The notes beneath the pieces are model-generated. The model was not told the origin of the DNA and did no database searches. It worked only from the letters and a program-made list of their open reading frames with translations. The position numbers and the translations under genes are program-made. From NCBI GenBank assembly GCA_902531765.1, contig CACAFC010000009.1, positions 1 to 52,665 of the forward strand: a stretch of DNA of 52,665 bases. Direction: 5' to 3'. This stretch comes from an uncultured Pelagibacteraceae bacterium (GTDB lineage: Bacteria; Pseudomonadota; Alphaproteobacteria; Pelagibacterales; Pelagibacteraceae). Below, in pieces: positions 1-52,665 of this stretch; position 1 is the stretch's first letter, and the number at the start of each line of letters is the position of its first letter.

Positions 1-431
1 CCGTTAATAAAAAGGGCAAAAGCGGTATTATAAAAATAGTTAAAAAATACTGATCCAAAAATTGAATATAAAATTGAATAAAAAATATTTTCAATTATTA
101 AAAAAAAATCTTTTTTTACAATAATATTTATACCAGTAAAAATTAGAGTTAATGAAATTAAATAAGAGATTAAACCGATTGATTGAAAAAAAATATCAGA
201 AATGTAACTTCCCCTAAAACCCAAAAGATTTCTGATTTCTGTATTGTCAGGAAATATAAAATTCGGATCCTCTGGAGAATATGAAACTAAGGAGATAAAC
301 AAAAAGATACCAGTAGATAATATTAGCAAACCAAATATTTCTGTTAACCTTTTAGCAATAAAAAGAAGAGTTATATTAACAATTTTTTTTAAGTTCATAT
401 TAAGTGAATCAAATTTATCACTTTGTATCAT
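1..431 (-). CDS. ftsK: DNA translocase FtsK, N-terminal membrane part (partial, cut by window edge)
   Basis: FtsK is a septal DNA pump that moves chromosomes during division; only its N-terminal membrane anchor lies here and the ATPase motor is outside the window. Reading the minus strand gives a basic start, a hydrophobic segment, then the loop SYSPEDPNF followed by GFRGSYISD and at least two more membrane segments, which matches the four-helix FtsK anchor. The start is uncertain: ATG at 431 (MIQSDKFDSLN...) or ATG at 398 (MNLKKIVN...); neither has a clear ribosome site. It is divergent from the UbiH-like gene with only about 30 bp between the starts. Confidence 0.8.
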   Translation of the reverse strand, partial: MIQSDKFDSLNMNLKKIVNITLLFIAKRLTEIFGLLILSTGIFLFISLVSYSPEDPNFIFPDNTEIRNLLGFRGSYISDIFFQSIGLISYLISLTLIFTGINIIVKKDFFLIIENIFYSILYSIFGSVFFNYFYNTAFALFIN

Positions 432-461
432 CTAATTTTTCTTGTTAAAATTAAATTTATT

Positions 462-1544
462 ATGAAAGTATGTATATTAGGTGATAACCTTACAGGCTTA
501 GCTTTAGCAAAAGCCTTAGTTAAAAAAGAGATATTTGTTGATTTATTTTATAAGAAAAAAAACACTAAAATAGATACTACTCGTACAATCGGAATTTCAA
601 AATCAAATATTGATTATTTTAATAGGGAAATATCAAATATTAAAAAAATGTTGTGGCCAATCAAAAAAATAAAAATTTTTACAGAAAACTCTAATGACGA
701 AGAAATTTTAAAATTTGAGGATCAAAAAGACAGTCTTTTTTCAATCTTGCAGAATCAAAAAATATTTAATCAATTAATTATCGAACTTAAAAAGAGTAAA
801 TTTTTCAAATTCAAAAAAAGTATAAAATATAGAAAATCTGATAATTTAAGTTACGATTTAATAATTAATTGTGATATTGGAAATGAAATAACAAAAAAAT
901 ATTTTTCAAAAAAATTTGAAAAGAAATACAATAGCATTGCATTCACAACAATTATAGATCACTTAAAATTATCATCTAATAATGAAGCAACACAGATTTT
1001 TACCAATGATGGTCCGATAGCATTTTTGCCAATATCAAATGACAAAACTTCAATCGTTTATTCTGCAAGAATAAAAAAAAATAAAACAGAATTAGAAATT
1101 AATAAAATGATTAATAAATTTAATCCAAAATATAAAATAAAGAAAATTCATAAGATTTCAAAATTTGAATTAAAATCAATAAATTTAAGGGAATATTATA
1201 AAGATAACATTTTAGCTTTTGGTGATTTGTTGCATAAACTTCATCCTTTAGCTGGTCAAGGTTTTAATATGTCAATTAGAGATATAAAAGAATTTTTAAA
1301 AATAATTGATTACAAAATAAAACTTGGTTTACCTATAGATCAAAGTGTATGTGTTGAATTTCAGGATAACGTAAAAAGTAAAAATTTTGTTTTTTCAGAA
1401 GGAATTAATTTTATCTATGAATATTTTAATTCTGAAAATAAGATTGGAGATGATTTAATTGACTCAACTGCTAAATTAATTGGACGAAATAAAATATTAA
1501 ATAAATTTTTTAAAAATATCGCAGATAGGGGTTTACAAAATTAA
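462..1544 (+). CDS. FAD-dependent hydroxylase, UbiH/UbiF/VisC family
   Basis: Aromatic-ring hydroxylase likely acting in ubiquinone synthesis. The N-terminus carries a Rossmann-type dinucleotide motif (GDNLTGLALAKAL, residues 7-19) with RTIGIS at 41-46. A late FAD-contact motif, FGDLLHKLHPLAGQGFN, sits near residues 253-269, as in UbiH/COQ6 proteins, with DGPIAFLP at 183-190. Length 360 aa is slightly short for the family (about 390-400). The ATG at 462 is chosen because an upstream in-frame ATG at 423 would add 13 residues before the beta strand of the FAD fold and would run into the ftsK start region. Which ring position it hydroxylates cannot be told from sequence alone. Confidence 0.8.
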   Translation: MKVCILGDNLTGLALAKALVKKEIFVDLFYKKKNTKIDTTRTIGISKSNIDYFNREISNIKKMLWPIKKIKIFTENSNDEEILKFEDQKDSLFSILQNQKIFNQLIIELKKSKFFKFKKSIKYRKSDNLSYDLIINCDIGNEITKKYFSKKFEKKYNSIAFTTIIDHLKLSSNNEATQIFTNDGPIAFLPISNDKTSIVYSARIKKNKTELEINKMINKFNPKYKIKKIHKISKFELKSINLREYYKDNILAFGDLLHKLHPLAGQGFNMSIRDIKEFLKIIDYKIKLGLPIDQSVCVEFQDNVKSKNFVFSEGINFIYEYFNSENKIGDDLIDSTAKLIGRNKILNKFFKNIADRGLQN

Positions 1545-1545
1545 T

Positions 1546-2187
1546 TTATTGAAGAGTGGTATTATCAAATTGATCGTAAGTATAAGTATTTAAAATTTCA
1601 GAAATTTTTGTTTTTCTAATTTCCAAATTTTTAGCCTCTAATAAAACTTGTTTTTCCTCCAAACTAAAAGGTGATGTCATTGCTAGAGCATTTATTGTTT
1701 CGTCTAAACTTTGTTTTTCTAGAGCTTTCCAATTAATGATAAACCCTCTTTTTTCAAATAAAGTTTTTAAATCTTTAAAAATAAGTTCCAAATCAGAAAA
1801 TTTTAAATTTTCTTTTTTTTCTTCTAAATCATCTAAAAAATTCTCAAAATTTATCTCAAATTCTCTATATTTTTTATTTGAATCCATTTCTTTTCTGATT
1901 TCAAATCTAATTACACCCTTTAGGTCAATTAAATATCTTCCATCATCAGCTTCTTTGAAACTTGTAATTTTACCTAAACAACCAACTTTATGAAGCGAAG
2001 GTAATTTATTATCATCAAAATGCTTTGTGATTTTTGGTTGAACCATGCCTATAAACTTATCTGTTTTCATACTATCATTGACCATATCAATATATCTTGG
2101 CTCAAAAATGTTTAAGGGTACTGTAGTTTTAGGAAAAATTATAAAATTACTGAGCGGAAAAACAGGTATAGTTTTTGGAAGTTTCAT
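1546..2187 (-). CDS. LON N-terminal substrate-binding domain protein
   Basis: Stand-alone LON substrate-binding domain of 213 aa with no AAA ATPase or protease domain. The opening IPVFPLSNFIIFPKTTVPLN followed by IFEPRYIDMV is the family signature, and GCLGKITSF near residue 70 belongs to the same beta-rich fold. Such proteins are common in alphaproteobacteria; their exact role is not established, and a part in protein quality control is inference. The gene ends 2 bp from the stop of the convergent UbiH-like gene, and its start faces the sulfotransferase 50 bp away. Confidence 0.85.
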   Translation of the reverse strand: MKLPKTIPVFPLSNFIIFPKTTVPLNIFEPRYIDMVNDSMKTDKFIGMVQPKITKHFDDNKLPSLHKVGCLGKITSFKEADDGRYLIDLKGVIRFEIRKEMDSNKKYREFEINFENFLDDLEEKKENLKFSDLELIFKDLKTLFEKRGFIINWKALEKQSLDETINALAMTSPFSLEEKQVLLEAKNLEIRKTKISEILNTYTYDQFDNTTLQ

Positions 2188-2237
2188 AATTTATTAAATA
2201 TATACTAATAATATAAAAATAATTTAAAGATAAAAAT

Positions 2238-3089
2238 ATGATAATTTGGCTCGCTTCTTATCCTAAAAATGGAAACACATGGTTAAGATCGTTGATAAGT
2301 GCTTATTATTATACAAAAGACGGCATTTTTCTTGGTGATAATCATTTAAAGAATGTTCAACAGTTTCCTGTAAAAAAATATTTAGAAAGTTTTGATTATG
2401 ATTTATCAATACCAGGAGATACTTCGAGATTATGGGTCTTAGCGCAAAAAAAAATTAATGAAGACCGAAAGATAAAATTTTTCAAGACACATAATGCTTT
2501 AGTGAAATTGGGAAATAATGATTTTACAAATCGAGCTAATTCACTTGGTGGAATTTACATAGTAAGAGATCCTAGAAATGTTTTAGACTCCATGTCCAGA
2601 CATTTTCAAATCGATCATGATAAAGCTTTAGAGGTAATGCAAGATAAAAAAAACTTTACTTATGACTTTAAAAAGAAAAAGGATTATAGCGATTATCAAT
2701 TTATAAGTTCCTGGGAATTAAATTATCAATCTTGGAAAAATAACAACTTATTACCAATAAAATTTTTAAAATATGAAGATTTATTGTCGGAAACTTTTTT
2801 TGTATTTAAAGAGATAATAGAATTTATTAATAAACTAACAAATAATAAAAATGGATTTAGTAGGGAAAAAGCTAAAAACGCTGTTAACACCACTTCTTTT
2901 GAAAATTTAAAAAAAATAGAGGAATTAAACGGGTTTAGTGAGTCCATCATCTCACGAGAAGAAAAAAAAAAGATACCTTTTTTCCATTTAGGACCAAAGA
3001 ATAATTGGCAAAAAAACTTTGATAAAGAATTTGTTGGGAAATTAAATAATATTTTTAAAAAGAATTTAATTGAGTTAGGTTATAAATAA
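2238..3089 (+). CDS. Sulfotransferase domain protein
   Basis: Predicted cytosolic enzyme that transfers sulfate from PAPS to an unknown acceptor. The 5'-phosphosulfate loop is visible as YPKNGNTW (residues 8-15), KTHN follows at 83-86, and the 3'-phosphate site RDPRNVLDS is at 110-118; these are the three expected PAPS-binding landmarks. Length 283 aa fits a complete single-domain enzyme. It stands alone between a LON-domain gene and a tRNA gene, so no neighbour suggests the acceptor. Surface polysaccharide or lipid sulfation are possibilities only. Placement beside a tRNA is compatible with gain by transfer, but base composition is not visibly different from its surroundings. Confidence 0.8.
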   Translation: MIIWLASYPKNGNTWLRSLISAYYYTKDGIFLGDNHLKNVQQFPVKKYLESFDYDLSIPGDTSRLWVLAQKKINEDRKIKFFKTHNALVKLGNNDFTNRANSLGGIYIVRDPRNVLDSMSRHFQIDHDKALEVMQDKKNFTYDFKKKKDYSDYQFISSWELNYQSWKNNNLLPIKFLKYEDLLSETFFVFKEIIEFINKLTNNKNGFSREKAKNAVNTTSFENLKKIEELNGFSESIISREEKKKIPFFHLGPKNNWQKNFDKEFVGKLNNIFKKNLIELGYK

Positions 3090-3147
3090 CTAAATTTTTG
3101 GAACCCGATCTTATAAAAATTGTGTTTTTTATTTTTTCAAAAGCATT

Positions 3148-3177
3148 TTGGTCTCTCTGAGGGACGCAGTTGGTCTC
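3148..3177 (+). repeat. Direct repeat TTGGTCTC flanking a complementary GGGAC
   Basis: TTGGTCTC occurs at 3148-3155 and again at 3170-3177. Between them GGGAC (3161-3165) can pair, with one G-U wobble, with GTCTC of either copy, giving two mutually exclusive short hairpins. It lies in the 154-bp gap before the tRNA-Gly promoter. No T-run follows, so it is not a standard terminator. Function is unknown. Confidence 0.4.
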
Positions 3178-3201
3178 AAATTTAGTAAATTTTCTTATTG
3201 C

Positions 3202-3230
3202 TTGAATTTCCTAAAACCACTAACTATAAT
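3202..3230 (+). promoter_or_regulatory. Sigma70-type promoter of tRNA-Gly
   Basis: TTGAAT (3202-3207) and a perfect TATAAT (3225-3230) are separated by 17 bp. A start about 7 nt downstream would begin transcription just before the tRNA at 3244. This is the best sigma70 match seen in the window. Confidence 0.75.
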
Positions 3231-3243
3231 GTTTTCTAAATAA

Positions 3244-3318
3244 GCGGGCATAGCTCAGTGGTAGAGCGTCTCGTTGCCAACGAGAAGGTCGAGGGTTCGA
3301 CCCCCTTTGCCCGCTCCA
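3244..3318 (+). tRNA. tRNA-Gly (anticodon GCC)
   Basis: Full cloverleaf: acceptor strands GCGGGCA (3244-3250) and TGCCCGC (3308-3314) pair. The D arm contains AGCTCAGTGGTAGAGC. The anticodon stem TCTCG/CGAGA encloses the 7-nt loop TTGCCAA with anticodon GCC at 3276-3278. The T arm carries GGTTCGA. Discriminator T is followed by an encoded CCA (3316-3318). A consensus promoter lies immediately upstream, and the phhB start codon follows 7 bp after the CCA end. Confidence 0.97.
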
Positions 3319-3325
3319 TTAATTT

Positions 3326-3670
3326 ATGAATGATTTGTTAGAAAAAAAATGTGTCCCTTGTGAGGGAGGAGTTAAAGCTTTTGATATTTCTGAAATTCAT
3401 AAATATCAAAAAAAAGTTGATGGCTGGGAGATTATCCAAAACGATAAAAAAGTTTATCTTTTAGAGAAAAAATTTGAATTCAAAAATTTTTTAGAAAGTC
3501 AAAAATTTGTCAATGAAGTTGGAAAAGTCTCTGAGGAAGAAGGTCATCATCCAGATATTATTTTTGGATGGGGTTATGCTAAGATTAATATCACAACTCA
3601 TGCCATAGAGGGTTTATCTGAAAACGATTTTATATTAGCTGCTAAAATTGATAATATAACTAATGCCTAA
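3326..3670 (+). CDS. phhB: 4a-hydroxytetrahydrobiopterin dehydratase
   Basis: Pterin-4a-carbinolamine dehydratase, which recycles the pterin cofactor of aromatic amino acid hydroxylases; in bacteria without such a hydroxylase the role is less clear. The active-site motif EEEGHHPDI (residues 70-78, His74 and His75) and the later THAIEGLSENDF (91-102) are both present, as is the early GWEI. The 114 aa length is normal. Its last 11 bases overlap the end of convergent purH. It follows the tRNA-Gly within 8 bp and could be co-transcribed with it; no hydroxylase gene is seen in the window. Confidence 0.9.
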   Translation: MNDLLEKKCVPCEGGVKAFDISEIHKYQKKVDGWEIIQNDKKVYLLEKKFEFKNFLESQKFVNEVGKVSEEEGHHPDIIFGWGYAKINITTHAIEGLSENDFILAAKIDNITNA

Positions 3671-5195
3671 AATGACGGGTTTTTGAAAAAACCAAAACAG
3701 TATTCGTCTCGTTTGCAAATTTTATAATTTCTTTATCTCTTATTGATCCAGCAGGCTGAACTATTGCACTAGCTCCTGACTGAACTAATTTTTCTATTCC
3801 GTCAACAAATGGAAAAAAAGCATCTGATGCAGCTACTATTTCATTTTTGATTTTTGAAAACTTATTCATTTTATTTATTGCAATCTCACAACTGTCTAAT
3901 CTACTTGGTTGTCCTGAACCAATGCCAATAGTGGATTTATTACTAGCAAGAACAATGGCGTTTGATTTAGTATATCGACAAACATTAAATGCAAACATTA
4001 AATTATCAAGCTGTGATTTACTTGGTTGTCTTTTTGAAACAATTCTAAAATCTTTCTTTGAAAAAATCCTTTTATCTTCTGATTGCATAAGTGTAAAATT
4101 ATCTAAAGAGTTGAATTTCCATACTTCACTGAATGAAATTTTTGAGGAGTCTATCAGCCTAAGATTTTTTTTTGATTTTAATATTTTAAAAGCTTTTTTA
4201 TCAAACCCATTGGCCACAACTACTTCAAGAAAAATTTTATTTAACATTAATGCGAGTTTTTGAGTGACCTTATAGTTACACGAAACAATACCACCAAATG
4301 CACTTATTGGATCGGTCTTTAAGGCAGATTTATAACTATCTAAATTATTTTTCAAAGCTGAGACACCACAAGGATTTCCATGTTTAACAATAACAGTACC
4401 GATGTTTTTTGGTAATGATTTTGAAATAGTAATTGCAGCCAAGATATCATTATAATTATTATAACTTAAAGTTTTTCCATGTATTTGCTCTAATTTATTT
4501 TTTTTATTTTGAGAATAGAAAGCACCTAATTGATGAGGATTTTCTCCATATCTAAGATTTTCTATTAAATTAGTGTAAAGAATTTTTCTTTTAGGGAAAT
4601 TTATATTGTTAAATTTATTGAAATAATTTGAAATTACGGCATCATAATAGGCGGTCTCGCTAAAAGCTAACCTAGACATTTTTTCTCTAAATTTTAAAGA
4701 AGTACTACCTTTGTTTTTTTTTAACTCATTTATAAGTTCTGAATACTGATCGGTAGAAGTTATTACAGTTACATCATTATAATTTTTGGCAGCAGCTCTG
4801 ACCATAGTTGGTCCACCAACATCAATATTTTCTACTATTTTTGAATGGTTTTTTGTTTGTTCAATTGTTTTTTCAAATGGATAGAAATTAACTATTACTA
4901 AATCAATATTCTCAAAATTATTTTCTTTAATATCATTAGAGTGAGATTTGCTACTTCTTTTGTTTAAAATTCCAGCATGTATTTTTGGGTGTAAAGTTTT
5001 GACTCTTCCATTAAGTATTTCCTTAAACCCTGTAAAATCTGAAACATCCAAACATTTGAATTTAAGTTTCTTAATTGCTTTAAATGTTCCACCAGAACTA
5101 ATTATTTTGATATTATTTCTCCTCAATTCTTGTAATAAAGGCTTAAGATTAGATTTATCAGATAATGATATTAAAGCTGATCTAATTTTTTTCAT
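3660..5195 (-). CDS. purH: Bifunctional AICAR formyltransferase / IMP cyclohydrolase
   Basis: Catalyses the last two steps of IMP synthesis in the cytosol: formylation of AICAR, then ring closure. The N-terminal cyclohydrolase (MGS-like) domain shows SSGGTFKAI (33-41) and GRVKTLHPKIHAGIL (63-77). The C-terminal transformylase shows NLRYGENPHQ (213-222) and the catalytic KHGNPCG loop (271-277). Length 511 aa is full. The start codon overlaps the last base of the upstream heparinase-like gene, suggesting translation from one rpe / heparinase-like / purH transcript. It converges on phhB with an 11-bp overlap. Confidence 0.95.
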   Translation of the reverse strand: MKKIRSALISLSDKSNLKPLLQELRRNNIKIISSGGTFKAIKKLKFKCLDVSDFTGFKEILNGRVKTLHPKIHAGILNKRSSKSHSNDIKENNFENIDLVIVNFYPFEKTIEQTKNHSKIVENIDVGGPTMVRAAAKNYNDVTVITSTDQYSELINELKKNKGSTSLKFREKMSRLAFSETAYYDAVISNYFNKFNNINFPKRKILYTNLIENLRYGENPHQLGAFYSQNKKNKLEQIHGKTLSYNNYNDILAAITISKSLPKNIGTVIVKHGNPCGVSALKNNLDSYKSALKTDPISAFGGIVSCNYKVTQKLALMLNKIFLEVVVANGFDKKAFKILKSKKNLRLIDSSKISFSEVWKFNSLDNFTLMQSEDKRIFSKKDFRIVSKRQPSKSQLDNLMFAFNVCRYTKSNAIVLASNKSTIGIGSGQPSRLDSCEIAINKMNKFSKIKNEIVAASDAFFPFVDGIEKLVQSGASAIVQPAGSIRDKEIIKFANETNTVLVFSKTRHFRH

Positions 5196-6820
5196 TATAT
5201 CTTTTTAATTTTCCATTCAATGTTCTCTTCATTATTATTTAATATTCCAGATACTAAAATATTTTGGTTCTCAATATATGAATTTTTATTACCGAAGTAT
5301 AATCCATTATCAATATTAATTTCATAATTATCACAAGTAAATTTCCAACCCTCATCCTCCAATTCTATTAAAATGGATTTATTATCCTGAGTTTTCATTA
5401 ATTTAATATTTGGTTCTAAATGAAATCGAATATCAAACTTTAAATTATGATTATTTTTTTTTCTAATAATCTTATCATTTCCAACAAATTTCATTTGCTC
5501 AGGAAAAAATTCAATATTTCTCTCATGAATTGATTTAAATTTTTTCAAATATCCGTCATGAGCAGCATTGATTTTCCAATAATTTTTCTCATACACAGAA
5601 TTTCTTTGAGTAATTTTTAAACCTGATTTTAAAATCAACTTATCTTTCTTTTTTGTAAACTTGCATGACGAATTATCGTCAATTATTAATGTACTGTGTA
5701 CGGCTGAAGATTTTGATATTTCATTAAGGTTTTGATTATTTTTTTTGTAATAACCACAATTAGTTATAAGTTTTTTTCCATTTGAAATTATTTCAAATGA
5801 AAGAGCACCCGATTGATAATCATGAGTATACTTGGAATTAGGTGAAGATCCCGCATCCATTGCTAGACAAATTTTTTTGTTTTTTAAGATAATATATCCA
5901 CCATAATCTTTGTTTTCATTTTTAAATTTATAACCAAGTCTTTTAAGATAATTATCTAAATCATAAGTATTAGATTTATTATTCCCATTAAACAAAAGAT
6001 CTGTAGCTATATTTTGTCTTATAAAAGCATAACCTTGTCCAAAGTAATAAATATTTTCTTCTATATGATCTGGAACTTCAACTTGAGCTTCTTTAAACCA
6101 TTCTCTTATAAGAACAAAATATTTTAAAAAAAAAATTAACTGTTTTATGTTTCTTGATCTTGTAAAACCTTGATTATCTATTGAGGAGACAGTAATTTTC
6201 TTTAGAAAACTTAATCCAATCTCTAAATAGTTTTTATTAATTTTGTAACATAGTCCTGTTAGAATTATTGCTGTGCAACCAATTATTTTGTTTTCTAAAT
6301 CTTTAGAGTTTTTTATCTCATTTAATAAATGATTTGTTTGTTTTTGAATCATGTGATCAAATATTGATCTATATTCTTTATCATTATCGTCATAAGTAAG
6401 CTGGTGATTAGATAGACAAGAAATAATACGTTTAGCAGTTATATCAAATTCCCAACTTTCTTTTTTAAAGCGACTATTATTGTTTATCCAATTAGTTATA
6501 ACTTTTTTCACAGAATTTTTTGAGGATTTAAGGTCAAGACTAAACAACCAAAAAAAATTATTTAATTTTTTAAAATCTCTAGATTTAATTTGATCATTCC
6601 AAACTGTCTCTAGTTCAAAATCCTCAATTTTATATTTTTTATTTTGGTATTTGATTATTGATGAAAGTAAGTGAGGACTTGGTTTGTAAATGAATTCATT
6701 ATCAAAAGTTTTAGAGATTTTCTTTTCGTAGAAACTCGAATTTTGGTAAATATTTCTGAATTTTTTTTTTACTATGTATGTAAACTCATTTAAAGTTTCA
6801 AAAAATCCATCTAATAGCAT
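5195..6820 (-). CDS. Heparinase II/III-like protein
   Basis: 541-aa member of the heparinase II/III-like group often found next to purH in alphaproteobacteria. The N-terminal half is helical (about residues 50-260), as in polysaccharide lyases. The C-terminal half carries the family stretch AMDAGSSPNSKYTHDYQSG (about 318-336) followed by LSFEIISNGKKLITNCGYY and SAVHSTLIID. No signal peptide is apparent at MLLDGFFETL, so a cytoplasmic or cell-wall turnover role is more likely than digestion of external polysaccharide; the substrate is unknown. It lies between rpe (1-bp gap) and purH (1-bp overlap). Confidence 0.75.
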   Translation of the reverse strand: MLLDGFFETLNEFTYIVKKKFRNIYQNSSFYEKKISKTFDNEFIYKPSPHLLSSIIKYQNKKYKIEDFELETVWNDQIKSRDFKKLNNFFWLFSLDLKSSKNSVKKVITNWINNNSRFKKESWEFDITAKRIISCLSNHQLTYDDNDKEYRSIFDHMIQKQTNHLLNEIKNSKDLENKIIGCTAIILTGLCYKINKNYLEIGLSFLKKITVSSIDNQGFTRSRNIKQLIFFLKYFVLIREWFKEAQVEVPDHIEENIYYFGQGYAFIRQNIATDLLFNGNNKSNTYDLDNYLKRLGYKFKNENKDYGGYIILKNKKICLAMDAGSSPNSKYTHDYQSGALSFEIISNGKKLITNCGYYKKNNQNLNEISKSSAVHSTLIIDDNSSCKFTKKKDKLILKSGLKITQRNSVYEKNYWKINAAHDGYLKKFKSIHERNIEFFPEQMKFVGNDKIIRKKNNHNLKFDIRFHLEPNIKLMKTQDNKSILIELEDEGWKFTCDNYEINIDNGLYFGNKNSYIENQNILVSGILNNNEENIEWKIKKI

Positions 6821-6821
6821 T

Positions 6822-7481
6822 CTACACTTCTTTAAGTGTTTCTATATTTTTTTTAATGTTTCCGTTGTTTTCTTTAAATATTGTAGTTCCTGACACAAGA
6901 ATATTTGCCCCTGCACATATTACATCCTTTGAATTTGAAAAATTTATCCCACCATCCACTTCAATATCGTACTTATAATTCTTATCATCTTTAAGTTTTT
7001 TTAATAATTCAATTTTTTTAATAACATCAGGAATAAATTTCTGTCCTCCAAAACCTGGATGTACACTCATGACTAAAACTAAATCTACATTTTCTAATTC
7101 ATTTTCAATTATGTTGACTTCAGTATTTGGATTAAGTGAAATACCAACTTTTTTTTTGAAACTTTTAATATGTTTTATTGAATCTGCTAAATTATCAGTT
7201 GCCTCAGGGTGGATAGTAATTATATCAGCTCCCGCATCTGCAAAATCCTTTATATATTTGTGAACAGGTGAAATCATCAAATGCACATCAAATGTTAATT
7301 CTGAATGTTTTCTAAGAGTCTTAATAACCGGAGGCCCAATAGTTAAATTAGGAACGAAGTGACCATCCATTACATCGACATGTATCATATCTGCCCCTGC
7401 ATCCTCGAGTCTTTTAATCTCATTCCCTAACTGACTAAAGTCAGCAGATAATATTGAAGGGGAAATTTGTATTTTTTTCAT
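6822..7481 (-). CDS. rpe: Ribulose-phosphate 3-epimerase
   Basis: Interconverts ribulose-5-phosphate and xylulose-5-phosphate in the pentose phosphate pathway. The TIM-barrel signatures are all present: HVDVMDGHFVPN (34-45, metal and catalytic Asp), DVHLMI (65-70), SVHPGFGGQ (139-147) and EVDGGIN (174-180, second catalytic Asp). The 219 aa length is typical. It appears to be the first gene of a tight rpe / heparinase-like / purH run on the minus strand. Confidence 0.95.
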   Translation of the reverse strand: MKKIQISPSILSADFSQLGNEIKRLEDAGADMIHVDVMDGHFVPNLTIGPPVIKTLRKHSELTFDVHLMISPVHKYIKDFADAGADIITIHPEATDNLADSIKHIKSFKKKVGISLNPNTEVNIIENELENVDLVLVMSVHPGFGGQKFIPDVIKKIELLKKLKDDKNYKYDIEVDGGINFSNSKDVICAGANILVSGTTIFKENNGNIKKNIETLKEV

Positions 7482-7521
7482 AAGTTATTAAATTAACTAG
7501 TACCAAATTTTAAAATCTAAA

Positions 7522-7866
7522 TTAATTAAAAAATTGATAAATTTGTCTTGAAATCTCACTTTCTAATGGAAATGATAACATACCCATCACAGAGTATCCT
7601 AGAACCCAAGGCATAAAGTAAAACCTAATCATAAAGAAAAACCATGCCACATAAAGAGGCACAATTGGTTGTATTATAAATTTTGGAGTTATAGGTTTAA
7701 AAAGATTAATTAGAGGATTTGTAAATTTAACAAATACTCTCATAAAAAAAAACTGAGAATCTTCTCTTTGAAAAATATTCATTGCCACTCTCCCAATCAA
7801 AGTCCACATGATTACCCCAAGGATATAGTCAATTATATATACTAAGGGATGAAAGTTAGCCGACAT
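7522..7866 (-). CDS. Small membrane protein, YggT-like
   Basis: 114-aa protein with two or three hydrophobic segments. The central stretch TNPLINLFKPITPKFI, followed by a hydrophobic PIVPLYVAWFFFMIRF segment, resembles the NP-(L/I)-xxPxRrfiP core of YggT-family membrane proteins, and the early FxRVFVKFTNPL also fits. A second, clearer YggT protein is encoded at 17092-17382, so this would be a divergent paralogue. It has its own gap on either side and a hairpin terminator of the preceding symporter operon upstream. Function unknown; YggT proteins are linked to membrane and osmotic homeostasis in other bacteria. Confidence 0.5.
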   Translation of the reverse strand: MSANFHPLVYIIDYILGVIMWTLIGRVAMNIFQREDSQFFFMRVFVKFTNPLINLFKPITPKFIIQPIVPLYVAWFFFMIRFYFMPWVLGYSVMGMLSFPLESEISRQIYQFFN

Positions 7867-7897
7867 TAAGAAATTTATATTTGAAAAATATGGAAAT

Positions 7898-7930
7898 TAA
7901 AAGGGGCGAAATTAATCGCCCCTTTAAAAG
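7898..7930 (-). terminator. Hairpin terminator after the symporter operon (possibly bidirectional)
   Basis: AAAGGGGCGA (7900-7909) pairs perfectly with TCGCCCCTTT (7916-7925) around the 6-nt loop AATTAA. Read on the minus strand it sits 10 bp past the symporter stop codon. The flanking A and T tracts give a modest U-tract on either strand. It is one of only two G+C-rich perfect hairpins in the window. Confidence 0.8.
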
Positions 7931-7935
7931 ATTTT

Positions 7936-9747
7936 TTATTGTTTGCCAAGGATCGATCTACCAGCCGGCACTCGAACCTCATCAACCATTTTCTGCGTTG
8001 CAGCATTAGGTGCAGAAGTCATTAAACTGACCACTACCATAGCTACTAAGCTGACAGCTGAACCAAAGATACCAAACGTTAACTGAGTAATTCCTAAGAA
8101 TCCACTTCCACCTGTTCTTACCCAAATTAGGTAACCAGCACCAGAAATTAATCCTAAAGCCATACCAGCTATAGCACCTTCTCTGTTAGCTCTCTTCCAC
8201 CATACACCAAGTACAAGTGGGAAGAACAATCCAGACATCGCAAAGTCAAAAGCCCAGATTACTGAACCTAAGATACCTTGGATCTCCATTGCCGCAATAG
8301 TTGCTCCAGCAAAACCAATTACTACAAGTAATACCCTTGCAACAACTAGTCTCTTCGCAGTCTCAGCTTTTGGATCGATGATTTTATAGTAAACATCGTG
8401 TGAGATTGCGTTTGCAATTGCTAAGATCAAACCATCAGCTGTTGACATGGCAGCAGCCATACCTCCAGCAGCAACCAGACCTGAGATTACATATGGTAAT
8501 CCAGCTATTTCTGGAGTTGCTAACACAACGGCTTTACCACCCATGAAAAACTCGTTTAATTCAAGAGTTCCATTTCCGTTAAAGTCGCTTACAAACATTA
8601 AGTTTGCTTGGTTCCAGTTTTGATACCAATCTATCGATTGAACTTCAGCTATTGATTTACCAATAATACCTGTTGGTAGTGATGGATCAATCAATGACAA
8701 CTTAGATAGCGTCGCTAACATTGGAGCAGAAGAATAAAGTAGGAAGATAAAGAATAACGACCAACCTACTGATTTTCTAGCTGCTTTTACACTTGGAGTA
8801 GTAAAATATCTCATCATAACGTGAGGCAATGAAGCTGTTCCCATCATCATCGCTAACGCTAATGAAATAAATGCCCAAGGTGTTGCGTTCACCGCTGAGT
8901 GTGCTTTAGTTATTCCAGCCAAACCTTTTGGCACTTCTTTTAGATTTTCAGCAGAGTTTTTAACAAAACCAAACTGAGCCTCTAATTCAGCTATTCTAGA
9001 AACTTCATCAGCTAACATGAAGTGAGGGAAGAAACCCGCACCCATTTTGTTACTGATCCAGAATACTGGTAATAAATAAGCTATGATAAGTACGATATAT
9101 TGTGCTACCTGCGTCCAAGTTACTCCTCTCATACCACCAAGCATTGAACAAAGTAAGATACTTATTAGTCCAACGTATACTGCGTATTGAAATGGAATAT
9201 CAAGTGCAACAGATGCAATTGTACCTGTGGCGTTAATTTGAGCAGTCACATAGGTAAATGAAGCAACAGTTAAAACCACTACTGCAAGAAACCTTGTTAA
9301 ATTACCACCGTATCTTGTACCTATAAAATCTGGAACTGTGTAACAGCCAAATTTTCTTAAGTAAGGTGCTAATAGTGATGCGACCAATACATATCCACCA
9401 GTCCAACCTACAAGCAGTGCCATATAACCGTAACCTTTAAAGTAAATACCACCTGCCATTGCAACGAATGATGCACCAGACATCCAGTCTGCTGCAGTTG
9501 CCATTCCGTTGAACACGGTTGGTACTTGTCTTCCAGCAACGTAATAAGCATCAGCTTGAGCTGTACGTGATAGATAACCAATTATAGCATAGATGGCTAC
9601 TGTGAAGGCAACGAAACAAATACCAATTACTTTCGCTGTCATACCCATCTGCTCTCCAATTGACATAATGATTATGAAAGCTAAAAAACCACCTGTATAG
9701 ATTCCATAAACCTTAGGTAAATTGTCTATAAAATTACCTTTAATCAT
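7936..9747 (-). CDS. Sodium:solute symporter, ActP-like large subunit
   Basis: 603-aa transporter with about 13 membrane segments of the sodium:solute symporter family, in the group that pairs with a small DUF4212 subunit. Likely substrates are acetate or other short carboxylates. Family landmarks include YYVAGRQVPT (68-77), GMATAADWMSGASFVA (81-96) and VAAGGMAAAMSTADGL. A 12-residue EF-hand-like loop, DFNGNGTLELNE, occupies residues 388-399 in a loop between membrane segments. The start overlaps the last base of the small-subunit gene. Codons are richer in C-ending forms than neighbouring genes, suggesting high expression. Acs is encoded about 1 kb away. Confidence 0.85.
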   Translation of the reverse strand: MIKGNFIDNLPKVYGIYTGGFLAFIIIMSIGEQMGMTAKVIGICFVAFTVAIYAIIGYLSRTAQADAYYVAGRQVPTVFNGMATAADWMSGASFVAMAGGIYFKGYGYMALLVGWTGGYVLVASLLAPYLRKFGCYTVPDFIGTRYGGNLTRFLAVVVLTVASFTYVTAQINATGTIASVALDIPFQYAVYVGLISILLCSMLGGMRGVTWTQVAQYIVLIIAYLLPVFWISNKMGAGFFPHFMLADEVSRIAELEAQFGFVKNSAENLKEVPKGLAGITKAHSAVNATPWAFISLALAMMMGTASLPHVMMRYFTTPSVKAARKSVGWSLFFIFLLYSSAPMLATLSKLSLIDPSLPTGIIGKSIAEVQSIDWYQNWNQANLMFVSDFNGNGTLELNEFFMGGKAVVLATPEIAGLPYVISGLVAAGGMAAAMSTADGLILAIANAISHDVYYKIIDPKAETAKRLVVARVLLVVIGFAGATIAAMEIQGILGSVIWAFDFAMSGLFFPLVLGVWWKRANREGAIAGMALGLISGAGYLIWVRTGGSGFLGITQLTFGIFGSAVSLVAMVVVSLMTSAPNAATQKMVDEVRVPAGRSILGKQ

Positions 9748-10007
9748 TAGTCATCTCCTCTTTCACTAAAGCCGAACTCTTCATCAATCTTTTCTTGTCT
9801 ATTCGCAAACCAGAAAATTAGTATTACGAAAATTCCAAGAGAACCTTGACAAGTGAACCAATAAGTTAACGGATAACCAAATGGTCCCGTAACTTCGTTC
9901 ATTTCAGCCCCGAATAGGAAGATGCCAATTGAGAAAACAAACCAAATTGCTAACGTCATCATTAGCAAACCCTTGGATTTTTCCCAGTGTTGTTCTTGTT
10001 TTGACAT
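9747..10007 (-). CDS. Symporter small subunit (DUF4212 type)
   Basis: 86-aa membrane protein with two helices. The sequence features WEKSKGLLMMTLAIWF, FGAEMNEVTGPFGYPLTYW and a charged C-terminus are those of the small partner of VC_2705-type sodium/solute symporters. It probably assembles with, or stabilises, the large subunit encoded directly downstream with a 1-bp overlap. A strong ribosome site (AGAGAGG) lies 5 nt before the ATG, unusual here since most genes in the window lack one. This fits a highly expressed operon. Confidence 0.85.
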   Translation of the reverse strand: MSKQEQHWEKSKGLLMMTLAIWFVFSIGIFLFGAEMNEVTGPFGYPLTYWFTCQGSLGIFVILIFWFANRQEKIDEEFGFSERGDD

Positions 10008-10111
10008 TTATACCTCTCTCTTTTTAGTTATAACTGGCGAAAACCATAACAATTATGAAATAGATTTAAAGTGTTAAAATTGGTAAATTTACTAGCCTTT
10101 TCTAGTTATAA

Positions 10112-10756
10112 GTGTCAAAAATAGGGCTTTTTATGGGAAAATACAAATTAACGTGGAGAGACCTAACTTGGCACGATTTTAAGACTTATCTCTTAGCTAT
10201 GTTTAAAGCCTTTGTTCCCAAGGGGAAAATTAGCAATTTAGATGAACTTGAAACTTTTATTCAAACAAAATCTGCCTGGGTGAGTCAGGTTACTTTATAC
10301 GGTTACCTCAAAACGAGGATGGGGACCAGGTATGTTCTTCATTTTGAGAACGATACCTTTATGGACTCAGTAAATCTTGCAAAATGGAATATTTATGCAG
10401 TTGCTCTTCAAGATCTTACTTTTTTTATATTTTCATATTTAAAAGTAAATTTTAATTATCAAGATACAGAAAAAGCAAAAGAAATCTTTTTAAAAATTTT
10501 AGACGATGAAATTTCAAATAAAATGCCAATTGATATTATAGACAAAGCTAAAAAAAGTTTTGATGATAGATTGCAAAATGTAAATTGGGATAATCATTAT
10601 AATGATCTTCCATTTAACCCTAGCGCTCTTACATTATACGAGTGGGCACCGATTGCAGAAGATTTAAAAACTTTAGATCGAAAAATAGTTCTTAATTCAG
10701 TAATTTTAAAATGGGATGTTATCAAAAAAGAGTTCAACGAAAGAATAAAGTTTTAA
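10112..10756 (+). CDS. Conserved hypothetical protein between symporter and acs
   Basis: 214-aa soluble protein that I cannot assign to a functional family. It starts at GTG (10112; [12 protein letters not shown]), with an ATG seven codons later as the alternative. The N-terminal [20 protein letters not shown] and the segment [19 protein letters not shown] look strongly constrained and are reminiscent of a widely conserved alphaproteobacterial protein of unknown role. It is divergent from the symporter operon and converges on acs with a 4-bp stop overlap. That location suggests, but does not show, a link to carboxylate use. Confidence 0.7.
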
Positions 10757-12840
10757 TTATTTTTTCTATTTTCCACTAAACTATCGACAACGCTTGGATC
10801 AGCTAGAGTAGTAGTGTCACCTAGTTGTCCATGTTCGTTTGCTGCAATCTTTCGTAAAATTCTTCTCATAATTTTTCCCGATCTAGTTTTTGGAAGCCCA
10901 GGGGTAAAATGAATTAGATCTGGTGTTGCTAAAGGTCCTATTTGTTTTCTTACCCAAAGTTTTAATTCTCTATCTAAATCTCCTGTTTCATTTTCACCAG
11001 CATTTAAAGTAACATAACAGTACAATCCGTTTCCTTTAATATCATGTGGATATCCAACTACAGCAGCTTCAGCCACTTTTGGATGCGCGACAAACGCACT
11101 TTCAATTTCAGCAGTACCTAGATTATGCCCCGAAACGATAATTACATCATCAACTCTACCAGTTATCCAGTAATATCCATCTTTATCCCTTTTACATCCA
11201 TCTCCAGTAAAATATTTTCCATCAAATTGAGAAAAATAAGTGTCTATAAATCTTTGATGGTCACCATAAACAGTTCTCATTTGGCCCGGCCAAGACTGAG
11301 CTATACAAAGTCTACCTTCACCCTCACCTTTTATTTCTTTACCGTCTTTATTCACTAGCACTGGTTTAATTCCGTAAAAAGGTTTTGTTGCTGATCCAGG
11401 TTTAAGTGGAATAGCTCCAGTTTGTGGTGCTATTAAAATTCCTCCTGTCTCAGTCTGCCACCATGTATCGACTATTGGACATTTTGAATTTCCAACAGTT
11501 TTATAATACCACATCCATGCCTCTGGATTTATGGGTTCTCCAACAGTTCCTAGTAGTTTTAAAGATTTTCTTGAAGTTTTATTAACTGGGCCATCACCTT
11601 CCCTCATTAAGGCTCTTATGGCTGTTGGTGCCGTATAAAAAGTATTTACTTTGTATTTATCTACTATCTGCCACCATCTCGAGCTATCTGGATAATTTGG
11701 AACACCTTCAAACATAATAGTAGTAGCACCATTTGCTAACGGCCCATAAATTATATAACTATGACCTGTGACCCACCCAATATCTGCTGTGCACCAATAA
11801 ATATCATTTGGTTTATAATTAAAAATATATTGATGAGTCATGGAAGCATAAACCATATATCCCCCAGTTGTATGCAAAACCCCTTTCGGTTTTCCTGTTG
11901 ATCCAGATGTATAAAGAATAAACAAAGGATCTTCCGCACTCATTTCTTCTGGTTCACATTGACTTGGAACATCTTTAATCAAGTCGTGATACCAAACATC
12001 CCGACTTTGATCCCAATATACATAATTACCAGTTCTCTTTACTACGATACATTTTTTAACATCCGGACAATTAGATAAAGCCTCATCTGTCGTTGCTTTT
12101 AAAGGAATAGTTTTACCCCCTCTTACTCCTTCATCAGCTGTAATTATGTATTCGGATTTACAATCATTAACTCTTCCTGAAATTGATTCTGCAGAGAAAC
12201 CACCAAAAATTATTGAGTGTACGGCACCTATCCTTGCACAAGCTAACATCAAGATCGCTAATTCAGGTATCATCGTCAGATAAATAGTAACACGATCACC
12301 TTTTTGTATTCCAAGTTTTTTAAGACCATTTGCAGCCTTTGAAACCTTTTGATGTAATTGTTTATAAGAAATTTTTTGAGTGTCTTTAGGATTATCTCCT
12401 ACCCAAATAATTGCTGTTTTGTCTTTTTTATCTTTTAAATGACGATCAATGCAATTAGCAGATGCATTTAAAGTGCCATCTTCAAACCATTTAATTCTAA
12501 CTTCGTCTTTACTATATTTAACATCTTTAATTTTTTTGTAAGGTTTTATCCAAGTAATTCTCTTTCCTTCCTTTTTCCAAAATGAATTATTATTTTTAAT
12601 AGAATCAGAATATTTTTTTTGATACTGAGCTTTATTCGCTAAACTTCTTTTCACCCATTCAGGTTTAGTTTTAATAATTTGCTCATTAGATGATATTTTA
12701 TCAATATTTTTCTTTTTAGATCTTTTGACAGAAGCTCTTTTAGTTTTTGAAACTCTTTTTATTTTTCTTCTCTTTTTAGAAGATTTTTTTTTCTTTATCT
12801 TTTTAGCTCTTTTCTTTTTTGATTTCTTTTTTTTTGGCAT
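10753..12840 (-). CDS. acs: Acetyl-CoA synthetase with lysine-rich N-terminal extension
   Basis: Activates acetate to acetyl-CoA through acetyl-AMP in the cytosol. The P-loop [10 protein letters not shown] (311-320) and the C-terminal KTRSGKIMR (651-659) with the catalytic, acetylation-prone Lys656 are intact. Homology to bacterial Acs begins around residue 58 ([18 protein letters not shown]), and total length is 695 aa against about 650 for the family. The first 44 residues contain 29 Lys or Arg and look histone-tail-like. There is no in-frame ATG, GTG or TTG between this head and the conserved domain, so ATG 12840 is the only ordinary start. Confidence 0.95.
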
Positions 12841-12847
12841 ATTTTTT

Positions 12848-13261
12848 TTAATATTTACTCATTTTATTTAAAAGCTTCCAGCTTTTAGAGTCAATAGGCA
12901 TTACAGATAATCTACTTTGTTTAATTAAAGATAAATGGCTTAAATCCTTGTTTTTTTTAATCTCATCTAAAGATACAGGATTATCAAGTTTTTTCAAAAA
13001 TTTAACAGTCACTGCAACAAATCTTCCTGATTTGTCTGTTTTATCAATGTAATGTTCTTTAACAACTTCTACAATTCCTACAATTTCTTTTCCAATATTT
13101 GAGTGATAAAAAAAACATTGATCACCCTTTTTCATAGTTTTTAAATTCTTAGCTGCTTGATAGTTTCTTACACCATCCCAAGGCGCACCTTTTAATCCAG
13201 CTTTTTTTTGCTGATCGATTGACCAAACATCAGGTTCTGATTTAAGTAACCAATATTGCAT
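12848..13261 (-). CDS. EVE domain-containing protein
   Basis: 137-aa single EVE (PUA-like) domain, a fold that reads modified bases in nucleic acids. The start [34 protein letters not shown] near residues 25-40 and [11 protein letters not shown] near 46-56 are diagnostic; the SEP and W residues line the ligand cage in the family. It is translationally coupled to tsaD, since its ATG overlaps the tsaD stop by one base, and it lies 7 bp before acs. The bound modified base is unknown. Confidence 0.9.
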
Positions 13262-14334
13262 TATAATTTTACTCCTGCTCCCTTTAAAAAATTAGCGTTT
13301 TCATCTAATGGCCATCTTGGTTTTGCTGGATAATTTAAATGATTGAATTGTTTTAATTTAAATTTTTCTAAACCTACCATTCCTATCATTGCAGCATTAT
13401 CACCACATAGTTCTATTGGAGGAAATATGCTTTCATAACTTTTTTCTTTACATAGATTAATTAACATTGATCTAATTTTTTTGTTAGCTGCAACACCACC
13501 AGCCACAACAAAAATTTTTTTTTTCAAGTTATTTTGTTTTTCGAACTCTAAAAAGGCAATTTTTGTTTTCTTATAGAGGATTTCTATTATAGTTTTTTGA
13601 AAAGAAGCTGCCAAATCAAATCTATCTTGTTCTGATTTTATTTTTTTTGATATTTTTAAGACAGCTGTCTTCAAACCAGCAAAGGACAGATTGCACCCCC
13701 CTCTATTAATAATTGGTTTTGGTAGCTCATATCTTTCAGGATTTCCTTTATCAGCAAAAACTTCAATTTTGGGTCCTCCTGGAAATTCTATCCCTAATAA
13801 TTTTGCAGTTTTATCAAATGCTTCTCCTAAGGCATCATCTATGGTTGTGCCTAATCTTTTGTAATTTCCAAGTCCTTGAACATTTAAAAATTGAGAATGT
13901 CCACCTGAAATTAACAAAAATAAATATGGATAATCTAATCCTGAATTTAATCTAGGACTTAAAGCATGACCTTCTAAATGATTTATGGCAATAAATGGTT
14001 TTTTAATTAAATTTGCGAAAGTTTTACCAAAACTTAATCCAACTGATAAACAAACAACTAGTCCCGGCCCGGCTGTTGCAGCAACTGCATCTATTTCATC
14101 TATTTTTTTTCCACTTTTATCTAAAGCCTTTTGAATGATCCAATCAATTTTTTCTAAATGGGATCTTGCAGCAAGTTCAGGAACTACTCCACCAAATTTT
14201 TTATGCACTTCCGTTTGGCTAGAAATAACATTAGAGAGAATTATTGGTATTCCTTGATGATTTTCCGAAATTAAAGATGCTGCAGTTTCATCGCAGCTGG
14301 TTTCTATTCCAAGAATTAGGGGTTTTTTATTCAT
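13261..14334 (-). CDS. tsaD: tRNA N6-threonylcarbamoyladenosine transferase TsaD
   Basis: Transfers threonylcarbamoyl to A37 of ANN-decoding tRNAs together with TsaB and TsaE. ASKHA-type motifs are present: ETSCDET (11-17), HLEGH (119-123, metal-binding histidines), LISGGHSQF (141-149) and, near the C-terminus, VVAGGVAANKKIRS. Length 357 aa is normal. It leads an EVE / acs run on the minus strand and is divergent from hemC with a 55-bp spacer that must hold both promoters. Confidence 0.95.
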   Translation of the reverse strand: MNKKPLILGIETSCDETAASLISENHQGIPIILSNVISSQTEVHKKFGGVVPELAARSHLEKIDWIIQKALDKSGKKIDEIDAVAATAGPGLVVCLSVGLSFGKTFANLIKKPFIAINHLEGHALSPRLNSGLDYPYLFLLISGGHSQFLNVQGLGNYKRLGTTIDDALGEAFDKTAKLLGIEFPGGPKIEVFADKGNPERYELPKPIINRGGCNLSFAGLKTAVLKISKKIKSEQDRFDLAASFQKTIIEILYKKTKIAFLEFEKQNNLKKKIFVVAGGVAANKKIRSMLINLCKEKSYESIFPPIELCGDNAAMIGMVGLEKFKLKQFNHLNYPAKPRWPLDENANFLKGAGVKL

Positions 14335-14389
14335 TCAAATAGTTTTTAATAATTGTACAATCCCAATACAAGTAAGAAATGATTTTTTT

Positions 14390-15307
14390 ATGAAAAAGAA
14401 AATAAAAATTGGATCTCGGGGAAGTAAACTAGCATTGTTATATGCTCAAAAAGTAAAAGAGAAAATTATTGAGATAACTGATTTTATTGATCTGGATATA
14501 AATATTGAAAAAATTTCTACTAAAGGTGATGAGATAAAAGATATAAGATTGTCTGATGTTGGTGGCAAAGGTTTGTTTTCAAGTAGAATTGAACAGGAAC
14601 TTCAAAACAATAATATTGATATAGCAGTTCATGCGCTCAAAGACATGCCAGCAATTGAGACTAAGGGTCTTTTAACAGATACATTTCTTGAAAGAACCGA
14701 TGCAAGAGAAATTATAATAATTAATGGGAAGAAAAAATTTAAAGACTTAAAACAAAATGCTGTTATTGGAACATCTTCTTATAGACGTCAATTTCAAATT
14801 AAAAAAATTAGACCAGATGTTACTTGTAAACTTATAAGAGGGAACGTTGATACTAGAATAAAAAAATTAATGAATGGTGAGTACGATGCAATAATTTTAT
14901 CTTATGCTGGAGTAAAATATTTGAAATTAGAAGATAAAATTTCTAAAATCTTTTCTATTGAAGAAATAATTCCAAGTGCAGGTCAAGGTATAATTGCTAT
15001 ACAGTGTAGAGAAAATGATAAAGATATAATTTCAATGTTAAAAAAAATTAATCATCAAGAGACTTATAAAAGAGCTCATGCTGAGAGAAATATTCTAAAA
15101 ATTTTAGAAGGAGATTGCGAAACGGCCATTGGTATTTATTCTAAAATAGATGAAAATAGAATTACAGTCGAAGCAGAGCTTTTTTCATTAGATGGCTCAC
15201 AAAGATTTTATGAAAAAAAATCTGACAGTTCAGAAAATTTTAGAGAACTTGGAAATGAAATAGGTCAAATTTTAAAAATAAAATCGAATAACTCTTATAA
15301 GAAATAA
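14390..15307 (+). CDS. hemC: Porphobilinogen deaminase (hydroxymethylbilane synthase)
   Basis: Polymerises four porphobilinogens into hydroxymethylbilane for haem synthesis. IGSRGSKLA (7-15), HALKDMP (81-87, catalytic Asp85), GTSSYRRQ (127-134), RGNVDTR (150-156) and the cofactor cysteine in EGDCETAIG (Cys243) are all in place, so the dipyrromethane cofactor can be attached. Length 305 aa is usual. It is followed by hemD after 1 bp; the pair feeds tetrapyrrole into the haem used by the ccm gene products encoded later in the window. Confidence 0.95.
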   Translation: MKKKIKIGSRGSKLALLYAQKVKEKIIEITDFIDLDINIEKISTKGDEIKDIRLSDVGGKGLFSSRIEQELQNNNIDIAVHALKDMPAIETKGLLTDTFLERTDAREIIIINGKKKFKDLKQNAVIGTSSYRRQFQIKKIRPDVTCKLIRGNVDTRIKKLMNGEYDAIILSYAGVKYLKLEDKISKIFSIEEIIPSAGQGIIAIQCRENDKDIISMLKKINHQETYKRAHAERNILKILEGDCETAIGIYSKIDENRITVEAELFSLDGSQRFYEKKSDSSENFRELGNEIGQILKIKSNNSYKK

Positions 15308-15308
15308 A

Positions 15309-16007
15309 ATGCATATCTTATTAACTAGACCTCTAGAAGATTGTTCTGAAATGATCATTAAGTTTCAGTCTCTTGGTCATAAAGTTTCACATCTACCTTT
15401 ATTATCTATTAAAAAAATTCTTCATGAAAAAATAAATCTTTCAGAATTTAAAGGTATTATTTTTACAAGCTCTAATGCGGTAAGATTTTTAAATTCAAAT
15501 GGGTTAGATAAAAACATAAAATGTTTTTGTGTAGGAAATGCAACAGAAAAAGAAGCAAGAGGTCAAGGTTTCTCTAATACAATTACTGCAGAAGGAAATG
15601 TTCTTAATTTAAAAGAATTAATATTACAGAATTTTGATAAGACAGAAGGTAAATTAATTTATGTAAGTGGAGAAAACATTTCAGTGGATCTTGATAATCA
15701 ACTTCAAAATGAGGGATATGATATTAAAAGATTAATAAATTATGAAACTGTACATAATGAAAAATTTGATGATGATTTTATCAATAGGTTAAAACTTGAT
15801 ATGCCTGATATGGTTTATGTTTATTCTCAAAATAGTGCATCTAGTCTTTTAAAGTTTATAAAACTTAATCAACTTGAGGGTCTTTGGATGAGTACTAATT
15901 TGATGTGTATAGGTGAAAAAACATCAGCTAAATTAAATGAAATTAAGTGGAAAAAGATATTTCTTTTTAATCCTGGAGAAGAGGAATTTTTGTTATATAA
16001 AATTTAA
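15309..16007 (+). CDS. hemD: Uroporphyrinogen-III synthase
   Basis: Closes hydroxymethylbilane into uroporphyrinogen III. HemD proteins diverge strongly, but this one keeps the start ILLTRPLEDCSEMIIKFQ, the IIFTSSNAVRFL segment near residues 50-61 and the domain-2 stretch VYVYSQNSASSLL near residue 170, and has the expected two-domain size (232 aa). Its position directly behind hemC supports the call as much as the sequence does. The next gene, an MscS channel, starts 2 bp after the stop. Confidence 0.85.
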   Translation: MHILLTRPLEDCSEMIIKFQSLGHKVSHLPLLSIKKILHEKINLSEFKGIIFTSSNAVRFLNSNGLDKNIKCFCVGNATEKEARGQGFSNTITAEGNVLNLKELILQNFDKTEGKLIYVSGENISVDLDNQLQNEGYDIKRLINYETVHNEKFDDDFINRLKLDMPDMVYVYSQNSASSLLKFIKLNQLEGLWMSTNLMCIGEKTSAKLNEIKWKKIFLFNPGEEEFLLYKI

Positions 16008-16009
16008 CT

Positions 16010-17095
16010 ATGGAAATAATAAATAATTTTTCTGAAGTCTTTTTATCAGTCTGGAATAGAGGGATATTAGGTGTAGATATTTTTCAAATACTAATTGGTA
16101 TTGGAATATTTTTGATATTTTTAATATTTAGAGGATTGATTAGTAAACTTATTATTAAAAAATTAGAGATAATTTCCAAAAGAACAACTAATAAATTAGA
16201 CGACACTTTTGTTTCTGCATTAATAGGACCTGCAAGATTTTTACCAATTGTCTTGGGTTTTTTTATAGCAAGTTATTATATGACTTTTTCAATAGAAGGT
16301 AGAGAAGTTGTCGACACAATAAATAGAACTTTGATAACAATTTTAATTTTTTGGGTGATACATCAAATTATCGAACCTGTGTCTTATATTTTAAGTGGAC
16401 TTGATAAGCTTTTAACAAGAGAGTTGATTGGGTGGATTATTAAATCCTTAAAAATACTTATTTTTATTTTAGGTCTAGCTGCGGTTTTAGAATTATGGGG
16501 AATAAAGATAGGACCAATTATTGCAGGTCTTGGCTTATTTGGTGTTGCAGTAGCTTTAGGTGCTCAAGATTTATTTAAGAATTTGATTTCAGGTATTTTA
16601 GTTTTAGTTGAAAAAAGATTTAAAATCGGTGATTGGATACTAGTAGAAGGGATTATAGAGGGCATTGTTGAAAAAATTGGGTTTAGATCAACAACAATCA
16701 GAAAGTTTGATAAATCACTAGCAATTATTCCTAACTTTCAATTTGCTGAAAATGCAGTTGTAAATGTAAGCGAAACTTCAAATTGGTTAATAAGTTGGAT
16801 TATAACTCTTCAATATGACACAACGGTTGATCAATTAAAAACTATAAGAAATGAAATCGAGGATCACATTCAAAAAAGTGAGGACTTTAACACTAGTATA
16901 GGAATTGCAGTCAGGGTTGACAAATTTTCTGATAGTTCAATTGATATGTATGTTCGTTGTTTTACTAAATCAGATAGTTGGAATGAGTGGTTATCAGTAA
17001 AAGAGAAATTGGCAATTGAAATAAAAAAGATTGTTGAAAAAAATAAAGCGTCTTTTGCATTCCCTAGTTCTTCTATTTATATAGAAAAAAAATGA
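16010..17095 (+). CDS. MscS-family mechanosensitive ion channel
   Basis: 361-aa inner membrane channel expected to open under membrane tension and release solutes in osmotic downshock. There are four or five hydrophobic segments up to about residue 180. The pore-lining helix is rich in Gly and Ala (IAGLGLFGVAVALGAQDL, roughly residues 170-190), and the cytoplasmic beta domain begins at KRFKIGDWILVEG. This order is the MscS core with one or two additional N-terminal helices. It sits in the hemC-hemD run and overlaps the yggT start by 4 bp. Confidence 0.9.
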   Translation: MEIINNFSEVFLSVWNRGILGVDIFQILIGIGIFLIFLIFRGLISKLIIKKLEIISKRTTNKLDDTFVSALIGPARFLPIVLGFFIASYYMTFSIEGREVVDTINRTLITILIFWVIHQIIEPVSYILSGLDKLLTRELIGWIIKSLKILIFILGLAAVLELWGIKIGPIIAGLGLFGVAVALGAQDLFKNLISGILVLVEKRFKIGDWILVEGIIEGIVEKIGFRSTTIRKFDKSLAIIPNFQFAENAVVNVSETSNWLISWIITLQYDTTVDQLKTIRNEIEDHIQKSEDFNTSIGIAVRVDKFSDSSIDMYVRCFTKSDSWNEWLSVKEKLAIEIKKIVEKNKASFAFPSSSIYIEKK

Positions 17096-17382
17096 TAGCT
17101 ATTTTTTATTTAGCTTTACAAATATTAAAGCTTTATTCCTACGTAGTAATTGCGAATGTAATTATAAGCTGGTTAGTTGCCTTTAATGTTTTAAATACAC
17201 AAAATAGACTTGTTTATTCTATTTTAGAATTAACATATCGTCTAACAGATCCTATACTTAATAAAATTAGACGTTTTTTACCTAATTTAGGATCCTTAGA
17301 TATCTCACCCATTATATTACTTTTATTGATTTGGTTTATAGAAATGTGTATGAAGCTCTACATCGCACCATTGATATTTTAA
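17092..17382 (+). CDS. yggT: YggT family membrane protein
   Basis: 96-aa protein with two hydrophobic segments around the family core YRLTDPILNKIRRFLPNLG (about residues 49-67), which matches the DP-x-L-xx-(I/L)-R-x-x-(L/I)-P pattern of YggT. N-terminal ISWLVAFNV and C-terminal ISPIILLLLIWF also fit. Its start overlaps the mscS stop by 4 bp. Family members are implicated in osmotic stress and membrane homeostasis, which agrees with an MscS neighbour. FolD follows 5 bp after the stop. Confidence 0.85.
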   Translation: MIAIFYLALQILKLYSYVVIANVIISWLVAFNVLNTQNRLVYSILELTYRLTDPILNKIRRFLPNLGSLDISPIILLLLIWFIEMCMKLYIAPLIF

Positions 17383-17387
17383 AACTT

Positions 17388-18233
17388 ATGATTTTAATCG
17401 ACGGAAAAAAAGCAGCAGCTGAATTAAGAGAAGAACTCAAGCAAGAAGTGACTGAGCTAAAAAATAAGTATAATAAAGTACCAGGTTTAACAGTTATTTT
17501 GATTGGAGATCTTACCCCTAGTCAAATATATGTAAGAAACAAAGAGAAATCAGCAAAAGAGGTTGGTTTAAAATCTGATGTAATTAAATACCCAGACTCT
17601 GTGGAAGAAAAAGTTATTTTGGATAAGATTAATGATCTTAATAAAGATAAGAGCGTTTCAGGTATTTTAGTTCAGTTACCTTTGCCAAAACATATCGATA
17701 AACAAAAAATTATTGAGGCTATTCACCCATCTAAAGACGTTGATGGATTTCATCCTATGAATGTTGGCAATCTTTCTTCAGGTTACGAGAGTTCTGTGCC
17801 ATGTACTCCTCTAGGCTGTTATTTATTAATTAAAAAAATTGAGCCAAACTTAAGTGGAAAAAAAGCAGTAATAGTAGGCAGATCAAATTTGAATGGAAAA
17901 CCAATGACACAATTACTTTTGAAAGAAAACTGTACAGTGACAATTACTCACTCAAAAACAAAAGATCTCAAAGCTGAATGTTTGGAAGCGGATATCCTTG
18001 TTGCAGCCGTTGGTATACCCGAGCTTATTAAAGGAGACTGGGTAAAAAAAGATGCAATAGTAATTGATGTAGGAATCAACAAAAAAGATAAGGGCATTGT
18101 TGGAGATGTTGCTTTTAATGAAGTTTCAAAAAGTGCTAAAGCTTTAACGCCAGTTCCAGGTGGTGTGGGCCCAATGACAATTGCATGTTTATTAAAAAAT
18201 ACTGTAGAGTGTTTCAAAAGATCGCAACTTTAA
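17388..18233 (+). CDS. folD: Bifunctional methylenetetrahydrofolate dehydrogenase / cyclohydrolase
   Basis: Interconverts 5,10-methylene- and 10-formyl-tetrahydrofolate using NADP. YVRNKEK (48-54, catalytic Lys54), VQLPLPKHI (95-103), DVDGFHP (117-123) and the nucleotide-binding GRSNLNGKP are all visible, as is the C-terminal TPVPGGVGPMT. The ATG at 17388 (MILIDGKKAAAEL) gives 281 aa. A longer in-frame start at 17331 would overlap yggT by 52 bp and add a non-conserved head, so it is rejected. FolD supplies formyl groups that PurH uses. Confidence 0.95.
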   Translation: MILIDGKKAAAELREELKQEVTELKNKYNKVPGLTVILIGDLTPSQIYVRNKEKSAKEVGLKSDVIKYPDSVEEKVILDKINDLNKDKSVSGILVQLPLPKHIDKQKIIEAIHPSKDVDGFHPMNVGNLSSGYESSVPCTPLGCYLLIKKIEPNLSGKKAVIVGRSNLNGKPMTQLLLKENCTVTITHSKTKDLKAECLEADILVAAVGIPELIKGDWVKKDAIVIDVGINKKDKGIVGDVAFNEVSKSAKALTPVPGGVGPMTIACLLKNTVECFKRSQL

Positions 18234-18268
18234 AGTTACAACTTATTAATTTTTTGATACTTTATGGT

Positions 18269-18478
18269 GTGAAGAAACCTAAATATCCTTATAGAATTGC
18301 AATAGTATTCTTAATTTTAACAGTTCCAACTATTGGAGCAACCCAATTGGGGTGGTATTTATATGATCAACAAACGGGTTTTGATTATGGTATGATTGTT
18401 GGAACATTTTCAGTTATATATGCTGCTTGGTTAATGTATGAAAAAAATTGGCGAGAAGAGGAAGAGGATGATGATTAG
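18269..18478 (+). CDS. Small membrane protein of unknown function
   Basis: About 69 aa if started at GTG 18269 (VKKPKYPYRIAIVFL); TTG 18254 is an alternative, and a longer frame begins at ATG 18185 inside folD. It has two hydrophobic segments (residues about 8-28 and 38-53) and ends in a strongly acidic tail (REEEEDDD). No family recognised. It lies between folD and a SHOCT protein, with 3 bp to the latter, so the two small genes are probably co-expressed. Confidence 0.55.
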   Translation: MKKPKYPYRIAIVFLILTVPTIGATQLGWYLYDQQTGFDYGMIVGTFSVIYAAWLMYEKNWREEEEDDD

Positions 18479-18481
18479 ATT

Positions 18482-18748
18482 ATGGAAAAATTAATTTTTT
18501 TTGGATTAGTAATTCCAATTTTCCTTTTTGTTTTATATTTGGGTGGTACAGCCATCATGAGCGGTTTTAGCGCTAAAGAAGCTAATCGAAAAGTAAAGGA
18601 TGATAATGAAGACAACATTTCCCATGATCAACTTGGTGATGAACAGTCTTTAAGTGATGAGCTTGAAAAACTTAACAAATTAAAAGATTCTGGAGTTTTG
18701 ACACAAGAAGAGTTTGAAAAGGCTAAAAATAAATTACTGAATAATTAA
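18482..18748 (+). CDS. SHOCT domain-containing small membrane protein
   Basis: 88 aa with one N-terminal membrane helix (residues about 4-27), an acidic linker (about 38-56) and a C-terminal SHOCT motif, LEKLNKLKDSGVLTQEEF (about 61-78) followed by EKAKNKLL. SHOCT is a short helical hairpin thought to mediate oligomerisation; specific function is unknown. It is convergent with the EamA gene, with one base between the two stops. Confidence 0.8.
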   Translation: MEKLIFFGLVIPIFLFVLYLGGTAIMSGFSAKEANRKVKDDNEDNISHDQLGDEQSLSDELEKLNKLKDSGVLTQEEFEKAKNKLLNN

Positions 18749-18749
18749 A

Positions 18750-19646
18750 TTACTTTGTTATTAGTAATAATGTTGCCCCAGAAATAAATATTATAATACC
18801 CATAATTTCTATAAAAGTTATTTTTTCCTTAAAAAGATATTTTGACGACATATAACTAAAAAGTATTTCAATTTGACCAACTGCTCTAACAAAAGAGGCT
18901 TGAATTAAAGTAAATGCAAAAAACCATGATAATGTTGCTAAAAAGCCAGCTAATCCTGTTAAACAAATTTCAACTTTATTTTGATAAAATTTTTTAAATT
19001 CTGATTTTTCAAAAATCAAAAGATAAGTCGTTACTACTGCAGTTTGGATAAACAAGCCAAAAAATAAAGTTGTAATTGCCTTATCAAAATTTGATGAAAA
19101 ATTTTCAAGTGATAATGCTGCTGCTCTAAAATAAACAACACTCAAACCTAAAATCAGACCTGTTGTTAATCCTATAAGTGTAACTTTTGAAAAAAAATTT
19201 CTAAAAAATAATTTTACATCTTTAATTGTTATAACAATTACACCTATAGTGGCGACTATTATTCCAATAATTCCAAATAAATTTAATTTATCTTTAAGTA
19301 TAATATATTCGAATATAGCTATTTGTATAACCTCTGTTTTACTTAAAGACGTTCCCACAACGAAATTTGAAAATTTGAAAAGATACAACAATAGTAATGT
19401 GAATATGACCTGAAAAATTGCTCCTAGGAAAGTGTAGTAAATAAAATTATTTTGATCTAAAATTATTTGAACTATATCTAAACTACGAAAATTAATAAAA
19501 AATATTATAAACGCAAATGGTAACGCAAAAGCAAACCTTACATATGCTGACGCAACTAATGATAGATTCTTATTTAATCTTTTCTGTAACGACGTTCTTA
19601 AATTTTGAAAAAAAGCTGCTAAAACTGTAAAGATAACCCAATTCAT
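18750..19646 (-). CDS. EamA/DMT-superfamily transporter
   Basis: 298-aa protein with about ten hydrophobic segments arranged as two repeats of five, each ending in a typical EamA closing stretch (FGIIGIIVATIGVIVITIKD and EIMGIIIFISGATLLLITK). Drug/metabolite transporters of this kind usually export amino acids or other metabolites; the substrate cannot be inferred. It is the last gene of a minus-strand group whose neighbour is a sugar dehydrogenase, with a 57-bp A+T-rich spacer in which I see no clear element. Confidence 0.85.
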   Translation of the reverse strand: MNWVIFTVLAAFFQNLRTSLQKRLNKNLSLVASAYVRFAFALPFAFIIFFINFRSLDIVQIILDQNNFIYYTFLGAIFQVIFTLLLLYLFKFSNFVVGTSLSKTEVIQIAIFEYIILKDKLNLFGIIGIIVATIGVIVITIKDVKLFFRNFFSKVTLIGLTTGLILGLSVVYFRAAALSLENFSSNFDKAITTLFFGLFIQTAVVTTYLLIFEKSEFKKFYQNKVEICLTGLAGFLATLSWFFAFTLIQASFVRAVGQIEILFSYMSSKYLFKEKITFIEIMGIIIFISGATLLLITK

Positions 19647-19703
19647 AAATTTATTTAGACCAAAGTTTTAATAGAATTAATTAATTAGTTGTATCTAAAA
19701 AAA

Positions 19704-20768
19704 CTATTTTTTCTCCATTAACCAAAGAGCATCTGCACCTAAAAAGTAAATTTTCCCGTTACTTGGATGTACTTGAATATCTCTTATTCTTCCAATTTTA
19801 TCCTTAAAAATAATATCTTCCTTCACATTCGAAGTGTCATCAAATATTAATTTTCTTAAAGACTTATCTTTTAGTGAAGTAATCAAAGCATGTCCATTCC
19901 ACTCATTAAATTCTTTACCTTTATAGATTGTTATCGCGCTTGTAGCGATAGATGGAACCCAATAATGTATAGCTTTTGTAAATCCTGGTTTCCATTTAGG
20001 CCCAATTGGAATGCCCGAATAGTTTGTTCCACCCCATCCTAAAATCTTCCATCCATAATTCTCACCTTTTTTGGCTTCACCAAACCAATCACCCCCTCGT
20101 GCTCCATGATTACTCATATAAATTTTTCCATCAAATGGAGATAAGGTTAAACCTTGAGGATTTCTAATTCCGATTTGATAAATTTCTGGAAGCCAGTCTG
20201 ATTTACCCTGAAATTTTGGATTATCTTTTGGGATACTACCATCAATATTTATTCTAATAATACTGCCAGGATGTTTAGTAGGATCTTGTGCAATCATACC
20301 CTCTCCTCTTTCACCAGCAGATGCAAACAGAAAATCATCTTTTATAGCTAAACGTGATCCAAAATGATATCCAGAGTTGATAGGCGGATTTGCTTGAAAA
20401 ATATTTTTAAAGATAAAATCTTTTTTGTTAAATTTTGATTTTGCTATTGAAGTGCTTGTTTTTCCATCACCCCTATTTTCTGCATATGAAATATATACAA
20501 AATTGTTTTTATAAAGAACATCTAACAAACCACCTTGGCCATGCTCTAAAAAATTAAGGTTATGATTAATATTAGAAATTTTTTTTGTGTTAAGATTGAT
20601 TAATTTGATTGATCCGCTTTTCTCTGTGATCAATAACTCTTTATTATTAATAAAAGTTGAACCCCAAGGGCTGTTTAAATCGATTAACTTTTGAAATTTA
20701 AAGTTTCCAGATTGCGCAGCTGAAATACTGATTATAAGAAAAAAAATTATTTTAATTACGGTTCTCAG
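19704..20768 (-). CDS. PQQ-type sugar dehydrogenase (GSDH family), apparent CTG start
   Basis: Secreted beta-propeller of the glucose/sorbosone dehydrogenase family, likely PQQ-dependent and periplasmic. GLTLSPFDGKIYMSNHGARG and the ENYGWKILGWGG stretch are family-typical. The frame extends upstream of the first possible TTG (20633) to a clear signal peptide (basic RTVIK, hydrophobic IIFFLIISIS, cleavage near AAQS) and a conserved-looking LNSPWGS strand. This stretch has no ATG, GTG or TTG. CTG at 20768 lies 6 nt after a GGAG ribosome site and 3 nt after the preceding stop, so it is the best start, giving 354 aa. An ATT start four codons later is possible. Confidence 0.75.
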   Translation of the reverse strand: MRTVIKIIFFLIISISAAQSGNFKFQKLIDLNSPWGSTFINNKELLITEKSGSIKLINLNTKKISNINHNLNFLEHGQGGLLDVLYKNNFVYISYAENRGDGKTSTSIAKSKFNKKDFIFKNIFQANPPINSGYHFGSRLAIKDDFLFASAGERGEGMIAQDPTKHPGSIIRINIDGSIPKDNPKFQGKSDWLPEIYQIGIRNPQGLTLSPFDGKIYMSNHGARGGDWFGEAKKGENYGWKILGWGGTNYSGIPIGPKWKPGFTKAIHYWVPSIATSAITIYKGKEFNEWNGHALITSLKDKSLRKLIFDDTSNVKEDIIFKDKIGRIRDIQVHPSNGKIYFLGADALWLMEKK

Positions 20769-20771
20769 TTT

Positions 20772-21482
20772 TTACTCCGCTCTCCCTTGAATATAAAATT
20801 CATTGTTATTATTTTTTTTTACTTTATCTTTTGTATTAAACCAATTATTTCCAAACACACTTATATCTCCTTTTACATGGAGTGTGCCGTCTTCAAGTTT
20901 TGTATCACAATATAAATTGTCTCCCATTAGAGTTCCTTCGATAGATCTTTTTTTATATTCTAAAACTTTTTCTGTATTTTTAAATGTTGTATTAATCGCA
21001 CATGGACCGATTTCTGTCATACCCCAATTTACCATGAAGTTACAACCTCTTTTGACAAAATTAATTATTAAATCCCATTCTACAGGTTCACTACCACATG
21101 TCACCCAAATACCATTTAGATCTAAACTTTTGAACGATTTAGTAAGAGAGATGGCTTTACCATGATCAGGAGCAATGTGTGTATGTGTAAAGTTTCTTAT
21201 TTTTTTACAAAAATTAAAAGCGTTAAACTTTTCAATTTTTATTTCGGCACCCACCTCAAAGGCAGGGAGTGTTTGTGCTAATAAACCACCTGCATGTTCC
21301 ATTTTACAAATAGTATAAATTTTACTTTTGGAAGAAATTTTTTGGCACTCTCGTGCTATTTTATTTGCACTTTTTAATTTTTCTGGTGACTGATAAATCT
21401 TTTTTTTTGGTCCAGTTGTCCCACTAGATTTTAATTCAATCCCTTTTCTTAGTATCTGAGCCAAACTGTTTTTCTGTTCCAT
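20772..21482 (-). CDS. Short AMP-binding (acyl-CoA synthetase-like) protein lacking the C-terminal domain
   Basis: 236 aa from ATG 21482; a TTG start at 21521 would give 249 aa. Adenylate-forming motifs are present: SSGTTGPKK (19-27, nucleotide loop), NWGMTEIGP (152-160) and WFNTKDKV (214-221). The protein stops at GRAE (233-236), which is where the hinge motif normally begins, so the whole C-terminal domain with its catalytic lysine is absent. Such a protein could adenylate an acid, transfer to CoA poorly, or work with another polypeptide. It overlaps the DUF6356-like gene by 47 bp and is followed by the dehydrogenase after 3 bp. Confidence 0.75.
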   Translation of the reverse strand: MEQKNSLAQILRKGIELKSSGTTGPKKKIYQSPEKLKSANKIARECQKISSKSKIYTICKMEHAGGLLAQTLPAFEVGAEIKIEKFNAFNFCKKIRNFTHTHIAPDHGKAISLTKSFKSLDLNGIWVTCGSEPVEWDLIINFVKRGCNFMVNWGMTEIGPCAINTTFKNTEKVLEYKKRSIEGTLMGDNLYCDTKLEDGTLHVKGDISVFGNNWFNTKDKVKKNNNNEFYIQGRAE

Positions 21483-21657
21483 CAACAATTTTTTTTGCGA
21501 GTTTGTAAGGTGTGAAAACAAAGATCCATGGGAAAATACTATGTATTACACCAGTAATAAAAATTAAAAGAGCTAAAAAATTAAAATAGCTCGCATATAA
21601 AAAATGTTTTAGCCATGATGAATTAATTTTCTTGAGATGTTTTAAATCTAAATCCAT
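21436..21657 (-). CDS. Small membrane protein, DUF6356-like
   Basis: 73 aa. The pattern HLKKINSSWLKHFLYASYFN, one or two hydrophobic segments and IHSIFPWIFVFTPYKLAKKI resembles the short alphaproteobacterial family I know as DUF6356 (assignment from memory, not verified). ATG 21657 (MDLDLKHLK) begins one base after the SDR stop; longer starts inside the SDR gene are less likely. It sits between the SDR and the truncated AMP ligase, so the three are probably one operon. Function unknown. Confidence 0.65.
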   Translation of the reverse strand: MDLDLKHLKKINSSWLKHFLYASYFNFLALLIFITGVIHSIFPWIFVFTPYKLAKKIVDGTEKQFGSDTKKRD

Positions 21658-21658
21658 T

Positions 21659-22369
21659 CTAAGAAAGTTTTGATCTTCCACCATCGACAGCAATTATTTG
21701 ACCTGTAACCCAAGAGCTATCATCGGTAATTAGAAATTTTGCAAGAGCAGCGGAGTCTTTTCCTTCACCTAATCTTTTTAAAGGATGAGCTTTTGCTATA
21801 CCATCTGCCAAAGCTTTATTTTTTAACATTGGTTCTGCAATTTTTGAATTTGTCAAGCTTGGGGCAATACAGTTTACTCTTATATTTGGTGCAAACTCTG
21901 CAGCTAAAGAAACTGTTAATCCCTCAACAGCCGCTTTTGTAGATGCTATTATTGCGTGATTAGTAAATCCTCTTTGAGCAGCTACAGTTGAAAATAGAAC
22001 TACTGATCCTTTATTTTTTTTTAAACTTTCTTGATAACCTTTAATGACCTCAACTGCTGAATAGAGATTTAATTTCATACATTTATTAAAATCTTCCTCT
22101 GTTACCATTCTTAAAGGTTTTAAATCTATAGAACCTACACAGTAAGCAACACCTTTAACTTCTTGAATGTCATTTTTAACTTTTTCAATAAACCCGTTTT
22201 CTAAAACATTGGCTATTGTAAAAGTACAACCTAATTTCTCAGAAATATCCTTGGTTTCAGTTTCGCTTCTCCCAACCAAATGAATATTAAATCCCGAATT
22301 TACCATTTGTTCAGCCAAGCTAGATCCGATTGAACCTGTCGCACCAAGAATAAGATATTTTTCTGACAT
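21659..22369 (-). CDS. SDR-fold oxidoreductase lacking the catalytic tyrosine
   Basis: 236-aa short-chain dehydrogenase/reductase. The dinucleotide motif GATGSIGSSLAEQ (8-20) and the C-terminal AVDGGRS are typical. The active-site region reads NHAIIASTKAAVEGL: the lysine is present but the residue four positions before it is Ile instead of Tyr. The usual Ser is seen in LFSTVAAQ. The enzyme may have altered chemistry or a non-catalytic role. It is divergent from the photolyase-related gene with only 27 bp between start codons, suggesting shared or overlapping promoters. Confidence 0.8.
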   Translation of the reverse strand: MSEKYLILGATGSIGSSLAEQMVNSGFNIHLVGRSETETKDISEKLGCTFTIANVLENGFIEKVKNDIQEVKGVAYCVGSIDLKPLRMVTEEDFNKCMKLNLYSAVEVIKGYQESLKKNKGSVVLFSTVAAQRGFTNHAIIASTKAAVEGLTVSLAAEFAPNIRVNCIAPSLTNSKIAEPMLKNKALADGIAKAHPLKRLGEGKDSAALAKFLITDDSSWVTGQIIAVDGGRSKLS

Positions 22370-22396
22370 AAAAAATTTTATTAGTTATATTTAGTT

Positions 22397-23887
22397 ATGA
22401 AGTTATTTTTTATACTGGGTAATCAATTATTTCCATCAAAATACTTGGATCGCTTCAAAAAAGACCACCTAATTTTTATGGCAGAGGATTATCAATTATG
22501 TACTTATGAAAAACATCATAAAAATAAGATACTTCTCTTTTTGTCATCGATGCGTTCACATGCGGAAACCCTCAGAAAAGATAAGTTTAAATTAGAATAT
22601 TTTAAAATTGAGGATAAAGAATTTAAAGACGACTATTTAAAAAAATTAAAAAAAATAATTAATTCAAAAAAAATAAAAGAGATTTCAAGTTTTGAAGTCG
22701 AGGATAAATTTTTTGAGAAAAAAATAAATCAATTCGTAAAAAAAGAAAAGATCAAATGGAATATTATTCAAACTCCGATGTTTTTGAACTCAAGAGATGA
22801 ATTTAAACAATATCTATCTAAATCAAAAAAACCTTTCATGGCAACTTTTTATAAGGAAGTGAGAAAGAAATCTGGAATATTAATGGGTTCTGATGGAAAT
22901 CCTATTGGAGGCAAATGGAGTTTTGATGAAGATAATAGAAATAAGTTACCAAAAAATATTTCTATTCCAAAGTTTCCTAAAATTAATGAAACAAATCATA
23001 CTAAAAAATTAAAACCCATTATTGAAAAACTATTTAAAGATCATCCAGGAACAACCAAAAATTTTTGGTTTGCTACAGAGTATAATGATGTGGTCAAATT
23101 ATTGAATTTTTTTATTAAAGAAAAATCTAATTTATTTGGTGATTATGAAGACGCAGTAGATCAAAAAGATAATATTTTGTTTCACAGCGCTTTAAGTCCT
23201 TATATCAACCTAGGTTTAATCACACCTGAATTTATTATCAAAAAAGTTTTAGATTTTCATAAGAGTAAAAAAATCAGATTAAATTCTCTAGAAGGTTATG
23301 TTCGTCAGGTTATAGGATGGAGAGAATTTATGAGAGGAATTTATCAAAGTTACTCAAATGAAATGGAAACTGGAAATTTTTTCAAACAAAATCGTAAAAT
23401 GAAAAAGTCATGGTATGATGGAACGACAGGTTTACCTCCATTAGATTACGCAATTAAAAACGCATTAAATTTTGGATGGTCTCATCACATTGAAAGATTA
23501 ATGATTTTATCAAACATAATGAACCTTTGTGAGATCAAACCAGTGTTTGTTTATAAATGGTTCATGGAGATGTTTGTCGACTCCTCAGATTGGGTAATGG
23601 TACCCAATGTTTATGGTATGGGGTTATTTAGTGACGGGGGGATTTTTGCAACCAAACCATACATTTGTGGATCAAGTTATTTTATGAAAATGATGGATTT
23701 TAAAAAAGGAGAGTGGTGTAACACAATGGACGGACTTTATTGGAGATTTATAGATCGTAATAGAAAGTTTTTTTTAAAAAATCCAAGACTTTCAATGATG
23801 GTAAGAATTTTTGATAAAATGAAAGCAGATAGAAAAAAAATGATTTTATCTGCAGCTGATAAATTTATTAAACAAAATACAATTTAG
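22397..23887 (+). CDS. Photolyase/cryptochrome-related protein (DPRP, FeS-BCP group)
   Basis: 496-aa flavoprotein of the deoxyribodipyrimidine photolyase-related group that repairs UV lesions or senses light. The N-terminal alpha/beta domain starts KLFFILGNQLFP with the family's FLSSMRSHAETLR. The C-terminal FAD domain shows LEGYVRQVIGWREFMRG, WSHHIERLMILSN and WVMVPNVYGMG. Near the C-terminus, where canonical members carry iron-sulfur cysteines (YCxxC and a later Cys), this protein reads KPYICGSSY, then KKGEWCNTMDGLYW, so YCxxC is missing and an intact cluster is doubtful. It overlaps the DUF2256 gene by one base and is divergent from the SDR. Confidence 0.88.
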   Translation: MKLFFILGNQLFPSKYLDRFKKDHLIFMAEDYQLCTYEKHHKNKILLFLSSMRSHAETLRKDKFKLEYFKIEDKEFKDDYLKKLKKIINSKKIKEISSFEVEDKFFEKKINQFVKKEKIKWNIIQTPMFLNSRDEFKQYLSKSKKPFMATFYKEVRKKSGILMGSDGNPIGGKWSFDEDNRNKLPKNISIPKFPKINETNHTKKLKPIIEKLFKDHPGTTKNFWFATEYNDVVKLLNFFIKEKSNLFGDYEDAVDQKDNILFHSALSPYINLGLITPEFIIKKVLDFHKSKKIRLNSLEGYVRQVIGWREFMRGIYQSYSNEMETGNFFKQNRKMKKSWYDGTTGLPPLDYAIKNALNFGWSHHIERLMILSNIMNLCEIKPVFVYKWFMEMFVDSSDWVMVPNVYGMGLFSDGGIFATKPYICGSSYFMKMMDFKKGEWCNTMDGLYWRFIDRNRKFFLKNPRLSMMVRIFDKMKADRKKMILSAADKFIKQNTI

Positions 23888-24015
23888 TGAAAAAAGAAAA
23901 TCTTCCTTCTAAAATTTGTCCTGTTTGTAAAAGACCTTTTGTTTGGAGAAAAAAATGGAGATTGAATTGGGATAGAGTTAAATATTGCTCCAAAAAATGT
24001 TCTAAGTTAAGTTAG
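23887..24015 (+). CDS. DUF2256 zinc-ribbon-like small protein
   Basis: 42 aa, GTG start overlapping the last base of the photolyase-related gene. The pattern CPVC (11-14) ... CSKKC (34-38) with ICPVCKRPFVWRKKW and WDRVKYCS is the DUF2256 signature. DUF2256 genes are frequently found beside DPRP photolyases, so a role with that protein is likely but unproven. Metal binding by the four cysteines is inferred. Confidence 0.88.
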   Translation: MKKENLPSKICPVCKRPFVWRKKWRLNWDRVKYCSKKCSKLS

Positions 24016-24021
24016 AATTTA

Positions 24022-24168
24022 ATGAACAAGAAAAGAAAAAAAAAAAGTAAAGTAAGAAAAAAAAATCCCGTAGCTAAAATGCTAAGCTCACCAATGCTGA
24101 GAAACAAAATAATTAAAAATAAAAAAAAGATATATAATAGAAAAAAAGTGAAATATGAGCTTGAATAA
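24022..24168 (+). CDS. Small basic protein (48 aa)
   Basis: Starts at ATG 24022, 6 bp after the DUF2256 stop, and overlaps the following gene by 14 bp. It is extremely basic: MNKKRKKKSKVRKKNPVAKM at the start and NKIIKNKKKIYNRKK later. The NPVA...Y.RK layout resembles short basic proteobacterial proteins annotated only as domains of unknown function. Nucleic acid binding is plausible from charge alone. It is easily missed because of its size, but its frame, spacing and composition look like a real gene. Confidence 0.65.
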   Translation: MNKKRKKKSKVRKKNPVAKMLSSPMLRNKIIKNKKKIYNRKKVKYELE

Positions 24169-24382
24169 TAAAATTTTTGAGTGGGCAGGAGTTATTACAG
24201 CGATATTGTATTCATTGTTTGTAGCTATGAATATTGGCATAGAATTTTTTGGTTTTTGTTTGTTACTTATTTCCGCAATTTTAATTGGAATTTGGGCCTA
24301 TAGGGGTGGTCACAGAGGAATACTATTTTTACAATTTTTTTATGCTACAGCAGGAATCATCGGGATGTTTAGGTGGTTTTAA
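24155..24382 (+). CDS. Small membrane protein of unknown function
   Basis: 75 aa with three hydrophobic segments (roughly 8-25, 29-48 and 55-73), joined by short polar loops including WAYRGGHRG. The layout is reminiscent of small transporter-like or YgjV-like proteins, but I do not recognise a family. It overlaps the basic protein gene by 14 bp and the convergent photolyase by 4 bp at the stops, so it is the last gene of the photolyase / DUF2256 operon. Confidence 0.6.
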   Translation: MSLNNKIFEWAGVITAILYSLFVAMNIGIEFFGFCLLLISAILIGIWAYRGGHRGILFLQFFYATAGIIGMFRWF

Positions 24383-25518
24383 TTAAAAGTTGTAATTATT
24401 TTAGGAATATAATTTTTAAAATTAAAAAAACCTTTATTACAATACTGCCATGAATATTGATCGAGTTTTCTATATAAAAAATCTATTTTTAAATTATTTG
24501 AATTTAAATAATCCAGGTTTTCACCGACTGTTGGATATAACGCTATAATTTTTTCGTTTATATTTTTAATCTCACTTATGTCTACCACTTCACAAGTGAT
24601 AGAATTATTTTCTAATCTTTGTTTTTGATCATCTACTAAAAGAGCTTTAAATTTAATAACTTTTTCACTTAGTTTGATAGATCTATTTTCATTTTTATTT
24701 GAAATTATGTAAATTTTTTTAAATTTATGATTTTGAAAATCTGTGGTTTCAAATGATAAACTATTTTCAAAAATAAAAAGATTTTCATCATCTATATTTT
24801 TATTGCTAAAATCTTGTTTAACTATTGAGTAAGTTTTTTCAGAAACTTTTGGAGGAGCGTTTTCGTTTAATTTAATATTATTAAATCTATTATTAGTGAA
24901 TTTTTTAATATTCCACTCGCTCGCTAAATAGTGTTTTCCTTGTGTTTGAATTCCAGCTACCCATCTCCAACCAAGAGTATTAGATGCAGAGTCACCATCG
25001 TAAAGATGTTGCATAAAAAATTCTGCTCCTAATTGCCAGGGTAATTCTAATGTAAAAATCCAGATACTAGCAAACCACATTCTAGTGTGATTATGTAAAT
25101 AATTATTTTCTTTAAGCTCTGTTACCCAAAAATTAAAACATTCAATATTGGTTTTTCCATCTATTGCATTTTTGTAATTTTGGTTATCTTTATATTCTTC
25201 TCGAATTTTATTTAACTCAACTAAGTAATCTGTCCAAACGTTTGGTCGTAATTCTAACCAACCCTTCCAATATGTTCGCCACAAAACTTCTTGAATAAAT
25301 TTTTCATTTTTTGAAAAAGAAAACTTGCTAAGTGATTTTTCAATAACTTCTTTCTCGTTGATAACTCCATGAGTAATATATGGAGATAAACCAGATATAT
25401 TTGTTCTCTTTTCCGGACCAAAATCAAAATTTCTTAGTTTGGAATATTCAGAAAGATTTTTTTCTACAAAATTATTTAATCTATTTAAGGCCGCAGCCTT
25501 TGAGGCTTCAAATTTCAT
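24379..25518 (-). CDS. Photolyase-like flavoprotein with the FAD domain first (apparent domain permutation)
   Basis: 379 aa. The protein begins directly at the photolyase FAD domain: AAALNRLNNFVEKNLSEY (9-26), ISGLSPYITHGVI (41-53), EVLWRTYWKGWLELRP (about 77-92), HNHTRMWFASIW and DGDSASNTLGWRWVAG are recognisable counterparts of the canonical FAD-binding motifs. The usual N-terminal antenna domain is absent. Instead, after about residue 215, a region with alternating strands and helices follows (LFIFENSLSFE, KKIYIISN, KALLVDDQKQRL, ITCEVVDI, KIIALYPTVGENLDYL), looking like a Rossmann-type fold placed C-terminally. Catalytic function in DNA repair is plausible but not shown. Confidence 0.75.
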   Translation of the reverse strand: MKFEASKAAALNRLNNFVEKNLSEYSKLRNFDFGPEKRTNISGLSPYITHGVINEKEVIEKSLSKFSFSKNEKFIQEVLWRTYWKGWLELRPNVWTDYLVELNKIREEYKDNQNYKNAIDGKTNIECFNFWVTELKENNYLHNHTRMWFASIWIFTLELPWQLGAEFFMQHLYDGDSASNTLGWRWVAGIQTQGKHYLASEWNIKKFTNNRFNNIKLNENAPPKVSEKTYSIVKQDFSNKNIDDENLFIFENSLSFETTDFQNHKFKKIYIISNKNENRSIKLSEKVIKFKALLVDDQKQRLENNSITCEVVDISEIKNINEKIIALYPTVGENLDYLNSNNLKIDFLYRKLDQYSWQYCNKGFFNFKNYIPKIITTFN

Positions 25519-25524
25519 TTTGAT

Positions 25525-25905
25525 TTATTTTGATTTTTTTTTCTTTAAACCAAGCTTGTCGCTATGTCTTAATCTTAAAATAACAATTGCACCAGCAATC
25601 AGAACAATGGCAATAGCTTCATAAACTAATGCTGTTGGATCCATTTCCTTACCTTGAAGAATAATAAATCGTGCTAAAGCAGTAATTGCAATTAATAATG
25701 GAAGGGTAATACTAATTGATTGTTGGTTCCAAAAAACTCTTACCATTGCTAGCACTTCTAGGTAAAGAAACATTAATAATAAATCAGCTAAGGTTACCGA
25801 TCTATTCTCAAACATTTTGTACATTTCTATACCGACTGCAATAACTGTGCTTATTAAAATGATAACCATTAAAATAAGCTGTAAATTTTTTGCTATTTTT
25901 TCCAT
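25525..25905 (-). CDS. PsiE-like membrane protein
   Basis: 126-aa integral membrane protein with four hydrophobic segments. The stretch LADLLLMFLYLEVLAMVRVF near residues 40-59 and the final helix ending ILRLRHSDKLG match the PsiE (phosphate-starvation-inducible) family. The physiological role is unclear even in E. coli. Its start overlaps the stop of the upstream membrane protein gene by one base, and it is followed 6 bp later by the permuted photolyase. Confidence 0.8.
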   Translation of the reverse strand: MEKIAKNLQLILMVIILISTVIAVGIEMYKMFENRSVTLADLLLMFLYLEVLAMVRVFWNQQSISITLPLLIAITALARFIILQGKEMDPTALVYEAIAIVLIAGAIVILRLRHSDKLGLKKKKSK

Positions 25906-26363
25906 TATTTATCTTTACTAAAAGGTAACCATTTTTCAAACACCGATTTTGAAGAACCCTCATAAGGAATTGAATAAGAATATGGATTTGGACTTGTTAA
26001 TACTTCAATACCTTTTGAAAAAACAAATATAAATACAATTACAAAAACAAGAACCATTATTTTAAAAGGGTCAAAATTTTTTGTTTTAAAAACACTAGCT
26101 GAATTTTCTTCTGCTCTATGAAAATGTTTAAAGGTCATATACACGGCAAAGATTAAACCAATGTGAGCTAAAAAAAGACCAGTCCAACCAAAAACAAAAG
26201 TTGTGTATGAAAAAACATATAAACTAAAAACTGTGGTCCATATAAAGCTTAAAACTAATAAAATTTGCAACCTAACAGTTTTAGGGAGAGAACGGAGATC
26301 ATTTTTACTATCATCAAACAAAATGTTTGCTGTATCTCTCATCCAATTTTTAAGTGATTCCAT
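25905..26363 (-). CDS. Membrane protein of unknown function
   Basis: 152 aa with three hydrophobic segments (about 31-51, 59-79 and 100-120) and a soluble C-terminal tail containing TSPNPYSYSIPYEG. No family recognised. It appears to be the first gene of a run continuing into psiE and the photolyase; 54 bp separate it from argG and presumably carry its promoter, though no convincing -35/-10 pair stands out. Confidence 0.6.
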   Translation of the reverse strand: MESLKNWMRDTANILFDDSKNDLRSLPKTVRLQILLVLSFIWTTVFSLYVFSYTTFVFGWTGLFLAHIGLIFAVYMTFKHFHRAEENSASVFKTKNFDPFKIMVLVFVIVFIFVFSKGIEVLTSPNPYSYSIPYEGSSKSVFEKWLPFSKDK

Positions 26364-26417
26364 GATTCTAAGATATAGCTAAAAATAAATTTAACAAACT
26401 ATAAATTGTCCTAAAAT

Positions 26418-27608
26418 TTATAAATATCTCAGTTTTTTCTTGTGATAATTAATAAATCTTTCAACATTAGATTTATTAAATGTTTTATTTTCCTCAAAAG
26501 AAACTTTTCTCATTGAGTATGCATTACTTTTTGTAATTCTAGATTGAATAGTAATATTCCCTTTGTATATTTTAAGTTTTACTGACCCATTCACCTTATT
26601 TCTTTTTTGATCAATAATTTTTTGTAATTTAAATCTTTCTTTTGAGTACCAATAACCATTGTAAATCAGTTCGGCATATCTTGGCATAATAGATTCTTTT
26701 TTGTGCATTGTTTCTTTATCCAATGTCACTGACTCAATAGCTCTATGGGCATGAATTAAAAGTGTTCCGCCCGGTGTTTCATAAACTCCTCTTGATTTAA
26801 TTCCAAGAAATCTATTTTCAACTAGGTCAACTCTTCCTATGCCATTTTTTCCAGCAATGAAATTTAATTTAGTAAGAATGTTTTCAGGATTTAATTTTTT
26901 TCCATTTATTCCAACAGGGTCACCATTTTTAAAATTAATTGAAATAAAAGTTGGTTTATTTGGCGCTTTTTCAGGAGAGGTTGTTCTTTGGAAAATAAAT
27001 TCCGGAGCTGAATTTTTTGGGTTCTCTAAAATTTTACCCTCAGTTGAGGTATGAAATAAATTATCGTCTACAGAAAAAGGGGGCGCACCTTTTTTATCTT
27101 TTGGGATGGGTATCTTATGTTTTTTTGCATAATTTATTAAATCGCTTCTAGATTTTAATTTCCAAATTCTCCAGGGTGCAACAACTTTTATCTTTGGGCC
27201 AAAATAGTGATAGCCTAACTCAAATCTGACTTGATCATTACCTTTTCCAGTCGCTCCATGAGATACTGCGTATGCTTTAAATTTTTTTGCTATTCTTATT
27301 TGGTCTTTTGCGATTAATGGTCTTGCTATGGAAGTTCCTAATAAATAAACTCCCTCATAAATCGTATTGCCTCGTATCATAGGAAAAACATAATCTTTTA
27401 CAAAAAGATTTTTTAAATCCTTAATTATGATCTTTTTAACACCAAATTTTTTAGCATTATTGATTATTTTTTTCCGATTAATCTCTTGGCCTATATCAGC
27501 AGTATAACAAATGACTTCTGCATTATAATTTTCTTGAAGCCATTTTAGAATTATAGACGTATCTAAGCCACCTGAGTAAGCTAAGACAATTCTTTTTTTT
27601 GATCTCAT
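26418..27608 (-). CDS. argG: Argininosuccinate synthase
   Basis: Joins citrulline and aspartate using ATP in arginine synthesis. The PP-loop AYSGGLDTS (9-17), SHGATGKGNDQVRFELGY (about 114-131) and FSVDDNLFHTSTEG (about 179-192) are complete family motifs; 396 aa is full length. The next gene upstream (IalB-like) ends 3 bp before its start, so argG probably depends on an upstream promoter near the aldo/keto reductase. Confidence 0.95.
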   Translation of the reverse strand: MRSKKRIVLAYSGGLDTSIILKWLQENYNAEVICYTADIGQEINRKKIINNAKKFGVKKIIIKDLKNLFVKDYVFPMIRGNTIYEGVYLLGTSIARPLIAKDQIRIAKKFKAYAVSHGATGKGNDQVRFELGYHYFGPKIKVVAPWRIWKLKSRSDLINYAKKHKIPIPKDKKGAPPFSVDDNLFHTSTEGKILENPKNSAPEFIFQRTTSPEKAPNKPTFISINFKNGDPVGINGKKLNPENILTKLNFIAGKNGIGRVDLVENRFLGIKSRGVYETPGGTLLIHAHRAIESVTLDKETMHKKESIMPRYAELIYNGYWYSKERFKLQKIIDQKRNKVNGSVKLKIYKGNITIQSRITKSNAYSMRKVSFEENKTFNKSNVERFINYHKKKLRYL

Positions 27609-27611
27609 TAA

Positions 27612-28118
27612 TTAACTGCAAGCTTTTTTTGCAGAATTATAGGCCTTTGTGAATCCTAATAATGAATAATGATCTATGGTTTGCGAACCCTTTTCATTGT
27701 AACCGGTAACCATAATTCTTGATCCTTTTTTCATAACTTTAACCATTATGTTTTCTTTTTTATTACTCGTCATCCAAGCAAAACCCTGTTGTTTGATATC
27801 AAACTTAAATTTGTTATTTCCTGAAGTTGCTAAAACAGTATTATTCTTGTTAAATTCATATCCAGCAGTTGCACTTATCTCATTAAAAATTTTTTCATTC
27901 GGTCTGAAAGTAACAAATAATCTAGCGTCTCTTTTATTTGTTTTTGGTGCTTGTAAAACAGGGGTAGATTGAGCAAAACAAACTTTCCCAGAACTTTCTT
28001 GAATTACTAATGTTTCCCAATCTTTGAACTTACCAACTTTTTTTATATCAGCTAAACAAAATGTTATTGGAATGATTAAAAATAAAAATGAGAAGATAAA
28101 TTTTTTAATTATGGACAT
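27612..28118 (-). CDS. Invasion-associated locus B (IalB)-like secreted protein
   Basis: 168 aa with a signal peptide (KKFIFSFLFLIIPITFCLA, cleavage near residue 23) and the IalB family opening VGKFKDWETLVIQ followed by KVCFAQSTP. A Cys near the C-terminus (KKACS) could pair with the one in VCFAQ. Proteins of this family are periplasmic or surface-linked in alphaproteobacteria; the name reflects Bartonella and does not imply pathogenicity here. It overlaps the aldo/keto reductase stop by 10 bp. Confidence 0.8.
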   Translation of the reverse strand: MSIIKKFIFSFLFLIIPITFCLADIKKVGKFKDWETLVIQESSGKVCFAQSTPVLQAPKTNKRDARLFVTFRPNEKIFNEISATAGYEFNKNNTVLATSGNNKFKFDIKQQGFAWMTSNKKENIMVKVMKKGSRIMVTGYNEKGSQTIDHYSLLGFTKAYNSAKKACS

Positions 28119-29149
28119 GGATTAGGGTATTTCTGTTGAATTTTATTAATATCATTTATTATATCGCTGTTAAAATTTACACTTACACTTTCTATATTTG
28201 TTTTCAACTGTTCCATTGTCGTTGCCCCAATTATAACACTAGTTGTGAAATGTTGAATTTCACAGAATTTTAATGACATTTGAGTAAAATCTAAATTATA
28301 TTTTTTTGAAATTTTGTAGTATTCATCAATAGCTCTTTGACCATTTTCATTTTTGTATCTATTAAAATTTTTAAATAATTGCATTCTCGATTTTGCTGGT
28401 AATTTATTATTTCTATATTTTCCAGTTAAATATCCAAACGCCAATGGAGAGTAAGCTAATAATCCACTTTGCTCCCTAATGGAAATTTCCGCTAAACCAA
28501 CCTCATACGTTCGATTCAGTAAGTTATAAGGATTTTGGACAGACATCATTCTTGGAAGTCCTTTCATCTTTGAGAGTTCAAGAAATTTTGATAAACCCCA
28601 AGCAGTTTCATTGGACAAACCTACATATCTAATTTTGCCTTGTTTAATAAATTTTTTTAAACTTTCTAAAATTTCTTCAAAAGGTGTCCAATCTTTATCA
28701 TTTTCGTCATGCTCATAACCGTAATCACCAAAAAAATTCGTATTCCTTTCGGGCCAGTGAAGTTGATATAAATCAATATAGTCTGTTTTTAATCTTCTTA
28801 AGCTTTCATCTAATGCTTCTGTAATTTTTTTTTTACCAAAACTATTTCCACCACCTCTAATATATTTGTTCGATGTATTTCCACAAACTTTAGTAGCAAG
28901 AACAACATCATTTCTTTTTTTTGTTTTTTGAAACCAATTACCTATTATTTTTTCAGTTTCCCCATAGGTTTCTTCTCTCATTGGAATTGAATATATTTCA
29001 GCTGTATCCCAAAAATTTACTCCTTGGCTTAAAGCAAAATCCATTTGTTCAAAACCCTCTTTCTCTGAATTTTGTTCACCCCAGGTCATTGTACCGAGAC
29101 AAATTGTACTCACATCTAGATCAGTATTTCCTAATTTTTTATAATTCAT
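28109..29149 (-). CDS. Aldo/keto reductase (Tas-like)
   Basis: 346-aa NADPH-dependent TIM-barrel reductase. LGNTDLDVSTICLGTMTWGE (6-25), FWDTAEIYS (catalytic Asp and Tyr, about 51-59), ATKV (Lys, about 84-87) and YQLHWPE (His, about 122-128) give the full tetrad. The C-terminal IIGATTMEQLKTNI fits cofactor binding. Length and motifs resemble the Tas/YghZ-type group; the natural carbonyl substrate is unknown. It leads an AKR / IalB / argG run. Confidence 0.9.
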   Translation of the reverse strand: MNYKKLGNTDLDVSTICLGTMTWGEQNSEKEGFEQMDFALSQGVNFWDTAEIYSIPMREETYGETEKIIGNWFQKTKKRNDVVLATKVCGNTSNKYIRGGGNSFGKKKITEALDESLRRLKTDYIDLYQLHWPERNTNFFGDYGYEHDENDKDWTPFEEILESLKKFIKQGKIRYVGLSNETAWGLSKFLELSKMKGLPRMMSVQNPYNLLNRTYEVGLAEISIREQSGLLAYSPLAFGYLTGKYRNNKLPAKSRMQLFKNFNRYKNENGQRAIDEYYKISKKYNLDFTQMSLKFCEIQHFTTSVIIGATTMEQLKTNIESVSVNFNSDIINDINKIQQKYPNPCP

Positions 29150-29192
29150 TAGTATTTTTAAATATTAGTCATTTATTGTTTTTTTTGATATC

Positions 29193-29220
29193 TTGAATAA
29201 TTAATAAAAGATTATATATA
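29193..29220 (+). promoter_or_regulatory. Candidate promoter of the Bax-inhibitor-like gene
   Basis: TTGAAT (29193-29198) and TATATA (29215-29220) with a 16-bp spacer. The expected start would fall within a base or two of the ATG at 29228, implying a leaderless or nearly leaderless transcript. No ribosome site is visible upstream of that ATG, which agrees. Confidence 0.45.
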
Positions 29221-29227
29221 TTACATC

Positions 29228-29992
29228 ATGGAATTTAATAAAAAAGGTATACTAGGTAGAGCAAAAGAAACTGCACATCAATCAACAGCAGTAACAGATG
29301 AAGGCTTAAGAGCCTACATGTTAAAAGTATATAACTACATGGCAACAGGAATCCTTATGACAGGGATAATTGCCCTTATAACTTTCAAAATGTCTGTTGT
29401 GACCGATAGCTCAGGATCTATAGTTGGACTAACTCAAGTAGGTAATGCGATCTATATGTCTGGGCTAAAATGGCTAGTAATGTTAGCTCCGCTTGGAATC
29501 GTGTTTTACATGAGCTTTGGTATAAATAAAATGAGTGCAGCTAAAGCGCAAACAACTTTTTGGATTTTTGCTGCATTAATGGGTCTGTCTCTTTCGTCAA
29601 TTTTATTAATATATACTGGCATGAGTATCACAAGGGTTTTTTTCATTTGTTCCGCAACGTTTGGAGCAATGAGTATATATGGATATACAACAAAAAGAGA
29701 CTTAACAAAATTAGGATCTTTTTTAATGATGGGTTTAATTGGAATTATAATTGCATCAATAGTTAATATATTTATGAAGTCTTCAATGATGTATTTCGTA
29801 ATTTCTATTTTAGGAGTTTTGATTTTTGTAGGACTAACCGCTTACGACACTCAAAAAATTAAAAACATGTATGCAGCTAGTGATACGGGTGAATTAATGG
29901 GCAAAAAAGCTGTAATGGGTGCATTAACGCTTTATTTAGACTTCATTAATTTGTTTATCATGTTGCTAAGACTTTTTGGTCAAAGAAGATAA
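29228..29992 (+). CDS. Bax inhibitor-1 / YccA family membrane protein
   Basis: 254 aa with seven hydrophobic segments starting near residue 33, after a soluble N-terminus. LRAYMLKVYNYMATGI (27-42) and the C-terminal LTAYDTQKIKNMY followed by GALTLYLDFINLFIMLLRLFG are diagnostic for the BI-1/YccA family. In E. coli YccA modulates FtsH; in other organisms the family leaks calcium or protons. It is convergent with the DUF2794 gene, with 1 bp between stops. Confidence 0.92.
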   Translation: MEFNKKGILGRAKETAHQSTAVTDEGLRAYMLKVYNYMATGILMTGIIALITFKMSVVTDSSGSIVGLTQVGNAIYMSGLKWLVMLAPLGIVFYMSFGINKMSAAKAQTTFWIFAALMGLSLSSILLIYTGMSITRVFFICSATFGAMSIYGYTTKRDLTKLGSFLMMGLIGIIIASIVNIFMKSSMMYFVISILGVLIFVGLTAYDTQKIKNMYAASDTGELMGKKAVMGALTLYLDFINLFIMLLRLFGQRR

Positions 29993-29993
29993 T

Positions 29994-30335
29994 TTAAAGT
30001 TTTTTCCAATTAATATTTTTTAACAAATTATTTAGATCAGAAGAATTTCTAAATATTTTTCCATTAGCATCGGTAATTAAGTATTTAAGATTTTTATTTT
30101 TTGGCTTAAAATTTTTGCAAATCTTATACAGAGCATTTTCTGTAGTATTTTTAAAAACACTAAAACCAACTTGTTTGCTTGAAATATTAAGTCCATAGTC
30201 TTTCCATGATCCTTCAGAGACCATTTTAGCGTATAAGTCTAAAATAATTTTTAGTTCACCTTTTTCAAAAAAATGTTTTTCTTCAATATTCTTTTTATTA
30301 ACATTGTTGATTATTAGACGTAAATTATTATTCAT
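29994..30335 (-). CDS. DUF2794 domain protein
   Basis: 113-aa soluble protein matching the alphaproteobacterial DUF2794 layout: FEKGELKIILDLYAKMVSEG (about 24-43), WKDYGL, and FSVFKNTTENALYKICK (about 58-74). The family function is unknown. Its ATG overlaps the end of the yciB gene by 8 bp, so the two are probably translated from one mRNA. Confidence 0.8.
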   Translation of the reverse strand: MNNNLRLIINNVNKKNIEEKHFFEKGELKIILDLYAKMVSEGSWKDYGLNISSKQVGFSVFKNTTENALYKICKNFKPKNKNLKYLITDANGKIFRNSSDLNNLLKNINWKKL

Positions 30336-30885
30336 TTGTTTTATACTTATTTATTAAACCTATTTGAAAAGCAGTAAATATAAATGTAATTGGTAATAGT
30401 CCCCACACTTTGAAGTTTACCCAAAATTCTTCAGTTTGAGTTCGCCAAACTATTTCGTTGAGTATTGCAAGACCAAAAAAGAAATATATCCACCTTTTGT
30501 TTAATATTTCCCATCCTTCATCAGTGAGTGAGACAGAGTTACCCATTAATTTTTTTAAAACAGGTTCATTTGTGAAGTATCTTCCAAATATCAGAGCGAG
30601 TGCAAAGAGAATATTTATAATTGTTGGTTTGACATAAATAAAAACTGGATTATCAAAGTAAATCGTTAAGCCTCCAAATAAAGTGATTAAAACTCCACTT
30701 AATAAAGGAATCTTCGGTATTTTTTTTTCTAAAAACCAAACAATAGCTAATGCAATTATTGTCGCAATAATAAATGGGGGAATGGCAATTTTTAAGTCTT
30801 TTCCACTATCGTAGTAGTAGTAAAAAAAAATTACTAGTGGTCCGAAATCTGTTAAAAACTTTAAAAAAGATTTGTTCACAAGCAA
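30328..30885 (-). CDS. yciB: Inner membrane septation protein A (IspZ/YciB family)
   Basis: 185-aa integral membrane protein with five or six helices. LKFLTDFGPLVIFFYYYY near the N-terminus and INKRWIYFFFGLAILNEIVW (about 131-150) are the family's two clearest motifs, with WVNFKVWGLLPITFIF after. In enterobacteria YciB affects cell envelope synthesis and septation. It is divergent from hspQ, with 79 bp between the starts. Confidence 0.9.
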   Translation of the reverse strand: MLVNKSFLKFLTDFGPLVIFFYYYYDSGKDLKIAIPPFIIATIIALAIVWFLEKKIPKIPLLSGVLITLFGGLTIYFDNPVFIYVKPTIINILFALALIFGRYFTNEPVLKKLMGNSVSLTDEGWEILNKRWIYFFFGLAILNEIVWRTQTEEFWVNFKVWGLLPITFIFTAFQIGLINKYKTNE

Positions 30886-30932
30886 GATATTAACATAAAT
30901 AATATTTTCATAAAAACTTTTTATTTTTCTTA

Positions 30933-30961
30933 TTGATTTTTATTTTTAAATACCCATACTA
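30933..30961 (+). promoter_or_regulatory. Possible heat-shock (sigma32-like) promoter of hspQ
   Basis: TTGATT (30933-30938) followed after 14 bp by CCCATACTA (30953-30961) resembles the sigma32 pattern CTTGAA-N13-16-CCCCATNTA. The CCC run is conspicuous in very A+T-rich surroundings. It ends 3 bp before the start codon, so the transcript would be leaderless or the true start a little further in. Confidence 0.35.
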
Positions 30962-30964
30962 AAT

Positions 30965-31288
30965 ATGATGGCAATTCAAAAAGCTAAATTTTCAATTGGA
31001 GATATAGTGAAACATAAACATTTCGACTTTAGAGGTGTAATTTATGATGTTGATTTTGAATTTAATAATTCAGAAGAATGGTATCAATCGATACCAAAAA
31101 ATGTAAGACCAAGAAAAGATCAGCCTTTTTATCATCTGTTAGCTGAAAATGATGAAATCACATACGAGGCATACGTTTCCGAGCAAAATCTTCTTGTTGA
31201 TGACTCGGATGAACCAATTAAACATCCTTTAATTGAGGAAATTTTCTCTGGGAAAAAGGGATCTAGCTATTTCAAGCTATCTAATTAA
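30965..31288 (+). CDS. hspQ: Heat shock protein HspQ
   Basis: 107-aa protein with the YccV-like hemimethylated-DNA-binding domain. AKFSIGDIVKHKHFDFRGVI (6-25), DVDFEFNNSEEWY, the PFYHLLAE segment (about 55-62) and VSEQNLL are the family's conserved order. In E. coli HspQ is sigma32-controlled and modulates Lon specificity. Two ATGs in tandem (30965, 30968) could serve as start. It is divergent from yciB and followed by a structured spacer before ccmC. Confidence 0.9.
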   Translation: MMAIQKAKFSIGDIVKHKHFDFRGVIYDVDFEFNNSEEWYQSIPKNVRPRKDQPFYHLLAENDEITYEAYVSEQNLLVDDSDEPIKHPLIEEIFSGKKGSSYFKLSN

Positions 31289-31356
31289 ATAAATCACTTT
31301 TTTAACACATTTAGCTCAAACCTTTGACACAGCAATTTGCTTTTATGAGGTTAATT

Positions 31357-31427
31357 CTGATCAAGGGTGCTACTTATTTACCCTTCGTTATTATCTCCCT
31401 CTGGCATTCTTGATCAGGAAGTTTTTT
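31357..31427 (+). ncRNA. Structured leader or small RNA with two alternative folds, ending in a U-tract
   Basis: CTGATCAAGGGTGC (31357-31370) can pair over 14 bp, with two G-U wobbles, with GCATTCTTGATCAG (31404-31417). Four bases later comes TTTTTT (31422-31427), so this fold looks like an intrinsic terminator with a 33-nt loop. The AAGGGT of the left arm (31363-31368) can instead pair perfectly with ACCCTT (31380-31385), leaving only the outer CTGATC/GATCAG stem. A perfect TTGACA lies upstream at 31324-31329 without a clear -10. It fills the gap between hspQ and ccmC and could be a terminator for hspQ, an attenuator for ccm, or a free small RNA. Confidence 0.6.
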
Positions 31428-31449
31428 CATAATAAATATAATCTTATAT

Positions 31450-32157
31450 ATGTTTAAATATTTTGAACCGAATAAAATTTTTTCAATAACGTCGAAAGCA
31501 CCTAAATATGTATTATTTTTATTTATTGTCATTCTTTCAATAGGATTAACTGAGGCGTTAATATTATCTCCTGAGGATTATAAGCAAAGTCACTCTGTCA
31601 GAATAATGTATGTTCATGTTCCAGCAGCTTGGATTTCGCTTGGAATTTTTTCAGCTATTACCTTTTTATCTATAGTTGGGTACATTTTTAAAATAAGAAA
31701 TTTTTTTTTAATCGCAAAAAGTTTGGCATCCTCTGGGCTGGTATTTAATATAATAGCTCTGGTGACTGGTTCGATATGGGGTAAACCCACATGGGGAACG
31801 TGGTGGGCTTGGGACGCAAGAATAACCTCAATGTTAATACTAGCACTGTTTTATATAATGTATCTTGTTGCATGGAGAATTTTTGAAGATAGTGACAAAG
31901 CATTTAAAGTCACGTCAATTATCACAATTTTGGGAATTATTAATGTTCCTATAATTAAATATTCAGTAGATTGGTGGAATACATTGCATCAACCAGCTTC
32001 AATCAACATACTCTCGAAGTCTTCAATTCACATATCAATGCTGTTTCCATTAATTACAATGACTGCGGCATTTGCCCTATTTTCTCTACTAATTTTTTTA
32101 ATGAAATATAATACAGAACTGATAAAAATTAAGAATAGAGGATTAGATAGGTTATGA
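31450..32157 (+). CDS. ccmC: Haem exporter/delivery protein CcmC
   Basis: 235-aa membrane protein that presents haem to the chaperone CcmE in cytochrome c maturation. Six hydrophobic segments, YVHVPAAW (54-61) carrying a candidate axial His, the tryptophan-rich WWD motif WGTWWAWDAR (115-124) and a second His in LHQPASI are all visible. It is the first gene of the run ccmC-D-E-F-G-H; ccmA, ccmB and ccmI are not in the window. A structured RNA element lies just upstream. Confidence 0.93.
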   Translation: MFKYFEPNKIFSITSKAPKYVLFLFIVILSIGLTEALILSPEDYKQSHSVRIMYVHVPAAWISLGIFSAITFLSIVGYIFKIRNFFLIAKSLASSGLVFNIIALVTGSIWGKPTWGTWWAWDARITSMLILALFYIMYLVAWRIFEDSDKAFKVTSIITILGIINVPIIKYSVDWWNTLHQPASINILSKSSIHISMLFPLITMTAAFALFSLLIFLMKYNTELIKIKNRGLDRL

Positions 32158-32381
32158 TTGAAAGTTTATTTTTTATGAATGGATATGGACTGTATGTTTG
32201 GTCAGCATTTTCTTTTACTTTAGTGAGTTTTTTGACACTTTTTTTGATCATCAAAGTTCAATACAACAAAGAAAGAAATAAATTTATAGCAAAATTTGGA
32301 TCTTTAAATTCTGAGCGAGCAGCTTTTGCAAAATCTCAAAAAATAAATAAAGAAATTTTGTCAAATACCTCAATCATTTAA
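32154..32381 (+). CDS. ccmD: Haem exporter accessory protein CcmD
   Basis: 75-aa single-helix membrane protein. NGYGLYVWSAFSFTLVSFLT at the start is the CcmD pattern (GxYxxYVWxAY), followed by a basic cytoplasmic tail. At 75 aa it is longer than most CcmD proteins because of the C-terminal tail SERAAFAKSQKINKE. It overlaps ccmC by 4 bp. In known systems CcmD helps release holo-CcmE from CcmABC. Confidence 0.85.
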   Translation: MIESLFFMNGYGLYVWSAFSFTLVSFLTLFLIIKVQYNKERNKFIAKFGSLNSERAAFAKSQKINKEILSNTSII

Positions 32382-32391
32382 CTTTTGAAAC

Positions 32392-32811
32392 ATGTATGGG
32401 CGAAAAGTTAAATTAAGATTTTTTTTTATATTATTAATAATAACAACCTTAGCGTTATCAGTCTTCTTATTAGTTAAGTCTTTAGAGGAAAATGTTATTT
32501 TTTTTAAGTCTCCAACAGAAATTAAAACTTTAAGTGAAATTGGTAAAAAGAAAATTAGAATAGGTGGAATGGTTAAAAAGGACTCTATAACTATGATCTC
32601 CAAAGAAATTAAATTTATTGTTACAGATTTTAAAAACGAGATAAATGTTGTTTATTCTGGTGTTGTACCGAATCTCTTTGCTGAGGAGAAGGGTGTTGTT
32701 GCTGAGGGATACTTAAAAGATAAAAATTTTTTTTTAGCTACAAAAATTTTGGCTAAACATGACGAAAATTATATGCCGCCAGAAGTTAAGGCTGCATTAG
32801 AGGAGAAATAA
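32392..32811 (+). CDS. ccmE: Cytochrome c-type biogenesis haem chaperone CcmE
   Basis: 139-aa periplasmic haem chaperone anchored by one N-terminal helix (about 9-28). [18 protein letters not shown] and [21 protein letters not shown] (about 86-106) form the OB fold. His123 in [10 protein letters not shown] is the covalent haem ligand of the HxxxY type. It starts 10 bp after ccmD and ends 2 bp before the ccmF start codon; the ribosome site for ccmF (GAGGAG) lies in its last codons. Confidence 0.93.
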
Positions 32812-32813
32812 AT

Positions 32814-34691
32814 TTGGCGAGTTTAATAGGTTCTTATTCATTAAGTTTTGGACTTCTTTTTTCAGTTTTAATTATTTTTTTTTCACTTAGAAACTTAAAA
32901 GATGCTGAAATCTTAGATAAAAAGATAATAACTTTAACATTTATTCAATTTTTTTTTGTAGTCATAAGTTTTTTTGGATTAATTATCTCTTTTATTAACT
33001 CAGATTTTAGCAACGAAACTGTTTTTAATCACTCTCATACAACCAAACCGTTGTTTTATAAAATCTCAGGAGCTTGGGGAAATCATGAGGGTAGTTTATT
33101 GTTATGGTTGCTAGTATTAACTTTATTTATTTCAATTTTTTTAATTAAATCAAATCAACAGCCAAAAAAGTACAGAATTTTTACCTTATTATTTCAACAA
33201 ATAATAATTGTAGGTTTCTTTATTTTTTTGATTAAAACTTCAAGTCCATTTAATTATATTTTTCCAACACCAAATGAGGGTTTAGGCTTGAACCCAATTT
33301 TACAGGATCCTGCTTTAGCAATACATCCACCAATTTTATATTTAGGTTATGTAGGTTCTTCGATAATTTTTTCGTCAGCTCTTGCTGCCATGGTCACGTC
33401 ATATGTATCAAAAGAGTGGGCGAAGCATATTAAACAATGGGTTTTAGCATCTTGGGTTTTTCTTACATTAGGAATTTTGCTTGGATCTATTTGGGCATAT
33501 TATGAATTAGGTTGGGGAGGTTTTTGGTTTTGGGATCCAGTTGAAAATGTATCTTTAATGCCATGGTTTGCGTTAACAACTTTACTTCACTGTATATTAG
33601 TCATGGAGAGGAAGAAAATATTGACCTCATGGGCTATGATATTATCAATCGCAACTTTTGCTTTGAGTATGAGTGGTACTTTTTTAGTAAGATCTGGAAT
33701 TTTGAATTCAGTTCACACATTTGCCAATGATCCAGAGAGAGGTTTATTTATTCTAATTTTTCTTTTTACACTTATCTTTTTATCTATTTTTATTTTCATT
33801 TTTTTTCATTCAGGGAAAGAAAAAATAGAAAATAATTTTTTTTGGCTAAGTAAAGAGACATCTATTTTGATTAACAATTGGTTTATGATGTACTTTTTAT
33901 CAGTAGTTTTAATTGGAACAATTTATCCAATATTTCTAGAGGTAATAACCGCAAATAAAATATCCGTCGGACCACCTTTTTATAACAAACTCATATTGCC
34001 TTTCTTAATTCCATTTTTAATAGCCATGGCAATTGGACCAAATCTTAATTGGGTTAAATCAGATTTTAAGGATAAGTTTTATATGATGATATTTTTGACA
34101 ATATCATTTTTATTATCAGCATTAATAATTAAACAATTTGATATAAATTTCCTAATTAACACCATTTTAGTCACATCTGCTTTTTTTTTATTTTTTTCTA
34201 CTTCAAGAGAATTTTTTGTCAAAAGATTTAGAAATTTATCTCAGAACATTGCTCATTTTGGTTTTAGCTTATTAATTCTGAGTATTTTATTTAATAATAT
34301 TTTTTCTAATGAGGTAATTACTAACCTAAAAATTGGTGAAACATTCACGGCTGAAAAATTCACGATAAACTTTGAGAACATTGAGCAAGAAGATGAAAAA
34401 AACTTCAAAGCAATTATAGGAAAATTTAATGTACAAAATTTGGATGGGTCATCAGATATCCTCAATCCTGAGTTAAGAATATATAATCAACCAAATATAA
34501 TCACGAGTGAAGCTGATATTAAAACAAACCTTTTCACAGATAAATTCATGACAATGAATTATGTTCAGAATCAGGAATATTTTAATATCAGATATCAAGT
34601 TAAACCTTTTATGATCTGGATATGGATTTCAGTATTATTGATAACTTTTGGAGGTTCTTTAAGTTTTTTCAACAAAAGATATGAAATCTAA
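32814..34691 (+). CDS. ccmF: Cytochrome c haem lyase subunit CcmF
   Basis: 625-aa membrane protein with about 15 helices that attaches haem to apocytochrome c. GAWGNHEGSLL (86-96), HPPILYLGY (171-179), the WWD motif GWGGFWFWDPVEN (233-245) and FLVRSGILNSVHTFA are the expected haem-handling sites. It starts at TTG, supported by GAGGAG upstream and tight spacing to ccmE. The C-terminal periplasmic domain (about 500-590) is present. CcmG overlaps its end by 11 bp. Confidence 0.94.
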   Translation: MASLIGSYSLSFGLLFSVLIIFFSLRNLKDAEILDKKIITLTFIQFFFVVISFFGLIISFINSDFSNETVFNHSHTTKPLFYKISGAWGNHEGSLLLWLLVLTLFISIFLIKSNQQPKKYRIFTLLFQQIIIVGFFIFLIKTSSPFNYIFPTPNEGLGLNPILQDPALAIHPPILYLGYVGSSIIFSSALAAMVTSYVSKEWAKHIKQWVLASWVFLTLGILLGSIWAYYELGWGGFWFWDPVENVSLMPWFALTTLLHCILVMERKKILTSWAMILSIATFALSMSGTFLVRSGILNSVHTFANDPERGLFILIFLFTLIFLSIFIFIFFHSGKEKIENNFFWLSKETSILINNWFMMYFLSVVLIGTIYPIFLEVITANKISVGPPFYNKLILPFLIPFLIAMAIGPNLNWVKSDFKDKFYMMIFLTISFLLSALIIKQFDINFLINTILVTSAFFLFFSTSREFFVKRFRNLSQNIAHFGFSLLILSILFNNIFSNEVITNLKIGETFTAEKFTINFENIEQEDEKNFKAIIGKFNVQNLDGSSDILNPELRIYNQPNIITSEADIKTNLFTDKFMTMNYVQNQEYFNIRYQVKPFMIWIWISVLLITFGGSLSFFNKRYEI

Positions 34692-35199
34692 ATTTATTCC
34701 ACTAATTTTCATTTTAATTTTTATAATAACTTTTGTAATTTTTTATAAAGGTTTAAAAAATCCAAATATTTATACTCCGAGCACCAATCTAGAAAAAGAA
34801 GTTCCACCATTTGAATTAAAATCTTTTGAGAACGACTCTATTATTATCTCAGAAAAAATTTTTAAAAATAATGATTATTATCTTATGAACATTTGGGCAT
34901 CATGGTGTATCCCCTGTAAAGTGGAACATGAATTTTTGATGAAATTAAAAAATAATGAAAAAATTAAATTAATAGGATTAAACTATAAAGATAATTTTAA
35001 AAATGCCTCAAGTTTTTTAAACGATTTGGGAAACCCTTATGATTTAATTGTTTCAGATAGGGATGGTACAGCGTCAATAGAATGGGGAGCTTACGGGGTT
35101 CCTGAAAGTTTTTTAATATATCAAAGTAAAATTATAAAAAGATTTATTGGACCAATTAACAATGAAGATTTATTAGAAATTCAGAAATTAATTAGATGA
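34681..35199 (+). CDS. ccmG: Thiol:disulfide interchange protein CcmG (DsbE)
   Basis: 172-aa membrane-anchored thioredoxin that keeps apocytochrome c cysteines reduced. The N-terminal anchor spans about residues 5-23, VPPFEL precedes the fold, and the active site is WASWCIPC (72-79) with Cys75 and Cys78... the cis-proline region is GAYGVPESFLI. It overlaps ccmF by 11 bp and ccmH by 4 bp, so it is translationally coupled on both sides. Confidence 0.92.
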   Translation: MKSKFIPLIFILIFIITFVIFYKGLKNPNIYTPSTNLEKEVPPFELKSFENDSIIISEKIFKNNDYYLMNIWASWCIPCKVEHEFLMKLKNNEKIKLIGLNYKDNFKNASSFLNDLGNPYDLIVSDRDGTASIEWGAYGVPESFLIYQSKIIKRFIGPINNEDLLEIQKLIR

Positions 35200-35558
35200 A
35201 ATTTATTCATATATTCTTGATTGTAATTAATATTTTAAATTTTAATTTATTAAAAGCAGATGAAATTAAGTCTGAAAATGAAATAGCGAAAAATTTGAGA
35301 TGTTTAATTTGTCAGGGTCAATCAGTGTATGACTCTGACTCAGAATTTGCAATAAGTCTTAAGTTAGCAATTAAAGATAAAATCCAACAAGGTATGAGTG
35401 AGGAAGAAATATATAGTTTCTTAAAAATGAAATACGGAGAGTGGATATTGTATGATCCTGTTTTTAATAGAAATACCTACTTTTTATGGCTATTGCCTAT
35501 CTTGATATTCTTAGCAGGTGGTGCAATAATCATTAAAAAGTTTTATTATAAAAAATAA
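35196..35558 (+). CDS. ccmH: Cytochrome c-type biogenesis protein CcmH
   Basis: 120-aa protein with a signal peptide (cleavage near residue 21), the redox motif LRCLICQGQS (34-43; Cys36 and Cys39) and a C-terminal membrane helix (about 97-114). Conserved KMKYGEWILYDP precedes the helix. It is the short, N-terminal type of CcmH; the CcmI-like TPR part found in some bacteria is not fused and no ccmI follows. It ends the ccm run in the window. Confidence 0.93.
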   Translation: MKFIHIFLIVINILNFNLLKADEIKSENEIAKNLRCLICQGQSVYDSDSEFAISLKLAIKDKIQQGMSEEEIYSFLKMKYGEWILYDPVFNRNTYFLWLLPILIFLAGGAIIIKKFYYKK

Positions 35559-35573
35559 TTTTAATTAAATATT

Positions 35574-36083
35574 ATGATTTTAAAAAATTTTTTTTTGATC
35601 TTATTAATTTTGACTTTGCCCTCAAAATTATTTGGGGACACTGATATTGAGGATAACACCCATCAATTTAATTTATATCTTGGAAATTTTGATTTTAGTG
35701 ATGATAAGCAAAAAGCAACATTGCTGGGTTTCCAGCACCAAAATGAAAATTTAAATAGAAATACATTTTTAGGAAATATTTCGCCAGTTACTGGAGGATT
35801 CATAACTGAAAATTCTGCAGCATACATTTACACAGGTGTGGAATGGAATATGGACATGGGACCATTTTTTTTCACTCCAAGCTTTACTCCAGGTCTTTAC
35901 CATGAAGGAGATGGAAAAGATCTTGGACATGTTCTCGAATTTAAGTCAGAATTACAGCTTTCTTATAAAACAACAGATACAACTAATTTTGCCGTATCAT
36001 ATAATCATGTGTCTAATGCAAGTTTAGGAGATAAAAATCCTGGGGCAAATAGTTATATGTTTAACTTCCTCAAAAAGTTTTAA
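35574..36083 (+). CDS. PagL-like acyloxyacyl hydrolase (lipid A deacylase family)
   Basis: 169-aa outer membrane beta-barrel protein with a signal peptide (LKNFFLILLILTLPSKLFG, residues 3-21). The C-terminal YNHVSNASLGDKNPGANSY (143-161) matches the PagL active-site region, with His145 and Ser147. The catalytic glutamate that normally follows NPGx is replaced by Asn159. It may act on lipid A acyl chains, or have lost activity. It begins 15 bp after ccmH and is followed 7 bp later by the first FMN oxidase gene. Confidence 0.75.
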   Translation: MILKNFFLILLILTLPSKLFGDTDIEDNTHQFNLYLGNFDFSDDKQKATLLGFQHQNENLNRNTFLGNISPVTGGFITENSAAYIYTGVEWNMDMGPFFFTPSFTPGLYHEGDGKDLGHVLEFKSELQLSYKTTDTTNFAVSYNHVSNASLGDKNPGANSYMFNFLKKF

Positions 36084-36090
36084 CTAAACT

Positions 36091-37242
36091 ATGAATTTAA
36101 AAAATTGTCATAATTTTAGTGATTTTAGAAAATTAGCTCAAAAAAAGTTACCATCACCAATCTTTCATTATATTGATGGTGCAGCAGATGATGAAGTTAC
36201 ATATGCCAGGAATACCAGTGCATTTGATGATGTGGATTTAGTTCCTAATGTTTTGCGAGGAGTTGAAGAAGTCGATTTGTCTACTACGATATTTGGAAAA
36301 AAATTAGATTTACCTTTTTATTTATCACCAACAGCTTTACAGAGACTTTTTCATTATGATGGAGAAAGAGCAGTTGGAAAAGCTGCGAAAAAATTTAATA
36401 CTATGTTTGGTGTTTCTGCTTTAGCCACTGTCAGTGTTGAGGAAATTTCTTCAATGATTGATACACCTAAAATGTTTCAGTTTTATTTTCATAAAGATAG
36501 AGGTTTAAATGACTCTTGTTTGGAAAGAGCAAAGGCTGCAAAATTTGATGTGATGGCTTTAACAGTTGATACTATTACTGGAGGAAATAGGGAGAGAGAT
36601 TTAAGAACAGGATTTACCTCTCCACCAAAATTAACTTTAGCAAGTTTATATAGTTTTGCTACTAAACCGATGTGGGGAATTAATTATCTAACCAAAGGCA
36701 AGTTTGAATTACCTCATTTACAAGATTTTGTAAAAGAAGGTACCGATGTTAACTCATCAATTGGAAATTATTTTTCAACTATGTTGGATCAATCTATGAA
36801 TTGGAAAGATGCTGAAAATCTTTGTTCTAAATGGGGAGGTCATTTCGCTCTCAAAGGAGTTATGAGTGTAGAAGATGCAAAAAGAGCAGTAGACATAGGA
36901 TGCACAGGTATAATGGTATCAAATCACGGCGGAAGACAGTTAGATGGATCTAGAGCGCCTTTTGATCAACTTGCAGAAATTGTTGATGCAGTTGGTGATA
37001 AATTAGATGTGATTTGTGAAGGTGGAATCCATAGAGGTACACATATGTTAAAAGCATTATCATTAGGAGCCAAGGCTTGTTCAGGGGGAAGATTATATCT
37101 TTATGCTTTAGCAGCTGGAGGTCAAGCAGGTGTCGAAAGAGCTTTAGAAAAATATAAAGCTGAATTAGTTCGTGATATGAAACTTATGGGGTGTACCAAG
37201 ATAAGTGATTTAAATAGAAGTAATTTAAGATTTAGAAAATAG
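36091..37242 (+). CDS. FMN-dependent alpha-hydroxyacid oxidase/dehydrogenase, copy 1
   Basis: 383-aa TIM-barrel flavoenzyme of the L-lactate dehydrogenase / glycolate oxidase family, oxidising L-2-hydroxyacids to 2-oxoacids. Active-site residues are present: Tyr27 in FHYIDG, Tyr132 in FQFYFHKD, Lys255 in LKGVMS, and His279 and Arg282 in SNHGGRQLDG. The FMN-phosphate loop reads EGGIHRGTH (310-318), with His314 where most members have Arg, while GR at 333-334 is kept. It forms a gap-free tandem pair with the next gene, whose GTG start overlaps this stop by one base. Substrate unknown. Confidence 0.9.
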   Translation: MNLKNCHNFSDFRKLAQKKLPSPIFHYIDGAADDEVTYARNTSAFDDVDLVPNVLRGVEEVDLSTTIFGKKLDLPFYLSPTALQRLFHYDGERAVGKAAKKFNTMFGVSALATVSVEEISSMIDTPKMFQFYFHKDRGLNDSCLERAKAAKFDVMALTVDTITGGNRERDLRTGFTSPPKLTLASLYSFATKPMWGINYLTKGKFELPHLQDFVKEGTDVNSSIGNYFSTMLDQSMNWKDAENLCSKWGGHFALKGVMSVEDAKRAVDIGCTGIMVSNHGGRQLDGSRAPFDQLAEIVDAVGDKLDVICEGGIHRGTHMLKALSLGAKACSGGRLYLYALAAGGQAGVERALEKYKAELVRDMKLMGCTKISDLNRSNLRFRK

Positions 37243-38393
37243 TGAGTTTAAAGAATTGCTATAACTTTGACGATTTTAGAAAACTAGCAAAAAAAAAACT
37301 TCCATCGCCAATTTTTCATTATATAGATGGAGGATCTGACGATGAGACCACTCTTAGAAGAAATACAGTTTCATTTAATGAGTGTGATTTAGTGCCAAAC
37401 GTTCTGGCTAAAGTTGGTAAACCTGACTTATCAACAACTCTGTTTGGAAGAAAAATAGATATGCCAATTTTTCTTTCTCCAGCTGCAATGCAAAGACTTT
37501 ATCATGTTGACGGTGATAAAGCTTCAGCAAGAGCAGCAGAAAAATTTGGAACATTTTATAGTATGTCATCTATGAGTAATAACTCAATTGAAGAGATATC
37601 TAATATTTCTAGCGGTCCAAAATTATTTCAACTTTATGTTCATAAAGATCAATCAATAACAGACGACCTGATTGATAGATCTAGAAGATCTGGATTTGAT
37701 GCTATGTGCCTGACAGTTGACACTTTGGTTGCAGGCAACAGAGAAAAGGATCATAGAACTGGGTTTACAACGCCACCAAAACTTACTCCTCAAAGCTTGA
37801 TGAGCTTTGCAATGAGACCAAGCTGGGTATTTAATTATCTAACTGGAAAAAAATTTGAACTCTCAAACGTAAAAAAAAAGACAGATAAAGGAACAAATAT
37901 TGCAAAATCAGTAATTGAATATATTAATGAACAATATGACCCTTTAATGGGATGGAAAGATGCAGAGTATTGTGCAAAAAAATGGAATGGACCTTTTGCT
38001 CTTAAAGGAGTTATGTCAGTTGAAGATGCTAAGAAAGCTATAGATATAGGCTGTACAGCTATAATGATATCAAATCATGGCGGTCGACAACTAGATGGAT
38101 CAAGGTCTCCCTTTGATCAGGTCAAGGCAATTTCAGATGCGGTAGGAGACAAGCTAGAAATAATCTTAGATGGTGGAGTAAGGAGAGGAACGCATGTTTT
38201 AAAAGCTATTGCAGCAGGCGCAAAAGCTTGCAGTTTCGGAAAAATGTTTTTGTTCTCTTTGGCCGCAGGGGGCCAACAAGGTGTTGAACATTTACTTCAA
38301 AACATGCACGATGAAATTAATAGAAATATGGTTTTAATGGGCTGCAAAAATTTAAATGAGTTGAATAGTTCAAAATTAATCTATAGAAAATAG
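37242..38393 (+). CDS. FMN-dependent alpha-hydroxyacid oxidase/dehydrogenase, copy 2
   Basis: 383-aa paralogue that aligns with copy 1 along its whole length without gaps. Tyr27, Tyr132 (FQLYVHKD), Lys255, His279 and Arg282 are conserved. Here the phosphate loop is canonical (DGGVRRGTH, 310-318) but the later GR becomes Gly-Lys at 333-334 (CSFGKMF). Starts at GTG 37242. The two copies are clearly diverged in the substrate-lid region (about 185-230), so different substrates, or a heteromer, are possible. An aminotransferase gene follows after 10 bp. Confidence 0.9.
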   Translation: MSLKNCYNFDDFRKLAKKKLPSPIFHYIDGGSDDETTLRRNTVSFNECDLVPNVLAKVGKPDLSTTLFGRKIDMPIFLSPAAMQRLYHVDGDKASARAAEKFGTFYSMSSMSNNSIEEISNISSGPKLFQLYVHKDQSITDDLIDRSRRSGFDAMCLTVDTLVAGNREKDHRTGFTTPPKLTPQSLMSFAMRPSWVFNYLTGKKFELSNVKKKTDKGTNIAKSVIEYINEQYDPLMGWKDAEYCAKKWNGPFALKGVMSVEDAKKAIDIGCTAIMISNHGGRQLDGSRSPFDQVKAISDAVGDKLEIILDGGVRRGTHVLKAIAAGAKACSFGKMFLFSLAAGGQQGVEHLLQNMHDEINRNMVLMGCKNLNELNSSKLIYRK

Positions 38394-38403
38394 AGGGTAA
38401 ATT

Positions 38404-39570
38404 ATGAGATTAGCAAAAAGTTTAGAAAGATTAGGCACTGAGTCTGCATTTACTGTTCTTGCAGAGGCTAAAAAATTAGAAGCTCAGGGAAAACCAATGA
38501 TCCATTTAGGATTAGGACAACCAGATTTTAAAACCCCTAAACATGTTGTCGAGGCGGCTAAGAAAGCACTCGATGATGGTCATCATGGATATGTTATGTC
38601 AAACGGCATCCCAGAATGTCGTCAGTCAGTAACTAGGTGGATAAAAAAACGTTACAACGTAGATATTGATTTTGAAAGAATAATAATTATGCCAGGTGGA
38701 AAACCTACAATGAGTTATGCTATACAATGTTTTGGTGAACCAGGAGCAGAGATTATACATCCAACACCTGCTTTTCCAATTTATGAGTCAATGATAAATT
38801 ATACAGGTTCAACTTCTGTTCCATATGACTTAACAGAAAATAAAGATTTAAAATTCGATCCAGATAAAATTTTATCTTTGATAACAGATAAAACTCGATT
38901 GTTAATTCTTATAAATCCAAATAATCCAACTGGAAGCTTTGTTGATAAAAAAGACGTAGATGTTTTAGCTGACGGTTTGAAGAAGCATCCACATGTAACA
39001 ATACTTAGCGATGAAATTTATAGCAGACAAATTTTTGATGGAAAAGAAATGCCAACATTTTTTAATTATCCAGAGTTAAGGGAAAGATTAATTGTATTGG
39101 AGGGATGGAGCAAAGCTTACTCAATGACTGGGTGGAGACTTGGTTGGAGTTTTTGGCCAGAACATTTAGTTGAACATGTTAATAAATTATTAATTAATAG
39201 TGTTTCATGTGTTAATGCTGCTGCTCAATTTGCAGGTATTGCTGCATTGGATGGACCAGATGATTCAATTGATGCAATGATGGAAAAATTTACTCAAAGG
39301 AGAGATCTAATTTATAAAGGGTTAAATGATTTACCAGGTGTAGAATGTAGTTTACCTGGAGGAGCTTTTTATGCATTTCCTAAAGTAATTGGCACCGGCA
39401 TGAATGGTGCAGAATTTGCAAGAAAAGCTATGCACGAAGCAGGAGTAGCAATAGTTCCCGGATCAGCTTTTGGTGAAACTTGCCAAAATTATGTTAGATT
39501 TAGTTTTGCAGCATCTAGAGATAATATTTCACAAGCATTGGAAAATATAAAGAAAATGCTATCTAAATAA
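38404..39570 (+). CDS. PLP-dependent aminotransferase, class I/II
   Basis: 388-aa fold-type I aminotransferase similar to aspartate aminotransferases. LGLGQPDFKTP (35-45), NPNNPTG (171-177), SDEIYS (202-207, Asp and Tyr contacts to PLP) and the Schiff-base Lys237 in GWSKAYSMTGWRLGW with Arg245 are intact, as is the substrate-carboxylate Arg in NYVRFSFA. It lies directly downstream of the two 2-hydroxyacid oxidases, so it may convert their 2-oxoacid product to an amino acid or the reverse. Specificity unknown. Confidence 0.9.
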   Translation: MRLAKSLERLGTESAFTVLAEAKKLEAQGKPMIHLGLGQPDFKTPKHVVEAAKKALDDGHHGYVMSNGIPECRQSVTRWIKKRYNVDIDFERIIIMPGGKPTMSYAIQCFGEPGAEIIHPTPAFPIYESMINYTGSTSVPYDLTENKDLKFDPDKILSLITDKTRLLILINPNNPTGSFVDKKDVDVLADGLKKHPHVTILSDEIYSRQIFDGKEMPTFFNYPELRERLIVLEGWSKAYSMTGWRLGWSFWPEHLVEHVNKLLINSVSCVNAAAQFAGIAALDGPDDSIDAMMEKFTQRRDLIYKGLNDLPGVECSLPGGAFYAFPKVIGTGMNGAEFARKAMHEAGVAIVPGSAFGETCQNYVRFSFAASRDNISQALENIKKMLSK

Positions 39571-39609
39571 GGTATATTTTTTTAGCATTATTTACTAATA
39601 TCACTTCTT

Positions 39610-40983
39610 ATGAATGATCAAGTACAAGCTGAACTTAAGAAAATTTTTAATGGAAGATTTTCTACCTCTGTGTCGACGAGAACAAATTATGCAAGAGGTG
39701 AAGATACATATGATCCAATTTTATCAAAAGCTGTGGTATTCCCAGAAACTAATCAGGAGGTTTCACAAATATTAAGACTATGTAATGAACATAAAATTCC
39801 TGTGGTGCCTTTTGGTACAGGAACGTCTTTGGAGGGTAATGTAGTTGGAAATGAGAAAGGAATAACGATTAGCCTTGAAAAGATGAATAAAGTTTTAAGT
39901 GTCAATGCTGAGGACTTTGATTGTAGGGTTCAAGCCTGCGTTACAAAAGAACAATTAAATGAATATCTTAGAGAAGATGGTGTCTTTTTTCCAATCGATC
40001 CAGGTGCAAATGCAGCAATTGGAGGTATGGCCTCCACCTCAGCTTCAGGAACAATGGCTGTAAAATACGGTACAATGAAAACTGTAATTACTGGTCTAAC
40101 TGTTGTTTTGCCTAATGGTGATATTATAAATACAGGAGGTAGAACAAAAAAAACTTCAGCAGGTTATAATCTAACTAATTTATTTATTGGTTCTGAGGGA
40201 ACTTTAGGCATTATAACGGAAGTTCAATTGAGGCTTTCTCCTATACCAGAGAGTATAATGTCAGCTGTTTGTCACTTCCCAAGTTTAGAAAAAGCAGTAC
40301 AAACTGCACAACAAGTTATTCAGTACGGTGTGCCAATTGCAAGAATTGAAATGTTAAATAAAGATCAAATGGGAATAAGTATAAATTATTCAAAATTAAA
40401 AGATATTGAAGAAACGCCCACATTATTTTTTGAATTTCATGGATCCGAATTATCTAATAATGAAAATATCAAAATAGTTGAGGAAATATCTAAAGATAAT
40501 AATGGAAGTTCTTTTAAATGGGCAAAAGATTTAGAGGAGAGAAATAAACTTTGGCAAGCAAGATGGGACGTTTACTATTCTGTAAAAGCCTTAATAAATA
40601 ATGGAAGAGTTTATTCAACAGATGTGTGTTTACCTATTTCAAATATAACTGAATGTGTAAATTATGCAGAAGAACAAGCAAAAAAGTTTGGACTTAGAGC
40701 TCCGATGGTAGGCCACCTAGGGGATGGAAACTTTCATGTATTATTACCTTTTGATCCTAAAAAAAAAGAAATGTATAAAAAAATAAGAGAATTTAATGAT
40801 TTATTAATAAAAAAGGCCTTAGAACTTAAAGGAACGATTACAGGAGAACACGGTGTAGGCCTTCATAAAAAAGAATATCTCTTAAAGGAGCATGGAGACA
40901 ACATTCCTGTTATGAAATTGATCAAAAGGAGTATTGATCAAAACAATATAATGAATCCAGGCAAGATATTTGATCTCAATTAA
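39610..40983 (+). CDS. FAD-binding 2-hydroxyacid dehydrogenase (GlcD / D-lactate dehydrogenase type)
   Basis: 457-aa flavoprotein with the PCMH-type FAD domain: FGTGTSLEGNVVG (68-80), DPGANAAIGGMASTSASG and GSEGTLGIITEVQL. The C-terminal half carries HLGDGNFHVLL and GTITGEHGVGLHK with metal-binding histidines. Such enzymes oxidise D-2-hydroxyacids (glycolate, D-lactate, D-2-hydroxyglutarate). No glcE or glcF partner follows, so it is probably a single-subunit enzyme. A 39-bp A+T-rich spacer separates it from the aminotransferase, and 12 bp from the next dehydrogenase. Confidence 0.88.
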   Translation: MNDQVQAELKKIFNGRFSTSVSTRTNYARGEDTYDPILSKAVVFPETNQEVSQILRLCNEHKIPVVPFGTGTSLEGNVVGNEKGITISLEKMNKVLSVNAEDFDCRVQACVTKEQLNEYLREDGVFFPIDPGANAAIGGMASTSASGTMAVKYGTMKTVITGLTVVLPNGDIINTGGRTKKTSAGYNLTNLFIGSEGTLGIITEVQLRLSPIPESIMSAVCHFPSLEKAVQTAQQVIQYGVPIARIEMLNKDQMGISINYSKLKDIEETPTLFFEFHGSELSNNENIKIVEEISKDNNGSSFKWAKDLEERNKLWQARWDVYYSVKALINNGRVYSTDVCLPISNITECVNYAEEQAKKFGLRAPMVGHLGDGNFHVLLPFDPKKKEMYKKIREFNDLLIKKALELKGTITGEHGVGLHKKEYLLKEHGDNIPVMKLIKRSIDQNNIMNPGKIFDLN

Positions 40984-40995
40984 CAAAAATGTTTT

Positions 40996-41949
40996 ATGAA
41001 AAAAATCTTGATTACAAGAAAATTAATCAAAGAAAGTGAGGATAAAGCTTCTAAAACATTTGAACCAATATTCAATTCTAATGATGAATTATATTCACAA
41101 TCAAAAGTTATAGAGATGAGCCAAGGTTGTGACGGTATACTATCCTCTTTAACCGATAAGATGGATAAAGAGACTATTGGTAAGTTACCAGATACAATAA
41201 AAATTATTTCAAATTTTGCAGTTGGTTTTGGAAATATAGATTTGGAAGCAGCAAAAAAAAGAGGAATTGCAGTTACTAATACACCTGAAGTTTTGTCAGA
41301 TGCAACAGCCGAGATTGGTATTCTTTTGATATTAGGAGCTTGTAGAAGAGCCGCAGAAGGAATTGAGTCTGCCAGAGAGGGTGGATGGAAATGGTCTGCA
41401 GATTATTTGATTGGTAAACAATTAACCGGAACAAGACTTGGAGTTTTGGGAATGGGTAGAATTGGACAAAAAATTGCTAGGATTGCTAAATCATTAGGAA
41501 TGATTATTCACTATCATAACCGTTCAAAACTAAGTGAGGAAAAAGAGCAAGGTGCCATCTATCACGATAATTTAAAAAGTCTTTTTTCAGTGTCAGATGT
41601 TTTATCTATTTGCTGTCCAGCAACAAAAGAAACTGAAAATATGATAAACAAAGAGACAGTTGAGTATTTCCCTAAAGGAGCAGTAATCACTAATGTTGCA
41701 AGAGGTGATATAGTTGATGATGATGCATTAATAGATGCACTTAATAGAAGAAAAATTTATGCTGCAGGACTTGATGTTTACAAAAATGAGCCAAATTTAA
41801 ATCCAGGATACTTAAAGATCAAGTCAGCCTTTATTTTACCCCACTTAGGCAGTGCAACTAAAGATACTAGAATTGCTATGGCAAACCTTGCGATAGATAA
41901 TATTTATGAATTCTTCAAGACAGGGAATTGCACAAATAAAGTAAATTAA
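40996..41949 (+). CDS. NAD(P)-dependent D-2-hydroxyacid dehydrogenase (glyoxylate/hydroxypyruvate reductase-like)
   Basis: 317-aa D-isomer-specific dehydrogenase. The nucleotide motif LGMGRIGQKIAR (151-162), NVARGDIVDD with the catalytic Arg, a Glu in DVYKNEP and the catalytic His in LPHLGSAT complete the Arg-Glu-His triad. SNFAVGFGNIDL (72-83) is the substrate loop typical of glyoxylate reductases. It probably reduces a 2-oxoacid such as glyoxylate or hydroxypyruvate, the opposite direction to the flavin enzymes upstream. It closes the run before the TRAP transporter. Confidence 0.9.
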   Translation: MKKILITRKLIKESEDKASKTFEPIFNSNDELYSQSKVIEMSQGCDGILSSLTDKMDKETIGKLPDTIKIISNFAVGFGNIDLEAAKKRGIAVTNTPEVLSDATAEIGILLILGACRRAAEGIESAREGGWKWSADYLIGKQLTGTRLGVLGMGRIGQKIARIAKSLGMIIHYHNRSKLSEEKEQGAIYHDNLKSLFSVSDVLSICCPATKETENMINKETVEYFPKGAVITNVARGDIVDDDALIDALNRRKIYAAGLDVYKNEPNLNPGYLKIKSAFILPHLGSATKDTRIAMANLAIDNIYEFFKTGNCTNKVN

Positions 41950-41955
41950 TTCTAC

Positions 41956-42027
41956 CACAGATTGAAATTAATTTAAATTCTGCGACATCTACCCTATTTT
42001 TTGGAAAGACTCTAAATTGAATCTGTG
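41956..42027 (+). repeat. Inverted repeat CACAGATT...AATCTGTG in the TRAP leader
   Basis: CACAGATT (41956-41963) and its reverse complement AATCTGTG (42020-42027) flank 56 bp, and the similarity continues imperfectly inward (gAAaTT against cAAtTT). It lies in the 118-bp gap before dctP. It could be a paired RNA leader or two operator half-sites. No further stable inner helix was found by eye. Confidence 0.4.
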
Positions 42028-42067
42028 CTTAAATTGAATGAGTTAATTAACTTTAATAGGAGTAATA

Positions 42068-43225
42068 ATGACAAAAGAAAATAAATCATTGAAGGTGAAA
42101 ACATCTTCAAGACGTAAGTTCTTTAAAACTGCTGCTAAAGCTGGTGCTGTAGCTGCAGCTGCGGTTGCAATGCCAAACATAGCAACTGCTGGTGGTCATA
42201 AAACTTTAAAGATGCAAGCTGCATGGCCAAGTGGAGCAAACATCTTTTTTGAAATGGCCGGTGACTACTGCAAAATGGTAGATGAGATGTCTGGAGGTAC
42301 ACTTAAGATTGATCTTCAACCAGTTGGAGCAGTCGTAAAGACTTCAGAAATCGGACAAGCAGTAAGTTCTGGTGTAGTAGATATGGGTCACTGGGTGACA
42401 GCATATTGGTATGGTAAAAATCCAGCTGCATCATTATTTGGAACTGGTCCTTCATACGGTATGTCATCTCAAGAAGTTATGGGATGGATGGAGTATGGTG
42501 GAGGAAGAAAACTGTATGATGAAACACTTGCAAAAGTAGGTTTCGATTACATTGGTTTTTTCCATATGCCTATGCCAGCACAGCCTTTTGGTTGGTTCAA
42601 AAAGAACGTAACTAAAGTATCTGATGTTAAAGGTATGAAGTACAGAACAGTTGGTCTAGCGACTAACGTTTTGACTGCAATGGGAATGGTAGTTAGACAA
42701 TTACCAGGTGGTGAAATTCAGCCAGCTATGAAAACTGGTTTGATTGAAGCTGCTGAGTTTAACAACCCAACTTCAGACTCTCAATTTGGTATGCAAGACG
42801 TTTCTAAGCACTATCACTTAGGAAGCTTCCACCAATCTCAAGAGATGTTTGAGATACCAGTTAACAAAAAAACATATAATAGTTTATCACCTGCGCACCA
42901 AGCAATATTGAAAAATGCTGCTTACGCTGCAAACAGTGATAACTACTTTAAAGCTTTAGTAAGATACTCAGCTGACTTAGCTAAGTTGATGAATGAGCAT
43001 AAAGTAAATGTTTACCAAACTTCAGATGAGATTTTGGCTCAACAATTAAAAGGTTGGGACAAAGTAATTGGTGACTTTAATAAGAAAGATCCTTTCTTTA
43101 AGAAAGTTGTTGATTCTCAAAAAGCTTATGCGAAGAGAGTAATGAAGTACTTGCTGATGAATCAGCCTAATTACAAACTTGCATATGAAAATGAGTTTGG
43201 TCCAATTGGAAAAGTTAAGATATAA
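42068..43225 (+). CDS. TRAP transporter substrate-binding protein (DctP family)
   Basis: 385-aa periplasmic binding protein. The twin-arginine signal SRRKFF (14-19), hydrophobic AVAAAAVAMP and cleavage near ATAGG (about residue 42) indicate Tat export, common in TRAP proteins. MKYRTVGLATNV and the conserved region around AAEFNNPTSD fit the DctP fold and its carboxylate-binding Arg. A good ribosome site, AGGAG at 42058-42062, precedes the ATG by 5 nt. C-ending codons (AAC, GAC, TTC) are noticeably commoner than in neighbours, suggesting heavy expression. A strong terminator follows, so most transcripts may encode only this protein. Confidence 0.92.
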   Translation: MTKENKSLKVKTSSRRKFFKTAAKAGAVAAAAVAMPNIATAGGHKTLKMQAAWPSGANIFFEMAGDYCKMVDEMSGGTLKIDLQPVGAVVKTSEIGQAVSSGVVDMGHWVTAYWYGKNPAASLFGTGPSYGMSSQEVMGWMEYGGGRKLYDETLAKVGFDYIGFFHMPMPAQPFGWFKKNVTKVSDVKGMKYRTVGLATNVLTAMGMVVRQLPGGEIQPAMKTGLIEAAEFNNPTSDSQFGMQDVSKHYHLGSFHQSQEMFEIPVNKKTYNSLSPAHQAILKNAAYAANSDNYFKALVRYSADLAKLMNEHKVNVYQTSDEILAQQLKGWDKVIGDFNKKDPFFKKVVDSQKAYAKRVMKYLLMNQPNYKLAYENEFGPIGKVKI

Positions 43226-43248
43226 TTAACTTTTATAAATTTTAATGA

Positions 43249-43269
43249 GGGGGCTTCGGCCCCCTTTTT
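43249..43269 (+). terminator. Intrinsic terminator after dctP
   Basis: GGGGGC (43249-43254), tetraloop TTCG, GCCCCC (43259-43264) and TTTTT: a textbook hairpin, here lying inside the TRAP operon between dctP and dctQ. It would allow partial read-through so that the binding protein is made in excess over the membrane subunits. Confidence 0.95.
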
Positions 43270-43309
43270 ATTTGATTAATTCAAGACAATTCAATAAAAG
43301 TCTTTATTT

Positions 43310-43900
43310 ATGATGAGATCATTTATAAAATTTGCAGACAGATTAAGTATCTCGATGGGTAAAGCTTTTTCATGGTGCATAGTGATCTTGATGGGAGGAA
43401 CATGCTACGAGGTTTTTATGGCGTATGCACTTAATGCTCCTACTTTATGGAATTTTGATTTTAGTCTTCAGATGTACGGTGCTATATTCATGATGGCTGG
43501 TGCTTATACACTTTCAACCGAAGCACATGTTAGAGGAGATGTAATTTACAGATTATTCTCCCAAAAAACACAAGCGTATATTGATTTAGTTTTATACTTT
43601 ATTTTCTTTTTTCCTGGCGTAATTGCTTTAGCTTTTTATGGTTATGAGTATGCAGCGTTGGCCTGGAAAATAAAAGAGACAAGTTGGAACAGTCCAGCTC
43701 AAATTCAAATTTATATGGCAAAATCTTTAATACCGTTGTCAGGGGCGCTCTTGACTATTCAAGGTGTTAGTGAAGTTTTTAGATGTCTTATTTGTATTCA
43801 AACTGGCAATTGGCCAGTGAGAGATTCTGCTGATGCCGAAGAAACAGAAAAATTATTAATGAGAACTGCACAGAAAGGTAACACTGACGATGTTATTTAG
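43310..43900 (+). CDS. TRAP transporter small membrane subunit (DctQ family)
   Basis: 196 aa with four hydrophobic segments, at about 20-40, 57-74, 94-116 and 137-160. FMMAGAYTLSTEAHVRGDVI (about 62-81) is the typical DctQ motif (YxLxxxxHVRVD). It starts at the second of two nearby codons (ATGATG) after the terminator, and overlaps the large-subunit gene by 11 bp, so the two membrane subunits are translationally coupled. Confidence 0.9.
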   Translation: MMRSFIKFADRLSISMGKAFSWCIVILMGGTCYEVFMAYALNAPTLWNFDFSLQMYGAIFMMAGAYTLSTEAHVRGDVIYRLFSQKTQAYIDLVLYFIFFFPGVIALAFYGYEYAALAWKIKETSWNSPAQIQIYMAKSLIPLSGALLTIQGVSEVFRCLICIQTGNWPVRDSADAEETEKLLMRTAQKGNTDDVI

Positions 43901-45251
43901 TTTAACAAATCCCGAAGTTGCAATTTTAATGATGGGGATATTTTTATTTGCAGTCTTGTTAGGTTTCCCAATAGCATTCACATTAATGGCAATGGGTTTA
44001 GGTTTTGGATACTACGCTTATTTTGATCCGACAAAAATGGAGCACCTATTTGATAATAGGATTTTTCAACTTTTTGTTCAGAACACCTATACGGTTATGG
44101 ACAATAATGTTTTGACTGCCGTCCCACTCTTTTTATTTATGGGATATTTAGTTGAGAGAGCAGGAATAGTAGCAAAATTGTTTTTTGCAATACGATTAGC
44201 TTCACACAAGCTTCCCGCATCTATGGCAGTTGCAGCCTTAATAACTTGCACATTATTTTCGACAGCAACCGGTATTATTGGTGCGGTAGTTACTTTAATG
44301 GGACTTTTAGCCTGGCCAGCAATGGTTAAAGCAGGATATGATAAAAAATTTGCATCAGGAATTATTTGTGCAGGTGGATGTTTAGGGATTTTAATACCAC
44401 CTAGCATTATGTTGATCGTTTATTCAGTAATTGCACAATTGTCTCCATTAAGATTATTTGCGGCAGCTATATTTCCAGGATTAATGTTGGCAGGACTTTA
44501 CATTGGTTATGCAGTTTTCAGAGCTTGGCTAAATCCATCAATTGCTCCGAAACCAGCAGCTGAGGAGATACCTCCTACAGCAGAAATTATGAAGGAAGTT
44601 TTAGTTTCATTTTTACCTTTGTTTTCATTAATCATTTTAGTTCTTGGTACGATACTTGCGGGTATTGCTACTCCAGCAGAAGCTGCAGCTGTAGGAGCGT
44701 TTGGAGCATTAGTGCTATCTTATTTTTATAAAACATTGAAATGGAAGAATTTTAAAGAGTCAGTGTTTTTAACAGCTAAAACAACTGCAATGATAATGTG
44801 GTTGTTCATTGGTTCTTGGACTTTCGCTTCAGTATTTTCATATTTAGGTGGTCATGAAGTGTTTGAACATTTCTTTAAATCTTTAAATCTCCAACCATGG
44901 CAGTTTTTAGTTATTACTCAAATAATTATTTTTTTATTGGGATGGCCGTTAGAGTGGACTGAAATATTAATTATTTTTGTGCCAATTTTCTTACCATTAG
45001 TAGAATTTTTTGGAGTAAATCCATATTTCTTTGCAATGTTGATTGCTTTAAATTTACAAACATCATTTTTAACACCTCCAATGGCAATGTCTGCTTATTA
45101 TTTGAAAGGTGTTCAGTCTAGAAATGTTGAATTGATGGATATATTTAGAGGCATAATGCCGTTTTTAGCTATTGTGATATTAGCGATGGTTTTAATGTAC
45201 TGGTTCCCAGGAATAGCACTTTGGTTACCAGAGACATTATTTGCAAATTAA
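43890..45251 (+). CDS. TRAP transporter large membrane subunit (DctM family)
   Basis: 453-aa permease with about 12 helices that uses the sodium gradient for uptake. FLFMGYLVERAGI, TATGIIGAVVTLMGLLAWPAM, the AGGCLGILIPPSIMLIVY stretch and TPAEAAAVGAFGAL are standard DctM motifs. The subfamily resembles importers often associated with mannitol, chloroaromatic or amino-acid-like compounds, but the substrate is not fixed by this. An amidase gene starts 6 bp downstream, suggesting an imported amide or a product of one. Confidence 0.92.
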   Translation: MLFSLTNPEVAILMMGIFLFAVLLGFPIAFTLMAMGLGFGYYAYFDPTKMEHLFDNRIFQLFVQNTYTVMDNNVLTAVPLFLFMGYLVERAGIVAKLFFAIRLASHKLPASMAVAALITCTLFSTATGIIGAVVTLMGLLAWPAMVKAGYDKKFASGIICAGGCLGILIPPSIMLIVYSVIAQLSPLRLFAAAIFPGLMLAGLYIGYAVFRAWLNPSIAPKPAAEEIPPTAEIMKEVLVSFLPLFSLIILVLGTILAGIATPAEAAAVGAFGALVLSYFYKTLKWKNFKESVFLTAKTTAMIMWLFIGSWTFASVFSYLGGHEVFEHFFKSLNLQPWQFLVITQIIIFLLGWPLEWTEILIIFVPIFLPLVEFFGVNPYFFAMLIALNLQTSFLTPPMAMSAYYLKGVQSRNVELMDIFRGIMPFLAIVILAMVLMYWFPGIALWLPETLFAN

Positions 45252-45257
45252 TTTTGA

Positions 45258-46586
45258 ATGACAGATATATTTTCTTTAAGTTTAGAGGAATTAGCAAAAA
45301 AAATTAAAGACGCTGAATTTACATCAGTTGAAGTTTGTGAAAAATATATTGAGAGAATTAATAAGTTTGAAAAAGATGTAAAAGCCTGGGCTCATTTTGA
45401 TAAAAAAGTTTTATTAGAAAAAGCAACTGAGGCTGATGATCATAGAAGATCAGGAAAAACAGTTGGACTGTTGCATGGTGTGCCGATTGCAGTGAAAGAT
45501 ATTATCGGTACTGTTGATATGCCCACAGAATGTGGAACTGTAATTAGGAAAGGAAAATCATATTCTCAAAATGCTGAAATAATAGATTTGCTTCATGCAT
45601 CAGGAGCAATCGTTATGGGCAAAACAGCAACCTCAGAACTTGCTTATTTAGGACCTCCAGCCACTACTAATCCTCACGATAAAAATAGAACACCAGGTGG
45701 CTCATCTAGCGGATCTGCAGCTTCGGTTGCTTCCTTTATGGCCCCAGCTTCTATTGGCTCTCAAACAGGAGGATCAGTAATTAGACCAGCATCTTATTGT
45801 GGTGTTGTCGGTTATAAACCAAGTTACGGGCTTATTTCAAGAAATGGAGTTTTAAGAACTTCATACAGCTTAGATCAAATTGGTATGTTTGGACGTAAAG
45901 TTGAAGATGTGGCTATGTTAGCAAAGGTGTTAATAAAGAAAGATAAATATGATGCAGCTACGATTCATTATTCTACGGAAAATATTTTAACTGAAACGAA
46001 GAAAGGTCCAATTTTTGAACCTAAATTTATTTTTTATAAAACTGATCATTGGAAAATAATTGATAAAAAATCACGAGAGTCTTTTGAATATTTCATCAAA
46101 TCCTTTAAAAAAAATATTGAGATATTTGATACTCCTTCCTACTTTAAGGATATTCACAAATATCACCAGATTATTCACGAAACAGACTTGGCTAATAATT
46201 TTTCTGTTTATTTTAAAAAATTTAAAAAGAAGCTTTCTAAGTATATGCAGGATGCTATTTCAAACGGAAATAAATACACCGCAAAAGAATATGCCGAAGC
46301 AATTGATTTTATGAAAAGAAGTTACGAGTCATATGAAGAAGTGTTTGAAGATTATCATGGAGTTTTATCCCCTTCTAGTCCTGGTGTAGCACCTAAAGGA
46401 TTAAAGAGTACTGGAACAGCTGAATTTAACAAAGTCTGGTCATATCTGGGCACACCATGTATTTCACTGCCTTTACTTGAGGGTGAAAATAATCTACCAT
46501 TAGGAGTACAATTAATTGGTAACAAATATGATGATCATAGATTTTTAGGTGTTGCCAATTGGTTAGAAAAGGAGTGTCAAGAATAA
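45258..46586 (+). CDS. Amidase signature family hydrolase
   Basis: 442-aa enzyme with the Ser-cisSer-Lys triad: Lys80 in VPIAVKDIIG, the cis-Ser in GGSSSGSAA (147-155) and the nucleophile Ser173 in GSQTGGSVIRPAS. It resembles GatA in fold but is shorter and stands alone without gatB or gatC, so tRNA amidation is unlikely. Placement immediately after the TRAP genes suggests hydrolysis of an imported amide, with release of ammonia. Substrate unknown. Confidence 0.88.
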   Translation: MTDIFSLSLEELAKKIKDAEFTSVEVCEKYIERINKFEKDVKAWAHFDKKVLLEKATEADDHRRSGKTVGLLHGVPIAVKDIIGTVDMPTECGTVIRKGKSYSQNAEIIDLLHASGAIVMGKTATSELAYLGPPATTNPHDKNRTPGGSSSGSAASVASFMAPASIGSQTGGSVIRPASYCGVVGYKPSYGLISRNGVLRTSYSLDQIGMFGRKVEDVAMLAKVLIKKDKYDAATIHYSTENILTETKKGPIFEPKFIFYKTDHWKIIDKKSRESFEYFIKSFKKNIEIFDTPSYFKDIHKYHQIIHETDLANNFSVYFKKFKKKLSKYMQDAISNGNKYTAKEYAEAIDFMKRSYESYEEVFEDYHGVLSPSSPGVAPKGLKSTGTAEFNKVWSYLGTPCISLPLLEGENNLPLGVQLIGNKYDDHRFLGVANWLEKECQE

Positions 46587-46590
46587 CTGA

Positions 46591-46767
46591 ATGAATAAAA
46601 TAACAACAATAATAGGTTTATCATTTGCCGTTTTCTTTTTAATTGGTCTTGCAACCACTCTCACAAGATCAATGATGATTGGATTTTTAGATGTATTACC
46701 TGTTTATCTGTTAATGGGCGCTGCTATCATAATGATGATTTACGAAGCCTTCTTCGATAAAAGTTAA
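46591..46767 (+). CDS. Small membrane protein (58 aa)
   Basis: ATG 46591, 4 bp after the amidase stop. Two hydrophobic segments (about 5-22 and 34-51) separated by TLTRSMMIGF, with a short acidic end (YEAFFDKS). No family recognised. Spacing and uninterrupted frame support it as a real co-transcribed gene; codon use matches its neighbours. Confidence 0.55.
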   Translation: MNKITTIIGLSFAVFFLIGLATTLTRSMMIGFLDVLPVYLLMGAAIIMMIYEAFFDKS

Positions 46768-46778
46768 TTAATCGTAAA

Positions 46779-47684
46779 TTGAATAATTCGAAAAAAAATT
46801 TTTTTTCATTTTCACTATTATTTATTCAACCAATTTTTATGGCCAGTAATCTTGTTGTAGCAAGAGGTGGCGTTGAGTTTGTCCCTCCAATATCATTAGC
46901 TTTTTGGAGATGGACACTAGTTTTTTTTATATTATTGCCTTTTACTTACATAACATTAAAAAAAAATTTTAAGATCATTAAAAAAGAATATAAAAAATTA
47001 TTTTTTTTGGGCTCAATGGGATGTGGAGTATGTGGAGCCTTTCCATTTTTAGCAGGTGAAACTACAACTGTAACAAATATGGGAATTATTTATACATCTT
47101 CACCTGTGTTCATAATTTTGATTTCATACTTTTTTTTTCATGAAAAAATAAATTTCACAAAAATAATTGGATTAATTGCATGTTTAATAGGTGTTTTTAC
47201 AATCATTATAAAAGGAGATTTAAATTTATTAATCAATCTACAATTTACTATTGGTGATTTATGGATGCTAGCTGCCGCTATTGGATGGGCATTATATTCA
47301 ATTTATTTGTTTTACTGGAATTCAGAACTTAAAATTTTTGAGAGATTTACTTTAATATCATTTTTTGGAGCTTTAAGTTTATTACCATTCTATATCGGTG
47401 AAGAAATATTTTATAAAGAAACAGTTTTTATACCTGAATTTTATTTTTGGGTAATTTTTGCTGCGATTTCACCAGGAATAATTGCTTTTACACTTTACAC
47501 TGTTGCTCAAAAAAAATTAGGTGCATCTTTAACGGGATTTACTCTTTATGTTTTTACAGTGTATGGTGCAATTTACGGTTATTTTTTATTTGATGAACAA
47601 TTTGAAAATTATCATTTCATCGGGACGATCTTAGTGTTTTTTGGCATATACTTAGCAAAGAAAAAAAATGTTAAAAAAGTTTAG
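46779..47684 (+). CDS. EamA/DMT-superfamily transporter
   Basis: 301 aa with ten hydrophobic segments in two EamA repeats. FMASNLVVARGG near residues 20-31, ETTTVTNMGIIYTSSPVF (about 88-105) and GASLTGFTLYVFTVYGAIYG (about 247-266) are typical of the metabolite/amino acid exporter branch. Start is TTG 46779 (MNNSKKNFF), as no ATG or GTG gives a full first helix. It overlaps the alpha/beta hydrolase gene by 17 bp. It is a distinct paralogue from the one at 18750-19646. Confidence 0.87.
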   Translation: MNNSKKNFFSFSLLFIQPIFMASNLVVARGGVEFVPPISLAFWRWTLVFFILLPFTYITLKKNFKIIKKEYKKLFFLGSMGCGVCGAFPFLAGETTTVTNMGIIYTSSPVFIILISYFFFHEKINFTKIIGLIACLIGVFTIIIKGDLNLLINLQFTIGDLWMLAAAIGWALYSIYLFYWNSELKIFERFTLISFFGALSLLPFYIGEEIFYKETVFIPEFYFWVIFAAISPGIIAFTLYTVAQKKLGASLTGFTLYVFTVYGAIYGYFLFDEQFENYHFIGTILVFFGIYLAKKKNVKKV

Positions 47685-48486
47685 GAATAAATTGTTGTTA
47701 TTTTTTCAAATAGTAATCTTTGTCTATTTTTTAATTTTAGTTTTTTTATATTTTTATCAGAGAAACTTATTGTATCATCCAAACGAAAATAATTATTCTG
47801 GCGATCAAATATCAGTCCCCATAGAAAAAGTAAAAATAAATACAGAGGATAATATTGAATTATTGAGCTGGTTTCATGAAAAAGACTTACAAAAATATAA
47901 GACAGTTTTATTTTTTCATGGAAATGCTGGCTCTCTTGAAAATAGAATTCATAAATTAAACCATTTCCATAAAATGGATATCAATTTTTTGATAATTGCC
48001 TGGAGAGGTTTCAGTGGCAATAAAGGAAAACCATCTGAAAAAGGCCTTTATAAAGATGGAAGCAGTGCAATAAAATGGTTAGTTAGAAAAGGTGTTAAAG
48101 AGGAAAATATTGTTATTTATGGTGAGTCATTAGGAACTGGAGTTGCAACTCATTTATCACAAAATAAAAATTTTGCTGGCGTTGTATTGGAAACTCCTTT
48201 TACTTCTATGATCGACGCAGCCAAAACATTTTATCCATACATACCTGTAAGTTTATTGTTAAAAGATAAATTTGATAATAAAAGCAAAATTAAGAATATA
48301 AAAGTTCCAATTTTAATAATGCATGGAGAGGCTGATCAAATAGTTCCATTTTTGATGGGAAAAAAAATGTATGAAAAAGCAAATGAACCAAAATATTCTT
48401 ATTTCACAAAACATGACAATCATATGATGGAGTATGATGAAAACCTTGTTAAAGCCCTTAACTTATTTTTAAAAAGTTTAAATTAA
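47668..48486 (+). CDS. Alpha/beta hydrolase, BEM46/ABHD13-like
   Basis: 272 aa. An N-terminal membrane anchor (about 9-30) is followed by YHPNE, the oxyanion region FFHGNAGSLENR (82-93), the nucleophile Ser154 in GESLGTG (152-158), an Asp in GEADQIVPF and a His in KHDNHMME. This complete triad and anchor match the BEM46-like serine hydrolases. It is probably membrane-tethered; substrate unknown. It overlaps the upstream transporter gene by 17 bp. Confidence 0.85.
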   Translation: MLKKFRNKLLLFFQIVIFVYFLILVFLYFYQRNLLYHPNENNYSGDQISVPIEKVKINTEDNIELLSWFHEKDLQKYKTVLFFHGNAGSLENRIHKLNHFHKMDINFLIIAWRGFSGNKGKPSEKGLYKDGSSAIKWLVRKGVKEENIVIYGESLGTGVATHLSQNKNFAGVVLETPFTSMIDAAKTFYPYIPVSLLLKDKFDNKSKIKNIKVPILIMHGEADQIVPFLMGKKMYEKANEPKYSYFTKHDNHMMEYDENLVKALNLFLKSLN

Positions 48487-48535
48487 GCCACAATATCAAC
48501 AAATAAAGCTCAAATTTTAATTTTATTAAAAGATA

Positions 48536-49099
48536 ATGAAAAAATTATCTTTTTTATTTATTGTGTTCTTTGTTTTTATTACCAACGTTTATTCACAAGA
48601 TGAATTTTTTCAACCAGATGATTTATTTCATATAGATCATATGGATTCATACAACAAAGAATTTAGCTTATACTTTAAAGGTAGAGAAAAATCTGTTTTA
48701 GCTAGAGGCGAAAATGATAATTATATAAATGATTATCCAAAAGATCTTTATATTTACAATCATTTAAAAAAGTCCTCTTCACCTCTAATTTCTTATGAGT
48801 GGTTTCCTTCGCAAGCTAAATATCTTTTACAAGAATATGATTTCCCAGTATTTCCTGATGATTTTGCATATTATTTATTAAAAGATAATAAAACATTAGT
48901 AATGATTAGCGCCGTAAAAAGTTTAAATGCTAATTTTAAATATGACATTGGTAGTAAAAAACTAGAACTTTATCCTACTACTGGTAAATTCGATTTTATA
49001 ATCTCTTCATTTTCTAAAGATTGTGGTCATTATAAATTTGATGATAATTATAAATGTAATATCTACAAACCTTTGATCTCTAGCAATTTAATCAATTAA
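48536..49099 (+). CDS. Secreted protein of unknown function
   Basis: 187 aa with a clear signal peptide (KKLSFLFIVFFVFITNVYS, cleavage near residue 21). The mature part is rich in Asp, Tyr and Lys, with DLFHIDHMDSYNKEFSLYF near the start and two cysteines near the C-terminus (KDCGHYKFDDNYKCNIY) that could form a disulfide. No family recognised. It converges on ftsY with an 8-bp overlap. Confidence 0.7.
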   Translation: MKKLSFLFIVFFVFITNVYSQDEFFQPDDLFHIDHMDSYNKEFSLYFKGREKSVLARGENDNYINDYPKDLYIYNHLKKSSSPLISYEWFPSQAKYLLQEYDFPVFPDDFAYYLLKDNKTLVMISAVKSLNANFKYDIGSKKLELYPTTGKFDFIISSFSKDCGHYKFDDNYKCNIYKPLISSNLIN

Positions 49100-50009
49100 T
49101 TTGAGTAAAAGCTTCAGCAAATTTTTCTGCTTCAAATAACTGTAGGTCGTCTTCTTTTTCACCTAAACCTAGTGCAATAATTGGAATTTCATATTTTTTT
49201 GCTAGCGCTAACAAAATTCCTCCCTTGGCTGTGCCATCTAATTTTGTCATCACGATACCTGTTATCGGGATAATTTTATTAAATTCTTCGACTTGATTTA
49301 ATACATTTTGTCCTGAGGTCGCATCTAAAATTAAAATAACATTATGAGGTGCATTGGGATCTATTTTTTTGGTGACATTTGCTATCTTCTTATATTCTTC
49401 CATTAAATTTTTTTTATTTTGAAGTCTACCAGCTGTATCTATTAAAACTTGATCAAAATTATTTTTAATAGCTTCATCCACAGCCTTAAAAGCAACAGAA
49501 GCTGGATCAGCTCCTTGTGATGATTTTACTATTTGAACATCTACTTTACTTGCCCAATTTTCTAGTTGTTCAATTGCAGCGGCACGAAATGTATCTGAAG
49601 CTGCAAACATGACTTTACTACCGTTAGTCTTCAATATTTTTCCAATTTTACCGATAGTTGTTGTTTTCCCAACGCCGTTCACACCAGAAATTAACGTTGC
49701 ATTAAGTTTTTCTTTTTTTTCAAAAAAGGATTTATTTTCCAAGGGTTTCATCAAAGAAATTATATATTCTTTTAAAATAGAGTTTATCTCTTTAGATAGA
49801 TCTTTATTTGGATCAATTTTTTTTCTAGAAATTATTTCTTTTATTTCAGATGCAGCCTCAACGCCCACATCTGATCGAATTAAAAATTCCTCAATTTTAT
49901 CTAAATTTTCGTCATTAATTTCTTTTTTGACAATTATTTCTTTAAGTCCAGATGTAAACGCTGATGCACTTTTCTTAAATCCGATTTTAAATTTATCAAA
50001 GATACCCAT
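49092..50009 (-). CDS. ftsY: Signal recognition particle receptor FtsY
   Basis: 305-aa SRP receptor GTPase that docks ribosome-SRP complexes at the membrane. N domain (about 10-90), then the G domain: GVNGVGKTTT (109-118), DTFRAAA (139-145), DTAGR (191-195) and TKLDGTAKGG. The long acidic A domain of E. coli FtsY is absent, as in many alphaproteobacteria; the short basic N-terminus (FDKFKIGFKK) may serve in membrane binding. It overlaps the dapF stop by one base. Its partner ffh lies about 1 kb away on the other strand. Confidence 0.95.
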   Translation of the reverse strand: MGIFDKFKIGFKKSASAFTSGLKEIIVKKEINDENLDKIEEFLIRSDVGVEAASEIKEIISRKKIDPNKDLSKEINSILKEYIISLMKPLENKSFFEKKEKLNATLISGVNGVGKTTTIGKIGKILKTNGSKVMFAASDTFRAAAIEQLENWASKVDVQIVKSSQGADPASVAFKAVDEAIKNNFDQVLIDTAGRLQNKKNLMEEYKKIANVTKKIDPNAPHNVILILDATSGQNVLNQVEEFNKIIPITGIVMTKLDGTAKGGILLALAKKYEIPIIALGLGEKEDDLQLFEAEKFAEAFTQIN

Positions 50010-50833
50010 TATAATTTTATCTTTATTTCTTTAATATCTGAAACAGGTCCTTTCATGTGAATAGAATTATTTTCATCTATTGAAATTGATAATTTTCCAG
50101 TTGTAAACTCTATATCAGTTTTATTTTCTGTAAGATTATTTAATTTACCTGCATATGCTGTAGCACACGCTGCAGTTCCACAAGCTTTAGTAAGACCAGC
50201 TCCTCTTTCCCAAACTTTTACTTTGATCAAATTTTTATTAAAAATTTGCGCAATTGTTACGTTACATTTCTCTGGGAAGATTTCGTGATTTTCTATCTCA
50301 GGGCCAATTTTCTCTATATTGAAATCCTCAATCCTTTTAACAAAAAAAACAATATGTGGGTTACCCACATTAATTGCAGTGCCACCCAAGTACTCATTTT
50401 TATTTGTATCAATAATTTTGATATTTAAGTTCTTTGTATCCATTTCTTTTGATAAAGGTATTTCATTCCATTTTAACTTTGCTTTACCTATTTCAGTTGT
50501 AACAATTTTTTTCTCTAAAATTTCAGATTTTAATTTTCCAGATAGTGTATTTAAAATTATAGAATTACTATTTTTTTCTTTTGAAATTAAATTTGCAGCA
50601 CATCTAGTTCCATTTCCACATGCCCCAGACTCTCCTCCATCTGAATTAAAAAATCTTAAACTTGCATCTGCAGAACTATCTGGCTCAATAAATATTAGTT
50701 GATCACAGCCGATAAAATTTCTGTCACAAATTTTAACTATTTGGTCCTTCGTCAAATTGGTAATTTTTTCTCTATTATCGATTATCACAAAATCATTACC
50801 CAATCCGTCCATTTTAAAAGCTTTGATGTCCAT
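50009..50833 (-). CDS. dapF: Diaminopimelate epimerase
   Basis: 274 aa. Converts LL- to meso-diaminopimelate for lysine and peptidoglycan. The two catalytic cysteines are Cys72 (ESGACGNGTRC) and Cys218 (TKACGTAACAT), and FKMDGLGNDFVIID (6-19) and GNPHIV (157-162) complete the signature. It is co-directional with ftsY with a 1-bp overlap. Its start lies 53 bp from the ffh leader RNA, and the divergent dapF/ffh promoters share that space. Confidence 0.95.
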   Translation of the reverse strand: MDIKAFKMDGLGNDFVIIDNREKITNLTKDQIVKICDRNFIGCDQLIFIEPDSSADASLRFFNSDGGESGACGNGTRCAANLISKEKNSNSIILNTLSGKLKSEILEKKIVTTEIGKAKLKWNEIPLSKEMDTKNLNIKIIDTNKNEYLGGTAINVGNPHIVFFVKRIEDFNIEKIGPEIENHEIFPEKCNVTIAQIFNKNLIKVKVWERGAGLTKACGTAACATAYAGKLNNLTENKTDIEFTTGKLSISIDENNSIHMKGPVSDIKEIKIKL

Positions 50834-50875
50834 ATATAGTTATTTAACTTATTTATTGACTTTTTGAACCTCTAT

Positions 50876-50881
50876 TATAAT
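50876..50881 (+). promoter_or_regulatory. -10 element of the ffh transcript
   Basis: A perfect TATAAT at 50876-50881 is positioned so that transcription would begin at about 50888, at the first base pairs of the ffh leader RNA. TTGACT at 50856-50861 would leave only a 14-bp spacer, so the -35 assignment is unclear. Confidence 0.55.
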
Positions 50882-50885
50882 TTGT

Positions 50886-50981
50886 GGCAGTTTCCGCAAA
50901 AACATTAAATTTGCGGTGTCTTTGGAAACAAAGAGATCGACACTAGTCAGCGAGGGTTCGCCCACTAGTGCGATTACTGCT
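50886..50981 (+). ncRNA. Structured leader RNA of ffh (four-helix junction)
   Basis: Helices seen by eye: P1 GGCAGT (50886-50891) with ACTGCT (50976-50981). P2 CCGCAAA (50894-50900) with TTTGCGG (50910-50916). P3 TCTTTG (50919-50924), tetraloop GAAA, CAAAGA (50929-50934). P4 ATCG (50936-50939) plus CACTAGT (50941-50947) with ACTAGTG (50964-50970) plus CGAT (50971-50974), A40 bulged, capped by GCGA/TCGC or GGG-TTCG-CCC. All helices are compatible in one fold enclosing nearly every base. The ffh ATG follows 13 nt later with no ribosome site. I recall an ffh leader motif being proposed for Pelagibacter; this is probably that element, unverified. Confidence 0.75.
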
Positions 50982-50994
50982 GTGTGTAATAAAT

Positions 50995-52353
50995 ATGTTT
51001 GAAAATTTGACAAATAAATTCGAGGAAGTTTTTTCCTCTTTGAAAAAAGCTCCATCACTTGATGAAAATCAGGTTGATGAAGGGCTAAGAGGTATCAGAC
51101 AAGCATTATTAGAAGCTGATGTGTCTCTTGAAGTTGCTAAAGATTTTATTGAAAAAGTTAAACCAAAAGCCTTAGGTCAAGAAATTATTAGGTCAACATC
51201 TCCTGGGGATATGGTTGTAAAGATTGTTTATGATGAGTTAGTAAATCTTTTAGGGGAAAAAAATAATGAAGTAAATTTAAATGCTGTTCCACCAGTACCA
51301 ATGATGCTAGTTGGCTTACAAGGTTCTGGTAAAACTACCACAACAGCTAAACTTGCAAGATATTTAGAAAATACAAAAAAAAAGAAAGTAATGATGGTCA
51401 GTTTAGATATTTATAGACCAGCTGCTCAAGAGCAATTAAAATCTTTAGGTGAACAAAATAATATTTTAACTCTTCCAATAATCGAAGGCCAACAACCTGG
51501 TGATATTTGCCAAAGAGCAATTAGTGCAGCAAATTTAAATGGTGCTGATATTATCTTATTTGATACTGCCGGTAGAACACAAATAGATTTGCAGATGATG
51601 AGCGAAATTAAACAAATCGAAAATACAATTAAACCTGCAGAGACTTTTTTAGTTGCAGACTCACTTACTGGGCAAGTAGCTGCATCAGTAGCAAAAGAAT
51701 TTAATAATACAGTTAATTTATCTGGAATTATTTTAACAAGAGCAGATGGTGATGCAAGAGGCGGGGCTGCTGTAAGTATGAAATTTGTTTCACAGGTCCC
51801 AATAAAATTTTTAGGTATCGGTGAAAAAATTGAAAACCTTGAAGTTTTTCATCCAGACAGAATTGCAAATAGAATTCTTGGGATGGGAGATATTGTTTCT
51901 CTTGTTGAAAAAGCAGCCCAAGATCTTGGAGAAGAAAATATAAAAAAAACAGAGGAAAATTTAAAAAAAGGACAATTCTCAATGCAAGATTATTTAACCC
52001 AACTGAGACAAATGAAAAAAATGGGTGGTATTGAGGGCATCATGTCTTTCATGCCAGGCGTTTCAAAAGTAAAATCTCAAATGGATGCAGCTGGAATTGA
52101 TGAGAGTGTTATTACAAAAAACGAGGCTATAATTTTATCAATGACAAAAAAAGAGAGAGAGAACCCAAAAATAATTGACGGTTCTAGGAAAAAAAGAATT
52201 GCTAATGGTTCAGGAACTGATCCAGCCACTATCAATAAATTGTTGAAACAATTTAAAATGATGTCTGAAATGATGAAGAAGATGTCAAAAGGAAATCTGA
52301 AAGGTATGTCTGACAAAGGAATACCTCCAGAATTATTTAATCAATTAAAATAA
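50995..52353 (+). CDS. ffh: Signal recognition particle protein Ffh
   Basis: 452-aa SRP54 GTPase. It binds signal peptides and SRP RNA and docks with FtsY. G domain: GLQGSGKTTTTAKLA (107-121), DIYRPAA, DTAGR (190-194), TRADGDARGG. The methionine-rich M domain includes the RNA-binding stretch SMTKKERENPKIIDGSRKKR and MMSEMMKKMSKG near the end. ATG 50995 (MFENLTNKFEEV) is chosen over an in-frame ATG at 50968, which lies inside the leader RNA helix P4. rpsP follows after 13 bp. Confidence 0.96.
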   Translation: MFENLTNKFEEVFSSLKKAPSLDENQVDEGLRGIRQALLEADVSLEVAKDFIEKVKPKALGQEIIRSTSPGDMVVKIVYDELVNLLGEKNNEVNLNAVPPVPMMLVGLQGSGKTTTTAKLARYLENTKKKKVMMVSLDIYRPAAQEQLKSLGEQNNILTLPIIEGQQPGDICQRAISAANLNGADIILFDTAGRTQIDLQMMSEIKQIENTIKPAETFLVADSLTGQVAASVAKEFNNTVNLSGIILTRADGDARGGAAVSMKFVSQVPIKFLGIGEKIENLEVFHPDRIANRILGMGDIVSLVEKAAQDLGEENIKKTEENLKKGQFSMQDYLTQLRQMKKMGGIEGIMSFMPGVSKVKSQMDAAGIDESVITKNEAIILSMTKKERENPKIIDGSRKKRIANGSGTDPATINKLLKQFKMMSEMMKKMSKGNLKGMSDKGIPPELFNQLK

Positions 52354-52366
52354 AAAAGGAGAGTAA

Positions 52367-52665
52367 ATGTTAAAACTAAGATTATCTAGGGGTGGTACAA
52401 AAAAAAGACCTGTTTATAAAGTTGTTGTGGCTGATAGTCGATTTGCAAGAGACGGCAGATTTATAGAGAAAGTCGGTTTTTTTAACCCGCTATTACCAAA
52501 AGAAAAAAAAGAAAGAATTGGATTAGAGGCTGAGAGAATAAAATATTGGTTGGGTCAAGGTGCACAACCAACAACAAGAGTAGCTAGAATTTTAGGTGAG
52601 AATGAATTAATGCCTATGCCTGCTAATGGTAATAACCCTCAGAAAGCAATTCCAAAAAAAGATAG
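52367..52665 (+). CDS. rpsP: 30S ribosomal protein S16 (runs off the window end)
   Basis: Small-subunit protein needed for 30S assembly. [20 protein letters not shown] (2-21), [20 protein letters not shown] (22-41) and [17 protein letters not shown] (about 60-76) are the S16 signature. The frame is open to the last base (99 codons), so the C-terminal extension is incomplete here. A strong ribosome site AAGGAG ends 5 nt before the ATG. It lies 13 bp after ffh, the usual bacterial ffh-rpsP order that continues to rimM and trmD. Confidence 0.95.

Follow-up and report, generated by a model that had tools for sequence, protein, structure and literature searches.

The window, the whole stretch of 52,665 nucleotides from an uncultured Pelagibacteraceae bacterium analysed here, carries a structured RNA between dapF, on the minus strand, and ffh, just 3' of a TATAAT box. 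The features of this region and the evidence for each of them are as follows:

50856..50861, plus strand: -35-like TTGACT, read from the sequence
50876..50881, plus strand: -10 box TATAAT, read from the sequence
50886..50891, plus strand: 5' strand of the previously drawn helix P1 (partner 50976-50981), unsupported; pairing near shuffled level, no covariation
50896..50914, plus strand: P2 hairpin, 50896-50900 with 50910-50914; 94.7% of alignment cells paired, double changes G-C to A-U
50915..50938, plus strand: extended P3 hairpin, GGU 50915-50917 with AUC 50936-50938 and 50919-50924 with 50929-50934, GAAA loop 50925-50928; 96.6% of cells paired, double changes in 6 of 9 pairs
50926..50979, plus strand: match to the Rfam profile RF01793 ('ffh'), 54.4 bits, E 1.2e-7, gathering score 35, whole model covered
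50939..50940, plus strand: P3-P4 linker; G50939 may pair with C50914, alignment columns 54-79 being the covarying pair ranked fourth
50941..50970, plus strand: P4 hairpin, 50941-50947 with 50964-50970 and 50950-50953 with 50958-50961, loop 50954-50957, interior with a C50948-C50963 mismatch and A50949-C50962 at a variable pair; 100% of cells paired in SAR11, class-wide double changes in 11 of 12 pairs
50971..50982, plus strand: 3' tail CGAUUACUGCUG, SAR11 form of a GYUUUGG-like tail; conserved alignment columns and aligned tails, consensus by eye
50995..52353, plus strand: ffh (SRP54) coding sequence; Pfam SRP54, SRP_SPB and SRP54_N
52367..52665, plus strand: rpsP (bS16), the next gene, reaching the window end; Pfam Ribosomal_S16, E 8.7e-28

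The TTGACT and TATAAT boxes are 14 nt apart in the window, compared with about 17 nt in several relatives judged by eye, and TTGAC was also seen by eye, uncounted, 5' of many relatives' leaders. A transcript predicted to start 6-8 nt past TATAAT would begin within the 5' strand of P1. The folded element (50886-50981) stops 13 nt 5' of the ffh ATG, and the end of P4 lies 24 nt from this start codon, a distance close to what a ribosome covers during initiation. On the minus strand beside the leader, dapF is adjoined by a further gene for an SRP-type GTPase, apparently ftsY (49092-50009), with an SRP54 GTPase match at G000:C9:49107-49700, G000 being the SAR11-type genome of the window.

The sequence-only reading had drawn this segment as a four-helix leader maintained by selection. 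Its minimum-energy structure does consist of those four helices at -39.4 kcal/mol, compared with -20.8 +/- 3.4 kcal/mol for 200 shuffled sequences (z -5.5, 0/200 equally stable), and the presence of a structured, selected leader before ffh is borne out by conservation and compensatory changes. The drawing itself held only in part. On an alignment of 83 distinct SAR11 leaders, obtained from 95 loci after removal of duplicates, it pairs in 87.8% of cells, with 96.0% in P2, 94.9% in P3 and 94.0% in P4 but 54.8% in P1. The comparison that had been suggested as a check, a covariance-model search with a SAR11 alignment, found compensatory changes in P2, P3 and upper P4 and no covariation in P1. Closure of the junction by P1 is not supported by these data: shuffled partners give 53.1%, with 9 of 500 shuffles reaching the observed value, its partner strand pairs better when slid by 3 columns (57.4%), and none of its 6 pairs is among the covarying pairs under a tree-based null. 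P2 and P3 stand as proposed, with compensatory changes across the 83 leaders, and so does P4 above its base. In the base itself, the five pairs GAUCG/CGAUU form in 80.3% of SAR11 cells against a shuffled mean of 76.8 (0/500 as high), and they compete with a GGU/AUC extension of P3 that pairs in 83/83 sequences. Beyond SAR11 the P4 base is not upheld, as no leader group has an excess over its shuffled controls (3 or more of 4 pairs form in 56/68, 8/12, 30/92 and 8/40 leaders by group; shuffled means 54.5, 8.4, 23.7 and 11.7). Pairing of the P4 base in SAR11 is possible, and the alignment supports it weakly.

Covariation was ranked over 7750 column pairs with our own tree-based null and 60 simulations. 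The top six pairs are P4 84-107, P3 61-72, P3 59-74, the P3 extension 54-79, an indirect pair 32-79 and P2 32-54, and neither P1 nor the P4 base contributes a pair to the first 40. The top pair alone was not equalled in any of the 60 simulations (E below about 0.02); the next pairs have E values of 0.5 to 5, since SAR11 leaders have changed little and offer few independent changes. RNAalifold omits P1, P2 and the P4 base and extends P3 by CGGU/AUCG. A revised fold, with P2 at columns 32-36/50-54, P3 at 55-57/76-78 and 59-64/69-74, and P4 at 81-87/104-110 and 90-93/98-101, pairs in 97.7% of cells in the 83 leaders. The state with extended P3 is on average 1.3 kcal/mol less stable than that with P2 and the P4 base, and has the lower energy in 30/83 leaders; the competing states are close in energy and the minimum-energy drawing is therefore not decisive. 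A full two-state switch between P2 plus P4 base and extended P3 was considered and set aside, because a shorter P2 is compatible with the extended P3 when the two share one base, and no switch is needed. C50894-C50895 may add two P2 pairs when GGU/AUC is open, and a one-pair exchange at the P2/P3 boundary is possible. At columns 32, 54 and 79 (window 50896, 50914 and 50939), ten SAR11 leaders from four genera carry A-U-A in place of G-C-G, a joint change of the kind expected if C50914 were able to pair with either neighbour. Some SAR11 leaders appear by eye to allow a 5' CUUCC to pair with a GGAAG close to the start codon; this pairing is absent from the window and was discarded.

Across the class, P4 consists of helices of 7 bp and 4 bp separated by a C·C mismatch and one variable pair in 200/203 leader pieces; the other three have U at the first C and were counted as misses by a P4 finder that requires C·C. 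At the variable position A·C, C-G, U-A, G·U and other combinations occur, and 69 of 107 representatives (near-identical leaders removed) have a non-standard pair there. As this pair changes, what was formerly drawn as a small internal loop is one fixed C·C beside a changeable pair. On the same 107 representatives 94.4% of P4 cells pair and double changes occur in 11 of 12 pairs. Covariation scores 0.438, compared with at most 0.078 for slid versions. A P3 hairpin lies within 5 nt of P4 in 46/46 SAR11 leaders, 9/12 leaders of a family described below (f51) and 88/92 plus 39/40 other leaders, while shuffled upstream sequence yields one in 51-64%. A tail resembling GYUUUGG, judged by eye, starts about 6 nt 3' of P4 throughout the class. 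Overall, the class-wide RNA comprises P2, P3, a linker usually of 1-2 nt, P4 and a G/U-rich tail.

RF01793 matches 175/197 genomes of the order and 106/385 of the class, and loci chosen by this profile are biased towards it. A new covariance model built from P4 and the tail (R1) matches 247/385 alphaproteobacterial genomes (211/315 of the good ones), leaving 138/385 without a match. In a phylum-wide draw R1 matched 111/398 genomes, and all matches listed belong to Alphaproteobacteria, the share of the 398 from outside the class not being stated. Most matching genomes have a single copy.

Of the 196 motif loci fetched first, 189 have ffh, and the remaining 7 comprise 3 at contig ends and 4 in which rpsP comes first; these 4 all belong to f51 and have no ffh. 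In a further 40 R1 loci, taken from genomes missed by RF01793 except for the second site of one genome (G203), ffh starts 18-91 nt past P4 on the same strand in every case. The leader therefore heads ffh or rpsP in every fetched locus, bar the 3 cut by contig ends. The gene for bS16 is found on the fetched piece in 37 of these 40 loci, the other three pieces ending 1.5-2 kb past the leader. Among the 80 RF01793-positive class genomes (of 106) covered by the rpsP and rplS counts, 77 have rpsP at most 5.1 kb downstream on the same strand; the other three are two genomes without an rpsP found (87% and 84% complete) and one with the motif at a contig end. Thus rpsP was never seen separated from the leader in the loci and genomes examined. 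The gene rimM follows rpsP in the annotated records inspected, and rimM, trmD and rplS are all downstream in three annotated records. Of the same 80 genomes, 68 have rplS at most 12 kb downstream and on the same strand (65 within 8 kb and 3 at 8-12 kb); it is on another contig in 9, on the opposite strand in 1, distant in 1 and not found in 1. What heads these genes is a conserved structured RNA at the start of an operon with rpsP, judged from gene order, which is how ribosomal protein leaders are recognised, and the association persists where ffh appears to have been lost (f51) and where rplS is unlinked (G477 and G513).

Family f51 is a natural knock-out that separates the Ffh and bS16 hypotheses without bench work. 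It comprises 18 small-genome Alphaproteobacteria (G245, G369, G464, G540 and G577-G590; loci L198-L211 and L287), mostly drafts, with 6/18 at least 93% complete; one contig (G245) bears the name alpha proteobacterium MED-G09. The RF01793 motif is found in 14/18 of these genomes, with no match in four. In 14/14 loci rpsP is the next gene after the leader, and dapF is on its other side in 13/14, the last being cut by a contig end. A search with Ffh as query found neither Ffh nor FtsY in the 4/4 f51 genomes searched, whereas it matched twice in both G000 and G367, and once, to an FtsY-like sequence, in G217, an incomplete genome. The SRP54 GTPase family was over cut-off in 0/18 f51 genomes (one sub-threshold fragment in G579), compared with 3/3 comparison genomes and 14/14 controls. 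SRP RNA (RF00169) was detected in 0/18, against 7/7 comparison genomes and 11/14 controls, so that the SRP RNA search, which misses 3/14 controls, is less complete.

The f51 leader is nevertheless maintained as an RNA structure. Among 12 distinct leaders (2 of the 14 are identical to others and were left out), a P3 of 5-7 bp can form by direct pairing in 12/12, its helix being unbroken by construction since it was defined as the longest run of pairs, and the P4 stem pairs are intact 7/7 in all 12. Compensatory changes are found in both hairpins: in P3 at pair 2 (G-C in 8, A-U in 4) and pair 5 (C-G in 8, U-A in 3, U-G in 1), and in P4 at pair 2 (G-C in 8, A-U in 4) and pair 4 (C-G in 6, U-A in 5, U-G in 1). 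DapF identity within the family is as low as 51%. Because the compensatory changes occur within a family lacking detectable SRP, selection acts on the RNA in genomes in which no Ffh was found that could bind it, and in this family the leader is independent of SRP.

Retention of the leader before rpsP in the apparently SRP-less f51 makes control of the operon by bS16 more likely than control by Ffh. We tentatively propose, with a confidence just short of even, that the RNA acts in cis as the leader of the (ffh-)rpsP-rimM operon and is bound by free bS16, blocking translation of the first gene and lowering expression of the operon. Free bS16, made from the operon, would bind the stacked P3 and P4 with the C·C mismatch and the tail, and bound bS16 would keep ribosomes off the first start codon. 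To our knowledge bS16 does not count among the classical primary binders of rRNA. Mimicry of rRNA by P4 was also considered and dropped, as nothing above chance appeared in E. coli 16S and 23S: R1 reached a best E of about 1, with the hairpin skipped in the four alignments shown, and a count of C·C hairpins at sequence level gives 1 in 16S, where shuffling gives a mean of 1.35, and 2 overlapping ones in 23S, against a mean of 1.25.

Across relatives, ffh begins 10 to 284 nt past the point where the RF01793 match ends, a range that fits poorly with one simple steric block. A TTTT run within 12 nt past P4 is found in 3/74 SAR11 leaders, 3/12 f51 leaders and 45/92 plus 21/40 of the others. The spread in distance, together with UUUU after P4 in about half of the non-SAR11 leaders, makes different output modes possible, and in some GC-rich relatives P4 with its U run may serve as a terminator instead. 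P4 as a general attenuator was rejected, since the U run right after P4 that would mark an intrinsic terminator is rare in SAR11 and termination is therefore not general.

Autoregulation by Ffh, the feedback favoured in the sequence-only reading, would have Ffh bind its own leader and repress itself. Ffh is an established RNA-binding protein, and ffh is the downstream gene in the 189 and 40 loci given above, but f51, with no SRP GTPase or SRP RNA detected in 18 genomes, keeps the leader before rpsP along with its compensatory changes, and we consider this explanation very improbable. The case against Ffh comes from one family, mostly of draft genomes, in which the evidence is consistent. It also had been suggested that the GAAA hairpin imitates the tip of SRP RNA. 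This loop is present in the window but not fixed, since P3 carries GNAA in 56/83 SAR11 leaders and another loop in 27/83, and covariance models gave no match in either direction: RF00169 had none up to E 10 in six leader-bearing loci, where RF01793 is the only family reaching its gathering score, and R1 had none on the SRP RNAs of four loci, its two weak matches lying outside them. The mimic was abandoned on these grounds. The two RNAs share a hairpin with a non-canonical internal step, and the SAR11 leader has a GUCAG strand (by eye); the leader, however, also occurs in genomes without an SRP RNA match. Meyer et al. (2009, PMC2704228), in the part of their report that deals with the motif, likewise saw no resemblance to SRP RNA. 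The SRP RNA of the window's own genome (L141 1501-1593; G000:C2:99695-99787) scores 34.3 bits against an RF00169 gathering score of 40, and a search at that threshold would therefore miss it.

Absence of any dedicated ligand is the most plausible of the alternatives, though still unlikely: a stable 5' structure could protect the message or tune translation or growth-rate control. The leader does start close to the promoter, and short RNAs from the same place are reported in the accessible accounts of several species, yet C·C in 200/203 pieces, a short linker and a conserved tail exceed what a protective hairpin needs. Somewhat less probable is another product of the operon, RimM, TrmD or bL19, as the ligand. 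The order rpsP-rimM in the inspected records, the three records with rimM, trmD and rplS, and the linkage of rplS in 68/80 genomes speak for these proteins. Against bL19, rplS lies 2 Mb away (upstream) in G477 and on the opposite strand in G513, so that bL19 is not needed; Sphingomonas parapaucimobilis (NZ_CP155749) has an R1 match before ffh-rpsP-rimM, then a gene on the opposite strand, in a gene table that is incomplete. We know of no precedent for RimM or TrmD as leader ligands. A trans-acting small RNA that is merely encoded at this place appears improbable, more so than another operon product. RF01793 has the Rfam type 'Gene; sRNA', and the motif figures, in the sections available, in candidate lists from Sinorhizobium, Mesorhizobium (on a plasmid) and Bartonella; the RNA nonetheless always heads ffh or rpsP in fetched loci, bar the 3 contig ends, and is mostly single-copy. 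Among these records, Sinorhizobium candidate sm5 maps between dapF and ffh; short RNAs from the place of the leader were seen in metatranscriptomes, according to the passages on this motif in PMC2704228.

The statement in the sequence-only reading that an ffh leader motif had been proposed for Pelagibacter, its ligand then unknown, proved correct. In the description by Meyer et al. (2009, PMC2704228), as far as its accessible text goes, RF01793 is a single bulged hairpin proposed to control ffh, with a range of Rhodobacterales, Sphingomonadales, Rhizobiales and Pelagibacter. The RNA described here is the same, in the same place and covering the whole model, but it adds P2, P3, the tail, a wider range (247/385 class genomes) and a family in which rpsP comes first. 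A candidate S16 leader of Flavobacteria, located upstream of rpsP and usually rimM and suspected to bind S16, resembles it in position and presumed ligand (Eckert and Weinberg 2020, PMC7247131, in its accessible part); it belongs to a different phylum. Like other ribosomal protein leaders (rpsB motif and others), the present RNA is structured, heads a ribosomal protein operon and is confined to one lineage; unlike them, the non-ribosomal ffh is usually first, and no likeness to rRNA was found. Searches of the open-licence literature found no account of an S16 leader for Alphaproteobacteria, and a 2024 review, in its accessible text, gives no information on control of the rpsP-trmD operon.

The motif has so far been listed in Rfam under the ffh label with ligand unknown, and the suspicion that bS16 binds it makes the ligand question testable. 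A broader reading, which we hold with more reserve than the operon proposal itself, is that the 'ffh motif' is misnamed and would be an ancient, nearly class-wide bS16 leader, that free bS16 sets Ffh output in most Alphaproteobacteria, and that a marine family, having shed its entire SRP, retained the switch on rpsP only. If true, this would be the first known control of the rpsP-trmD operon, would couple synthesis of the SRP protein to the supply of a 30S protein, and would tie protein export capacity to small-subunit assembly in a large bacterial class.

Some loci depart from the common arrangement. Two R1 matches each were found in G203, G252, G432, G547 and G878, some of these assemblies being 5-8% contaminated, and the second site of G203 precedes ffh. 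In G477 (L034, about 1633-1819) a short reading frame, FCNPDCRDKF by eye, lies between leader and ffh in a 284-nt gap. A chorismate mutase gene is found between ffh and rpsP in two Rhizobiaceae records and one Paracoccus record (L318, L319 and L321), and the Paracoccus record has an acetyltransferase gene there as well.
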